From: Bacteroidota bacterium
GTDB lineage: Bacteria; Bacteroidota; Ignavibacteria; Kapaibacteriales; NICIL-2
NCBI GenBank assembly: GCA_019695345.1
Contig: JAIBAE010000030.1
Location: 1-46,486 of the forward strand
Direction of reading: 5' to 3'
DNA: 46,486 bases
Shown here: positions 1-46,486 of the stretch, one piece after another
How positions within the stretch are numbered: position 1 is the first letter of the stretch
How the letters are laid out: each line of letters opens with the position of its first letter
Translations under genes and position numbers: made by a program
Notes under the pieces: model-generated
The model's database searches: none
Told to the model about the DNA's origin: nothing
The model's input: the letters and a program-made list of their open reading frames with translations, nothing else

Positions 1-60
1 TAGACTACACCTTACATTTGCTGGCATAAGCACTACGTTGAACTCATGCCAGAACTTAAA

Positions 61-429
61 TTACAATTGTATTTTGAAAAATTGCAACACAACTTTGATT
101 AACTCCACATCCCACATCATCTCTTGATATATACTTCGTTGTTTATTTGGAATGTACCTATTTTTCTTTACCCAATCACTTATATATTCAATTTGTAACA
201 AATCTTTAAACTCATAGATTTTTCCATGAATAATCATGGAAAAAACTAACTCGTATTGTGGTGGTCCGAAACAGTATTTAACTATAACTTTAGATTTATG
301 ATGCTTGAATTGAATCCAAAATGCCGGGCACTTGTCTGTCATTGTATCAAATTTAAAGTTAAGTTCCTTTAAGGTCTTTGATACTTCTTTAATGCTGGCT
401 AAAAATTCCTTGGTTATATCATCTACCAT
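61..429 (-). CDS. AT-rich orphan protein, function unknown
   Basis: About 122 residues, not recognised. I prefer the ATG at 429, preceded by AAGG about five bases upstream, over a GTG at 453 with no ribosome binding site. The protein is soluble, without signal peptide or membrane segment, and rich in Lys, Ile, Phe and Tyr, with a central aromatic stretch (CFGPPQYELVFSM) and a C-terminal amphipathic part. The gene is clearly more AT-rich than its housekeeping neighbours, which suggests foreign origin. It lies left of a family B right arm (518-590) and converges on nothing identifiable. Size and composition recall immunity proteins of polymorphic toxins, but no toxin is visible, so this is only a guess. 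Confidence 0.6.
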   Translation of the reverse strand: MVDDITKEFLASIKEVSKTLKELNFKFDTMTDKCPAFWIQFKHHKSKVIVKYCFGPPQYELVFSMIIHGKIYEFKDLLQIEYISDWVKKNRYIPNKQRSIYQEMMWDVELIKVVLQFFKIQL

Positions 430-517
430 ATCAACCTTAAAAAGATGTACCACTACAATTACTACTTCATTACACTACCAAAATAATCACCATTTTTTCA
501 ATAACCCGTGTAAAAAA

Positions 518-590
518 CTGCGCCGCAGAACGGTTGGTTCGGACAGGGTTGCCGCGCTGGCGCGCTCGCTTCGGCAGAGGCGGGTAACAC
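518..590 (-). repeat. Family B intergenic repeat, right arm (unpaired in window)
   Basis: On the minus strand it carries the outward head CCTCTGCCGAAGCGA followed by a GCGCCAGCGCGGC block and ends near CTGCGGCGCAG. It is much more GC-rich than its surroundings. Left partners elsewhere (19653, 33175, 36674, 46181) face the other way. The expected left arm would lie upstream of base 1, which would place the orphan gene at 61-429 inside the pair. Confidence 0.75.
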
Positions 591-628
591 AAAAACAAAA
601 AAGGATGACTCATTTCTGAATCATCCTT
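591..628 (-). terminator. Intrinsic terminator of tRNA-Leu
   Basis: Stem AAGGATGA/TCATCCTT (601-628) with a 12-nt loop. Read on the minus strand it is followed by a T-rich run (complement of 591-600). It lies 8 bp beyond the tRNA 3' end. Confidence 0.85.
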
Positions 629-635
629 ATTGCTG

Positions 636-721
636 TGCGTGGGGTGGGACTTGAACCCACACGGAGTTTACACCCCTCAGGATTTTAAGTCCTGTGCGTC
701 TGCCGATTTCGCCACCCACGC
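636..721 (-). tRNA. tRNA-Leu (anticodon UAA)
   Basis: Read on the minus strand, the acceptor stem GCGTGGG pairs with CCCACGC. The anticodon arm AGGACTTAAAATCCT has UAA in the loop, the T arm is GGGTTCAAGTCCC, and a long variable arm marks a class II tRNA. Discriminator base is A. The CCA end is not encoded (CAG follows). Length is 86 nt, normal for tRNA-Leu. Confidence 0.96.
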
Positions 722-795
722 CAATTGGGACGCGAAAATAATGAGATATTCTGAAATGATATAATGATAATTTAAAAATTTTATAATTAAAAGGA

Positions 796-803
796 TATTT
801 TTG
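796..803 (+). promoter_or_regulatory. Putative -7 element of fhs (TATTTTTG)
   Basis: Matches the Bacteroidetes primary-sigma consensus TAnnTTTG. It lies 32 bp before the preferred fhs ATG. No clear -33 TTTG is seen in the AT-rich sequence upstream. Confidence 0.5.
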
Positions 804-835
804 TACGATTTAAAGTTCTTTTATAGGTGATTATT

Positions 836-2503
836 ATGACGGATATCGAAATTGCTCAACAGGTTACGCTAAAACCAATCGGCGAGATTGCAGACAAACT
901 TTCTATCTCGCATGATGACCTTGAATTGTACGGTAAGTACAAAGCCAAACTTCCACTCTCGTTAATTGACCACGATAAGGTTGCTAAAGCTAAGTTGGTT
1001 TTAGTTTCCGCTATCTCTCCTACCCCGGCCGGCGAAGGCAAAACTACTGTTAGTATTGGCCTCTCGGAAGGATTAAACAGAATTGGTAAAAAGACTACGG
1101 TTGTTCTTCGTGAACCATCGTTGGGTCCGGTGTTTGGAATTAAAGGCGGCGCAACAGGTGGCGGGTATTCGCAAGTGTTACCTATGGAAGATATTAATCT
1201 GCATTTCACCGGCGATTTTAACGCCGTAGAAAAGGCACACAACTTACTTGCTGCATTAATTGATAATAATCTGCAAAGCAAAAAACGTAATCTTGGAATT
1301 GACCCACGAACAGTTACATGGAAACGTGTAATGGATATGAACGACCGCGCATTACGTTTTGCTGTTATTGGTCTGGGCGGAAAAACTAATGGCGTTCCCA
1401 GAGAAACCGGTTTTGATATTACCGCTGCTTCGGAGATTATGGCAATCTTGTGTTTATCCAAAGACTTTGCCGATTTGAAGCTACGCCTCGGGAATATTCT
1501 TGTGGGCTTTACCTTTGAAGGCAAAGCTGTGTATGCCCGCGACCTTCATGCCGAGGGTGCTATGACGGCGTTATTAAAAGATGCCGTAAAGCCAAATCTT
1601 GTTCAGACAATTGAAGGGAATCCTGCAATTATTCACGGCGGACCATTTGCTAACATTGCTCAAGGTACAAACACTATCATTGCAACAAAGATGGGACTAT
1701 CTCTTTCCGATTACGTTGTAACCGAAGCGGGTTTTGGGTTTGATTTAGGTGGCGAGAAATTCTTAGATATTAAATGCGGTTATGCAGGGTTAAAGCCAAG
1801 TGCGCTGGTACTTGTTGCAACTATTCGCGCATTGCGTTATCATGGCGGAGTTCCGGTTAAGGAAGTAAACAACCCTAACGTAGATGCGGTTAAACGCGGC
1901 ATTGTTAACTTAGAAAAACATGTTGAGAATGCTTTGCAGTTTAATGTAAATCCTGTCGTTGCGTTGAACTTCTTTACTACCGATACCGAAGAAGAGATTG
2001 CCGTTGTCCGTGAATTTTGCCAAGCTAAAGGAATTGACTTTGCAGTTGCAAATGTATGGGGCAAAGGTGGCGAGGGCTCCGAAGAACTTGCTCACAAAGT
2101 TGCAGCTATTGCCGACTCCAGAGAAGCAACATTAACACCAACGTACGATTGGAATTCTAAAGTTGAAGATAAAATCGAAGCCATCTGTAAAAAGATTTAC
2201 GGTGCTGGAAGTATAAGCTATTCGGCAAAGGCAAAATCAACCATCAAAACTATTAACGAACTTGGCTTAGATAAACTGCCAATCTGTATTGCAAAAACAC
2301 AAAAATCATTATCCGATAAACCCGAATTAATTGGCGCACCAAATGGATTCGAAGTTACAGTTCGCGAGATTGAAATAGCTGCAGGTGCCGGTTTTATTGT
2401 TCCAATAATGGGCGATATGATGCGCATGCCGGGCTTACCCGAAACCCCAGCAGCAGAGTTGATTGACATTGATTTGGATGGTAAGATTTCCGGATTATTT
2501 TAA
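836..2503 (+). CDS. fhs: Formate-tetrahydrofolate ligase
   Basis: ATP-dependent ligation of formate to tetrahydrofolate, giving 10-formyl-THF (cytosolic one-carbon metabolism). About 555 residues, the normal family length. The N-terminal nucleotide-binding loop TPAGEGKTT, the EPSLGPVFGIKGGATGGGYS block and the C-terminal MGDMMRMPGLP segment are all present. I prefer ATG 836, which has AGGTGA about five bases upstream; a GTG at 827 is in frame but overlaps that site. It is monocistronic here: no folD or purN beside it, and the downstream gap holds a repeat pair and a terminator. Intact and confidently identified. Confidence 0.97.
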   Translation: MTDIEIAQQVTLKPIGEIADKLSISHDDLELYGKYKAKLPLSLIDHDKVAKAKLVLVSAISPTPAGEGKTTVSIGLSEGLNRIGKKTTVVLREPSLGPVFGIKGGATGGGYSQVLPMEDINLHFTGDFNAVEKAHNLLAALIDNNLQSKKRNLGIDPRTVTWKRVMDMNDRALRFAVIGLGGKTNGVPRETGFDITAASEIMAILCLSKDFADLKLRLGNILVGFTFEGKAVYARDLHAEGAMTALLKDAVKPNLVQTIEGNPAIIHGGPFANIAQGTNTIIATKMGLSLSDYVVTEAGFGFDLGGEKFLDIKCGYAGLKPSALVLVATIRALRYHGGVPVKEVNNPNVDAVKRGIVNLEKHVENALQFNVNPVVALNFFTTDTEEEIAVVREFCQAKGIDFAVANVWGKGGEGSEELAHKVAAIADSREATLTPTYDWNSKVEDKIEAICKKIYGAGSISYSAKAKSTIKTINELGLDKLPICIAKTQKSLSDKPELIGAPNGFEVTVREIEIAAGAGFIVPIMGDMMRMPGLPETPAAELIDIDLDGKISGLF

Positions 2504-2665
2504 GGTTATTTGCTATCGCAAACCGGGCCAAACCTTGTGTACAAACAATTCCTTGTGCTGCGGGAAAGAACGGCAACAACAAAACAATAGATATCGCTTA
2601 GTATTTGTTTAAGTTTTATCTCAAATATAGTTGTTAGTCTGCTTCTGTCGAGTAATTCTAGAATT

Positions 2666-2707
2666 GTCATTCCAGAAAACGCAGATTAAGCGTTTATCGG
2701 GAATCCA
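2666..2707. repeat. Family C dispersed palindrome (GTCATTCC...GGGAATCC), copy 1
   Basis: An imperfect inverted repeat: GTCATTCC and AAACGC on the left, GCGTTT and GGGAATCC on the right. A near-identical copy lies at 8215-8256. This GTCATTCCCG/CGGGAATCC type is a commonly seen dispersed palindrome in bacterial intergenic DNA. Confidence 0.75.
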
Positions 2708-2731
2708 TTTATCTCTCTTTACGTGATATGG

Positions 2732-2751
2732 ACACCCGATTTCTCGGGTGT
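2732..2751. repeat. Perfect inverted repeat ACACCCGA/TCGGGTGT
   Basis: Eight paired bases around a 4-nt loop, directly after family C copy 1. There is no T-run, so it is not an intrinsic terminator. It is probably the second half of a composite repeat. Confidence 0.7.
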
Positions 2752-2789
2752 GACAGTTCCTGAATAATATATTAAAAGATTTGCTTAGC

Positions 2790-2827
2790 TTAAACCCTTT
2801 CGAGGTATTCGAGAGGGTTTTCTTTTT
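2790..2827 (+). terminator. Intrinsic terminator downstream of fhs
   Basis: AAACCCT and AGGGTTT arms with further pairing through TTTCGA/TTCGAGA, then TTTTCTTTTTT. It lies almost 290 bp past the fhs stop, beyond the inserted repeats. Confidence 0.75.
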
Positions 2828-2975
2828 TATCACGATACACCTCAGTCTGGAAAATGCGGTTCTGACCCGCAAGACGTGGCTGTGAAAACAGCGTGATTTG
2901 GAGCGGTCTGGAACAAAAAATACTTTCCTACTCACCTCTTTGAATGATTATTCGTTTAACTTCGTCTTGGCGGTG

Positions 2976-2983
2976 TATTTTTG
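2976..2983 (+). promoter_or_regulatory. Putative -7 element of the mnmA operon (TATTTTTG)
   Basis: A TAnnTTTG match 25 bp before the mnmA ATG. The nearest -33-like sequence is TTTA at 2955-2958, 17 bp upstream, so that element is weak. Confidence 0.55.
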
Positions 2984-3008
2984 CTTAGTATAAGTGTAGA
3001 AATCACAG

Positions 3009-4106
3009 ATGAAAAGAAATAAAAATAGAGTTATTGTTGGAATGAGTGGTGGCGTGGATTCCTGCGTTGCCGCAGGGCTATTAGTTGAACAAGGTTATGA
3101 AGTTATTGGTATTACGATTAAGACATATAAGTACGAAGATGTTGGCGGCAATGTTGGAAACGATTCATCGTGTTGTTCGTTAGATGGAATTAACGACGCT
3201 CGGCGTATTGCAATGCAACTTGGCATTCCGCATTATGTTGTGGATTTTACCGAGCAGTTCCGTGAACATGTTATAGACTACTTTGTAGATGACTATCTTG
3301 CCGGAAGAACTCCCAATCCATGTGTTGCTTGTAACCGCACCATTAAATGGGAAGAAATGTTACGCAAGGCGGATTCGCTTGGTGCAGAGTATGTTGCAAC
3401 AGGGCACTACGCTCGCATTAAACAACACGATAACAGATATTACATTTCGCGTGGTAACGGCGCTAAAGACCAATCCTACGCATTGTGGGGCTTAACCCAA
3501 GAACATCTTGCGCGAACAATGTTCCCACTTGCCGAAATGACGAAAGAAGAGTCACGCGCACATGCAGAACGTATGGGTTTACCAATTGCCAAGAAGAAAG
3601 AATCGTACGAGATTTGTTTTATCCCGGATAATGATTACAACCGTTTTCTACGAGATAAAGTACAAGGGTTAGAAGAAAAAGTTAATGGTGGAGATATAGT
3701 GTTAGATGGTGAAGTAATTGGCAAACACACCGGCTTCCCTTTTTATACTATTGGTCAACGCCGCGGGCTTGGTGTATCTCACCCTGAACCATTATTTGTA
3801 TTAAATGTTTTACCCGATAGTAATTCTGTAATTGTAGGTACTGAAGAGAAGTTACTTCATGGTGGCTTGGTAGCTAATTCGGTTAATCTTATGAAGTATG
3901 ATTCTCTAAGCGATCCAAAACAGTTTATGGTAAAGATTCGCTACAAAGATGACGGCGCAATTGGCGAATGTAGCATTAATGAAGATGGCGTTTTGGTAAT
4001 CCGGTTTCCCGAAGGTCGCCGTGCAATAGCTCCCGGGCAATCAGTAGTTTTGTTTGAAGGAAATGATGTAGTTGGCGGTGGTATTATTACTGCTGCTTTT
4101 GATTAA
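3009..4106 (+). CDS. mnmA: tRNA 2-thiouridine(34) synthase MnmA
   Basis: Adenylates U34 of tRNA-Lys, -Glu and -Gln and inserts sulfur delivered by a persulfide relay. 365 residues, the usual size. The N-terminal PP-loop SGGVDS is at 13-18, the catalytic Cys in PNPCVACNR is C105, and the second active-site Cys in YEICFIPD is C203. The FYTIGQRRGLGV motif of the central domain is also present. It is the first gene of an operon with recR 7 bp downstream and two lipoprotein genes. All key residues are present. Confidence 0.97.
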   Translation: MKRNKNRVIVGMSGGVDSCVAAGLLVEQGYEVIGITIKTYKYEDVGGNVGNDSSCCSLDGINDARRIAMQLGIPHYVVDFTEQFREHVIDYFVDDYLAGRTPNPCVACNRTIKWEEMLRKADSLGAEYVATGHYARIKQHDNRYYISRGNGAKDQSYALWGLTQEHLARTMFPLAEMTKEESRAHAERMGLPIAKKKESYEICFIPDNDYNRFLRDKVQGLEEKVNGGDIVLDGEVIGKHTGFPFYTIGQRRGLGVSHPEPLFVLNVLPDSNSVIVGTEEKLLHGGLVANSVNLMKYDSLSDPKQFMVKIRYKDDGAIGECSINEDGVLVIRFPEGRRAIAPGQSVVLFEGNDVVGGGIITAAFD

Positions 4107-4113
4107 AGGATGA

Positions 4114-4716
4114 ATGATTATGATATATACTTCCGATTCTATAGAAGCCACCGTTGAAATGTTTTCTGCTCTGCCAACCATTGGCAGAAAGACTGCTCAA
4201 CGCTTAACCTTCTTTTTACTTCGTCAACCCGATGAAGTTGTACATAAATTTGCAAAGACGTTAATAGATTTAAAGAATAATGTAAAGTATTGTAGTATCT
4301 GTTTCAACTTTACCGAATCAGACCCCTGCCCTATTTGTGCCTCAACTAAACGCGATGAAACTATTCTTTGTGTAGTTGAAGAACCTAACGATGTTTTTGC
4401 TATTGAGAAAACAAACGAGTTTAATGGTAAATATCATATCCTTCACGGTGCTTTAAACCCACTTGATGGAATTGGTCCGGAAGAGATTAAAATACGTGAG
4501 CTGATTCAACGCCTCGATGGCACTGTTAAGGAAATTATCTTAGCACTTAATCCAAATGTAGAAGGCGAAGTAACAACGCAATACATTGCCAAAATGGTTC
4601 GCCCGCTTGGTATAAGTGTTACTCGAATCGCCCGCGGTGTGCCTATTGGAACAGACTTAGAGTTTGCCGACGACGCAACTATTTCACGTGCTTTGCAGGG
4701 TCGTGGCACGGTATGA
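4114..4716 (+). CDS. recR: Recombination mediator protein RecR
   Basis: Acts with RecO to load RecA on gapped DNA. About 200 residues, standard length. The N-terminal helix-hairpin-helix region (PTIGRKTAQRL) is followed by a C4 zinc site C60, C63, C72, C75 and a Toprim domain beginning near residue 82 (ILCVVEEPND). The start is either ATG 4114 or ATG 4120. The AAAGGA site at 4105-4110 is better spaced for 4120. The stop overlaps the next start in an ATGA arrangement, which implies translational coupling to the lipoprotein gene. recR and recA in one 46-kb window are not otherwise linked. Confidence 0.96.
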   Translation: MIMIYTSDSIEATVEMFSALPTIGRKTAQRLTFFLLRQPDEVVHKFAKTLIDLKNNVKYCSICFNFTESDPCPICASTKRDETILCVVEEPNDVFAIEKTNEFNGKYHILHGALNPLDGIGPEEIKIRELIQRLDGTVKEIILALNPNVEGEVTTQYIAKMVRPLGISVTRIARGVPIGTDLEFADDATISRALQGRGTV

Positions 4717-5312
4717 TAACTCGGGTTGCCATAGTAATATTGTTCACAATCTTATCAGGGTGCGAGTTATTTACAACCCGTACACCCGAAGACCCTGCAG
4801 GTTCATCAGGTACATATCAACAACCTACATCAGAGTTAATAGTAATCTCAAACTTTCAAAATGCTGTTACCGAAAAAAACACTGAGAATTTTATCTCGTG
4901 TTTATCAGACTCAGCAAAGTTTGGCGTAAAGAATTTCAAATTCGACCCATCAAGTGAGATTGGCGCACGGTTTAGCGAACAATTCAATACCTGGTCAATA
5001 CTCAGCGAACGTCAATCATTTTACTCCATGATGTCAAAAGTTACAACCGACGATAAACCATCACTGCAACTATCTAATGCACGTTTTGATGTTCGTGTTC
5101 CGGACTCGGCAGTTTATGTTGCAGAATACATCATCAAGGTAAATCATTCTTCTCCTACTATACCAAAGCTTGCAGCAGGAACATTACGGTTAACCATTGT
5201 ACCCAACCAACTCAACCAGTGGAGTATAAGCCGTTGGACTGACTTAAAATCAACAGCAAACGATACCATTCCATCAACATGGAGTGAACTCAAAGTATTA
5301 TTCTCCAATTGA
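4713..5312 (+). CDS. Lipoprotein, possible NTF2-like fold (recR operon)
   Basis: 199 residues. A short signal peptide ends at a lipobox (ILSGC), predicting acylation at Cys17 and envelope anchoring. The next 25 residues are a Ser/Thr/Pro-rich linker. The body has the pattern of an SnoaL/NTF2-like domain: an opening helix (LIVISNFQNAVTEKNTENFISC) and alternating strands ending in a WSISRWTD strand. That fold is my inference. The start overlaps the recR stop by four bases, and the stop overlaps the next gene's TTG start, so three genes are translationally coupled. A link to recombination is unlikely; co-location is probably about expression only. Confidence 0.8.
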   Translation: MITRVAIVILFTILSGCELFTTRTPEDPAGSSGTYQQPTSELIVISNFQNAVTEKNTENFISCLSDSAKFGVKNFKFDPSSEIGARFSEQFNTWSILSERQSFYSMMSKVTTDDKPSLQLSNARFDVRVPDSAVYVAEYIIKVNHSSPTIPKLAAGTLRLTIVPNQLNQWSISRWTDLKSTANDTIPSTWSELKVLFSN

Positions 5313-5848
5313 AACATCCTATCAAACATAAAGCAAAAAGAATGTTACTAATCATAGGATTGGCAATTGGCTTTGTTACTACATTTCAATCGTGCGATAA
5401 TCCTTTCGCACCGCGATTAGTTGAGAAACCTATTCTCGATGCAGGGCTTGGCGACCAAACAACGATAGATGGTGTATTTCAAAACTTTCGGTATGCCTAC
5501 CTTACAAAAGATACATTAGTGTACGGAAGATTGCTCGCTCAGAATTTTACGTTTATATATCGTAACTACGATAAAGGTATCGACTATACATGGAGTCGCG
5601 ATCAGGACATGCAATCAACTGCCGGACTTTTTCAAACAGCACAACAGCTAAACCTTGTTTGGAACGATGTAGTTATCTCAACAGGTGATTCATTGCTTGT
5701 GGATATAAGTCGTGGATTCAATCTATCAATCACTTTCGACCCTACCGATATTATTCAAGTGCAAGGTCGTGTAAATCTTCGTCTCACGCGGGCAACAACA
5801 AAAGATAAGTGGCTTATCTTAATCTGGCGAGATGAATCTAATTTCTAA
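5309..5848 (+). CDS. Lipoprotein, paralogue-like partner of the preceding gene
   Basis: 179 residues. I prefer the TTG at 5309, which overlaps the previous stop (TTGA), because it supplies the basic n-region KHKAKR before the hydrophobic core. An ATG at 5342 would leave a signal peptide with no positive charge. The lipobox is TFQSC. The body (FQNFRYAYLTKDTLVYGRLLAQNFTFIYR) follows the same helix-then-strand plan as the preceding lipoprotein, with a closing strand containing KWLILIWRDES. The two are likely diverged duplicates with an NTF2-like fold. Function unknown. It ends one base before a family A repeat. Confidence 0.78.
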   Translation: MKHPIKHKAKRMLLIIGLAIGFVTTFQSCDNPFAPRLVEKPILDAGLGDQTTIDGVFQNFRYAYLTKDTLVYGRLLAQNFTFIYRNYDKGIDYTWSRDQDMQSTAGLFQTAQQLNLVWNDVVISTGDSLLVDISRGFNLSITFDPTDIIQVQGRVNLRLTRATTKDKWLILIWRDESNF

Positions 5849-6011
5849 TTGCTATCGCAAGACCGCACCGAACCTCAAAAACAAACCAACCTCTATTTGC
5901 GGGATAGAAGCTTCAATTAAATACGAATTACAGATTACTGATTAATGATTACGAGGCACTTCTTTTAGGAAGTAATATACATATCAATAATCAGGATTAT
6001 CAACAACGTAG

Positions 6012-6031
6012 GGGCGAATAGACATTCGCCC
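6012..6031. repeat. Palindrome GGGCGAAT-agac-ATTCGCCC
   Basis: Perfect 8-bp arms with a 4-nt loop, of the dispersed GTAGGGGCGAA type, nested inside a family A pair. Confidence 0.75.
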
Positions 6032-6063
6032 ACAAACAACATGCAATATTTAGTCCATTACAG

Positions 6064-6154
6064 CTTCAGTTTCTCATACTAGGGTTCGACGCGAAGCATG
6101 GCGTCGCTACGAGATTGATTGATCTTTCGTTGAAACCCGTACTCTGAAACTGAA
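6064..6154. repeat. Imperfect inverted repeat with an internal GC hairpin
   Basis: Outer arms CAGTTTC...AGGGTT and AACCC...GAAACTG enclose CGACGC-gaagcatg-GCGTCG (6087-6106). No T-run follows, so it is not a terminator. Confidence 0.6.
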
Positions 6155-6281
6155 CATTTCTTCCGGCATGTGGTGGGTGTTTGTAATTGTTAGTACGGTG
6201 CCGTCATGCGATAGCAGAATATATTGGCACTAACACACACTATGAATCGTCAACGCGGTCTCACAAAGATTATTACTTGAT

Positions 6282-8084
6282 ATGGCAAAGCAACGACGCA
6301 GAAACACCGAACCCGCACCTAAACTTCCTATTGGCGAGCAACGAAAAGAATTACGCTTTTTACTTTCGTTTTATGCAGAACACAAATGGAAAGCACTGTT
6401 TGCATTAGGGGCATCGTTCGTGGGCAGTAGTATATCGTTGCTATTCCCAAAGTTAACCGGAAACCTGATTGATAAAGTACGTGAGCCAAATTTTATATCA
6501 ACACACCTTTGGGAAATTGTTGGTGTAATGGTTGGCGTTTTTTTATTACAGGCAGTGATATCGTATTTCTCTTCTATCACACTTGCTAAGATTACCGAGA
6601 ACACGCTTGCAAAGCTCCGCGGACGGCTGTTCCATCATATAATTCATTTACCAATGCGATTCTTTGAAGAGCGCAGAGTTGGTGAATTGATTTCACGCAT
6701 CACAACAGATGTAACGCAGATTCAGGAAACATTTACGTTTACTATGTTACAGTTAATCAGGCAGACGATTTTTCTGATTGGCGGTATCACGATTATTGTT
6801 TTGCAAAGTGTAACTCTTACAGTACCCGTTTTGGCAACATTACCCATACTTATCTTTTTGGGAATTACCGTTGGCAGAAAGCTACGTAAGTTAAGTGTTG
6901 AAGCGCAGGATATATCGGCTAGTGCTACAACAATTGTGGAAGAATCGTTACAGGCAATTGCCTCGGTGAAATCGTACTCTAACGAAGAGTTTGAGATTAA
7001 CCGTTACCAAACTCGTCTTAGCGAATACGTTTCGCTGGCTATCAAAACAGCGCGCATCCGCTCGATGTTTATTTCGTTTATATTATTCGCGGTGTTTGGT
7101 GGTATTGCAGGAGTGTTGGTGTATGGTGCATCACTAATTGGTTTACCAAAGGAACAAGGTGGTATAACACTGGGCGACTTAACATCGTTTTTGATGTATG
7201 CAATGTTTGTTGCCGGAGCACTTGGCAGTTTTGCCGAACTGTTTGGGCAAATACAACGCACACTTGGTACATCGGTGCGGATACGCGAGATACTTGCAGA
7301 ACAACATGAAGATGAATCACACACAACTCCACCGGAACCATTACGCTCTATTACATTACGTAACATTACATTTAGTTATCCGTCGCGCAAAGAACTACAC
7401 GCATTACATAATGTATCGTTAGAAATTCAACCCGGAAAACGTGTAGCGTTTGTTGGCGAAAGCGGCGCAGGTAAAAGCACAACTTCAGCTTTGATACAAC
7501 GCTTCTACCAACCCGATAGCGGTGAGTTATTGTACAACAATATCAATGCAAATGATTTATCGTTGTATGCAGTACGCTCGCAAATTGGAGTTGTGCCGCA
7601 GGACATTGTTTTGTTTGGTGGTACTATTGAAGAGAACATCCGTTACGGCAATGTAAACGCAACCGAAGCAGAGATAATTCACGCCGCCACGTTAGCTAAT
7701 GCCGTTGAGTTTATAGAGCAGTTCCCGGAGAAATATAAAACGATTGTTGGTGAGCGCGGAGTAAAACTATCTGGCGGACAACGTCAGCGGATTGCGATAG
7801 CTCGTGCTATTCTTAAAAACCCGCCAATACTTATTTTAGACGAAGCCACAAGTTCGCTCGACTCTCGCACCGAGCATCTTATTCAGCAGGCGTTAGAAAA
7901 TCTGATGCACGGCAGAACAACTATCATTATTGCGCATCGCCTTTCTACCATCCGCACGTGCGATTCCATTATGGTATTTAGCAAAGGCGAGATTATTGAG
8001 CGTGGCACTCACAATGAACTTATGGCACAACCTAATTCAACGTACGCTAAGTTGTGCGAGTTGCAGTTTGGTACTCAACAATAA
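6282..8084 (+). CDS. ABC exporter half-transporter (MsbA/lipid-exporter type)
   Basis: 600 residues. An N-terminal membrane domain (about residues 30-330, six hydrophobic segments) is fused to a C-terminal ATPase. The Walker A GESGAGKS is at 392-399, the Q-loop VVPQDIVLFGGTI near 437, the signature LSGGQ at 496-500, Walker B ILILDE at 516-521, and the switch His is in IAHRL. It should work as a homodimer in the inner membrane. The sequence resembles MsbA and ABCB-type exporters; the substrate (lipid or drug) cannot be told from sequence alone. It is a single gene lying between two family A repeat pairs. Confidence 0.93.
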   Translation: MAKQRRRNTEPAPKLPIGEQRKELRFLLSFYAEHKWKALFALGASFVGSSISLLFPKLTGNLIDKVREPNFISTHLWEIVGVMVGVFLLQAVISYFSSITLAKITENTLAKLRGRLFHHIIHLPMRFFEERRVGELISRITTDVTQIQETFTFTMLQLIRQTIFLIGGITIIVLQSVTLTVPVLATLPILIFLGITVGRKLRKLSVEAQDISASATTIVEESLQAIASVKSYSNEEFEINRYQTRLSEYVSLAIKTARIRSMFISFILFAVFGGIAGVLVYGASLIGLPKEQGGITLGDLTSFLMYAMFVAGALGSFAELFGQIQRTLGTSVRIREILAEQHEDESHTTPPEPLRSITLRNITFSYPSRKELHALHNVSLEIQPGKRVAFVGESGAGKSTTSALIQRFYQPDSGELLYNNINANDLSLYAVRSQIGVVPQDIVLFGGTIEENIRYGNVNATEAEIIHAATLANAVEFIEQFPEKYKTIVGERGVKLSGGQRQRIAIARAILKNPPILILDEATSSLDSRTEHLIQQALENLMHGRTTIIIAHRLSTIRTCDSIMVFSKGEIIERGTHNELMAQPNSTYAKLCELQFGTQQ

Positions 8085-8214
8085 TATCTGCTACCGCGTG
8101 ACGGCACCAGACGTCAGATTACTATTGAATCTCTACTTGCCGCCGGAGAGAATCTCAACTCTTCCACACAACGAATTCGTTCAATAGTATTTGTTTATAA
8201 CGATACAACGTTAT

Positions 8215-8256
8215 GTCATTCCCGAAAACGCTGACGAAGCGTTTATCGGGAATCCA
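8215..8256. repeat. Family C dispersed palindrome, copy 2
   Basis: GTCATTCCCG and AAACGC arms paired with GCGTTT and CGGGAATCC. Nearly identical to 2666-2707 and likewise nested inside a family A pair. Confidence 0.8.
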
Positions 8257-8387
8257 TACTAATCATTTTCCTAAACAGGTTACTCGATTTCTAATGTATG
8301 ATATCAAATCATACATAAGATCAACCTAGATAATCACAAATTACAAAGTGTGGTATATGGTATTTCTTGTTGAACTTTCTCTCCCGC

Positions 8388-8420
8388 AAAAAAAAACGCC
8401 TTGCTTTACAGCAAGGCGTG
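8388..8420 (-). terminator. Intrinsic terminator of terC
   Basis: On the minus strand ACGCCTTGCT/AGCAAGGCGT forms a 10-bp stem with a short loop, then nine or more T. It forms the loop region of a family A arm. Confidence 0.93.
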
Positions 8421-8447
8421 GTGCGGTTTGCGATAGCAGAAAAAATA

Positions 8448-9188
8448 TTATTCCTGTAGCTTTGGATTATTTGCCAGCTGAACCGGGTTTGATTTTTTCC
8501 GTAAGCGTAAGTTCAACACTTCTACAAATAACGAGAACGATAACGCCGCGTAAATGTATCCTTTATCTATGTGTACGGCAAAGCCATCTAAGAACAACAC
8601 AAAACCAATCATTAATAAGAATGATAGTGCAAGCATTTTAACTGTTGGGTGTTTCATTACAAAATCGCCGACGCTTTTTGCGCTGAATAACATTACAATC
8701 ATGGCAAAAACGTTGGATAAAATCATTATCAACAAACTTTGCGATAGACCTACGGCTGTTACAACCGAATCGATAGAGAAAACAATATCGAGTAGTATGA
8801 TTTGAAGTAACGTACTCATGAATCCGGTTTTTGCTTTTGCATTAACCTCTTCTTCACTGCCTTCCATTTTGTTGTGAATTTCGGTTGTACTTTTTGCAAT
8901 CAGAAACAAACCTCCTGCTAACATAATCAAATCACGTCCGCTGAATCCATGTCCTATTACAGAGAACAATTCACCGGTTAATTGAGTTAGCAGTGAAATT
9001 CCAAATAGCATAAGAATGCGAATAACCAAGGCCAGCGTTAGCCCAATTGTGCGGGCTTTTTGTTGCTCCTGCTGTGGTAACCGAACAACAAGAATTGACA
9101 TGAATATGATGTTGTCAATCCCTAAAACAATCTCTAAAATGGTAAGTGTTGTTAAACTTACAAGTGCCGCGGTGGAAAACAGTTCCAT
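8448..9188 (-). CDS. TerC-family integral membrane protein
   Basis: 246 residues with about seven hydrophobic helices. The two family signatures are present, each with paired acidic residues inside a membrane segment: EIVLGIDNIIF near the N-terminus and LDIVFSIDSVVTAVG near residue 135. TerC and its YgdQ/YoaE relatives are implicated in metal-ion (notably Mn2+) export, some of them supplying metal to exoenzymes. No tellurite-resistance genes are nearby, so a general metal homeostasis role is more likely than tellurite resistance. It is transcribed divergently from speB and ends in a strong terminator. Confidence 0.9.
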   Translation of the reverse strand: MELFSTAALVSLTTLTILEIVLGIDNIIFMSILVVRLPQQEQQKARTIGLTLALVIRILMLFGISLLTQLTGELFSVIGHGFSGRDLIMLAGGLFLIAKSTTEIHNKMEGSEEEVNAKAKTGFMSTLLQIILLDIVFSIDSVVTAVGLSQSLLIMILSNVFAMIVMLFSAKSVGDFVMKHPTVKMLALSFLLMIGFVLFLDGFAVHIDKGYIYAALSFSLFVEVLNLRLRKKSNPVQLANNPKLQE

Positions 9189-9296
9189 CGAAAAATATGA
9201 ATGTTAAACAAATCAGTCCTGCTGCAAGATACAAACAGGATGGCGTTTGAACGCATAAAAGAGTAGTTTGTTACAAACGGAGTTGAGTATTTCTCG

Positions 9297-9304
9297 TATT
9301 TTTG
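9297..9304 (+). promoter_or_regulatory. Putative -7 element of speB-dapD (TATTTTTG)
   Basis: A TAnnTTTG match 31 bp before the speB ATG, in the 147-bp divergent terC/speB gap. A TTTG occurs at 9267-9270, but its 26-bp spacing is longer than the usual 19-21. Confidence 0.5.
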
Positions 9305-9335
9305 CGGACGATTTTTTAGAAATTTATTCCTGACT

Positions 9336-10250
9336 ATGAAAACACTCGGTAAAAAACATAATTATCTGGCGATAGAAAAAGAATATTCATCGTGGGAGAA
9401 CTCGCAAATTGCTATTGTATCCGCACCTATGGAACAAACTGTTAGTTACGGTAAAGGTACAGCTGATGGTCCTAATGGAATTCTAAATGCAAGCGCATAC
9501 GTTGAGTTTTACGATGACGAGTTTAATAACGAACTCTGTTTTGAAAAAGGAATTGCAACGTTACCTCCTGTTACGTTTGGTAAGGCAAAAGGTAAAGCAG
9601 CATTAGACATTTTACAAAAACAAGTTACTGATGTTCTTGATGCAGGTAAATTTTGTGTAACACTTGGTGGCGAACATACCTTATCAACCGCACCAATTGC
9701 CGCACACTATGCAAAGTATCCCAACATGAGCATCTTGCACTTTGATGCACATTCAGATTTACGTCAGGAATACGAAGGGACTCCGTACTCGCATGCGTGT
9801 TTTATGGCTCGTGTTGCTGAGTTCTTCCCTACCAAACGAATAACGCAAGTTGGTATCCGCGCTCAGTGTATTGAAGAAGCTCAGTTTATTAAAGAGAAAA
9901 AGATAAACACATTTTATGCTTCTGCTATTCGCAGGGGGATACATGGTGCCGATTGGCAATCATCGGTTGTAAAAACATTAGGCAAAGAAGTATATGTAAC
10001 GTTTGATGTTGATTACTTTGACCCGGCAATTATGCCTGCAACAGGAACACCGGAGCCTGATGGATTCTTATATGCCGAAACGTTAGATATATTCCGCAAG
10101 ATGGTAAAAGCCGGTAAGAGAATAGTTGGGTTTGATATTGTTGAGTTAGCTCCAATGAAAAACTTACATCACCCAAGTTTAACAACAGCACGCTTGTTAT
10201 ATAAAATGTTGAACTATGCTTTTGCAACAACTACAAAAGGAAAAAAATAA
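9336..10250 (+). CDS. speB: Agmatinase / arginase-family ureohydrolase
   Basis: 304 residues. The binuclear Mn2+ site is complete: H114 in GGEH, D137, H139 and D141 in FDAHSD, and D224 and D226 in TFDVDYFDP. Sequence and length fit agmatinase (agmatine to putrescine and urea). Arginase or another ureohydrolase cannot be fully excluded without structure-guided comparison. The stop and the dapD start share one base (TAATG), so the two genes are cotranscribed. No arginine decarboxylase gene is present in the window. Confidence 0.88.
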
Positions 10251-11074
10251 TGACGTTGCAAGAACGCTATTCAGCAATTGAACAAGGTGCTTTATCACCC
10301 GAAGAAATACAATCATTCATCGCTGATTTACTCACAGCATTAAACAACGGAGAAATCCGTTCAGCCGAGCCATTAGCCTATGGTTCTTGGCAGGTTAACA
10401 TGTGGGTTAAGCAGAGTATTCTGCAATGTTTTAAACATGGCAACATGATTGATTACACTAACGGCAACACACCCTTTTTTGATAAACACACCATTCCACT
10501 TCATCCGTTTACGTTAGAGAGTGGTGTTAGAATTGTACCCGGTGGTTCGGCTATTCGTACGGGTTGTTATGTTGCAAAAGGTGTTATTTGTATGCCGCCA
10601 ATGTACATCAATATTGGCTCGTATGTAGATGAAGGCACAATGGTTGATTCGCACGCATTAGTTGGTACATGCGCTCAAATTGGTAAGCGTGTTCATATCA
10701 GTGCTGCTGCACAAATTGGTGGAGTTTTAGAACCTGCCGGCGCACGCCCTGTAATTGTAGAAGATGATGTTATGATTGGCGGGAACTGTGGTGTGTACGA
10801 AGGTGTTATGATTCGCAAACGTGCAGTGCTTGGTAGTGGTGTTATTCTGAACGCTTCAACTCCCGTGTTCGATTTGGTAAACGAAACAATACTACGTTCA
10901 ACTGCCGAACATCCGCTTGAGATACCGGAGAGTGCCGTTGTTGTTGCCGGAGCTAGGTCGCTTGGCTCGACGTTTGCACAAGAACATGGGTTATCCATTG
11001 CAACACCATTGATAATAAAATACAGAGATGAGAAGACTGATGCTAAAACTGCTTTGGAATATTCTCTTAGGTAA
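10250..11074 (+). CDS. dapD: 2,3,4,5-tetrahydropyridine-2,6-dicarboxylate N-succinyltransferase
   Basis: 274 residues, the family length. It transfers succinyl from succinyl-CoA in the DAP/lysine pathway, supplying meso-DAP for peptidoglycan. After a short helical N-terminal domain comes a left-handed beta-helix of hexapeptide repeats (about residues 100-225), including [20 protein letters not shown] and [20 protein letters not shown], both typical of DapD. It overlaps speB by one base. The left arm of a family A repeat begins at its stop codon. Confidence 0.96.
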
Positions 11075-11192
11075 AACCGCTCCGTGCATTCAGCAAGTTT
11101 AACACGGTAATGGTGCGGGAAAGAATCGCTGTTCTGTTCCGCAGGGTTATCGCGGATGAGTTTGCTAAGGTTTGGTGCGGTTTGCGGTAGCA
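11072..11192. repeat. Family A repeat pair downstream of dapD
   Basis: The left arm 11072-11124 keeps the CCGC/GCGG stem and the GGGAAAGAA box, but its outer box is replaced by the dapD stop region. The right arm 11131-11192 is a full inverted copy (stem CCGCA/TGCGG, box TGCTACCGCA on the minus strand). Only six bases separate the arms, making this the most compact pair. Confidence 0.78.
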
Positions 11193-11223
11193 AAATATTA
11201 TTATACAAATTACATTACACAAT

Positions 11224-11466
11224 ATGTCATTTCAACATAACTTACAGAAAACAAAAACAACAATGTCGATTGCAAACTTTGTAACGGCAATCATCATGTT
11301 TGTTGCGTACTTTATTATTTCCAAGTATGTAGATTCCGTACCTAATCAGGATATTGGCATTAAGCCGTATTGGTTTTTGATAGCAGGAATTTTGTTTGTG
11401 ATTGCAGGTGCAGGGATATTCTTGTTTGTAAATTATCTTCAGAAAAAATATAAGAATATCAACTAA
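11224..11466 (+). CDS. Small membrane protein with two transmembrane helices
   Basis: 80 residues, not recognised. Two hydrophobic helices (about 16-34 and 47-69) are separated by a short polar loop (SKYVDSVPNQDIGIKP), with a lysine-rich C-terminus (QKKYKNIN) suggesting the tail is cytoplasmic. The ATG at 11224 is used; an internal ATG at 11263 would remove most of the polar N-terminus. It lies three bases upstream of the MEMO-family gene, so the two are probably cotranscribed. It may anchor or modulate that protein, but nothing in the sequence proves it. Confidence 0.7.
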   Translation: MSFQHNLQKTKTTMSIANFVTAIIMFVAYFIISKYVDSVPNQDIGIKPYWFLIAGILFVIAGAGIFLFVNYLQKKYKNIN

Positions 11467-11469
11467 ATC

Positions 11470-12672
11470 ATGACTATTACAACTCCGGTTCCGGCATTAC
11501 GCGCGGATATTCAAGTTCATATTTCGCAGCATGAAGGTAATGAGGTTCTGATTATTCACGACCCCGATGGCATTGCCGACCAAGATATTATGCTGGAAGC
11601 AGACTTGCTGAACATTTTACAAATGTTAGACGGCACACGTACTGTTGGCGAAATTGTAAAAGAACTGACTGAATCACTGAATGCACAGATTGATGTTGCT
11701 CAACTTGCAATGTTCATCCGTGCCTTAGATGACGCTTGTTTATTGGAGAGTGAAAACTTACGTCAGGTGCGTGATTACTTGGAATCGGATGTCAGAGAGC
11801 CAGTTTGTTTAGGGCATTCCTATCCGGCAGATGCTGATGAGTTAAGAACTTTTATAGATGACATTATGAAGTCATCAGTAGCAGATGCCTATCCGACAAA
11901 TGCCAAAGCCATTGTTGTTCCGCATATTGATTTACGCGTTGGGCCGAGTACTTATGCCCCGCCATTCCATGCTATACGCGACACAGATTTTGATTTGGTT
12001 GTACATATTGGTACATCGCACTATGGTTGGCAAGATAGGTTTATACTAACCAATAAACATTTTACATCTCCACTTGGTACATTAAAAACTGACGTTGCAT
12101 TGGTAGACAAATTACGAGCTGAGTTACCGTTTGAACTGACCCGCAACGACATTGCACATCAGCCGGAACATTCATTGGAGTTACATCATGTTTTCTTACA
12201 GCATTTATTTGCTAATAGGGAGTTTACCGTTCTCCCGATACTTGTTACGTCGTTTCATGATTTAGTAAGCAAACAACGTAACCCTGAACGCGATGACAAA
12301 GTAAAAACTTTTTGCGAAACATTGAAGCGCGTTATTGATGAATCCGGACGTAAAGCAGTGTATATAGTCAGCGGCGATTTAGCACACATAGGCAAACGCT
12401 TTGGCGACCAATGGAATGCAGAAGAATTTTTAGACACTCTGCGCCAAGAGGACTACGAAGTAATGGATGCCATGGTTCGCGGGAAAAGCTACGAGTACTT
12501 TACTGCCATTGCAAACAATCATGATAGACGTCGCATTTGCGGGCTGCCACCTGTGTACACAATGCTTCAAACACTAAACCCGGGTAAAGGAATTGCTCTT
12601 GCGTATGAGCAATGGAATGATTCCCCTACCGGTTCTGCTGTTAGTTATGGTAGTGCTGCGTGGTTTGACTAA
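11470..12672 (+). CDS. MEMO-family protein (AmmeMemoRadiSam system protein B-like) with N-terminal PqqD-like domain
   Basis: 400 residues. Residues 1 to about 95 resemble a PqqD/winged-helix peptide-binding domain (LLNILQMLDGTRTVGEIVKEL). The rest is a MEMO domain, related to class III extradiol dioxygenases, with HIDLRVG, GTSHYG, HSLELHHVFL and SGDLAHIG supplying the conserved histidines and acids. Family members bind metal; the bacterial substrate is not established. In many prokaryotes MEMO is found with AMMECR1 and radical-SAM partners, neither of which is nearby. The end overlaps the convergent AAA+ gene by four bases. Confidence 0.85.
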   Translation: MTITTPVPALRADIQVHISQHEGNEVLIIHDPDGIADQDIMLEADLLNILQMLDGTRTVGEIVKELTESLNAQIDVAQLAMFIRALDDACLLESENLRQVRDYLESDVREPVCLGHSYPADADELRTFIDDIMKSSVADAYPTNAKAIVVPHIDLRVGPSTYAPPFHAIRDTDFDLVVHIGTSHYGWQDRFILTNKHFTSPLGTLKTDVALVDKLRAELPFELTRNDIAHQPEHSLELHHVFLQHLFANREFTVLPILVTSFHDLVSKQRNPERDDKVKTFCETLKRVIDESGRKAVYIVSGDLAHIGKRFGDQWNAEEFLDTLRQEDYEVMDAMVRGKSYEYFTAIANNHDRRRICGLPPVYTMLQTLNPGKGIALAYEQWNDSPTGSAVSYGSAAWFD

Positions 12673-14195
12673 TTGTAGGTATCGTCATCTTCTTCCATGT
12701 TGTATCCACCACGCGGTCTGGTAAAGATTGAACCAACCATATCTTTGTACGATACAATACCATCAATTTCATCTTTAGCAATTTTGGAATTTTGATGCAA
12801 GCCATCAAGAACAAACTCCATTGCACTTGCCAGTTCGTATTTCTTTGCTTCGTGGATATTCATGTATTTCGTTACAACATGGCGTAATCCCGGTACTTTA
12901 TCCAACTCTTCTAAGTAACCATCAAAGGTCATGGTATCTGAAAGTGTTATGGTATTACCGGAATCGAAGTATGATGTAATCTGAGCATAGACCGATGGCT
13001 TACTTTCGTTGCCTTTATTCTTCCCTCCGGTACGTGCTAATGGGTCGGGAAAATACATCTTAAACACTTCACGAACTGCCCTACCTATTAATGCCTTTGC
13101 AACCTTCTGCGCTCCTTCTTGTTCACCTTCAAACACTAATTCTATTTTACCGGTAATACCCGGAACCGCATTTGCAAAATCAATAATACGAGGCAATACT
13201 ACCTTATCTCCATTCACAACACAGCGTCGCTCGGCATTAGAAATCAAGGTCTCCATTGTGGATATTGTCATACGCGCTGATACACCAGACGATTGGTCAA
13301 CAAACTCGCTTGCACGGGCACTCATGGCAATAGCTTCAACAATTTGTTTAAAATACAGGGGAACTTCTACACCAAACTCATCGCCTCTCTGCACCCACGA
13401 TTCCTGCATCGTGATAGACATACTATCATCCATTGAGCGTGGATAATGCGTTAAGATTTGTGCTTCAATTCTGTCTTTCAGCGGAGTAATAATGCTGCCA
13501 CGATTTGTGTAATCTTCTGGGTTGGCAGTAAACACCAAACAAATGTCTAATGGCAGGCGCACATTAAACCCACGAATCTGAACATCGCGTTCCTGTAAAA
13601 TATTAAACAACGCAACTTGAATACGTGGCTGTAAATCGGGTAACTCGTTTATCACAAAAATGCCGCGGTTAGTGCGTGGGATAATACCGTAATGAATTGC
13701 ACCCTCGTGCGAATAACTCAACCGTTGCGATGCCGCTTTAATTGGGTCAATATCGCCAATCAAATCGGCAACGGTAACATCAGGTGTTGCAAGTTTCTCG
13801 CCATATCGTTCACTCCGATGAATCCATTCAATTGGTGTATCATCGCCCATGTTCTCAATCATTTGCCGTGCGCTAAAACTCACCGGATGAAACGGATTAT
13901 CATTCAGGTCGCTTCCTTTAACAACCGGAACATACTCATCCAAAAAGTTTACCAGCAAACGTGCAATACGTGTCTTTGCCTGCCCACGTAAACCAAGCAA
14001 TAAAATGTCGTGTTTTGCAAGAAGAGCATTTACAATTTGTGGTATTACTGTTTCATCAAACCCAATAATTCCCGGAAACAAATTCTCTTTGTTCCTGATT
14101 TTGCGAATAACATTCTTGCGCATTTCTTCTTTAGGCGAATGCACCGCATATCCGTTTTGCTTTAACTCTCTCAGTGTTTGTGGTGTTGGTTTCAT
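12669..14195 (-). CDS. AAA+ ATPase, magnesium chelatase ChlI/MoxR-like
   Basis: 508 residues. The P-loop GLRGQAKT is near residue 68. The Walker B region reads GIFVINELPDL, with Asn where most AAA+ proteins have Asp, followed by the glutamate. Sensor region TANPEDYTNRGSIITPLKDR identifies the chelatase-like group annotated as magnesium chelatase in bacteria that make no chlorophyll. Such ATPases normally work with a VWA-domain partner, which is not in this window. It probably remodels or activates another protein; the target is unknown. It is convergent with the MEMO gene. A family A arm lies just upstream of its start. Confidence 0.85.
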   Translation of the reverse strand: MKPTPQTLRELKQNGYAVHSPKEEMRKNVIRKIRNKENLFPGIIGFDETVIPQIVNALLAKHDILLLGLRGQAKTRIARLLVNFLDEYVPVVKGSDLNDNPFHPVSFSARQMIENMGDDTPIEWIHRSERYGEKLATPDVTVADLIGDIDPIKAASQRLSYSHEGAIHYGIIPRTNRGIFVINELPDLQPRIQVALFNILQERDVQIRGFNVRLPLDICLVFTANPEDYTNRGSIITPLKDRIEAQILTHYPRSMDDSMSITMQESWVQRGDEFGVEVPLYFKQIVEAIAMSARASEFVDQSSGVSARMTISTMETLISNAERRCVVNGDKVVLPRIIDFANAVPGITGKIELVFEGEQEGAQKVAKALIGRAVREVFKMYFPDPLARTGGKNKGNESKPSVYAQITSYFDSGNTITLSDTMTFDGYLEELDKVPGLRHVVTKYMNIHEAKKYELASAMEFVLDGLHQNSKIAKDEIDGIVSYKDMVGSIFTRPRGGYNMEEDDDTYN

Positions 14196-14205
14196 AGTAT
14201 ATATA

Positions 14206-14335
14206 TGCTATCGCAGACCGCACCGTACCTTGCTGTTAACAAGTACGTCACGATTGCGGATGAGTTCCTTAGTTACTGTTCTGTCCATGCACCGTGCAGG
14301 TTTTTGTGATGACTGACATTCGGAGCAGTGAACAA
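14206..14335. repeat. Family A repeat pair between the DUF885 gene and the AAA+ gene
   Basis: The left arm 14206-14267 is clear (box TGCTATCGCA, stem CCGCA/TGCGG). A degenerate inverted arm at about 14279-14335 keeps a CAGAAC-like box on the minus strand and ends a few bases from the DUF885 stop. The second arm is uncertain. Confidence 0.6.
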
Positions 14336-14341
14336 AAAAGA

Positions 14342-16201
14342 TTATTTCTTTTTCTTAACCGATGCAATCCAGGTATTAATTGTTGTTTCCAACAAAGGCA
14401 ACGGAATTGCACCGTTCTGCAAGAGTACTTCGTGAAATTGTTTGATATCGAACTGCCCACCTAACTCACGTTCGGCACGGGCGCGTAGTTCTAATATTTT
14501 GAGTTGACCGATTTTATAGGCAGTAGCTTGACCGGGATTTGCAATGTATCGCTCAACTTCGCTTACAATATCATCTTTTGAGTTGACGGTATAGTTTAAC
14601 ATGTATTCTATTGCTTTCTCTCGCGACCATTTTTTAGCGTGAATACCGGCATCTACAACCAAGCGGCAAGCTCGCCACATTTCAAAGCCAAGTGCACCGT
14701 AGTGTTGCATTGGGTCGGTGTACATGTCCATTTCAAAACCTAGACGTTCGGCATACAAAGCCCAACCTTCTACAAAACCTGTTACACTCATTTGTTGTCG
14801 GAACCAAGGTAAAGCAGCCTGCTCTTGTGCCAACGCTATTTGTAAATGATGACCGGGAACAGCCTCGTGTAACGTAAGTGCCGTCATGGTATATTTAGGT
14901 CGTGCAGGAAGATTAAATGTGTTCACATAAAAATATCCCGGGCGCGAGCGGTCTGCCGGTGCTGAATAATAATATGCCTGCGGTGCCGCTGCTGAACGAT
15001 ATTCTTCTAATTCTTTAGTTACACATCTTACGTTTGGTAACTTTCTGAAAAGTAATGGAAGTTTAGAATATGCTTTTGTTAAAATTGTATCAAACCCTTT
15101 TACTAACTCACTTTTATCGGTAAAAAAATTATCTGAGTTTGTGCGGAGGTTGTTGTTAAAATCTTGAAGAGAAGTTCCATCAAATCCCATTTTGTTTTTC
15201 AGCAATTCCATTTGTTTGGCAATACGTTCAACTTCCTTCATTCCGACTTCAAACACAGCGTCAGGTGTAATGTTAACAGATGTGTGCGAACGCACTGCAT
15301 AACGATACCGCTCTAACCCATTTGGTAAACTCCATTCTCCCACATCTTCTCTGCACTTTGGTAAATATTCAGATTGAATAAAGTCACGGAGTTTTACATA
15401 CGATGGTTGAATATACTCTGCAACAACATTAACTACCGGAGATGTACTTTCATAAGTACCTGCTGCGGCACCTGCAACAGCTGTAGAAGAAATTGTAGTT
15501 CCTTCCGGTGTTCCAATTAACTGTGGGGTTTGATGTTCGTTAGCTTTTTTTTGTGAAGCTATCTGTTGGAGCTTTATTAAAACAGATTTTACAAATGGTG
15601 TTTCTTCTGTTGGTGTATTGATAATTGCATCAAGTTGCGGTATTACTTTTTCCATCAAGACTCTTGGTGGAGTAATACCTTTTTCCATTCCCTTTTGCAT
15701 ATCTTTAATAATATTCTCAACTAACCTTGGGAACTGTTTCAACCTTGTAAGATAGCGTTGTAAATCGTCCGGTGTTTCAAGTTTCTGTGCTTCAGGTAGT
15801 AAAGGGAAATCAATATGTAATCCACCTTGCTGGTTAAGCGGCATCATCCAACCATTAAACTTCTCCCCTTCTTCCGATTGCTCAAGCATAAACAAAAACA
15901 AGGAACGGTGAACTTTGTATTCAGGTCTCAGTTTATTCTCATCTATTTCTTTTGCTCTGTTATAAAGCACCCTCATTGCATCGCGGCGTTTTTGGCGTCC
16001 ATCTTCGGAATTATCAGTTACCGCATCATCAAAGTTGTGGTCACCTTCGTAGGTAGCCCATTCAGGATAATTAGACATGCAGAAGTCTTTATATTCACTG
16101 AAAATCTGATCGAGGACTTTGTTATAATCCTGTTGTTGAGCTAACAGGTTTATATTTATAGATACCAAAGAAAACAAAAGACAAATGATGATATACTTCA
16201 T
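14342..16201 (-). CDS. DUF885-family exported putative metallopeptidase
   Basis: 619 residues. An N-terminal signal peptide ends near LLAQQQ, so the protein is exported to the periplasm or outer surface. In the C-terminal third the metal-binding motif LHEAVPGHHLQ (HExxxGHH type) is followed by FVEGWALYAERLG, whose glutamate is a likely third ligand. DUF885 proteins are predicted metallopeptidases related to the M32/thermolysin-like fold; a substrate cannot be assigned. A low-complexity Thr/Ala/Ser segment near residue 225 looks like a linker. It is the last gene of the glyS-asnB-DUF885 unit, three bases after asnB. Confidence 0.88.
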   Translation of the reverse strand: MKYIIICLLFSLVSININLLAQQQDYNKVLDQIFSEYKDFCMSNYPEWATYEGDHNFDDAVTDNSEDGRQKRRDAMRVLYNRAKEIDENKLRPEYKVHRSLFLFMLEQSEEGEKFNGWMMPLNQQGGLHIDFPLLPEAQKLETPDDLQRYLTRLKQFPRLVENIIKDMQKGMEKGITPPRVLMEKVIPQLDAIINTPTEETPFVKSVLIKLQQIASQKKANEHQTPQLIGTPEGTTISSTAVAGAAAGTYESTSPVVNVVAEYIQPSYVKLRDFIQSEYLPKCREDVGEWSLPNGLERYRYAVRSHTSVNITPDAVFEVGMKEVERIAKQMELLKNKMGFDGTSLQDFNNNLRTNSDNFFTDKSELVKGFDTILTKAYSKLPLLFRKLPNVRCVTKELEEYRSAAAPQAYYYSAPADRSRPGYFYVNTFNLPARPKYTMTALTLHEAVPGHHLQIALAQEQAALPWFRQQMSVTGFVEGWALYAERLGFEMDMYTDPMQHYGALGFEMWRACRLVVDAGIHAKKWSREKAIEYMLNYTVNSKDDIVSEVERYIANPGQATAYKIGQLKILELRARAERELGGQFDIKQFHEVLLQNGAIPLPLLETTINTWIASVKKKK

Positions 16202-16204
16202 ATC

Positions 16205-18124
16205 TTATCCGATATATTGTTTATGCCATAATGCGAGGTTAAGCAACGTGTATAATGTTTTACCCATATTCTTTTTCCCGGATTTATGTAGGTAGAACAT
16301 GTGCTCAACGCCAAACGGTGTTAGTACGCCTGTCTTCATAAAGCTTGATTGTAGTATTTCGTTTTTTGCATATATATACCATTCGTTCTTAAACCACTCA
16401 CTAACAGGCGCTGCAAACCCTTGTTTTTTTCTGTAAATAATTTCTTTGGGAAGGATTGATTCAACTGCTTTTTTTAGAAGTACCTTAGTCTCAGTACCAT
16501 TCTGTATTTTCTTCTGCCACGGGATGGACATTGTGTATTCAATCAAACGGTGGTCGAGAAATGGAACTCTTGCCTCCAGTGAATGAGCCATTGTCATTTT
16601 ATCAACACGCATCAACAACAACTCCGGTAACCTGTGTGATAATTCGTAAAACGCAATGTGCTGAATGTAATCTCCGTTGGGACTTCTTCTGCGTGCTTCC
16701 TGATGTATCCGCTGTGGTAACTGACTTGGTATATCCCGAAGTGAAGAATGTTCCTTACTCAACAATACTTCAAGATGTGAAGGTGTAATATCAACTCCTC
16801 CTCCCCAATACAATTCGTTACCTTCGGCTGCTCTCCGTACATAATCAAGTGCAAGATAATTCCCCGTCATCTGGAAAAATGGTTTTGCGGTTTTGTACAT
16901 CGCCGCTTGCATAAAGCGCGGCATCGCTCTAAACCACTTCCATTGTTTGTTATAAAACTTCCACTCTCTCATCATCCACGGGTAACCAACAAACTGCTCA
17001 TCACTACCTTCGCCAACCTGAATAACCGTTGTCCCGCGATCGCGTGTAAGTTTACTTAAAAAGTAAAGTGGGATACAAACAGGATCTCCATTAGGTTCAT
17101 CTTCGTGCCAAGCCATTTTTTCCAACAACGGTAAGGCATCATTATGGTCAATTAAAATTTCATGATGATTAGTATTGAAAATACCGTTTATCTTTCGTGC
17201 ATATTCAAGTTCATTGTATTTCTGCAATTCCTTAAATCCTACGGTAAACGTATCTACCGGTCTATCCATTAACTCTGCCATCAATGCTACATTTACGCTG
17301 GAATCTATACCACCACTTAAAAACACACCAAAGGGAACATCGCTCATCATGCGGGCTTTCACTGCCTGTCGCAGTAATCGCATAATCTCATCTTGGATTT
17401 CTGCTGTTGATTGTTGAGTGGGAGAGTAATTATCAGGCATTGGAGACCAATACCGCTGGATAGTTATATCACCTCTATTATTCAACCGCAGAAAATGTCC
17501 GGCAGGTAATTTATGAATACCTTTAAACATGGTTTCATGTTCGCTGGTCATGGAAAAGCACATGTAGTTTGGTAGCTCTTCCAAATTCATTTCAGCGCGC
17601 ATTGACGGATGTTGCAGGATAGATTTTATCTCCGACCCAAATATAAATCTTCCATGTTGATAGCTATAGTACAACGGTTTTATGCCAACTCTATCACGTG
17701 CGCAAAACAGTTCTTTCTTTTCATCATCCCATATAGCCAAATCCCACATTCCAATCATACGGTTCAGAAAATCTGCACCATGTTCTCTGTAACCATTGAG
17801 AATTGTTTCGGTATCAGTTTTGGAATTATAGGGAATACCTTTTGTAATGAACTCTTCGCGTAACTCTTCGTGATTATAAATTTCGCCATTAAATACAATA
17901 GTGAATCTGCCATCACTCGTTGACATTGGCTGATGTCCGGCCGCACTTAAATCAATGATAGACAAACGCCGGAATGCAAAGCCACATCTATTATCCTTTG
18001 ATATATAATGACCTTCATCATCCGGACCGCGATGCGATATAATATCACTCATACGTTTGAGTATATCCATCGAAATCTGTGGCTCGGAATTACATGGTTC
18101 AACTACACCGGCTATACCGCACAT
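16205..18124 (-). CDS. asnB: Asparagine synthase (glutamine-hydrolysing)
   Basis: 639 residues. The N-terminal class II glutaminase begins MCGIAGVVEP, with Cys2 as nucleophile after removal of Met, and includes SHRGPDDEG and FNGEIYNHEELR. The C-terminal synthetase domain has the PP-loop FLSGGIDSS near residue 268 and VGEGSDEQFVGYP. The overall form is AsnB-like. Some members of this family act on glycan or lipid precursors, and no biosynthetic cluster is adjacent, so ordinary asparagine synthesis is the best reading. It lies 31 bp after glyS and 3 bp before the DUF885 gene. Confidence 0.93.
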   Translation of the reverse strand: MCGIAGVVEPCNSEPQISMDILKRMSDIISHRGPDDEGHYISKDNRCGFAFRRLSIIDLSAAGHQPMSTSDGRFTIVFNGEIYNHEELREEFITKGIPYNSKTDTETILNGYREHGADFLNRMIGMWDLAIWDDEKKELFCARDRVGIKPLYYSYQHGRFIFGSEIKSILQHPSMRAEMNLEELPNYMCFSMTSEHETMFKGIHKLPAGHFLRLNNRGDITIQRYWSPMPDNYSPTQQSTAEIQDEIMRLLRQAVKARMMSDVPFGVFLSGGIDSSVNVALMAELMDRPVDTFTVGFKELQKYNELEYARKINGIFNTNHHEILIDHNDALPLLEKMAWHEDEPNGDPVCIPLYFLSKLTRDRGTTVIQVGEGSDEQFVGYPWMMREWKFYNKQWKWFRAMPRFMQAAMYKTAKPFFQMTGNYLALDYVRRAAEGNELYWGGGVDITPSHLEVLLSKEHSSLRDIPSQLPQRIHQEARRRSPNGDYIQHIAFYELSHRLPELLLMRVDKMTMAHSLEARVPFLDHRLIEYTMSIPWQKKIQNGTETKVLLKKAVESILPKEIIYRKKQGFAAPVSEWFKNEWYIYAKNEILQSSFMKTGVLTPFGVEHMFYLHKSGKKNMGKTLYTLLNLALWHKQYIG

Positions 18125-18155
18125 AAATATGTCGAGTTAATTGTATGGTGATGTA

Positions 18156-19583
18156 CTATGCTAAACGTTCAAGTAAGTATGATTTAACGTTACTAATTTC
18201 AATGCGAATCTGTTGCATGGAATCACGCTCGCGAATTGTTACCGTTTGGTCTGCAACCGACTGACCATCAATAGTAATACAATATGGTGTACCAATTTCA
18301 TCCTGACGGCGGTAGCGGCGTCCAACAGCACCTTTATCATCGTACTGAACTTTAAAGTGCTTTTGTAAATCTCTGTATAAAGCTTCAGCAACATCAGGCA
18401 TTCCATCTTTGTTTACTAACGGGAAAATAGCAGCACTAACCGGAGCTAACTTCGGGTGGAAGCGCAATACGGTACGTGTTTCTGCTTTACCGTTTTCATC
18501 GGTTACTGTTTCTTCGTCATAGGCATTACACAAGAAAGCCATAAACGAACGCGATGCGCCAACAGATGTCTCAATTACATACGGCACAAAACGTTCGCCG
18601 GATGCAGTATCTACCCATTCTAGTTTTTTACCACTAAATTCAGTATGGCGTGAAAGATCATGGTTAGTTCTTGAGTGAATGCCTTCAACTTCACCCCAAC
18701 CAAACGGAAATAGATATTCAATATCAACAGCAGCTTTTGCATAGTGCGCCAACTTCTCATGTGGTTTAAGTTTAAGCGATTCCGGTTTCATACCTAATTC
18801 CAAAAACCAGTTCCAACGTTGTTCTCTCCAATAGTCAAACTCTTGTTCTTCCGTTCCGGGTTTTACAAAGTATTGCATTTCCATTTGTTCAAACTCACGA
18901 GTGCGGAACAAAAAGTTCTTAGTATTGATTTCATTACGGAATGCTTTACCAATTTGCGCAATACCAAACGGTACTTTCTGTCGCGCCGATTCCATAACGT
19001 TCTTAAAGTTCACAAATATACCTTGAGCTGTTTCCGGACGTAAGTACACAACTGCACTGGTTTCCTCAAGCGGACCAATAAACGTTTTAAACATCAGGTT
19101 AAAGTTCCGAACATCTGTCCAATCGGTTGTGCCGGAAACTGGGTCAGGAATTTCAGCATCAACAATAATATTGTAGTAATCGATTGGTTCAACCGCTTCC
19201 GATAGCCGCTGTTCTAACGCATCAGCTTCGTGGGTTTTACCTTTTTTACGTAAACGTTCAATGTAATCTTCAATAAGGTTATCGGCACGGTGGCGCGCTT
19301 TACTGGTTTTGTTGTCAATCATGGGGTCGCTAAACTGCTGAACGTGACCACTTGCTTCCCATGTTCTGGGGTGCATCAATATAGCAGCATCAACACCTTC
19401 AATATTATCACGGTAGGTCATGTGTTTCCACCACGACTCTTTAATATTTCGTAATAACTCAACACCCAGCGGACCATAATCCCAGCATCCATTCAAACCA
19501 CCATAAATTTCCGACGATTGAAACACAAAACCACGACGTTTTGCTAACGAGATAATATTATCAAGTATATTCTTCTGTGCCAT
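18156..19583 (-). CDS. glyS: Glycine-tRNA ligase, single-chain (alpha2) type
   Basis: 475 residues. The class II synthetase core begins with GGLNGCWDYGPLGVELLRNI. Motif 2 is FRNEINTKNFLFRTREFEQMEM, motif 3 is IETSVGASRSFMAFL, and a C-terminal anticodon-binding domain spans about 375-475 (APVSAAIFPLV to VTIRERDSMQQ). This is the homodimeric form, not the alpha2-beta2 form of Proteobacteria. The ATG at 19583 lies 37 bp downstream of a good TATCTTTG promoter element, so it heads the three-gene minus-strand unit. Confidence 0.96.
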   Translation of the reverse strand: MAQKNILDNIISLAKRRGFVFQSSEIYGGLNGCWDYGPLGVELLRNIKESWWKHMTYRDNIEGVDAAILMHPRTWEASGHVQQFSDPMIDNKTSKARHRADNLIEDYIERLRKKGKTHEADALEQRLSEAVEPIDYYNIIVDAEIPDPVSGTTDWTDVRNFNLMFKTFIGPLEETSAVVYLRPETAQGIFVNFKNVMESARQKVPFGIAQIGKAFRNEINTKNFLFRTREFEQMEMQYFVKPGTEEQEFDYWREQRWNWFLELGMKPESLKLKPHEKLAHYAKAAVDIEYLFPFGWGEVEGIHSRTNHDLSRHTEFSGKKLEWVDTASGERFVPYVIETSVGASRSFMAFLCNAYDEETVTDENGKAETRTVLRFHPKLAPVSAAIFPLVNKDGMPDVAEALYRDLQKHFKVQYDDKGAVGRRYRRQDEIGTPYCITIDGQSVADQTVTIRERDSMQQIRIEISNVKSYLLERLA

Positions 19584-19619
19584 AACGCTAAAAATAAGTT
19601 TATATCAAAAATCGAACTG

Positions 19620-19627
19620 CAAAGATA
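19620..19627 (-). promoter_or_regulatory. Putative -7 element of glyS (TATCTTTG on minus strand)
   Basis: A full TAnnTTTG match, followed by C as at several other sites here, 37 bp upstream of the glyS ATG. A TTTC lies about 19 bp further upstream in the -33 position. Confidence 0.65.
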
Positions 19628-19741
19628 GTGATTCGTCCGTGAAGAGAAAGATGTTTCCCACCTCTGCCGAAGCGACCCATACTGCGCCGCAACCCGGTCG
19701 GGAACGAAGCCCGTGTAACGCAATAAAATTCTCTTATATAT

Positions 19742-19887
19742 ACAGGAGTTAAACAATATGTCTCCTAGCATGCCTTGTATCAAAGCCATGACGTCCTTCG
19801 CAGACTCAGGAAGTCATGCAGTAATTAAACTCCATACCATCACTTTGATTGCCAGGTTATACAATATTTGTCATGTGTTACTCCTGT
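19742..19887. repeat. Nested long imperfect inverted repeat, about 146 bp
   Basis: Three layers of pairing are visible: ACAGGAGT (19742-19749) with ACTCCTGT (19880-19887), ATCAAAG (19779-19785) with CTTTGAT (19843-19849), and CATGAC-g-TCCT (19787-19797) with AGGA-a-GTCATG (19808-19818). No T-run follows. It could be a miniature transposon-like element or a structured RNA. A 50-codon frame from ATG 19758, with AGGAG upstream, lies inside but is probably incidental to the palindrome. Confidence 0.65.
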
Positions 19888-20005
19888 TGTTATTGGCTCT
19901 TCGTAGTTAACTCTATATATCTTCTTGTCAGGAAACTTATAACACTAATATTTGTTAAATTTCTCTTGCTTTTTAACACAGTTCATGCCATAACTATAAA
20001 TTTAA

Positions 20006-20407
20006 TTACAACCAATCTATTGATATGAATTGCCTAGCAAACTTCAATGGCTCTATGTACTCAATTTGTAACTCTTCTAATATATTTCTTGCTTTGGTTC
20101 GTATCTCTTCCACCTGTATAGAGTTTAATTTTAACTTGATAGTCCATTCTGGTGAGTATAGTAAGATAACTGATAGTTTTAAGGCTACGAATTTTGACAT
20201 TAGAACTTCATCAATATTAATTATACTTGGATTATTATATAAAAATTCTCGATTAAACAAGACTTCAATATAATTTTCTATTACCTCACCAAAATTCTCA
20301 ATTTCATCGTATTGATACTGAGTTAAATTTGTCGATAATATTAATAATATTAAAATTGTGTAATTAAAATAGTAGTTATCTGTGTTAAGTGTTGCATCTG
20401 TAAACAT
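20006..20407 (-). CDS. AT-rich orphan protein, function unknown
   Basis: 133 residues, not recognised. The ATG at 20407 is preceded by a perfect AAGGAGG seven bases upstream, unlike most genes here, which have weak or no such site. Strongly AT-rich, full of Ile, Leu, Asn, Tyr and Glu. An early hydrophobic stretch (FNYTILILLILSTNL, about 14-28) is followed by a helical, acidic middle and an amphipathic C-terminus. There is no obvious signal cleavage site. It sits alone between the arms of a family B pair, and composition and translation signals both suggest foreign origin. A complementary plus-strand frame is a shadow. Confidence 0.75.
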   Translation of the reverse strand: MFTDATLNTDNYYFNYTILILLILSTNLTQYQYDEIENFGEVIENYIEVLFNREFLYNNPSIINIDEVLMSKFVALKLSVILLYSPEWTIKLKLNSIQVEEIRTKARNILEELQIEYIEPLKFARQFISIDWL

Positions 20408-20670
20408 GATTATTCCTCCTTAAAATTGGTTGCATTTGTTACTCTAATTACATTACTGCCACTTGCATGTGGTCTACCAAGACAAATTTTCCAATATTGC
20501 GTAGGATATTGATTAGTAGAGTTAAAGTCCCGTAATGACTGAAGGCTAATACTACTGTACATTGTTTTATGTAAAGCAAATTACAAATTAACTGCGCTGC
20601 GGCAACGCCATGCCCCGCCCGTGTGACGGCGCTGGCACGGTCGCTTCGGCAAAGGCGGGGAACATATTTA

Positions 20671-20710
20671 AAAATAAAAAAGCGATGACTCAATGAAGAA
20701 TCACCGCTTA
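20671..20710 (-). terminator. Intrinsic terminator of the surface-protein run
   Basis: On the minus strand AAGCGGTGA pairs with TCATCGCTT (one mismatch) and is followed by a TTTTTTATTTTT-like run. It lies 18 bp after the OmpA-family stop. Confidence 0.85.
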
Positions 20711-20727
20711 CACACGTTAGAGGAAAT

Positions 20728-22122
20728 TTACTGAACGATTGTTATTTCTACGCGCCGGTTTGCCGAACGTCCTTTTGGTGTTCTGTTATCTTGGATTGGT
20801 TTGCGTGCACCAAGACCTGATGCAAGCAATCTATCGCGCGAGATACCTTTGCGGGTTAAGTAACGAACAATCTGTAATGCTCGTTCATCGGACACTCGTT
20901 GTGTTTCTGTAGGCGAACCGCCAAAATTATCGGCATGACCTACAATACGAACTTCTGCACGTGGGTTAGCAGTCATAAAATCTGCAACGCCATCTAAATA
21001 GTTTTTCAACTGACTGCTTAACGATGTATCGAACGGTGTTGTATATGTGCTGAATATTTGTTGCTTATTAGGAGTAATCTTAGCCGGAGCCATTTTATTT
21101 GCAATAGGCGGAGTTTTATCGGAGCCAATTGTTTTTGTGTAGTCCGGTAAGTTTTGATCGGGTCCTGTTAAATCGGGAATTAACATTGCGATAAACATTC
21201 CCTTGCTTTCCGGCATTACAACATTGAGTTTGTCGTTTTGCTGTGCAATGGCAGGTGCTTGTGGGTCTTGATAATTTGGATCGCGCTTTATAAGTGTATC
21301 CGTAATTTGGTCTTCTCCAAACTTAAGGGCAACACCTGTGCGTAAGTAAATGTCATTCCAGTTTGAACCATTTTTTGAGTAACCATTTGTACCCATTTGA
21401 ACAAGTGCAAACGGAGTAAGCGTCATGCGCCACTCATCCCAAACTCCACCAAGTAAATCCCATCCTGCACCAACATTTATTCCAGCACGGAACTTATTTG
21501 GTTCGAACGAAATACGGTATTGTTGGTCAATGCGTTCTGATTCATAAAATGTTTCTGTGCGAGTTGCTTTTTTACCAACAAGGATATCAAAATCTAATCC
21601 CATTAACATATGCAGACCAGGATATTCGTTGATGTTATATCGAACCTGTGGCATGAAGTTAACATACTCTAAACCAATACTTGTAATAATATCGCCATCT
21701 AAAGCAAATTCGGGATTAGTAGGTAATGCAGGATTATGTGTATACGTAGTTGTGCTACGGTAATCGTACATGTTTGCCAAAAAAGCAAAGCCCCAAACTT
21801 CATTTGGTTCCTGATAATCAAAAACAAATCCAAGACCAAATCCGCCACCACCAACACCACCTGCATTTAGTTTGTAATATCCGTGACCCGGGAATTGATT
21901 ATTCATAGGCATAATTAACTTACCAAAGTTAAAATGCAACGTTGAAGACAATGCAGGGCCAATTCTCCAGACATCGGGAGTGCGTGAGATGAGGACGGTG
22001 TCGCCCTTTTCATCCAACAATCGCGACACAATCACGCCATCGGCTGTTGATTGTGCTACGGATGAAACCGTAAAGCCAATCGCTAAGGCGATGATTGCTA
22101 CATATGTGAACAGTTTATTCAT
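20728..22122 (-). CDS. OmpA-family outer membrane protein
   Basis: 464 residues. Signal peptide cleaved near SSVAQ. Residues about 45-290 are a predicted beta-barrel rich in Gly and aromatic strands. A Pro-rich linker follows, and from about 350 a C-terminal OmpA domain with IVGHADNFGGSPTETQRVSDERA, GLGARKPIQDN and the closing RSANRRVEITIVQ, which carries the Asp and Arg that bind diaminopimelate in peptidoglycan. It therefore tethers the outer membrane to the wall. It is the last gene of the minus-strand surface run, 22 bp after the T9SS cargo gene, and is followed by a terminator. Confidence 0.92.
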   Translation of the reverse strand: MNKLFTYVAIIALAIGFTVSSVAQSTADGVIVSRLLDEKGDTVLISRTPDVWRIGPALSSTLHFNFGKLIMPMNNQFPGHGYYKLNAGGVGGGGFGLGFVFDYQEPNEVWGFAFLANMYDYRSTTTYTHNPALPTNPEFALDGDIITSIGLEYVNFMPQVRYNINEYPGLHMLMGLDFDILVGKKATRTETFYESERIDQQYRISFEPNKFRAGINVGAGWDLLGGVWDEWRMTLTPFALVQMGTNGYSKNGSNWNDIYLRTGVALKFGEDQITDTLIKRDPNYQDPQAPAIAQQNDKLNVVMPESKGMFIAMLIPDLTGPDQNLPDYTKTIGSDKTPPIANKMAPAKITPNKQQIFSTYTTPFDTSLSSQLKNYLDGVADFMTANPRAEVRIVGHADNFGGSPTETQRVSDERALQIVRYLTRKGISRDRLLASGLGARKPIQDNRTPKGRSANRRVEITIVQ

Positions 22123-22144
22123 AGTATTATAGTGTTCTGAAGAA

Positions 22145-23524
22145 TTATCGTAATAATTGAAGTTTAATTACCGAGCGTGAAAGTTCGATTGATGGATCAT
22201 CTACCGGATATGCAATCAACAATACGTTATATAAACCTTGCGATGCTTGATCCGGAATATGCCACTTGATATTTTCTACGTCGTCCTTTGGGTCTTCGTG
22301 GGTACGTGGTGTACGTGGTTTGATTTCCTTATCCATTAAGGTTGCTAATTCTTTACCTGTTATATCATATACTTTGATTGAGAGACGAACCCTGTCATCG
22401 AGTGTGTAATAGATATTTACATCACTATTGCTTGATGCTTCTATTGGGTTTGGTCCGGCAAAGGAACGTGAGATAACAGAGTTCGGAATTCTGATGGCAG
22501 TTGTATCTATATAACGTCGTTGACCATCAAAAAACAAAGCCGAAAGTTCATATTCATATGTTACAGCGCGGAAGTCTACAGTATCCGGTGTTGATATCTG
22601 GTATGGAAATCCAGTACGTGTATTACCTTTTGAATTCATTGCTGTATCATATACAGGTCCAAAACGGCGGACTTCATAAAATTCTAACTCGCTAGGTTTC
22701 ATGCCGGGGCAATTAATTACTCTGCGACGTAAAATATATCCCTGAACTGCTTGTTCACATAATGTAGCCCAGCTAACATTTACAAAACGATCGCCCAGGT
22801 ATCCTGCTACAAAACTGTTTGGTTGTAACTCAAAGCAACGCTCCGGAGGTGGTGCAACTTTGAATGAGTCTGTGTAAACCGTTGTTGTACCTGTTTGGCG
22901 AGTGCGAGCATAGTTTCGCATTTCTACATTATCATTAGCATTATACCATTTTACTTGCTTGGCATTGATACTGTCTGTTTCTAATTTATACGCATTTGCT
23001 TGATAGTAGTCCACTGGAGTTACCCACGTTACTTCTGCACCTAAACGTGCACTATCTAACATTTCAACACGAAATCTACCAATCCGAATTGTTGTATCGA
23101 GAGGAACTACTTTACAATCTAAATATTCATCAGGACCAAGCACGGTTATTGATATTCTACCCGGAAATACTCTTGGTGTTACCGTATAGTTTGTTAACAC
23201 AGCATTTTGATATGGTGCCGGATTTAACTGTGAAGTACCATTAATAAGTGTCACTCTCATCTTTTGGTCGGTATATCTATCATCGGCTACACCGCTTATC
23301 TTAACTTGAAAAGTACCGTTAGCCCAACGATCCCAGATATAAGAATTACGTTGAATGGTCAAGTCGAATTCAAGTGTTGTATTATTAACTTGATTCACAT
23401 CGCCGATACCAACAAATGATAATATCTGTGTATCCACTTGTTGCGCATTCGCTGTAATCCCGTTTGTAACAAAGCATATTGCTACAAGCAAAGAGATTAT
23501 GTGATATTTAGTGTTCATTTTCAT
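22145..23524 (-). CDS. Exported protein with T9SS-type C-terminal sorting domain
   Basis: 459 residues (start at 23524, or at 23518 two codons later). Signal peptide ends near TANAQ. The body is beta-rich, with two immunoglobulin-like regions (about 35-160 and 235-345) and a Cys-containing segment (CEQAVQGYILRRR) like fibronectin-type domains of T9SS cargo. The C-terminus from about 360 fits a type A sorting domain: NIYYTLDDRVRLSIKVYDI, TGKELATL, GLYNVLLIAY and a final basic strand. It should reach the cell surface through T9SS. It lies between the dockerin-like protein gene and the OmpA gene, in one probable operon. Confidence 0.85.
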   Translation of the reverse strand: MKMNTKYHIISLLVAICFVTNGITANAQQVDTQILSFVGIGDVNQVNNTTLEFDLTIQRNSYIWDRWANGTFQVKISGVADDRYTDQKMRVTLINGTSQLNPAPYQNAVLTNYTVTPRVFPGRISITVLGPDEYLDCKVVPLDTTIRIGRFRVEMLDSARLGAEVTWVTPVDYYQANAYKLETDSINAKQVKWYNANDNVEMRNYARTRQTGTTTVYTDSFKVAPPPERCFELQPNSFVAGYLGDRFVNVSWATLCEQAVQGYILRRRVINCPGMKPSELEFYEVRRFGPVYDTAMNSKGNTRTGFPYQISTPDTVDFRAVTYEYELSALFFDGQRRYIDTTAIRIPNSVISRSFAGPNPIEASSNSDVNIYYTLDDRVRLSIKVYDITGKELATLMDKEIKPRTPRTHEDPKDDVENIKWHIPDQASQGLYNVLLIAYPVDDPSIELSRSVIKLQLLR

Positions 23525-23547
23525 TGGATAGTAGTATTATCTATTTT

Positions 23548-25713
23548 TTATCTTGGTACGTTAGTGTGGCGTTTTCTGTTATTCCACGTTTTGTTTGCAT
23601 CACGTGTAGTTACAATACCACTCATATCTGTATCTTGATTGATGTATTCTTCTTTATCTCTGTTGTTCCAGTCTGAATCGTAGTCGCGTCTGTCGGTATC
23701 ATCAATCACACCGTCGCCGTTTGTATCGCCACCAACCATTGCAAAAATCAACGCATCGCCATCTGTACAGTCAACTACTTTCATTGCATCTGAGCCGCCT
23801 AACACATTGGCTGGTTGGGTGAAATCATAGATGGAAAGTATATCATCAACTGTTTGCAAATACATTGGATTTGCCGACATAACTGCTAAGTGATTTCTGT
23901 GGTGAATTACTACATAATAACTTCCAGTATCGAGTGTACGAGGGAATGTTAAGGTTGATTGACCGTCTAATCCAACTATGTTACCTGATTCTTTCAAGAA
24001 GCCGGTTCTGTAGAAACGGTCGCTGGATGATGGCGTTTTACGCAATTCAACAACTACCCAATCCACAACACCTTCGGGGATACTTGCAACTTGTGTTGTA
24101 TCGCGTGTTGCATCTAAGTTGTATGGATAGATGTTTGCAGGTGTTGTTGGAATCAAATTATGAGCAAGTAAATCTGTTGTCATTGAACCATAGCGGTATG
24201 GACCTTCCATTAATACTTTTGCTTGTAATGCAAACAACGATGGTATTGGCAAACCAATAGCAAAGAAACCTGTTTTGCGTACGGTATCTGCGTAAGAATA
24301 AGCCCAGTTGTTTGCATCTGTTTGTGCAGGTATCTTGGAACCTTTTACATTTTCCCAAGCACGGGTATTCCAACGTTGTAAGTTTACTTTAGTAATGTCT
24401 AATCCGTTCGATTCGTTTAATGTTGGGTCGGTTGGGTAATTACACCAGCCATATCCTAAACGGTAGGAAATGTTATCGGTAATTGATTCGCCAGAAGCTG
24501 ATGCAGCTGTAACATGTATTGAACGTTTAGCTTTTTTATCACCATCTGGTTGCGATGGGAATGTCATGTTGCGGCTATCAATCGTCATTTCTGAAACCGC
24601 ACCCATATCAGTTGCCGAAGCAAACTCAACATACGTACGGATGTTATTAAACAACATTGCTGTGTTATCCGCACGTAAGCTTGTACGCTTAAACGAACCA
24701 ACTACTTCCGATTTTGGATGTACATAATTTGGTTGGTTATCGCGAGGCGTAAATGCTAAGAAATGTTTGTTGTTTGTATCAACATCGGTGTAGATATACA
24801 TTTTATCGGATGCCGTACCAACATTTAAGGAATCATTTACAAATACATTGCGCGATAATGTTAATCCACCTCTGTTCTCAACAGTAAGTGTCTTTAATGC
24901 TGTTGTATCAACCGGAATTTCGTTTGCTGTAGTTAATCCGTTTGTTCCAATGTATTTTACCGAGTACCAACGTTGGAACAATGGATGATTAGCAATAGTA
25001 GCAACATCATTACGGATAATCATTGATGCTTCTAACATGCGTAGGTTGTTTGTATCGTTGTTACGGAATACACCGTTTTTGAGATACAACGCGTTTTTAA
25101 CGCCAAAACCACCATTGTTAATCACATAAATATCTTGACTGTTATCCATTGTTAAATGGTTAAAAACGCCTGTACCATCAACATTTTGGGCTGATGTACC
25201 ATTTAAGATAAACTCGCCAAAATCTAAACCACGACCAACCGTTCCGTTATGTGTAACTCTACCTAATGAGATTAACGGAAAGTTTCTGTCTATGATAATG
25301 TTTGCTTCAGGAGATGTATAAATTGTATCAATGCTTACAAAGTTTGCGCCGTTGTAGTTTGTGTCAAGCATCTTGGAACTAACACCTGAAAAATATACAA
25401 CCTTGTGGCGAATCTGCGGAATGCGTTGGTTAGCATTTGGAATGTCTTTAATGTATTCAACACGTCCTGCTATTTCAGGTTGCTGAATAACAGCATCATC
25501 ACCAATAATAAACAAACCGCGAGCATTATCAATATTTGCTCCTGTAACACTGTTAACAGTGCCACGTACGGTTATCTTACCACCATTTACAATGCGACCG
25601 CACGATGCATTCTCTAACTTGCCCTGGGCATATAAAGCAGATGCACCTGCAAATAGCATCATACATCCAAGTATGGTGAAATAAGCGGTTTTCCTTCTCA
25701 TCGGTGTTTTCAT
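23548..25713 (-). CDS. Large secreted protein with C-terminal dockerin-like calcium repeats
   Basis: 721 residues, signal peptide ending near ALYAQ. The N-terminal region opens with SCGRIVNGGKITVRG, a module also seen in the 26129-28369 and 28449-28919 products. The middle is a series of beta-strand repeats rich in Asn and Thr. Residues about 650-721 hold two EF-hand-like motifs, GDTNGDGVIDDTD and QDTDMSGIVTTRDAN, each followed by a W-N-N-R segment, which is the pattern of paired dockerin/type-I calcium repeats in FCB surface proteins. No T9SS domain follows, so the calcium repeats may be the docking end. Partner unknown. Confidence 0.8.
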   Translation of the reverse strand: MKTPMRRKTAYFTILGCMMLFAGASALYAQGKLENASCGRIVNGGKITVRGTVNSVTGANIDNARGLFIIGDDAVIQQPEIAGRVEYIKDIPNANQRIPQIRHKVVYFSGVSSKMLDTNYNGANFVSIDTIYTSPEANIIIDRNFPLISLGRVTHNGTVGRGLDFGEFILNGTSAQNVDGTGVFNHLTMDNSQDIYVINNGGFGVKNALYLKNGVFRNNDTNNLRMLEASMIIRNDVATIANHPLFQRWYSVKYIGTNGLTTANEIPVDTTALKTLTVENRGGLTLSRNVFVNDSLNVGTASDKMYIYTDVDTNNKHFLAFTPRDNQPNYVHPKSEVVGSFKRTSLRADNTAMLFNNIRTYVEFASATDMGAVSEMTIDSRNMTFPSQPDGDKKAKRSIHVTAASASGESITDNISYRLGYGWCNYPTDPTLNESNGLDITKVNLQRWNTRAWENVKGSKIPAQTDANNWAYSYADTVRKTGFFAIGLPIPSLFALQAKVLMEGPYRYGSMTTDLLAHNLIPTTPANIYPYNLDATRDTTQVASIPEGVVDWVVVELRKTPSSSDRFYRTGFLKESGNIVGLDGQSTLTFPRTLDTGSYYVVIHHRNHLAVMSANPMYLQTVDDILSIYDFTQPANVLGGSDAMKVVDCTDGDALIFAMVGGDTNGDGVIDDTDRRDYDSDWNNRDKEEYINQDTDMSGIVTTRDANKTWNNRKRHTNVPR

Positions 25714-25914
25714 AGTATTCTGTGTAATTAAGCTTCTTTGCCTTAGTCTAAAAACAACCTAAAACCCGTTAAAGAGATTTTGTGAGTAATTTTCGACTGC
25801 TTTGCTAATTTTCTGAACTTTTAATAACTGAACAATCAGTATTTATACCCAATTTTCTTCCAGACCACGCAAATTCCCGTAATTATAAGGGGCAAATTGT
25901 TGTATTTACGTTTC

Positions 25915-26080
25915 TGCTATCGCAATCCGCACCTAACAAAACTGCTCAAACTCCCCTTTTTCTTGCGGCAGAGAACATCTCCAGTTTCAAACCACGGTTA
26001 TCGTGATGCTGTACTTGAGAATCTGCTCGGCAAGAAGTGGGTGTTATTTACATGTTACCCGGAGCCGTCTTGCGTTAGCA
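25915..26080. repeat. Family A repeat pair between two surface-protein genes
   Basis: The left arm 25915-25975 (stem CCGCA/TGCGG, CAGAGAAC box) and the inverted right arm 26018-26080 (stem CGGC/GCCG, TGCTAACGCA box) lie in the 415-bp gap. The remaining 25714-25914 is AT-rich and presumably holds the promoter and leader of the 721-residue gene, but I see no clear TAnnTTTG. Confidence 0.75.
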
Positions 26081-26128
26081 AAAAATTCATTGGATATACT
26101 ATCAAAGAACTACTGTTTTGTTGCGAGA

Positions 26129-28369
26129 TTAGTCGCCAATTTCTAATGTTGAACCATTCTGAATCATGCCGGCATTTTGTACATCGTTTACGCGAACACG
26201 TGGTTGCAGTGCGCCCGGTGCCGCAAAAATGAGTAAGCCGTTTGCTTTTGGTTGAACGTTTGTAATTACGGTTGCAAACTGATTGAAATCGGTTGCTGTT
26301 GTGTTCATTGGTATTACGGATTGATCGCAATCAACTAAGCGAAGAATACCGTTTGTGCCTACTGTAGAAGCAGTATAAACCGATGAACCACCAATTATAA
26401 ACAATCCGTTATTTGTAGGTGCAGTTTGGTCTAAACCAAAGATTAACGCTGCATTTGGTTGTGCCGGAGGATTATTATCAATTGTTACCGAAGCTGCCAT
26501 AGCATTTGGGAATGCTTCCGGTGTTGAATATCCATCCCAGCCGTTAGCAAGCGGTCTTGTAAAACCAGCCCAAACATTGTGATGGACAAAAACGGTATCG
26601 AATGGGAATGGCTCGGAGCCAGTTGCCCATGTACCCGGATTTGACCAACGACCATCGTTTGATGAATGTACGATTCCCGGTCCGCCGCGTAATAACAAGT
26701 CGCTTCCGCTTGCAAGTGTGTTTGTGCCTGTGTGTGAAATCTGTTGTGCTGAAATCCAGTACAATTCACAACCATTGTTAATGCTGCGCTGATAGTTATT
26801 ACCAATCATGTTTGGCGAGAAACCTGCAGGACTATTAAATGTACGTACATTGCTTAAACTTGCTAAGCCGGACAATCCTGCTGCTTCCGCCGGGCGGAAA
26901 CCCGCTTTAACAGTAGCTGCCCAGTTAGGTGTGCCCGAAACAGGATTAGAATAACTTACGTTGATTTTTCTTTGAACATCGGTTGTTGGATTAAAGCTAA
27001 ATGGCGCAGAACCCGGAATTGAGTTAAATGTTACAAACTGTGGGACATTCGCTGCGTTTGTGTATTGCAATGTTGTAAAACGATTATTAAAGGTAATCGA
27101 ATTGTTTGCAACCGAAGCTGGCATTTCAATTTGCATATTACCAATAACTTCCGATGATGTTTGGCAATCGTTAAGGGTTGTATCGTAACGAACAGGTGTA
27201 ATGCTTAATGGGTTGCCATTATACACATATAACGTGTTGGTTGCAGGTACCGTAATGCTATGTACTGTACTGTTTGGATTTACCAGTAAACCACATTTAA
27301 CATGCACATTTCCGTTGGTTGTTTTATTACCACCAATAGTCTCTAATTTACCATAACGGTTAGCTTCAACTGATGACGTTGCTTGTATTACCTGACCGTT
27401 TGCAACTGCCATATAACGAACGGTTGTACCGCAATCGTAAAATGCATTTGTTAAACTTGGCAACTGGTTAACATAGGTACCTTCTATATTCATGTTTGCA
27501 ACACCGGTTAAGTATAATATACCGCCATTGCCAGTATTGCCCAAACGCAATGTAGAACCACTTCCAACAGCCATTGCCGCTGGCGCATGATTGCTACTGA
27601 TGTTAATTCTACCTGAGTTATCTGCCAATAATGTGGAGTTATTACCAAGTGTTAGGTAAGCGTTATCGGTTGCAATGTTGATTACACTACCATTACCATT
27701 CACTGTAAAAGGTGCGTTAGATAACGATGCGGCATTTAAATTCAGAACTCCTGAATTTTGTACTGTAAAGCCCCCAAGGTTATTAGCGTTGTTGGTAAAA
27801 GTACCAAGTACATTAGCTGTACCGTTACTTAATGTTTTGCTATTTCCTGCTGAGCTATTTTGTAATTCTACGTTATTATAGGAGTTTACACCACTTTCAG
27901 GAATCACAACCTGTGCGATTGTTCCATCGTACGTAAATGTTCCGTTGTAGGTTCTGTTGCCTGTTCCGTTTGTAATCTGGTATGCGCCGCCAACAAATAT
28001 ACTGTCGCGCATGTTTTTTGTGTTGCCGGAAAGGTTCAGGTTGTTATACCAACGTCCCTGTACGTTTTGTGCAGGATTTGTTGAAGACCAAAGCACTATA
28101 CCGGTTATACGGTTAGATGCACTTGAACCAAGTGGGTTTGAACCGTTAAATACGTTATTGGTACCCGTCATTTCTATAGTACCATTTGTATTATTAACCT
28201 GCGCAACAGGTGCAGCATTTTGGAATTGCCCTGTATTGGAACGCAAACGGATTGTTCCGCTATTGTTAATCTTCCCACAGGTTCCATTATTAATATTCTG
28301 TGCAGGGGCTACAGCACTCGCTGTAAGCATAGCACAAATCCCCAAAGCCAATCTGGCTATTCGGTTCAT
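26129..28369 (-). CDS. Large secreted Asn/Thr-rich beta-repeat protein
   Basis: 746 residues. ATG 28369 has GGAG about nine bases upstream. Signal peptide ends near AVAPAQ. The protein opens with GTCGKINNSGTIRLRS, related to the neighbour's SCGRIVNGGKITVRG, then runs through many short strands with N-N-x-G turns (for example NTNGTIEMTGTNNVF, GVLNLNAASLSNAPF). This suggests a solenoid such as a beta-helix; the fold is inference. The C-terminal region returns to longer strands with no recognisable sorting domain. Likely a surface structural or adhesive protein. It is 79 bp downstream of the small N/T-rich gene in the same run. Confidence 0.75.
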   Translation of the reverse strand: MNRIARLALGICAMLTASAVAPAQNINNGTCGKINNSGTIRLRSNTGQFQNAAPVAQVNNTNGTIEMTGTNNVFNGSNPLGSSASNRITGIVLWSSTNPAQNVQGRWYNNLNLSGNTKNMRDSIFVGGAYQITNGTGNRTYNGTFTYDGTIAQVVIPESGVNSYNNVELQNSSAGNSKTLSNGTANVLGTFTNNANNLGGFTVQNSGVLNLNAASLSNAPFTVNGNGSVINIATDNAYLTLGNNSTLLADNSGRINISSNHAPAAMAVGSGSTLRLGNTGNGGILYLTGVANMNIEGTYVNQLPSLTNAFYDCGTTVRYMAVANGQVIQATSSVEANRYGKLETIGGNKTTNGNVHVKCGLLVNPNSTVHSITVPATNTLYVYNGNPLSITPVRYDTTLNDCQTSSEVIGNMQIEMPASVANNSITFNNRFTTLQYTNAANVPQFVTFNSIPGSAPFSFNPTTDVQRKINVSYSNPVSGTPNWAATVKAGFRPAEAAGLSGLASLSNVRTFNSPAGFSPNMIGNNYQRSINNGCELYWISAQQISHTGTNTLASGSDLLLRGGPGIVHSSNDGRWSNPGTWATGSEPFPFDTVFVHHNVWAGFTRPLANGWDGYSTPEAFPNAMAASVTIDNNPPAQPNAALIFGLDQTAPTNNGLFIIGGSSVYTASTVGTNGILRLVDCDQSVIPMNTTATDFNQFATVITNVQPKANGLLIFAAPGALQPRVRVNDVQNAGMIQNGSTLEIGD

Positions 28370-28448
28370 GGATGTTCTCCACTAAAGTAAATTGTATAAC
28401 AACAGGTTTTTCTAACTAACTAACAGGAAAACAAGAGTAAACAGAGTA

Positions 28449-28919
28449 TTATCTAACTTCAAGTACAGCATTTGTGTTATTATCACAAGTACCGTTATTA
28501 AACCAGTTACCACAGTAAATAACAGCGTTGTTTGTTAACTGTCCGTTATTTACTAAATCACCGGTAACGGTTAAGGTTCCATTGCCATTCCGGATAACAG
28601 TTCCCGAAATCGGACCACATGGGGTACCTGCAATAGTCATATTTACTGTAATCAATCCGGTTGATGAAGCATTATATGTAACAGTACCACTGTTCACATT
28701 CATTGTTCCGTCAACACGTAGTAATGCACTGTCCTGAACAGTAACAGTACCATTTTTATTATTATTCATTATACCGCAAACACGCATTGTTGCCTTATTG
28801 TTGACGTGAATCAACGCGCCATTGTTAGTTAATGTTTGAGAGAACATTGAAGTAACATTGATGCTAAGGAACAATCCAAATGCAAACAGTATAAAAGTTA
28901 TGTTCTTGCGTGTATTCAT
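28449..28919 (-). CDS. Small secreted Asn/Thr-rich repeat protein
   Basis: 156 residues from ATG 28919, chosen because AAGGA lies just upstream; an in-frame ATG at 28940 lacks a binding site. A signal peptide ends near SMFSQ. The mature part is almost entirely short beta-strand repeats with N-G turns (NNGALIHVNNKATMRVCG, GTVTVQDSALLRVDG, GTLTVTGDLVNNGQL). It resembles a stand-alone version of the N-terminal module of the two larger neighbours. Four Cys residues could form disulfides outside the cell. It could be a subunit or cap of the same surface structure. Function not known. Confidence 0.72.
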   Translation of the reverse strand: MNTRKNITFILFAFGLFLSINVTSMFSQTLTNNGALIHVNNKATMRVCGIMNNNKNGTVTVQDSALLRVDGTMNVNSGTVTYNASSTGLITVNMTIAGTPCGPISGTVIRNGNGTLTVTGDLVNNGQLTNNAVIYCGNWFNNGTCDNNTNAVLEVR

Positions 28920-28993
28920 ATTAAATCCTTCGTAATTCAATAATCTACCAAATAGACACTTCTACATTTCGAAGTTTCGGCTGTTTTATACGA

Positions 28994-31924
28994 TTACTGA
29001 ATTCTTGTAAACTTCAAATAGGAGTTTGCTTTAGCAGCAGTTGTGTTAGCATCAGCAGTATTTTGTGACCAACGTAATCTGAAATCACCACTATTGGCAC
29101 CTACAACCACCAAACCTTTAACATGAACTACCGATGATTGACCGCCTCCAATTTGTACTGTAGATGCGGATGTACCATCATTAGTTCCAGATGTAAATGT
29201 AGATGGAGAGCCGTCGTTGCTGTGATAGGTCATTTTGAACGATGAACCAGCCGGAGCTATAAAACTAAAGTTAGCATCCGGTGTTGCAGAAGCAGAACCA
29301 AATTCAACAGTTCCTTCTACTTCCCAGATTTGATTAGCAGCTAATGCTAAGAATAAATCATCATCATCTTGTAAAGTGGTTGATGAAGCTACAACTTCAT
29401 CTGTTACTTTACGGCGAACAACAACTGTTGAGTTAGCTGAAATAGTGCTTGTTAAAGGCATCCACTTTGTACCGTCAAAGTACCAGAAACCTTCTTCGGT
29501 TGATGTTGTAACGTAAACCATTAATCCTTCAGCCGGTGTTGTGATTGCATCGCGTTGTGTGTTCGTCATGCGTGGCATTAAGAAACCTTTGCTTGTTGAG
29601 AAGATTTCTGTCTGTGCTGAATTAGATGGTGAGTTTGTACCAATACCAACTTTACCATCTGCAGTTACACGCATGCGTTCAACATTATTTGTAATGATAG
29701 GTAAAGCAAAATTGTTTGATGTTCCTAACGTTTGTTCAGTTGTTTGAGTATTTCCACCTTGCGACCAAATTGCACCGTTAAATACAGATGCAGGGTTTGT
29801 CCACTGTGGAGCAGCTGATGGACCTTGTGAAATTAAAACCTGACCAGGGTTACCTGCGCCGTTGCTATTACCTGCTACAGAAGTAACTAAAGGACCAGAC
29901 ATTCTTAACTGATGTACATATGTCTTGTTTGCATTTCCTTGGGTTAACGAGCGTTTTAACTCACCTGGGGTTAAAGTATCTACCTGCCCTAAGAATACAT
30001 CCCCATTCGCTGCAACGATACCATAGTTATTTGTACCATTACTTGCAATAAAATAACCACCAATATTTGTTACTGAATTTGATTGTTTAGAAGCAGTAAA
30101 TGCTCTTGATGTTGAGCTATCGCCTGTTACAACGCCTGATGATATTACTGCAAAACCTGAATAACCATCTGCAGCCGAACCAACAGCACCAGCTGTGTTA
30201 TCATTTACTTGCATTAAGCCATAAGGATTTGAGTTACCGCGAACTACAACACCACCGTTAGCTAATATTCTCATGCGCTCTGTGTTGTTTGTACGGATAG
30301 CTAAAGGTTGATTATCGGACGTACCTAAGAAATTACTGTTTGGTGTGTTAGGATTTGTACCAGCATTACCGTTTAAGCCCCAAGCAAAGTTTGTTGTATT
30401 GGTCCAGGTTAAAGTATCACCTGTTCCTAAAGTTAACATCTGTCCCGGATTTCCTGAGGATGCTGGGAATGTGTAGGTAATATTGGTTGCTTGGCTTTGA
30501 GCGCGGAACGAAGTATAGTTATTTCCGCTTGTTGATGGCTCGTACCAACGAATCTCACCGGCTTGGTTGTTATTGTTTGTTACAAACAAGTTACCATTCT
30601 GTATGTCAACTTTAGCACCAGGGTTTGTTGTGCCTAAACCTAAGAAGTTATTTGTTGTATTATAGAAGAAACCTGTTGATGATGTTAATGAATTAGCACC
30701 ATTCCAGATTGCGATTTGTCCATTTGTACCTGTACCAGTAACACCTGTTTGTTGTGTAATCCAGTTTAAGTTACCACTGCCGTCGGTTGAAAGTACCTGA
30801 CCGTTAGTACCACCTGTTGCAGGCCATGTGTAGGTTATATCATTTGCTAAAGCTGGAGCTTTGAAAGATATAAAGTTGTTGCCGCTAAGTGTTGGCTCAA
30901 ACCAACGTAAATCGCTGCCACCCAGAATTGAAACATTGTTGGTAAATGATTTGTTACCGCCAATAATCTGAGTTCCTTTTGTCATTACAAAGTACGCTGT
31001 GTCACCAACTTCAGGAAGAATATATGTACGGTTCTGTGTTAAATCTTGAACATTGATGTTCACGTACTGACCATTACCATCATAAAACTTTATACTACCT
31101 GCATGTGTTGTATCACCAAGATTAATTGTGCTGTTGTTGTAGGTTATGAATGGATTTGTTACCCATGTTGTACCATTCCAGATAAGTGTGCTGTTAATAG
31201 TTGTTCCACCATCTGGCAATTGTTTTACAGTTTGCCAAGATAAATTACCATTAACATCACTACTCAAAAACTGTCCATTTGAAGGTCCAGCTAATGGAAA
31301 TGTATAGTTAATGTTAGCAGTTTGTGACCCTGCCTTAAACGATGTAGTATTTGTACGTGAAGGGTTGTAGAAAATAATCTGACCTGCATTGTTTGCAGAA
31401 ACAGTATCCACAATCACATTACCACCCGCAACATGAAGTTTAGAACCCGGATTCGAAGTTCCAATACCTACATTGCCATTTGGCATAATGCGAATCTGTT
31501 CGTTATTGTTTGTTTTGAAAACAATAGGATTTGCATCTGTTGTACCAAAGAAATTGGTAGCAGGATTCAATCCGCTATTACCGTTTAAGTTCCAACCATT
31601 GGTTGATACCACTGGCGACCAATTTGGAGATAGTGGCGTTCCACTATTGAACTCAAAACGGTTGTTCGAGGTATTAAATATCAACAAACCGTTGGCAGGT
31701 AACACTATTGCGTTACGCTGAACGGTTGTTAACCTCGGTGTCAGAAACCCCTTATTTGCAGAGGTCAGGTCTAACACTGCCGATGTATCAGGCGAAACAG
31801 TACCGATACCAACATTGTCATCGGCAACTGCATTCACAGTTGAAAAAAGTACTAAAGAGGCGATTACTCCGCCAAACATCAGGCGCATAGCCTGCAAATC
31901 AAAAAAACGTGTCATTTTATTCAT
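28994..31924 (-). CDS. Surface fibre-like protein with phage-fibre-type repeat modules
   Basis: About 976 residues from ATG 31924; an upstream in-frame ATG at 31963 only lengthens the n-region. A signal peptide ends near NAVADD. Three repeat types alternate: GFLTPRL-type near 58-90 and again near 800, GNVGIGT-NPGSKLHV-type near 110-160, 525-570 and 745-790, and GQIIFY...SFKA...YTFP modules near 180-230, 350-400 and 465-520. The C-terminal 120 residues, including FRLRWSQNTADANTTAAKAN, look like the jelly-roll end of phage fibre proteins. It probably forms an extended trimeric or repetitive surface fibre. It is the first gene of the minus-strand surface run. Confidence 0.78.
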   Translation of the reverse strand: MNKMTRFFDLQAMRLMFGGVIASLVLFSTVNAVADDNVGIGTVSPDTSAVLDLTSANKGFLTPRLTTVQRNAIVLPANGLLIFNTSNNRFEFNSGTPLSPNWSPVVSTNGWNLNGNSGLNPATNFFGTTDANPIVFKTNNNEQIRIMPNGNVGIGTSNPGSKLHVAGGNVIVDTVSANNAGQIIFYNPSRTNTTSFKAGSQTANINYTFPLAGPSNGQFLSSDVNGNLSWQTVKQLPDGGTTINSTLIWNGTTWVTNPFITYNNSTINLGDTTHAGSIKFYDGNGQYVNINVQDLTQNRTYILPEVGDTAYFVMTKGTQIIGGNKSFTNNVSILGGSDLRWFEPTLSGNNFISFKAPALANDITYTWPATGGTNGQVLSTDGSGNLNWITQQTGVTGTGTNGQIAIWNGANSLTSSTGFFYNTTNNFLGLGTTNPGAKVDIQNGNLFVTNNNNQAGEIRWYEPSTSGNNYTSFRAQSQATNITYTFPASSGNPGQMLTLGTGDTLTWTNTTNFAWGLNGNAGTNPNTPNSNFLGTSDNQPLAIRTNNTERMRILANGGVVVRGNSNPYGLMQVNDNTAGAVGSAADGYSGFAVISSGVVTGDSSTSRAFTASKQSNSVTNIGGYFIASNGTNNYGIVAANGDVFLGQVDTLTPGELKRSLTQGNANKTYVHQLRMSGPLVTSVAGNSNGAGNPGQVLISQGPSAAPQWTNPASVFNGAIWSQGGNTQTTEQTLGTSNNFALPIITNNVERMRVTADGKVGIGTNSPSNSAQTEIFSTSKGFLMPRMTNTQRDAITTPAEGLMVYVTTSTEEGFWYFDGTKWMPLTSTISANSTVVVRRKVTDEVVASSTTLQDDDDLFLALAANQIWEVEGTVEFGSASATPDANFSFIAPAGSSFKMTYHSNDGSPSTFTSGTNDGTSASTVQIGGGQSSVVHVKGLVVVGANSGDFRLRWSQNTADANTTAAKANSYLKFTRIQ

Positions 31925-32010
31925 GGTAATTGCGGTGAAATTAGTGTCCGTAATTACTAACATTAGTTATTAGTTTACTTGCGTTTTGTGGGCTTATACT
32001 TAGCCAAAGC

Positions 32011-32030
32011 CAAATGAGTTTCCTCATTTG
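32011..32030. promoter_or_regulatory. Perfect palindrome CAAATGAG-tttc-CTCATTTG upstream of the surface run
   Basis: 8-bp arms around 4 nt, 87 bp upstream of the first gene (31924) of the surface run and directly beside a GGCTTTGGC sequence on that strand. No T-run, so not a terminator. Possible operator; no regulator can be named. Confidence 0.4.
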
Positions 32031-32210
32031 TTCTTCCATGCTAACTCTATACAAAAGTGATATGTATATATCCGTGGTGAATGACCTCTCGCAAATTAGC
32101 CCTACCCTATTCAGGCAACAATACGTGTTACTACGTAATTTCTACAAACACTTACGCTATTACTACGGAGAAATGCGGAATCTTTGTTTTTTCTAAAATT
32201 TGGGAAGAAA

Positions 32211-32235
32211 ATTGGATATTTATTGTTTATCCAAT
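32211..32235. repeat. Inverted repeat ATTGGATA/TATCCAAT
   Basis: 8-bp perfect arms with a 9-nt loop in the 442-bp gap 31925-32366. This is the one long gap with neither a family A nor a family B pair. Apart from this palindrome, the one at 32011 and a possible leader frame at 32279, I see nothing in it. Confidence 0.5.
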
Positions 32236-32278
32236 CTGAGAAAGTAAGACTAAAAATGATAAATTTATAGGAGGTTTT

Positions 32279-32344
32279 GTGGACAATCTCGGTGCTAAAA
32301 AACTACGGTTTAAAAACAAAAAAGCCCACACGTGGCGGGCTTAA
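32279..32344 (+). CDS. Possible 21-residue small ORF with perfect ribosome binding site
   Basis: A GTG codon follows AGGAGG by about five bases (ATAGGAGGTTTT). It opens a 21-codon frame (starts MDNLGAKKLRF, Lys/Arg-rich) whose stop lies inside the bidirectional hairpin at 32322-32342. Perfect Shine-Dalgarno sequences are rare in this genome, which makes it more notable than its length. It may be a leader peptide, a small basic protein or chance. Confidence 0.3.
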   Translation: MDNLGAKKLRFKNKKAHTWRA

Positions 32345-32350
32345 TTTTTT
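32318..32350 (-). terminator. Intrinsic terminator of the response regulator gene
   Basis: AAGCCC/GGGCTT stem with inner C-G pairing. On the minus strand it is followed by TTTTTTGTTTTT. On the plus strand it is followed by TTAATTTTTT, so it may act both ways. It lies 17 bp after the stop. Confidence 0.85.
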
Positions 32351-32366
32351 CTATATGACGTACTAT

Positions 32367-33050
32367 CTAACTTGCCACCGGCGTTCTGGAAAAGTAACTC
32401 GAATGCAAGAATGCAAAACGAACCAATCCTGCAGTATTATTTACACCTAATTTATCCATTAAGTGTGCACGATGTGTTTCTACTGTTCTTGGGCTTATAA
32501 AGAGTTTATTTGCAATCTCTTGGCTTGTAAGTCCTTGAGCTACAAGGTGTAAGATTTCTTCTTCGCGTTTTGTTAAGCCCACTGGCAATGTACCTGCCTG
32601 TTGCGATTGAACACTTGTTTTACCTTGCATCAACGCCAAAACGGCTTTACTGAACACTCGCTCACCATGCATAACCTGGTTTACAGCATCAATCAACTCA
32701 CGTCGGTTAATTTCTTTCGATAAATATCCATCCGCGCCAGATTGCAACGCTTGGTCTAAGTAGTATTGGTCTTCAAAGGTTGTAAGCATCACAACGCGGG
32801 TTTTGTCGGACTCCGATTTTATCTTTTTAGCAGCATCAATGCCATTTAAGTTCGGCATAAGCACATCTAAAAACACGATATCGGGTTTTTCCTGCTGAGT
32901 TAAATATACAGCCTCATCACCGCTGCCTGCCTCACCTACAATTTCAATATTAGAATCGGTTAGTAACAACCTACGAACCCCAACGCGAACTAACTCGTGG
33001 TCATCTGCCAACACGATGCGTACGGTTTTTGTTGAATTTCTGCCGGACAT
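32367..33050 (-). CDS. NarL/FixJ-type response regulator
   Basis: 227 residues from ATG 33050. A longer reading to 33230 runs through a family B repeat and is rejected. The receiver domain has ADDHELVRVGVRRLL, phosphoacceptor Asp in VFLDVLMPNLNG, Thr in VVMLTTFED and Lys in GYLSKEI. The C-terminal LuxR-type helix-turn-helix begins LTKREEEILHLVAQGLTSQEIANKLFISPRTVETHRAHLMDKLG. No sensor kinase is adjacent; the nearest is at 39851. It is a DNA-binding activator or repressor of unknown targets, and the divergent surface run is one candidate. Confidence 0.95.
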   Translation of the reverse strand: MSGRNSTKTVRIVLADDHELVRVGVRRLLLTDSNIEIVGEAGSGDEAVYLTQQEKPDIVFLDVLMPNLNGIDAAKKIKSESDKTRVVMLTTFEDQYYLDQALQSGADGYLSKEINRRELIDAVNQVMHGERVFSKAVLALMQGKTSVQSQQAGTLPVGLTKREEEILHLVAQGLTSQEIANKLFISPRTVETHRAHLMDKLGVNNTAGLVRFAFLHSSYFSRTPVAS

Positions 33051-33174
33051 AATGTTTCTGTATAATAAATGAAGCAACCAATACTCACAACTATTCGATG
33101 TACCGATTTGCTCCATGTTTCGGCAGTTTAGGGTTGGTTCTTTAATTATCCTTTTGGGGTATGTAGAATTTGGT

Positions 33175-33445
33175 GTTTCCGTCCTCTGCCGAAGCGAGCA
33201 ATACTGCGCCGCAACCCGGTCGGGAGCCAACGTTACAGCATCGCCAACATTGTGTCAGAACATCGTGTGGTCTATGTACGTATTTCTATAAACATTCCGC
33301 TACTCTGTAGCAGATCATAATACAAAACAGCTCCAGAGGTGAGATATCCTCATAGATATATTGTTAGCGTTTTCTGCGCCGCTGCAACGTTTTGCCCCGC
33401 CCGTGTGACGGCGCTGGCGCGGTTGTTTCGGCAATGGCGGGAACC
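33175..33445. repeat. Family B repeat pair between the response regulator and nadE
   Basis: The left arm 33175-33236 has CCTCTGCCGAAGCGA and the left-type core. The right arm 33373-33445 is inverted, has the right-type GCGCCGTCACACGGGCGGGG core and ends nine bases from the nadE stop. The 136-bp interior holds no gene. The adjoining 33051-33174 is the leader of the response regulator, with no clear TAnnTTTG. Confidence 0.82.
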
Positions 33446-33453
33446 ATGCTGTA

Positions 33454-35397
33454 TTACAAATTCTCAAGTTCATCTAACCAGATTCGCGCAGTTGCATCGC
33501 TTGGCATGCGCCAATCGCCACGGGGTGATAACGAAATACTGCCAACCTTTGGTCCATCGGGCACACACGAGCGTTTGAATTGCTGAGTAAAAAAGCGTTT
33601 GTAAAATGTTTGAAGCCAATGGGTAATTTCTTGAGGAGTAAACTCACCTTCAAAAGCATGTGTTGCCAGCAGAAATATCTTTTTAGGCGGATAATGGAAC
33701 CGCAGCATCTGATACAAAAAGAAATCGTGAAGTACGTATGGCCCAACACTTTTCTCTGTTTGTTGAACAACCTCGCCCTCGGTGTTTTTAGGTAACAACT
33801 CCGGAGAGATTGGCGTATTGCAAATGTCTTGCAGAATAGCAGACACTTCCCCATTATATTCACTCTCGGCATACCATTCAACAAGGTATTTAATCAGCGT
33901 TTTTGGGATACCGCAATTTACCGAATACATGCTCATGTGGTCGCCATTGTAGGTACTCCATCCCAACGCCATTTCCGATAAATCGCCAGTCCCTATTACA
34001 ATTCCGTTGACCTTATTTGCGTAATCCATGAGAATTTGTGTTCGCTCGCGGGCTTGAGCGTTTTCGTACACTATGGAATGATTATTTGCATCATGACCAA
34101 TATCTGTAAAATGTTGTGTAACTGCGTTGGTAATTGGAATGGTTAACAACGTAACTCCAAGAGCCTCGCATAATTTTTCGGCGTTCGTTTTTGTTCTATC
34201 GGAAGTGCCAAACCCGGGCATAGTAATGCAGTGGATACCATTGCAATCGTACCCTAACCGCTTAAACGAATATACACAAGCAAGCAACGCCAATGTTGAG
34301 TCCAACCCACCTGAAATCCCTATAACTACATTAGTGCAATATGTATGTCTAAGCCGTTGAATCAAGCCCGTTGTTTGGATATTAGTTACCTCTAATGAAC
34401 GATTGATTTTATCTTCGGAGCTTGATGGAATAAACGGTGTGGGATTTACTTTGCGGTACAATTCTTCCGTCTTTACATCTTGAACACTTACTGAAATTTC
34501 TCTAAATGTTGTTGTTTGCGCTTCACTTCGGAATGTTGAATTACGAATGCGCTCGTTGTTGATTTTTCCAATATCTATATCAGCTATAATATATTCGGAA
34601 CTCAGGGCAAAACGTTTGCTTTCGGCTACAATACTTCCTACTTCGGCAATAATATTGTGTCCGGCAAAAACTACATCGGTTGTAGATTCGCCAATCCCGG
34701 CTGAAGCATACACATAGCCGGTTATACTCCGTGCTGAATGAACCCGAACCAAATCTTTTCGGTATTCCGCCTTGCCCAGTAACTCGTTACTTGCAGATAG
34801 ATTACAAATTATCTGAGCCCCACCCAAACACATTGCAACACTTGGTGCATTGGCAGCCCAAAGGTCTTCGCATATTTCTACTCCAATGGTTACTTGCAAA
34901 TCATTAATCGTTGAGGTAAACAATATGTCAGTTCCAAACGGGTATTTGCTTCCACAAAGTTGAATATGTGAATCAACTAAATTTAAGGCAGAGGCAAACC
35001 AACGCATTTCGTAGAACTCATTGTAGTTTGGTAAGTATGTTTTAGGAATTACACCTTGAATTACACCATTCGCCATAACTACACCACAGTTATACAACTC
35101 TCCTTTTACCCGTATTGGCGCGCCAACTATCATTACGCCATTGTTAAAAGTTTCCTTTGCAATTTCAACCAATGCCTTTTCTACTGATTGTTGCAGATGT
35201 TGCTCGTAAAACAAATCGCCACAGGTATATCCACTTATGCAAAGTTCCGGGAAAACCACTATCTGTGCACCTTTGTTTACGGTTTCTTTAAACAAGGTGA
35301 CAACAGATGTTGAGTTAAAAGGGACATCGGCAATGCGGATTTCGGGAGTTACAGAGGCAACACGTACGTATGAGTAATCAGATAATGTTACGTTCAT
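33454..35397 (-). CDS. nadE: Glutamine-dependent NAD+ synthetase
   Basis: 647 residues, the two-domain form. The N-terminal nitrilase-type glutaminase has Glu51 (FPELCISGY), Lys119 (PKTYLPNY) and Cys176 (GVEICEDLW). The C-terminal synthetase has the PP-loop GISGGLDS (360-367) and LSEMALGWSTYNGDHMSMY, which binds deamido-NAD. It converts nicotinic acid adenine dinucleotide to NAD+ with glutamine-derived ammonia. Divergent from the cytochrome lipoprotein gene; no other NAD-pathway gene is nearby. Confidence 0.97.
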   Translation of the reverse strand: MNVTLSDYSYVRVASVTPEIRIADVPFNSTSVVTLFKETVNKGAQIVVFPELCISGYTCGDLFYEQHLQQSVEKALVEIAKETFNNGVMIVGAPIRVKGELYNCGVVMANGVIQGVIPKTYLPNYNEFYEMRWFASALNLVDSHIQLCGSKYPFGTDILFTSTINDLQVTIGVEICEDLWAANAPSVAMCLGGAQIICNLSASNELLGKAEYRKDLVRVHSARSITGYVYASAGIGESTTDVVFAGHNIIAEVGSIVAESKRFALSSEYIIADIDIGKINNERIRNSTFRSEAQTTTFREISVSVQDVKTEELYRKVNPTPFIPSSSEDKINRSLEVTNIQTTGLIQRLRHTYCTNVVIGISGGLDSTLALLACVYSFKRLGYDCNGIHCITMPGFGTSDRTKTNAEKLCEALGVTLLTIPITNAVTQHFTDIGHDANNHSIVYENAQARERTQILMDYANKVNGIVIGTGDLSEMALGWSTYNGDHMSMYSVNCGIPKTLIKYLVEWYAESEYNGEVSAILQDICNTPISPELLPKNTEGEVVQQTEKSVGPYVLHDFFLYQMLRFHYPPKKIFLLATHAFEGEFTPQEITHWLQTFYKRFFTQQFKRSCVPDGPKVGSISLSPRGDWRMPSDATARIWLDELENL

Positions 35398-35487
35398 GGA
35401 TTTCGTTCTAAAGTTTAACCATTGATTTGTATAGAGACCATCACTTATGTATTTTGTACCAAATTACTATTATCCATTAATACATTC

Positions 35488-35787
35488 ATGCACATGAAGA
35501 TATATTTTTCCCTCGCTGCACTATTAGTTGTAGTAATAATTGGCTGTTCTTCTACTAAAACTACAGAGACAACCGCCCCATCAACTGCTGCTGCATCACC
35601 GGCTTCAGACCATGGCAAAGCATTGTACGAAGCTAACTGTACAAAATGCCATGCTTTAAAAGACCCTAAAGCATTTTCCGAGGAAAAGTTACGTAAGATG
35701 GTTCCAATTATGGCTGCTAAAGCAAAGATAGACGCCGAAACACAATCACAAATTCTTACATACGTTTTAGCTGTAAACAAACAATAA
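35488..35787 (+). CDS. Small c-type cytochrome lipoprotein
   Basis: About 99 residues from ATG 35488 (ATG 35494 also possible; a longer start at 35422 is rejected because it adds no signal-like sequence). The signal peptide ends at a lipobox (VIIGC, Cys20). A Thr/Ala/Ser-rich linker precedes a single haem-binding motif CTKCH (C51, C54, H55), and a Met in KMVPIMAAKAK could be the distal ligand. It is a membrane-anchored monohaem electron carrier. One base separates its stop from the next start, implying one operon with the dioxygenase. Confidence 0.88.
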   Translation: MHMKIYFSLAALLVVVIIGCSSTKTTETTAPSTAAASPASDHGKALYEANCTKCHALKDPKAFSEEKLRKMVPIMAAKAKIDAETQSQILTYVLAVNKQ

Positions 35788-35788
35788 T

Positions 35789-36664
35789 ATGAAACGCAGA
35801 CACTTCCTTTTAGGGTTTTCATCACTTCCAATTCTAACTCCAGTTATGAATAGTTTATCAGAGTTACATGCTTTACCCGCATCCGATACCATGCCCGTTT
35901 TGTTTGTAGGGCATGGTTCTCCAATGAACGGCATTGAAGATAACGAGTTTAGCAGAAGGTGGAAAAAACTTGGCGAGGAAGTACCGGTTCCCAAAGCTGT
36001 ATTATGTATTTCTGCCCATTGGTTAACAAAGGGCACACATATTACTGCTATGGAAAAACCAAAAACAATACACGATTTCGGAGGGTTTCCGGAAGAGCTG
36101 TTTAAGGTGCAATACAACGCACCCGGAAGCCCATCGCTTGCCAAAGAAACAAGCGAGTTAGTAAAGAAAACTAATGTTGGTTTAGACCACGATTGGGGTT
36201 TAGACCACGGAACATGGTCAATCACAAAACAAATGTTCCCTAAGGCAGATATACCTGTTCTTCAGTTAAGTATAGACTATGCCCGTCCCCCGCAATATCA
36301 TTACGACCTTGGGAAAGAACTTGCTGCATTGCGCAACAAAGGTGTGTTAATACTTGGAAGTGGCAACATGGTTCACAACCTGCGAATGGTTGCATGGGAT
36401 AAACTCGATGCACCTGAATATGGCTTCGATTGGGCTCACGAAATTAATGCATCGTTCAAGAAGTATATAACCGAACGTAATCATACCGCTTTAATCAACT
36501 ATCAACAACTGGGTAATGCAGCTAAGTTGGCTATCCCAACACCCGACCATTACTATCCTCTACTCTACACATTAGGATTACAAAACAAAAACGAACAAAC
36601 TACCTTCTTTAACGATAAAGCTGTGGGTGGCTCTTTAACCATGACTTCTGTAAGAATTGGGTAA
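35789..36664 (+). CDS. Class III extradiol dioxygenase-family protein (4,5-DOPA-dioxygenase type)
   Basis: 291 residues of the LigB/YgiD family. Candidate metal-binding His are at 42 (VGHGSPM), 77 (SAHWLTKG) and 196 (SGNMVHNL), with another in DHYYPLLY. YgiD-type enzymes open aromatic catechol rings such as DOPA in vitro; the natural substrate is unclear. The N-terminus MKRRHFLLGFSSLPIL resembles a twin-arginine signal (RRHFLLG), unusual for YgiD relatives, which are normally cytosolic. Pairing with a cytochrome lipoprotein supports an exported, redox-linked role, but this is inference. Confidence 0.85.
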   Translation: MKRRHFLLGFSSLPILTPVMNSLSELHALPASDTMPVLFVGHGSPMNGIEDNEFSRRWKKLGEEVPVPKAVLCISAHWLTKGTHITAMEKPKTIHDFGGFPEELFKVQYNAPGSPSLAKETSELVKKTNVGLDHDWGLDHGTWSITKQMFPKADIPVLQLSIDYARPPQYHYDLGKELAALRNKGVLILGSGNMVHNLRMVAWDKLDAPEYGFDWAHEINASFKKYITERNHTALINYQQLGNAAKLAIPTPDHYYPLLYTLGLQNKNEQTTFFNDKAVGGSLTMTSVRIG

Positions 36665-36673
36665 CACGTAATT

Positions 36674-36829
36674 GTTTCCCTCCTCTGCTGAAACGAACCA
36701 TACTGCGCGCCAACCCGGTGCGAACCGAACGTTGTGCGTCGAGTAGTAGTTAAGAAAATGCGAAGCTGTAACCTTCTGCCCCGCCCGTGTGCCGGCGCTT
36801 GAGGGTTGCTACGGCAATAGACCGAACCA
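36674..36829. repeat. Family B repeat pair downstream of the dioxygenase gene
   Basis: The left arm 36674-36735 starts ten bases after the stop (a diverged CCTCTGCTGAAACGA head). The right arm 36758-36829 is inverted, with the CACACGGGCGGGG core. The arms are 22 bp apart. This pair occupies most of the 291-bp gap before mazG, which otherwise holds only the mazG promoter. Confidence 0.8.
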
Positions 36830-36893
36830 AAAATTATCACATCTACATAGTATTTCCGTACATCCACGTATTGAACAATGTAAATTTTAGTAC

Positions 36894-36901
36894 TACCTTT
36901 G
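36894..36901 (+). promoter_or_regulatory. Putative -7 element of mazG (TACCTTTG)
   Basis: A full TAnnTTTG match with TTG 20 bp upstream (36871-36873), a good Bacteroidetes promoter layout. It overlaps the TTG at 36899, which argues against that codon as the mazG start. Confidence 0.65.
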
Positions 36902-36955
36902 GCTATTGATGAGGTTATCCTGAAGTTTGTACATGTTTTTCTACGTAATTCTACT

Positions 36956-37771
36956 ATGAGCACAAATAAACGGGAAGTACCTCTTCCAAAAAATGCTGGA
37001 GACGTTCTTGATGTAATGGATAGTTTTATACAAATTGTCCGTATTCTACGAACAGATTGTCCGTGGGACAGAGAGCAAACGCACGAATCAATTTCGCACT
37101 TATTGATTGAAGAAGCATACGAGACTTTGGATGCTATAAGTGAAAAGAATGATAAAGAGTTTGCCAAAGAGTTGGGCGATTTACTGTTGCACGTTGTAAT
37201 GCACTCGGTATTAGCCGAAGAACGCGGAGCTTTTGCTTTTATAGATGTAATCAAGAATGTTTCGGCAAAGTTGGTTCACCGCCATCCGCATGTGTTTGGT
37301 GATGATAATATAGATAACGCCGACGAGGTTATTAAGAATTGGGAATCGCAAAAGATGAAGGAAGGCAGAAAGAGCATTCTGGAAGGCGTTCCCAAACATA
37401 TACCGGCATTATTAAAAGCACAACGCATGCAAGAGAAAGCATCGAATGTTGGATTTGACTGGAATAACAAACACGATGTTTGGAATAAAGTTGACGAAGA
37501 GTACAGTGAATTAAAAGCTGAACTTGATGCTGGTGATATAGAGAAAATTAATGATGAATTTGGAGATTTTATGTTTGCTTTAGTAAATGCCGCTCGTTTT
37601 GAAAACATTGTAGCGGAAGAAGCATTAAATGGAACCAACAAAAAATTCAAACGCCGTTTTGAGTTTATTGAGCAGCGCGCTAAAGAAGATGGAAAAGTTC
37701 TGAAGGAAATGTCGTTACAAGATATGGATGAGTATTGGAACGAAGCAAAGCGTAACGAGAGTATAAGTTAA
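36956..37771 (+). CDS. mazG: Nucleoside triphosphate pyrophosphohydrolase
   Basis: 271 residues from ATG 36956. A longer frame from TTG 36899 overlaps the promoter and is rejected. Both MazG domains are present: CPWDREQTHESISHLLIEEAYETLDAI with the EE...D metal-binding helix, and a second copy (EEYSELKAELDAGDIEKINDEFGDFMFALVNAAR). It hydrolyses (d)NTPs to monophosphates and pyrophosphate, removing abnormal nucleotides and possibly affecting ppGpp pools. The next gene (LCP lipoprotein) follows 18 bp later and may be cotranscribed. Confidence 0.96.
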   Translation: MSTNKREVPLPKNAGDVLDVMDSFIQIVRILRTDCPWDREQTHESISHLLIEEAYETLDAISEKNDKEFAKELGDLLLHVVMHSVLAEERGAFAFIDVIKNVSAKLVHRHPHVFGDDNIDNADEVIKNWESQKMKEGRKSILEGVPKHIPALLKAQRMQEKASNVGFDWNNKHDVWNKVDEEYSELKAELDAGDIEKINDEFGDFMFALVNAARFENIVAEEALNGTNKKFKRRFEFIEQRAKEDGKVLKEMSLQDMDEYWNEAKRNESIS

Positions 37772-37789
37772 TAATTTACAGTAAGGTTA

Positions 37790-39583
37790 GTGGTTAGAAT
37801 TCAATATATACTATTTTTTGTACTTCTGTGCTTGATACCAATAACACAGTCGTGTGATGTTGTAGGTGATTCCACTCCGTCGGAATCGCAGAACTTTGTA
37901 TTGGATTCTTTACGGATAATACAAGTACCGGATACCCAAATAGTAATACATCACCGAGGTGACACTAACGTTACTATTACTCTGCCCAAGAATTATCAGC
38001 AGGATGAACCAGTAAACACCAATAAAAAAAGTAAGCTTACCAAAGGAAGTTTATCACTTAAGAATAAATCATCCTATGCACATCAACCACACAGGAAGTT
38101 TAAGCGCCAAGGCGATGCGTACCCTATGGATTTTATCCCTGTAAAAGATTATACACCACCCTCAACAAAATACAGTTTTGCGGCTAAACCTAAAAAGCAC
38201 AAAAAATCAGTATCAATTCGTAAAAACAACAAAAAGAACGCGCGTAGCAATAAGAAGCAGTCAAGTAAAAGGCATGTTGAAGTTCAAGAAATCCAGGAAC
38301 CTCAACCTAAAAAGTACACCTTCAGATATTCTTCTGGGTATTCTAATGCTAAATCACAGAATAACGTACAAGCAACTGTTCTTTCTAAGAATTCATCTCA
38401 GAAAAAAGCTGATGAACGCCAAAGGGATTTTGTGAACACCTTGGTTGCAAAATCGGATGTACAAAAGGACAAGAACACAACAAAAACTGCATCAAAAACT
38501 ATAGCAGCAAAAGATAACGATTATGAAGACGATTCTAAACTTAACAAAGAAATCACGCAAGCAAGCCAACAAAGCAACTCAAGTTTTTCCGGGAAAACTG
38601 TAACGATATGTATAACCGGAGTTGACTCACGTTTAGGTGTATCACAGCGTCATGCCGATGCTAATCATGTTCTTAAAATATGGTTGGATAAAGGTGTGAT
38701 AGATATTTACTCGGTACCCCGCGGAACGCCTGTTAACGCGGGTTTCAGCTCCAAAACGTTGAATTACTTAGCTAACCTGCGCTCTAACAAAGGGCGTGAT
38801 GCTTACTTACGAAAAATGGAAGAGATAACAGGCTGCGGTCACATTGATTATTGGATGGAACTTGGTTTTTCGCAAGCAATGGGTGTAATGGAAATGTTGG
38901 GATTTCAAGACAATGCAAAAACTGCCTTGCGGGTTATACGCTCTCGTAAAGCATTTGCTACAGGCGATTATCAACGATGTTACAACCAAGGACAGTTTAT
39001 CCGACAGATGATTCTCCGTCACTTTGGAAAATCTACCGGTTTTATGGGTGGTGTTGCCTTGCGTAGCGCATTAAACCTGGTAGAAACAAACCTTAAATTT
39101 GATGTAGCAAAAGACATTATTGCACAGTTAGAAAAGTCAGGGTTCCCCAAAAGTGATAATTCTGTTTCGGTTAAAGTGCGGCCTAAATACACACCCCAAA
39201 TACAAAACATTGATTTATGGGACGATGCTTCTATTAGTGTTATGAATTCCCGTTTGGAAAACAAGCTTAGTAAAGGTGGATATATTGGGCATGGTAAAAA
39301 ACCTGCATTTGTTGAAGATAGTTACGAGAAAAAACTTGTAACTTTAATTAACCGTGCTGAGAAGTCAGTTCAGAAAAGTCCTAAAACTTCCATCGGACTT
39401 TTGCGCCGCATCTATGAACAGCGTTCGTGGATTCAGATTACCGATAAACGCCAACGCCAGATATATTTTGAGCGTATTTGCAAAACCCTGATAGATGCCT
39501 ACGAGCGTTCCGGCTTTGTAATTGAAGCAGATAACGTAAAATATTTTTACGAACAGAATCTCCAAACAGTGAGCGCTAATTAA
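37790..39583 (+). CDS. Lipoprotein with LytR-CpsA-Psr (LCP)-like domain
   Basis: 597 residues; GTG start at 37790 fits a signal peptide with lipobox ITQSC. Residues about 60-260 are Lys/Ser/Asn-rich and look disordered. An LCP-like domain spans about 268-415: ICITGVDSRLG, DANHVLKIWLDKGVIDIYSVPRG, the NYLANLRSNKGRDAYL segment, GHIDYWMELGFSQAMGVMEMLG, and ALRVIRSRKAFATGDYQR plus GQFIRQMILRHF. LCP enzymes attach polymers to peptidoglycan. The usual R-D of that strand is R-G here, so catalysis may be altered. A further 180 residues extend past the domain. Confidence 0.82.
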   Translation: MVRIQYILFFVLLCLIPITQSCDVVGDSTPSESQNFVLDSLRIIQVPDTQIVIHHRGDTNVTITLPKNYQQDEPVNTNKKSKLTKGSLSLKNKSSYAHQPHRKFKRQGDAYPMDFIPVKDYTPPSTKYSFAAKPKKHKKSVSIRKNNKKNARSNKKQSSKRHVEVQEIQEPQPKKYTFRYSSGYSNAKSQNNVQATVLSKNSSQKKADERQRDFVNTLVAKSDVQKDKNTTKTASKTIAAKDNDYEDDSKLNKEITQASQQSNSSFSGKTVTICITGVDSRLGVSQRHADANHVLKIWLDKGVIDIYSVPRGTPVNAGFSSKTLNYLANLRSNKGRDAYLRKMEEITGCGHIDYWMELGFSQAMGVMEMLGFQDNAKTALRVIRSRKAFATGDYQRCYNQGQFIRQMILRHFGKSTGFMGGVALRSALNLVETNLKFDVAKDIIAQLEKSGFPKSDNSVSVKVRPKYTPQIQNIDLWDDASISVMNSRLENKLSKGGYIGHGKKPAFVEDSYEKKLVTLINRAEKSVQKSPKTSIGLLRRIYEQRSWIQITDKRQRQIYFERICKTLIDAYERSGFVIEADNVKYFYEQNLQTVSAN

Positions 39584-39590
39584 TATTTTT

Positions 39591-39761
39591 TGCTACCGCA
39601 GACGGCACCATATCTTTCTTTCCATACAACCACATTTTGCCGGACAGAACCTCATTTATCATACAGTAATCTACGATAGACGCACTTTTAGTAAACGCCA
39701 TTCTGTCGCGCGCAGGTTTACGGTGTTTGATAACATACCAAGAGGTGCGCTTGCGATAGCA
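39591..39761. repeat. Family A repeat pair downstream of the LCP lipoprotein gene
   Basis: The left arm 39591-39649 has the box TGCTACCGCA, stem CGGCA/TGCCG and GACAGAAC. The right arm 39701-39761 is inverted with the third stem variant GCGCA/TGCGC. The interior is 51 bp and holds nothing recognisable. Confidence 0.82.
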
Positions 39762-39850
39762 AACAACTATTCTTTTATCCGTTAATCGTAAAAAACAGCT
39801 AATGGCACGATAAATGTACCTGTAAAAAAAGTGTTTATAAGGGTATTTGC

Positions 39851-41155
39851 ATGTTTGTGAACGAAAGTTTGATTTCGGATTATATTGAATCGTTGGGTGT
39901 TGCGCTACAATTGGAAAGCAGCCCCATTACTAACGAGATTGCACCAGCCATTGGGCAGGAGCTACTGATGAATGAATCATCTTGTACAACGCAAGATGTG
40001 ATGCTATCATTTAAAACACAGATATACCATCAGTTTGCAATTCATGATGGTGCGATATATTTTGTAAATAATCAAAACGATTTACAACCTGCGTCTGCAC
40101 TTGAGTATTCCTCTGAATTATTTATAACTTCAAAAAAACTAGAACAAGATGGTTGTGTTAGAAAAGCATTAGAATCAGATGAAACGTTAGTTATTCCAAA
40201 CAAGCATGTATCTTCGTTTGATTGCAATGAATACATAATCATTATTCCCATGCTTTTAAGAACTGGAATTAAAGCTGTATTTATTGGTAAGTCGCATGGT
40301 GTTATTGAGGCATTTACAAGAGATGTTTTACAATTATTGAAGTCCATTACAGAAACAACAGCAATTACATTAGACACAATTAGAACATCGGAAGAAATCG
40401 AAGCTTTATCTACACACGTTAAGGTTTTGAACGAACAAATGGCTCATTCTTCTAAACTTGCTTCTATCGGTGAGTTAACTGCGAGTGTTGCACATGAGAT
40501 AAATAATCCTCTGCAAATAATGTCGGCACACATTCAATTGTTAGAACATGGCTTAGGAAATAACGAACGGAGATTAGAGATTTTAAAGGAGCAATGTTTA
40601 AGAATTGCTAACATCACGAGAAAATTATTAGACTTTTCGCGTTCGGTACCATTTGAAAATTTGGCAGAACCTGTTAATTTGTACGAAGTAATTGATTCTG
40701 TTTTACAATTTGTTACAGTTCAATTGGAGCATGACTCCATAAAATTGAAAACGTATTTTGATACTACGTTAGTAAAAGTAAATGGAGTGCGGTCGCAGCT
40801 TGAGCAGGTTTTACTAAATATTTTACTCAATGCCCGAGATGCGATGTTTGGTGGCGGAACCTTAACAGTAGGTTTGTTGTCATCGGAAACACACGCAACA
40901 ATTGTAGTAACAGATAACGGCAACGGAATGCTACCGGAAGTAGTAGCTAAAATTTTTGAACCACGTTTTACAACAAAACCCAAAGGCAAAGGTTCAGGTT
41001 ATGGCTTATATATTTCCCGTACAATTATAGAACAACATGAAGGCAGCATTAGTGTTGTTTCGGAAGTAGGTAAAGGAACAACGTTCAAAATATCTTTACC
41101 ATTACTTCCACCCCAAGGTACAACTCACAGATTATCTCGATTACACAGGAAATAG
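39851..41155 (+). CDS. Soluble sensor histidine kinase
   Basis: 434 residues. The N-terminal 180 residues have GAF-like strand/helix character and no membrane segment. A coiled region (TSEEIEALSTHVKVLNEQM) leads to the HisKA domain, with His215 in SVAHEINNPLQIM. The ATPase domain has the N-box LLNILLNARDAM (about 315), DNGNGM (about 355) and GKGSGYGLYISRTI (about 378). It autophosphorylates and would pass phosphate to a response regulator, but none is adjacent. The orphan NarL-type regulator at 32367 is a possible partner. The FimV-like gene starts three bases after its stop, implying an operon. Confidence 0.93.
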   Translation: MFVNESLISDYIESLGVALQLESSPITNEIAPAIGQELLMNESSCTTQDVMLSFKTQIYHQFAIHDGAIYFVNNQNDLQPASALEYSSELFITSKKLEQDGCVRKALESDETLVIPNKHVSSFDCNEYIIIIPMLLRTGIKAVFIGKSHGVIEAFTRDVLQLLKSITETTAITLDTIRTSEEIEALSTHVKVLNEQMAHSSKLASIGELTASVAHEINNPLQIMSAHIQLLEHGLGNNERRLEILKEQCLRIANITRKLLDFSRSVPFENLAEPVNLYEVIDSVLQFVTVQLEHDSIKLKTYFDTTLVKVNGVRSQLEQVLLNILLNARDAMFGGGTLTVGLLSSETHATIVVTDNGNGMLPEVVAKIFEPRFTTKPKGKGSGYGLYISRTIIEQHEGSISVVSEVGKGTTFKISLPLLPPQGTTHRLSRLHRK

Positions 41156-41157
41156 GC

Positions 41158-42762
41158 ATGTTGGGACGAACATCACAGCAATCTACACCTCAATATTTAT
41201 TGGGGATATTATTGTTGTTGTGTTTTCCGGCTATGGCGTACTCGCAGCAGAACCAAATAATAAAAGCGAAACTCTATAATGGCAACAACTTAATGTTGTT
41301 CATGTCCGGCAGTCAAACCAAGTTCACATCAGAACTTTCCGCAGACAAGAAAAAAATCACCATTACTATTCAAAATACAGGATTCAACGAACTACCGGAG
41401 TTAACTGCAACTAATAGCAGAATTGAGTCTGTGTTTTTTCAACACAGTGGTAAAAACACAATTGTATCAATATTGCTTAAAGAAAAATCCGGATATACAG
41501 CATCGCTGTTACCATACTCACAATCTGTTTCGATTGATGTATTTGATTGGACAACATTAACTAATGCCGAAGAAAACTACCGCAGCGGGTTGATTGCATT
41601 TAACAATAATATTCTATCGGTTGCCAAAGATTATTTCAACAGGGCTGAGATAACGCAACACCCTAATGCAACTGCATATAGCGGTTTTATAAGTTTAATA
41701 GAAGGTGAATACGCTGCTGCTACCACTAAATTGGAAAAAGCTTTAGAACAGAGATCTTCTTTAGTTGATATATACGGTGGGCTATCTATTGCGTATAAAA
41801 AAGAAAACAACACAAGTAAAGCTGAAAAAAATGAGAAGACATTTGTAGATACGTTTGGAAAGAAGCCATACTTTGATGAAGAGTTATTACAAAAACAAAT
41901 TACAGTACCTAATACGTTTGAGTCTGGAAACCTTGTTTTTGCTGCACCTGTAGATTCTACTTCGATGAAGAATACCCTCGCAGGTGATACAGCGACTTCT
42001 GATGTTGCGTTAGATCAACTGAAACAAATGCAAGGGAAAAATGAACCACAAAAGACAGTGACTCCTCTACCTGCAACGAAAACTAGTAATCAAAGCTTTC
42101 TACCAAGTTGGCTATTTAATAGTCTTCTGGGTTTTGCAGTAGCGTTAATTAGTGTTGGGTTGTTATTACTACGCGGTTTTAATAAGTGGAAAAAAGATCA
42201 GTTGCTTATTGCACAGCAATATGCCGCAATGCAATCACAACCAAGTTATAACTTTTCAGATACACTAAGCTCTGCAATGAATTCCACTGAAGTAATGGCA
42301 ACAAAGGCGTACCAAAACCAAATGAATACTGAGTTAGTAGAATCACTTGCCAAAGAAGATGATAACCAAAAGAATACACTAGAATCAGAACCACAAGAAA
42401 AACAAACACTCTTTGATTTTGATGATTCTGTTTATCAGGAGTTGGAGGAACGTAAACGTAAAACTGTAAATGATGTAACAAAGCATGGTGAAATGCCGTC
42501 AGTAATACCAGATACGTTGTTGTATCAAGCGAGCGGCAAAGTAGAATTGAGTGCTAATATTCTTGAGCAACAAAAACATCAAACAGCACATGCAATTGAG
42601 TCAATTGACTATACAACATTGCCTAATGATGAAGAGTCGTTAGCACATGTAGCGAAGCAACTTGGTGTTGATGTAAATATTCTACGGACTAAAAAACATC
42701 TTACATCGATGCAAAATGATACGGTAAGCAAAGAACAAATAGTAAGAAAATTGAATGTATAA
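41158..42762 (+). CDS. FimV-like envelope protein: AMIN-like domain, TPR, transmembrane helix, cytoplasmic tail
   Basis: 534 residues. Signal peptide ends near MAYSQQ. Residues about 37-125 are beta-rich and resemble an AMIN domain (KKITITIQNTGFNELPEL). Residues about 140-235 form tetratricopeptide-like helices (NYRSGLIAFNNNILSVAKDYF, GEYAAATTKLEKALEQ). A single membrane helix lies near 318-340, followed by a charged Gln/Glu-rich tail and a final helical motif (ESLAHVAKQLGVDVNILRTKK). This order recalls FimV/TspA scaffolds of Proteobacteria, but the similarity is architectural, and homology would need a profile search. The sensor kinase is immediately upstream. Confidence 0.72.
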   Translation: MLGRTSQQSTPQYLLGILLLLCFPAMAYSQQNQIIKAKLYNGNNLMLFMSGSQTKFTSELSADKKKITITIQNTGFNELPELTATNSRIESVFFQHSGKNTIVSILLKEKSGYTASLLPYSQSVSIDVFDWTTLTNAEENYRSGLIAFNNNILSVAKDYFNRAEITQHPNATAYSGFISLIEGEYAAATTKLEKALEQRSSLVDIYGGLSIAYKKENNTSKAEKNEKTFVDTFGKKPYFDEELLQKQITVPNTFESGNLVFAAPVDSTSMKNTLAGDTATSDVALDQLKQMQGKNEPQKTVTPLPATKTSNQSFLPSWLFNSLLGFAVALISVGLLLLRGFNKWKKDQLLIAQQYAAMQSQPSYNFSDTLSSAMNSTEVMATKAYQNQMNTELVESLAKEDDNQKNTLESEPQEKQTLFDFDDSVYQELEERKRKTVNDVTKHGEMPSVIPDTLLYQASGKVELSANILEQQKHQTAHAIESIDYTTLPNDEESLAHVAKQLGVDVNILRTKKHLTSMQNDTVSKEQIVRKLNV

Positions 42763-42850
42763 ACTAATTTATTGTTGTTAACGTACCTAAAGGTGTGTTA
42801 ACTGATGTTAAGTATTTAATTTTTGTGTGATGATATTAGCGATATACCAG

Positions 42851-42858
42851 TATCTTTG
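42851..42858 (+). promoter_or_regulatory. Putative -7 element of the T9SS cargo/PorV-like pair (TATCTTTG)
   Basis: A full TAnnTTTG match 28 bp before ATG 42886, inside a longer non-coding frame. TTTG at 42822-42825 is 25 bp upstream, longer than optimal. Confidence 0.55.
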
Positions 42859-42885
42859 TTCTGCGAGAAAGTTAATCAGGAAACG

Positions 42886-43371
42886 ATGAAGAAACTATTT
42901 ACCATATATACTCTCCTAATACTACTTGTATTAAGTAGTGCTTCACCTGTGTTAGCACAGAAAAATGCACCCAATCTCAGACCATTGGAGGTTGAAAAAA
43001 CGACCGCCATAGTTTTAGGGAATAATACAGGAAATTCAGGCGTTCAGAATGAAACACTGAAACATACACCAACAATAAAGACACTTACCGATTCTGTAAA
43101 AAAAGTTTTCGAGATTACGAAGTATACTATTGAAAGCGAAAAGTTAAAAGTATGGATGGTAAATTCTGATAACATCCCATCTGTAGATGTTGTTTGCTAT
43201 AATATACTCGGTAAAAAAGTAAAAGACATTGGACATTTAGTTTTAGATGCTAATGAATATGAAAACAACCCGTACGAATGTTATGTTAACGACATTCCCA
43301 ATGGTATATATATCATATCGTTTCAGGGTAGTAATGTAAGGGCTGCAATAAAAATCACAATCTCAAGATAA
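42886..43371 (+). CDS. Small exported protein with T9SS-type sorting domain
   Basis: 161 residues from ATG 42886; an upstream frame to 42823 runs through the promoter and is rejected. A signal peptide ends near PVLAQ. After a short low-complexity region the last 80 residues form a type A sorting-like domain: KLKVWMVNSDNIPSVDVVCYNILGKKV, the turn segment NPYECYVNDIPNGIYIISFQG and a final basic strand. With so little cargo, the mature product is almost only the sorting domain. The PorV/PorQ-like gene follows 22 bp downstream, which fits a cargo-shuttle pair. Confidence 0.78.
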   Translation: MKKLFTIYTLLILLVLSSASPVLAQKNAPNLRPLEVEKTTAIVLGNNTGNSGVQNETLKHTPTIKTLTDSVKKVFEITKYTIESEKLKVWMVNSDNIPSVDVVCYNILGKKVKDIGHLVLDANEYENNPYECYVNDIPNGIYIISFQGSNVRAAIKITISR

Positions 43372-43393
43372 CTTTGTTCTGCACGGAAGCATT

Positions 43394-44434
43394 ATGAACA
43401 AATTGTTTTTACTCGTTTCGTTAATATACTCATTTGCATTCGCACCTTTTTCTGATATTGCAGTAGCACAATCCGAAAATGAAGGATATTCAGAATCCTA
43501 TCTTCAACGTCCAATTGGTGCTAGAGCTATAGGAATGGCTGGAAATAATTCTTCAGTCATAAACGACCCAAATACAATTTTTGGCAATCCTGCCGGACTT
43601 TCCTCACAATCTGAAAATTTAACACTCTCATCTACCTTTTCAGCTCTACAGTTTGGAAGATTTCACTCAACCTTTGCACTTGCTCAAAATTTTGATTCTA
43701 ACTTTGGTGTAGGATTAGGATTTAATTTCATGAATAATAGTCAGTTTATAATCAGAGATAAAAGCGGTAATAGTCTGGGTAACGGAAATAATTTGCAATA
43801 TTCAGCTTCCTTTGGATGTGCTTACTCCATAAAACCACTCTCATTTGGCATTTCAGGTAAGTACTTACGAAGTACTTCAACGGCATTAGTTGAGTCAGGT
43901 GAGGGGTTTGCTTTTGATGCCGGAACATATTTTACCATCAAAAATGTAATAAGTGCCGGAATAGTAATTCAGAACGTTGGCTTCATTAAATGGAATAACT
44001 CGTCTTCGCTTCAAGAAACTTTACCTTGGATGATTAAAGCAGGAATTTCAACGGAAATTCCTTTAGACGATAAAAGTTATACCCAGCGAAATGCTTCATT
44101 AGGTGAAGTAGAAGAATTTGATGAGCCTAGTACCACTTTTGTTTTGTTATCACTGGAAAGCCAGTATATCAGGGGAAATAACAATCCGAATATTACCTTT
44201 GGTGTGGAGTATGGTATTACCGAGTTACTGTGTTTACGTTCAGGAATTGCGTTATATGGAGATAATTACGGGAATACTACATTTCTGCCAATGAACACAG
44301 TTTCCGGTGGATTCTCATATAAGTTTATTTCAACTGATTTACCTTTCAGACTGCAAATGGACTATGCTGCATCTCGGGAATACACCAGCCAGTCTTCTAT
44401 TGCACACCATGTTTCATTTATTTTTCAGTTTTAA
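43394..44434 (+). CDS. PorV/PorQ-like outer membrane beta-barrel
   Basis: 346 residues, signal peptide ending near AVAQS. The N-terminal motif GARAIGMAGNNSSVINDPNTIFGNPAGL is the signature of the PorV/PorQ (UPF0164-like) barrels, and successive amphipathic strands fill the rest (LTLSSTFSALQFGRF, FGISGKYLRS, ITFGVEYGITELLCLRSGI). PorV shuttles T9SS cargo at the outer membrane; PorQ is a related component. Which of the two this is cannot be decided from the sequence. It follows a T9SS-sorted gene and ends about 80 bp before rplS. Confidence 0.82.
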   Translation: MNKLFLLVSLIYSFAFAPFSDIAVAQSENEGYSESYLQRPIGARAIGMAGNNSSVINDPNTIFGNPAGLSSQSENLTLSSTFSALQFGRFHSTFALAQNFDSNFGVGLGFNFMNNSQFIIRDKSGNSLGNGNNLQYSASFGCAYSIKPLSFGISGKYLRSTSTALVESGEGFAFDAGTYFTIKNVISAGIVIQNVGFIKWNNSSSLQETLPWMIKAGISTEIPLDDKSYTQRNASLGEVEEFDEPSTTFVLLSLESQYIRGNNNPNITFGVEYGITELLCLRSGIALYGDNYGNTTFLPMNTVSGGFSYKFISTDLPFRLQMDYAASREYTSQSSIAHHVSFIFQF

Positions 44435-44479
44435 TTACAGAAAACTGGATTAATGTTTGGTAAAAACAGTAGTTAACCG

Positions 44480-44487
44480 TATTTTCG
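44480..44487 (+). promoter_or_regulatory. Putative -7 element of rplS (TATTTTCG) with -33 TTTG
   Basis: TATTTTCG differs from TAnnTTTG by one base. TTTG at 44456-44459 lies exactly 20 bp upstream, the best -33/-7 spacing in the window. Transcription should begin near 44494, which supports ATG 44517 over 44502. Confidence 0.6.
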
Positions 44488-44516
44488 CGGGCTAAATTTT
44501 CATGGAGAATACAAAT

Positions 44517-44900
44517 ATGCATCCCAAGATTGCACTTATTGACCAAATGAGTAAGGCAAAATCTGAAGAGATTCGCAAAACTAAAGATGGTGAGCTAGCT
44601 CAAGATATACCTTCATTCCGCCCCGGCGATTCAGTTACTATTGCTGTTCGTGTTGTGGAAGGCGATAAAGAGCGTATTCAAAATTTCACCGGTACCATTA
44701 TCGCACGTCGCGGTTCAGGCATTAATGCCACTTTCCGCGTTCGTAAAGTTTCTAATGGTGTTGGTGTTGAAAGAATATTCCCACTATTTTCACCAAATAT
44801 TCAAAGCATTACAGTTGACCGTAACGGTCATGTTCGTAGAGCTAAGTTATATTACTTACGTGGCATGTCGGAGAAAAAGATTCGTCAAAAACTCAGATAA
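44517..44900 (+). CDS. rplS: 50S ribosomal protein L19
   Basis: 127 residues from ATG 44517 (GGAG nine bases upstream). The ATG at 44502 would leave a leader of under ten bases and no binding site. The family core is intact: [61 protein letters not shown], then [18 protein letters not shown]19 sits at the 30S-50S interface. In many genomes it follows trmD and rimM; here it stands alone between a PorV-like gene and recA. Confidence 0.97.
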
Positions 44901-44918
44901 TATCTCAGAAATTTGCAC

Positions 44919-44948
44919 AAAAAAGGCAACCTTATTGGTTGCCTTTTT
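44919..44948 (+). terminator. Intrinsic terminator of rplS
   Basis: AAAAGGCAACC pairs with GGTTGCCTTTT around TTATT, followed by T's. It lies 18 bp after the rplS stop. Confidence 0.93.
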
Positions 44949-45082
44949 CATTTGTACTATGCTAACAGCATCGAAACTAAATATTTCTTCACGTGGAAAA
45001 GTTACCGTTGTTCTACCAAAAAATACTCTCTAATTTGCGTAAACTATTTACTGAATTCCCATAAGTATTATAAGGATGTTAT

Positions 45083-46174
45083 ATGGCTGAGGATAAGAAA
45101 GATAAAAGCGAAAAGACTGAAATAGCAACAAATGGATATGCAAAACCCGACCCAGCAAAGTTGAAAGCAGCCATGAGTGCCATGGAGCAAATTGATAAAC
45201 AATATGGCAAAGGCACAATATTAAAACTCAACGATGCGGCACCAAATTCAGTAGAAGGTATTTCTACAGGTTGTTTATCTCTCGATGCAGCTATTGGTGT
45301 TGGCGGTTTTCCAAAAGGAAGAATTATTGAAATATACGGGCCTGAAAGCTCAGGTAAAACTACAGTTTGTTTACAAGTAATTGCTGAAGCACAGAAGAAA
45401 GGTGGCTTGGCAGCGATAGTTGATACTGAACACGCATTAGATGTTCAATATGCACAACGTTTGGGTGTGGATTTAGATAACCTCTTACTATCGCAACCAG
45501 AGTTTGGTGAGCAGGCATTAGAGATAGTAGAAACACTTGTTCGTAGTGGAGCGATTGATGTTATTGTTATCGACTCCGTTGCGGCGTTAACACCACGCGT
45601 TGAAATTGAAGGCGATATGGGAGACGCACAAATGGGTTCACAAGCTCGTCTTATGAGTCAGGCTATGCGTAAACTTCAGGCAGCAATTGGTAAATCAAAT
45701 GCCGTTGTCATCTTCACAAATCAGCTTCGTAGTAAAATTGGCGTAATGTATGGCAATCCGGAAACAACAACCGGCGGTAATGCTCTTAAATATTACGCTT
45801 CGGTTCGTATTGATATCCGCCGCAAAGATGTAATTAAAGAAGGTCAGGATATTGTAGGTAACCGTGTTAGGGCAAAAGTTGTAAAGAACAAGGTTGCACC
45901 TCCGTTCCGCGAGTGTGAGTTTGATATTTTATACAACGAAGGGATTTCTAAACTTGGCGATATGATTGACCTTGGTGTAGAACATGGATTTATCACACGT
46001 AGCGGTTCATGGTTTGGATACTCGGAAGAACGTGTTCAAGGACGCGATGGATTACGTAAGTTATTACAAGATTCGCCTGATTTATTTGCTAAACTTGAAG
46101 TAGAAGTAAAGGAGAAACTTGGAATTTTACGTCCGGAGACAACAGAGAAAACAAAAGGTTCTAAAAAAGATTGA
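45083..46174 (+). CDS. recA: Recombinase RecA
   Basis: 363 residues from ATG 45083 (AAGGATG upstream). The N-terminal helix is preceded by a charged Lys-rich extension of about 25 residues. Walker A GPESSGKT is at 86-93, Walker B region [12 protein letters not shown] near 160, and the L2 loop has [35 protein letters not shown]. It forms ATP-dependent filaments on single-stranded DNA for strand exchange and SOS control. No LexA box was identified upstream. A family B repeat pair and terminator separate it from recX. Confidence 0.98.
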
Positions 46175-46180
46175 TAATGT

Positions 46181-46310
46181 TACTCTCTTCTGCCGAAGCG
46201 ATGCTTACAGCGCGCAAACCCTGTGCGAACCAAGCATTTCTGCGGCGCTGAAGGATATGTCCCGACCGGGTTGCGGCGCACAAGGAGTGCCGCGGCGCAG
46301 AAGCGATCCA
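46181..46310. repeat. Family B repeat pair between recA and recX
   Basis: The left arm 46181-46246 begins seven bases after the recA stop (head CTTCTGCCGAAGCGA). The inverted right arm, about 46241-46310, overlaps it slightly and carries the left-type core CGCCGCAACCCGGTCGGG instead of the usual right core. This makes a nearly symmetric GC-rich hairpin. No interior remains. Confidence 0.75.
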
Positions 46311-46340
46311 CTATTTTTCGGAAAATTATTTTGTAGTTTA

Positions 46341-46366
46341 GGGCAAGAAACAACTTGCCCTTTTTT
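46341..46366 (+). terminator. Intrinsic terminator between recA and recX
   Basis: Perfect GGGCAAG/CTTGCCC 7-bp stem, 6-nt loop and six T. The T-run abuts the recX ATG at 46367, so recX would need read-through or its own promoter. Confidence 0.93.
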
Positions 46367-46486
46367 ATGCCTATCATTACAGCGTTAACAATCAGCACAC
46401 GAAAAAACGACTACGTTAACATTTTTGTTGACGGAGATTTTTACGTGCAGGTACATATTGATATCGTCACCAAGTATGGGTTAAAG
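46367..46486 (+). CDS. recX: Regulatory protein RecX (N-terminal fragment, runs off window)
   Basis: 40 codons are present, with no stop before the window ends. The start MPIITALTISTRKNDYVNIF is followed by the VDGDFYV strand, which matches the opening of RecX proteins in this phylum (V-N-I-x-V-D-G-x-F). RecX binds RecA filaments and limits their activity, and it is usually encoded next to recA, as here. No Shine-Dalgarno is visible before the ATG because the terminator T-run lies there. The family assignment rests on 40 residues plus gene order. Confidence 0.8.
   Translation, partial: MPIITALTISTRKNDYVNIFVDGDFYVQVHIDIVTKYGLK

Follow-up and report, generated by a model that had tools for sequence, protein, structure and literature searches.

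REPINs are mobilised by RAYT/TnpAREP, which are Y1 HUH transposases of IS200/IS605 type. They occur between genes, in high copy number, as inverted doublets whose hairpins are preserved by compensatory change, with some repeats left as singlets and no target duplication (PMC3116915, PMC6006769); REPs of subclass 2.6 already depart from the usual form (PMC6006769). MICs consist of IS ends that enclose passenger genes and no transposase, with mobilisation presumed to occur in trans (PMC3129680). Repeats resembling REPINs or MITEs are usually viewed as gene-free passengers of the genome. Genes for toxin-antitoxin (TA) pairs, GNATs, VOC proteins and lipoproteins are cargo of the kind found in integron cassettes.

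Here we follow up a locus at which an AT-rich orphan gene sits between two facing repeat arms, in a 46,486-nt window that makes up the whole of contig C22 of a Kapaibacterium draft genome (4.56 Mb, 163 contigs). Taking the evidence together, we put at roughly 55% the probability that such facing arms are non-autonomous, REPIN- or MITE-like two-arm elements, which tolerate or take up genes in their loop and copy themselves from tip to tip, perhaps by way of a Y1 transposase. The elements are closest to REPINs in structure and to MICs as regards passenger genes. With REPINs they share a high copy number, an intergenic inverted-doublet form, compensatory hairpins, singlets, the lack of a target duplication and the presence of Y1 genes in the genome, one of which carries YIHNNP, a motif also seen in Bacteroidetes TnpAREP of subclass 2.6 (PMC3116915, PMC6006769). 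However, the arms are 72-80 nt long rather than 20-40 nt, two unrelated arm families can meet in one pair, the loops may hold genes and reach a few kb, and no Y1 gene is tied to the B arms; nor, by inspection only, does the arm consensus have an evident GT[AG]G ‘foot’, which counts against the reading that we favour. Like MITEs and MICs, the elements enclose passenger genes and lack a transposase between their inverted ends (PMC3129680), but no target duplication was found, and they end in structured hairpin arms and are present in far more copies. They recall integrons and CALINs in holding single genes or TA pairs that are AT-rich and have short hairpin sites at their borders, but differ in that no IntI scores above cut-off, arrays are absent and the ends converge rather than recurring in a single orientation. 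No account of elements like these from this phylum turned up in a literature search, and such a negative is weak evidence that none exists.

The window and its cargo-carrying pair

The pair in question is formed by a left B arm at 19652-19720 (+ strand, subtype CGA/TCG) and a right B arm at 20592-20665 (- strand, subtype CGC/GCG), which differ in subtype, like the arms of nearly all B pairs. Together they make an inverted repeat (19647-19702 / 20614-20669) that is 77% complementary, with 911 nt between its halves. The first-pass annotation had described this pair as enclosing an AT-rich orphan gene with a perfect AAGGAGG and a 146-bp nested inverted repeat, and all of this is borne out: the gene lies at 20006-20407 (- strand; 133 aa, 27% GC), with its Shine-Dalgarno sequence at 20415-20421, and the nested repeat at 19742-19887. 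The open reading frame has a hexamer score of 29, the AAGGAGG is directly upstream of its ATG, and from these features it looks like a real gene; a weak 50-aa frame upstream of it (20410-20562, - strand) may not be real. The orphan has no match in Pfam, PHROG or PADLOC, and no credible relative among 60 related and 295 other genomes of the phylum, two matches at E~0.003 having been discounted for their internal stops. The predicted structure of its protein is all helical at a pLDDT of 54, too low for use. Folded as DNA, the nested repeat reaches -23.6 kcal/mol as against -13.4 in shuffles (z -3.8, 0/200), and it holds a two-hairpin motif, which we call D'-C, at 19745-19829. At the other end of the interior, the subterminal sequence adjoining the right arm (20523-20592) resembles C120:4957-5023 (E=0.002), which is internal to the left arm of a different B pair with cargo.

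In the nearest relative (G002), the synthetase (80% identity) and OmpA (61%) genes that flank the locus are both present, not adjacent to each other, with neither arms nor an orphan beside either. Enclosure of the orphan is seen directly at this locus, and we infer its movement from the element family to which its arms belong; it fits a genome-wide class of AT-rich genes between facing arms.

The three other complete B pairs of the window are indeed short, as had been noted: 33174-33447, with a 130-bp interior that holds another repeat family; 36673-36829, with a 17-bp interior and a full-length inverted relative at C11:25913-26054 (77%); and 46178-46303, whose inner ends overlap and which lies a few nucleotides past a stop codon. 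We can also confirm that the second AT-rich orphan (61-429, - strand; an open reading frame of 61-453 from a GTG) adjoins an unpaired right-type B arm at 519-594 (- strand). This arm sits beside a tRNA-Leu (635-721), the sole Rfam match at gathering thresholds; base 1 of the window is the end of the contig, and the arm's partner would fall beyond it. A D hairpin (22-55, + strand) lies immediately 3' of the second orphan, whose 3' flank (1-60) is matched, at 89% over 47 nt (E=2e-11), by the sequence 3' of an unrelated orphan (C19:36005-36051). Pairs of family A occur in the window at 8085-8443, 5849-6220, 25911-26085 and 39586-39765. Separately, a 44-nt direct repeat at 2665-2708 and 8214-8257 (TGTCATTCC.GAAAACGC..GCGTTTATCGGGAATCCAT) belongs to yet another family of intergenic repeats; its second copy is inside an A pair.

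Arms, facing pairs and the genes between them

For the wider survey, 47% of the genome was analysed as two independent samples: the first (18 contigs, 1.12 Mb, window included) served to build the models and choose thresholds, and the second, a replicate (33 further contigs, 1.04 Mb), was analysed with models and criteria fixed beforehand. Gene calls were home-made, and the genome is a fragmented draft. We call an arm ‘+’ when its outer tip is on the left, such that a facing pair reads +- and an outward-facing one -+.

On both sides, the B arm is a copy of a single ~72-nt repeat (GTTTCCCGCCTCTGCCGAAGCAACC..GCGCNNCAACCCGGTNNGAACC..CGTTACAGCGTCGCA), with 171 arms found in the first sample and 142 in the second (~660 per genome, extrapolated). 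Within the repeat, columns 35-49 form a hairpin of 5 bp with single bulges at 38 and A40, in which three pairs alternate between C-G, G-C and A-T to give five subtypes; the pairing is kept in 133 of 134 arms, with no G-T wobble in any of them. An alignment of 31 arms has 100% of its cells paired and a covariation of 0.609, as against 0.145 when shuffled (0/500). Since this covariation comes without G-T wobble, we take the structure to be one of DNA, and the hairpin or palindrome is read as being under selection at that level. An RNA element is not favoured, because single arms, when folded as RNA, show no gain in stability over shuffles and the B hairpin has no G-U pairs; a terminator reading was likewise set aside, as there is no T-run after the hairpin and only a mild excess of arms at 3' ends. 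Partial B-like matches that span columns 25-60 only (ACAGCGTTCAGCGCGSCAACCC..) were seen at C144:7585-7620, C49:15493, C120:36016 and other places, and may point to shorter elements of a third, related family.

Family A (TTTTTTGCTATCGC..) contributes 269 arms in each of the two samples (~1,140 per genome, extrapolated), and its units consist of two ~80-nt arms around a variable loop, with a stem that covaries, by eye only, between CGGCA..TGCCG and CCGCA..TGCGG. Among 60 relatives, B arms gave three matches in G002 and one weak match in G020; G002 belongs to a different genus of the same family, and its few arms are of two subtypes (L129:1501-1570 and L132:1501-1570), so B arms may predate the Kapaibacterium genome.

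Neighbouring arms less than 400 bp apart face each other almost without exception (101 facing against 1 not in the first sample, 90 against 1 in the second; 191 against 2 in total), and at 400-2000 bp, over both samples, the preference persists, with 75 +- neighbours, 15 ++ and 17 -- (binomial 3e-10). Pairs are of type AA, BB or AB, with 30, 30 and 21 short examples, respectively, in the first sample. Within a B pair, the arms tend not to be of the same subtype: this is so in none of 51 short pairs (p=4e-7) and in 2 of 27 at 250-3000 bp (p=0.009), compared with 23 of 66 other neighbours, and from this avoidance we take the long B pairs with genes to be genuine partners. A pairs follow the subtype rule in short pairs only; for long ones the rule did not replicate (20 of 32 had the same subtype in the second sample), which counts against the elements being two-ended units of the kind that we favour.

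What lies between the arms is equally distinctive. Genes of <33% GC make up 54 of 245 between facing arms, compared with 8 of 724 between outward-facing ones (pooled, Fisher 2e-26), and mean gene GC in the replicate is 0.367 in facing and 0.436 in outward intervals (p=5e-20), low GC on its own being no proof of foreign origin. In the outward-facing class, genes in short intervals (<=2500 bp) have a GC of 0.43 and those in longer ones 0.40 (L064-L123 and the window). Interiors of 250-2000-bp pairs typically hold one gene or a TA pair, and across the part of the genome analysed further AT-rich orphans, single genes and TA pairs were seen between paired ends. Cargo includes a PIN toxin with its antitoxin (C25:62699-63296), a RelE/YoeB-like pair (C152:39057-39588), GNATs, a VOC protein, DUF559, secreted proteins or lipoproteins, and orphans; the PIN, YoeB, GNAT and DUF559 labels are backed by Pfam, and the VOC and lipoprotein labels are our reading of the sequences. 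Some interiors hold ordinary genes, such as that for HPr kinase, and others nested repeats only. A length-matched Pfam comparison, which is only suggestive, gave 75 families inside and 113 outside per 80 proteins.

Copies of units and a possible route of movement

When 318 +- units were compared with unlinked loci, homology between copies often ended at the arm tips. Such tip-bounded copies are found at C55:12811-12976 and 17889-18053 (91%) and, inverted, at C95:63214-63492 and C53:22010-21703 (82%); further copies are C31:73424 and 77081 (74%) and the A-B hybrids C50:17986-18348 and C41:15724-16101 (78%), the A tip being undetected in C41. The units are mosaic, since C95:80976-81481 matches C100:37082-36579 (91%) at one end only and its other end matches a different unit. 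At C163:46804 and 54501, homology begins exactly at the + arm tip in both copies and continues across paralogous 1.5-kb genes at 91-94% identity; the genes on the left are not homologous, and the right ends are rearranged. This is the sole clear duplication of coding cargo from an arm tip. ‘Empty’ and ‘filled’ forms are also seen, in that C131:37049-37440, with no gene, and C131:32967-33925, with a 188-aa gene, have both ends in common (86% and 78%). C19:34417-37007 and 43712-46200 likewise have common ends with different orphans inside, and C55:94371 and C56:24343 common B ends with different genes, a match that may be partly nested repeat. Several B units with common subterminal sequence and nested repeats (CCCCATGCTTTAGCGTGGGG, GATTCTTCGCGTTGCTCAGAATGACA) crowd C163:28345-57300, and their ends look recombined. 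Most copies are 70-90% alike with no sign of a recent burst, which again counts against the favoured reading.

The first-pass annotation had proposed a cassette-like element made of B ends. This holds in so far as structured ends delimit AT-rich interiors, copies are bounded by tips and empty and filled forms exist; it fails in that B is not special, since A arms behave alike and A/B hybrids occur, and many interiors contain nested repeats only. Enzyme-driven acquisition of genes by the units is a candidate only; the C163 and C19 loci, as compared here from their sequences, suggest movement with cargo.

As to the enzyme, the genome has two intact Y1 (HUH) genes (on C55 and C123) and one pseudogene; each intact gene is enclosed by an A pair, the pseudogene is next to an A arm, Y1 genes have other hairpins on their flanks as well, and no B arm is next to either intact gene, a further point against the favoured reading. 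At C123:45702-46829, the Y1 gene between A arms has tandem GCTACRGAGTAGC and GCTCCGATGGAGC hairpin repeats on both sides, repeats that are also nested inside B pairs (window 33245-33374). At C55:101094-104625, a RAYT-like Y1 gene (that with YIHNNP) stands between two similar AT-rich lipoprotein-like genes within one A pair, and has palindromes of its own at its flanks (GTCAGGTGTTACACCTGAC and similar). We saw no signal of target duplication in 167 short pairs (k=2-9), where it could have faded with age. Given the lack of target duplication, the bulged hairpins and the Y1 genes inside or beside A arms, movement as single-stranded DNA (ssDNA) driven by Y1 seems likeliest.

We favour, at the strength given above, the following model. 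Two ~72-nt B arms (or two ~80-nt A arms, or one of each), facing each other, delimit a unit, which would spread tip to tip into intergenic DNA; in its short form the loop is nearly empty, and in a substantial minority of units it holds a gene or TA pair that may be carried with it. A Y1 transposase acting in trans would move the unit as ssDNA, as has been proposed for REPINs, and genes may get into the loop through insertion or recombination events, possibly involving the C/D hairpins next to the cargo.

Competing readings and wider meaning

A serious, if unlikely, rival is passive enclosure, whereby the pairs are old, immobile REPIN- or MITE-like repeats, or gene-end sites, and foreign genes have landed in the neutral DNA of their loops, with nothing to capture or carry them. 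The position of the arms would suit this, as they are intergenic (1 of 171 within a gene) and lie a median of 13 bp past stops and ~100 bp before starts, as would the other nested repeats within interiors; moreover, DNA insertion into REPINs would give REP singlets (Bertels and Rainey, PMC3116915). Yet the interiors of short pairs make up only ~10% of the intergenic DNA between arms (24 of 234 kb), and 54 of 81 AT-rich genes are between facing arms; the recurrence of one scaffold with differing cargo, and of copies that end at the tips, also speaks against it. We are more doubtful of the opposite extreme, a hairpin-ended gene-capture system with interchangeable arms of two unrelated families, in which single genes would be actively taken up by the loop, exchanged and spread throughout the chromosome; this would amount to a dispersed counterpart of the integron that runs on ssDNA hairpins, and we regard that equation with the same doubt.

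It is improbable that a recombinase of integron type inserts AT-rich genes along with C/D sites, with the A and B arms marking no more than the landing site. In its favour, the cargo types resemble integron cassettes, and the D'-C motif of the window repeat recurs near unrelated AT-rich genes elsewhere: 11 of 15 classifiable C motifs lie between facing arms, which cover 17.5% of the span (p=3e-6), as do 10 of 19 D motifs (p=5e-4), in a small sample gathered by following the window sequence. A D motif also stands in C131 where the common scaffold gives way to unique DNA; C/D motifs may serve to join cargo, or may belong to another REP family. Against it, no integron integrase scores above cut-off (TIGR02249, best 116.7 bits against 265), and the best tyrosine recombinase has no match to profile positions 180-237. 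The cargo is dispersed and forms no arrays; a direct attC array is absent, the arms being convergent and dispersed, and the C/D motifs, judged by inspection, are two separate hairpins rather than an attC-type palindrome. That unrelated intergenic palindromes chanced to flank a gene is hardly credible, common as arms are (about one A or B per 2.5 kb), given the 400-2000-bp orientation bias and the way in which long B pairs follow the subtype rule.

Returning to the two-arm elements that we favour, hundreds of units split the chromosome into GC-richer genes outside and AT-rich, often family-less genes inside. If the units move genes, they would form a cassette system that is dispersed and lacks its own enzyme, and would offer a route for the entry and spread of orphan genes in a little-studied phylum.
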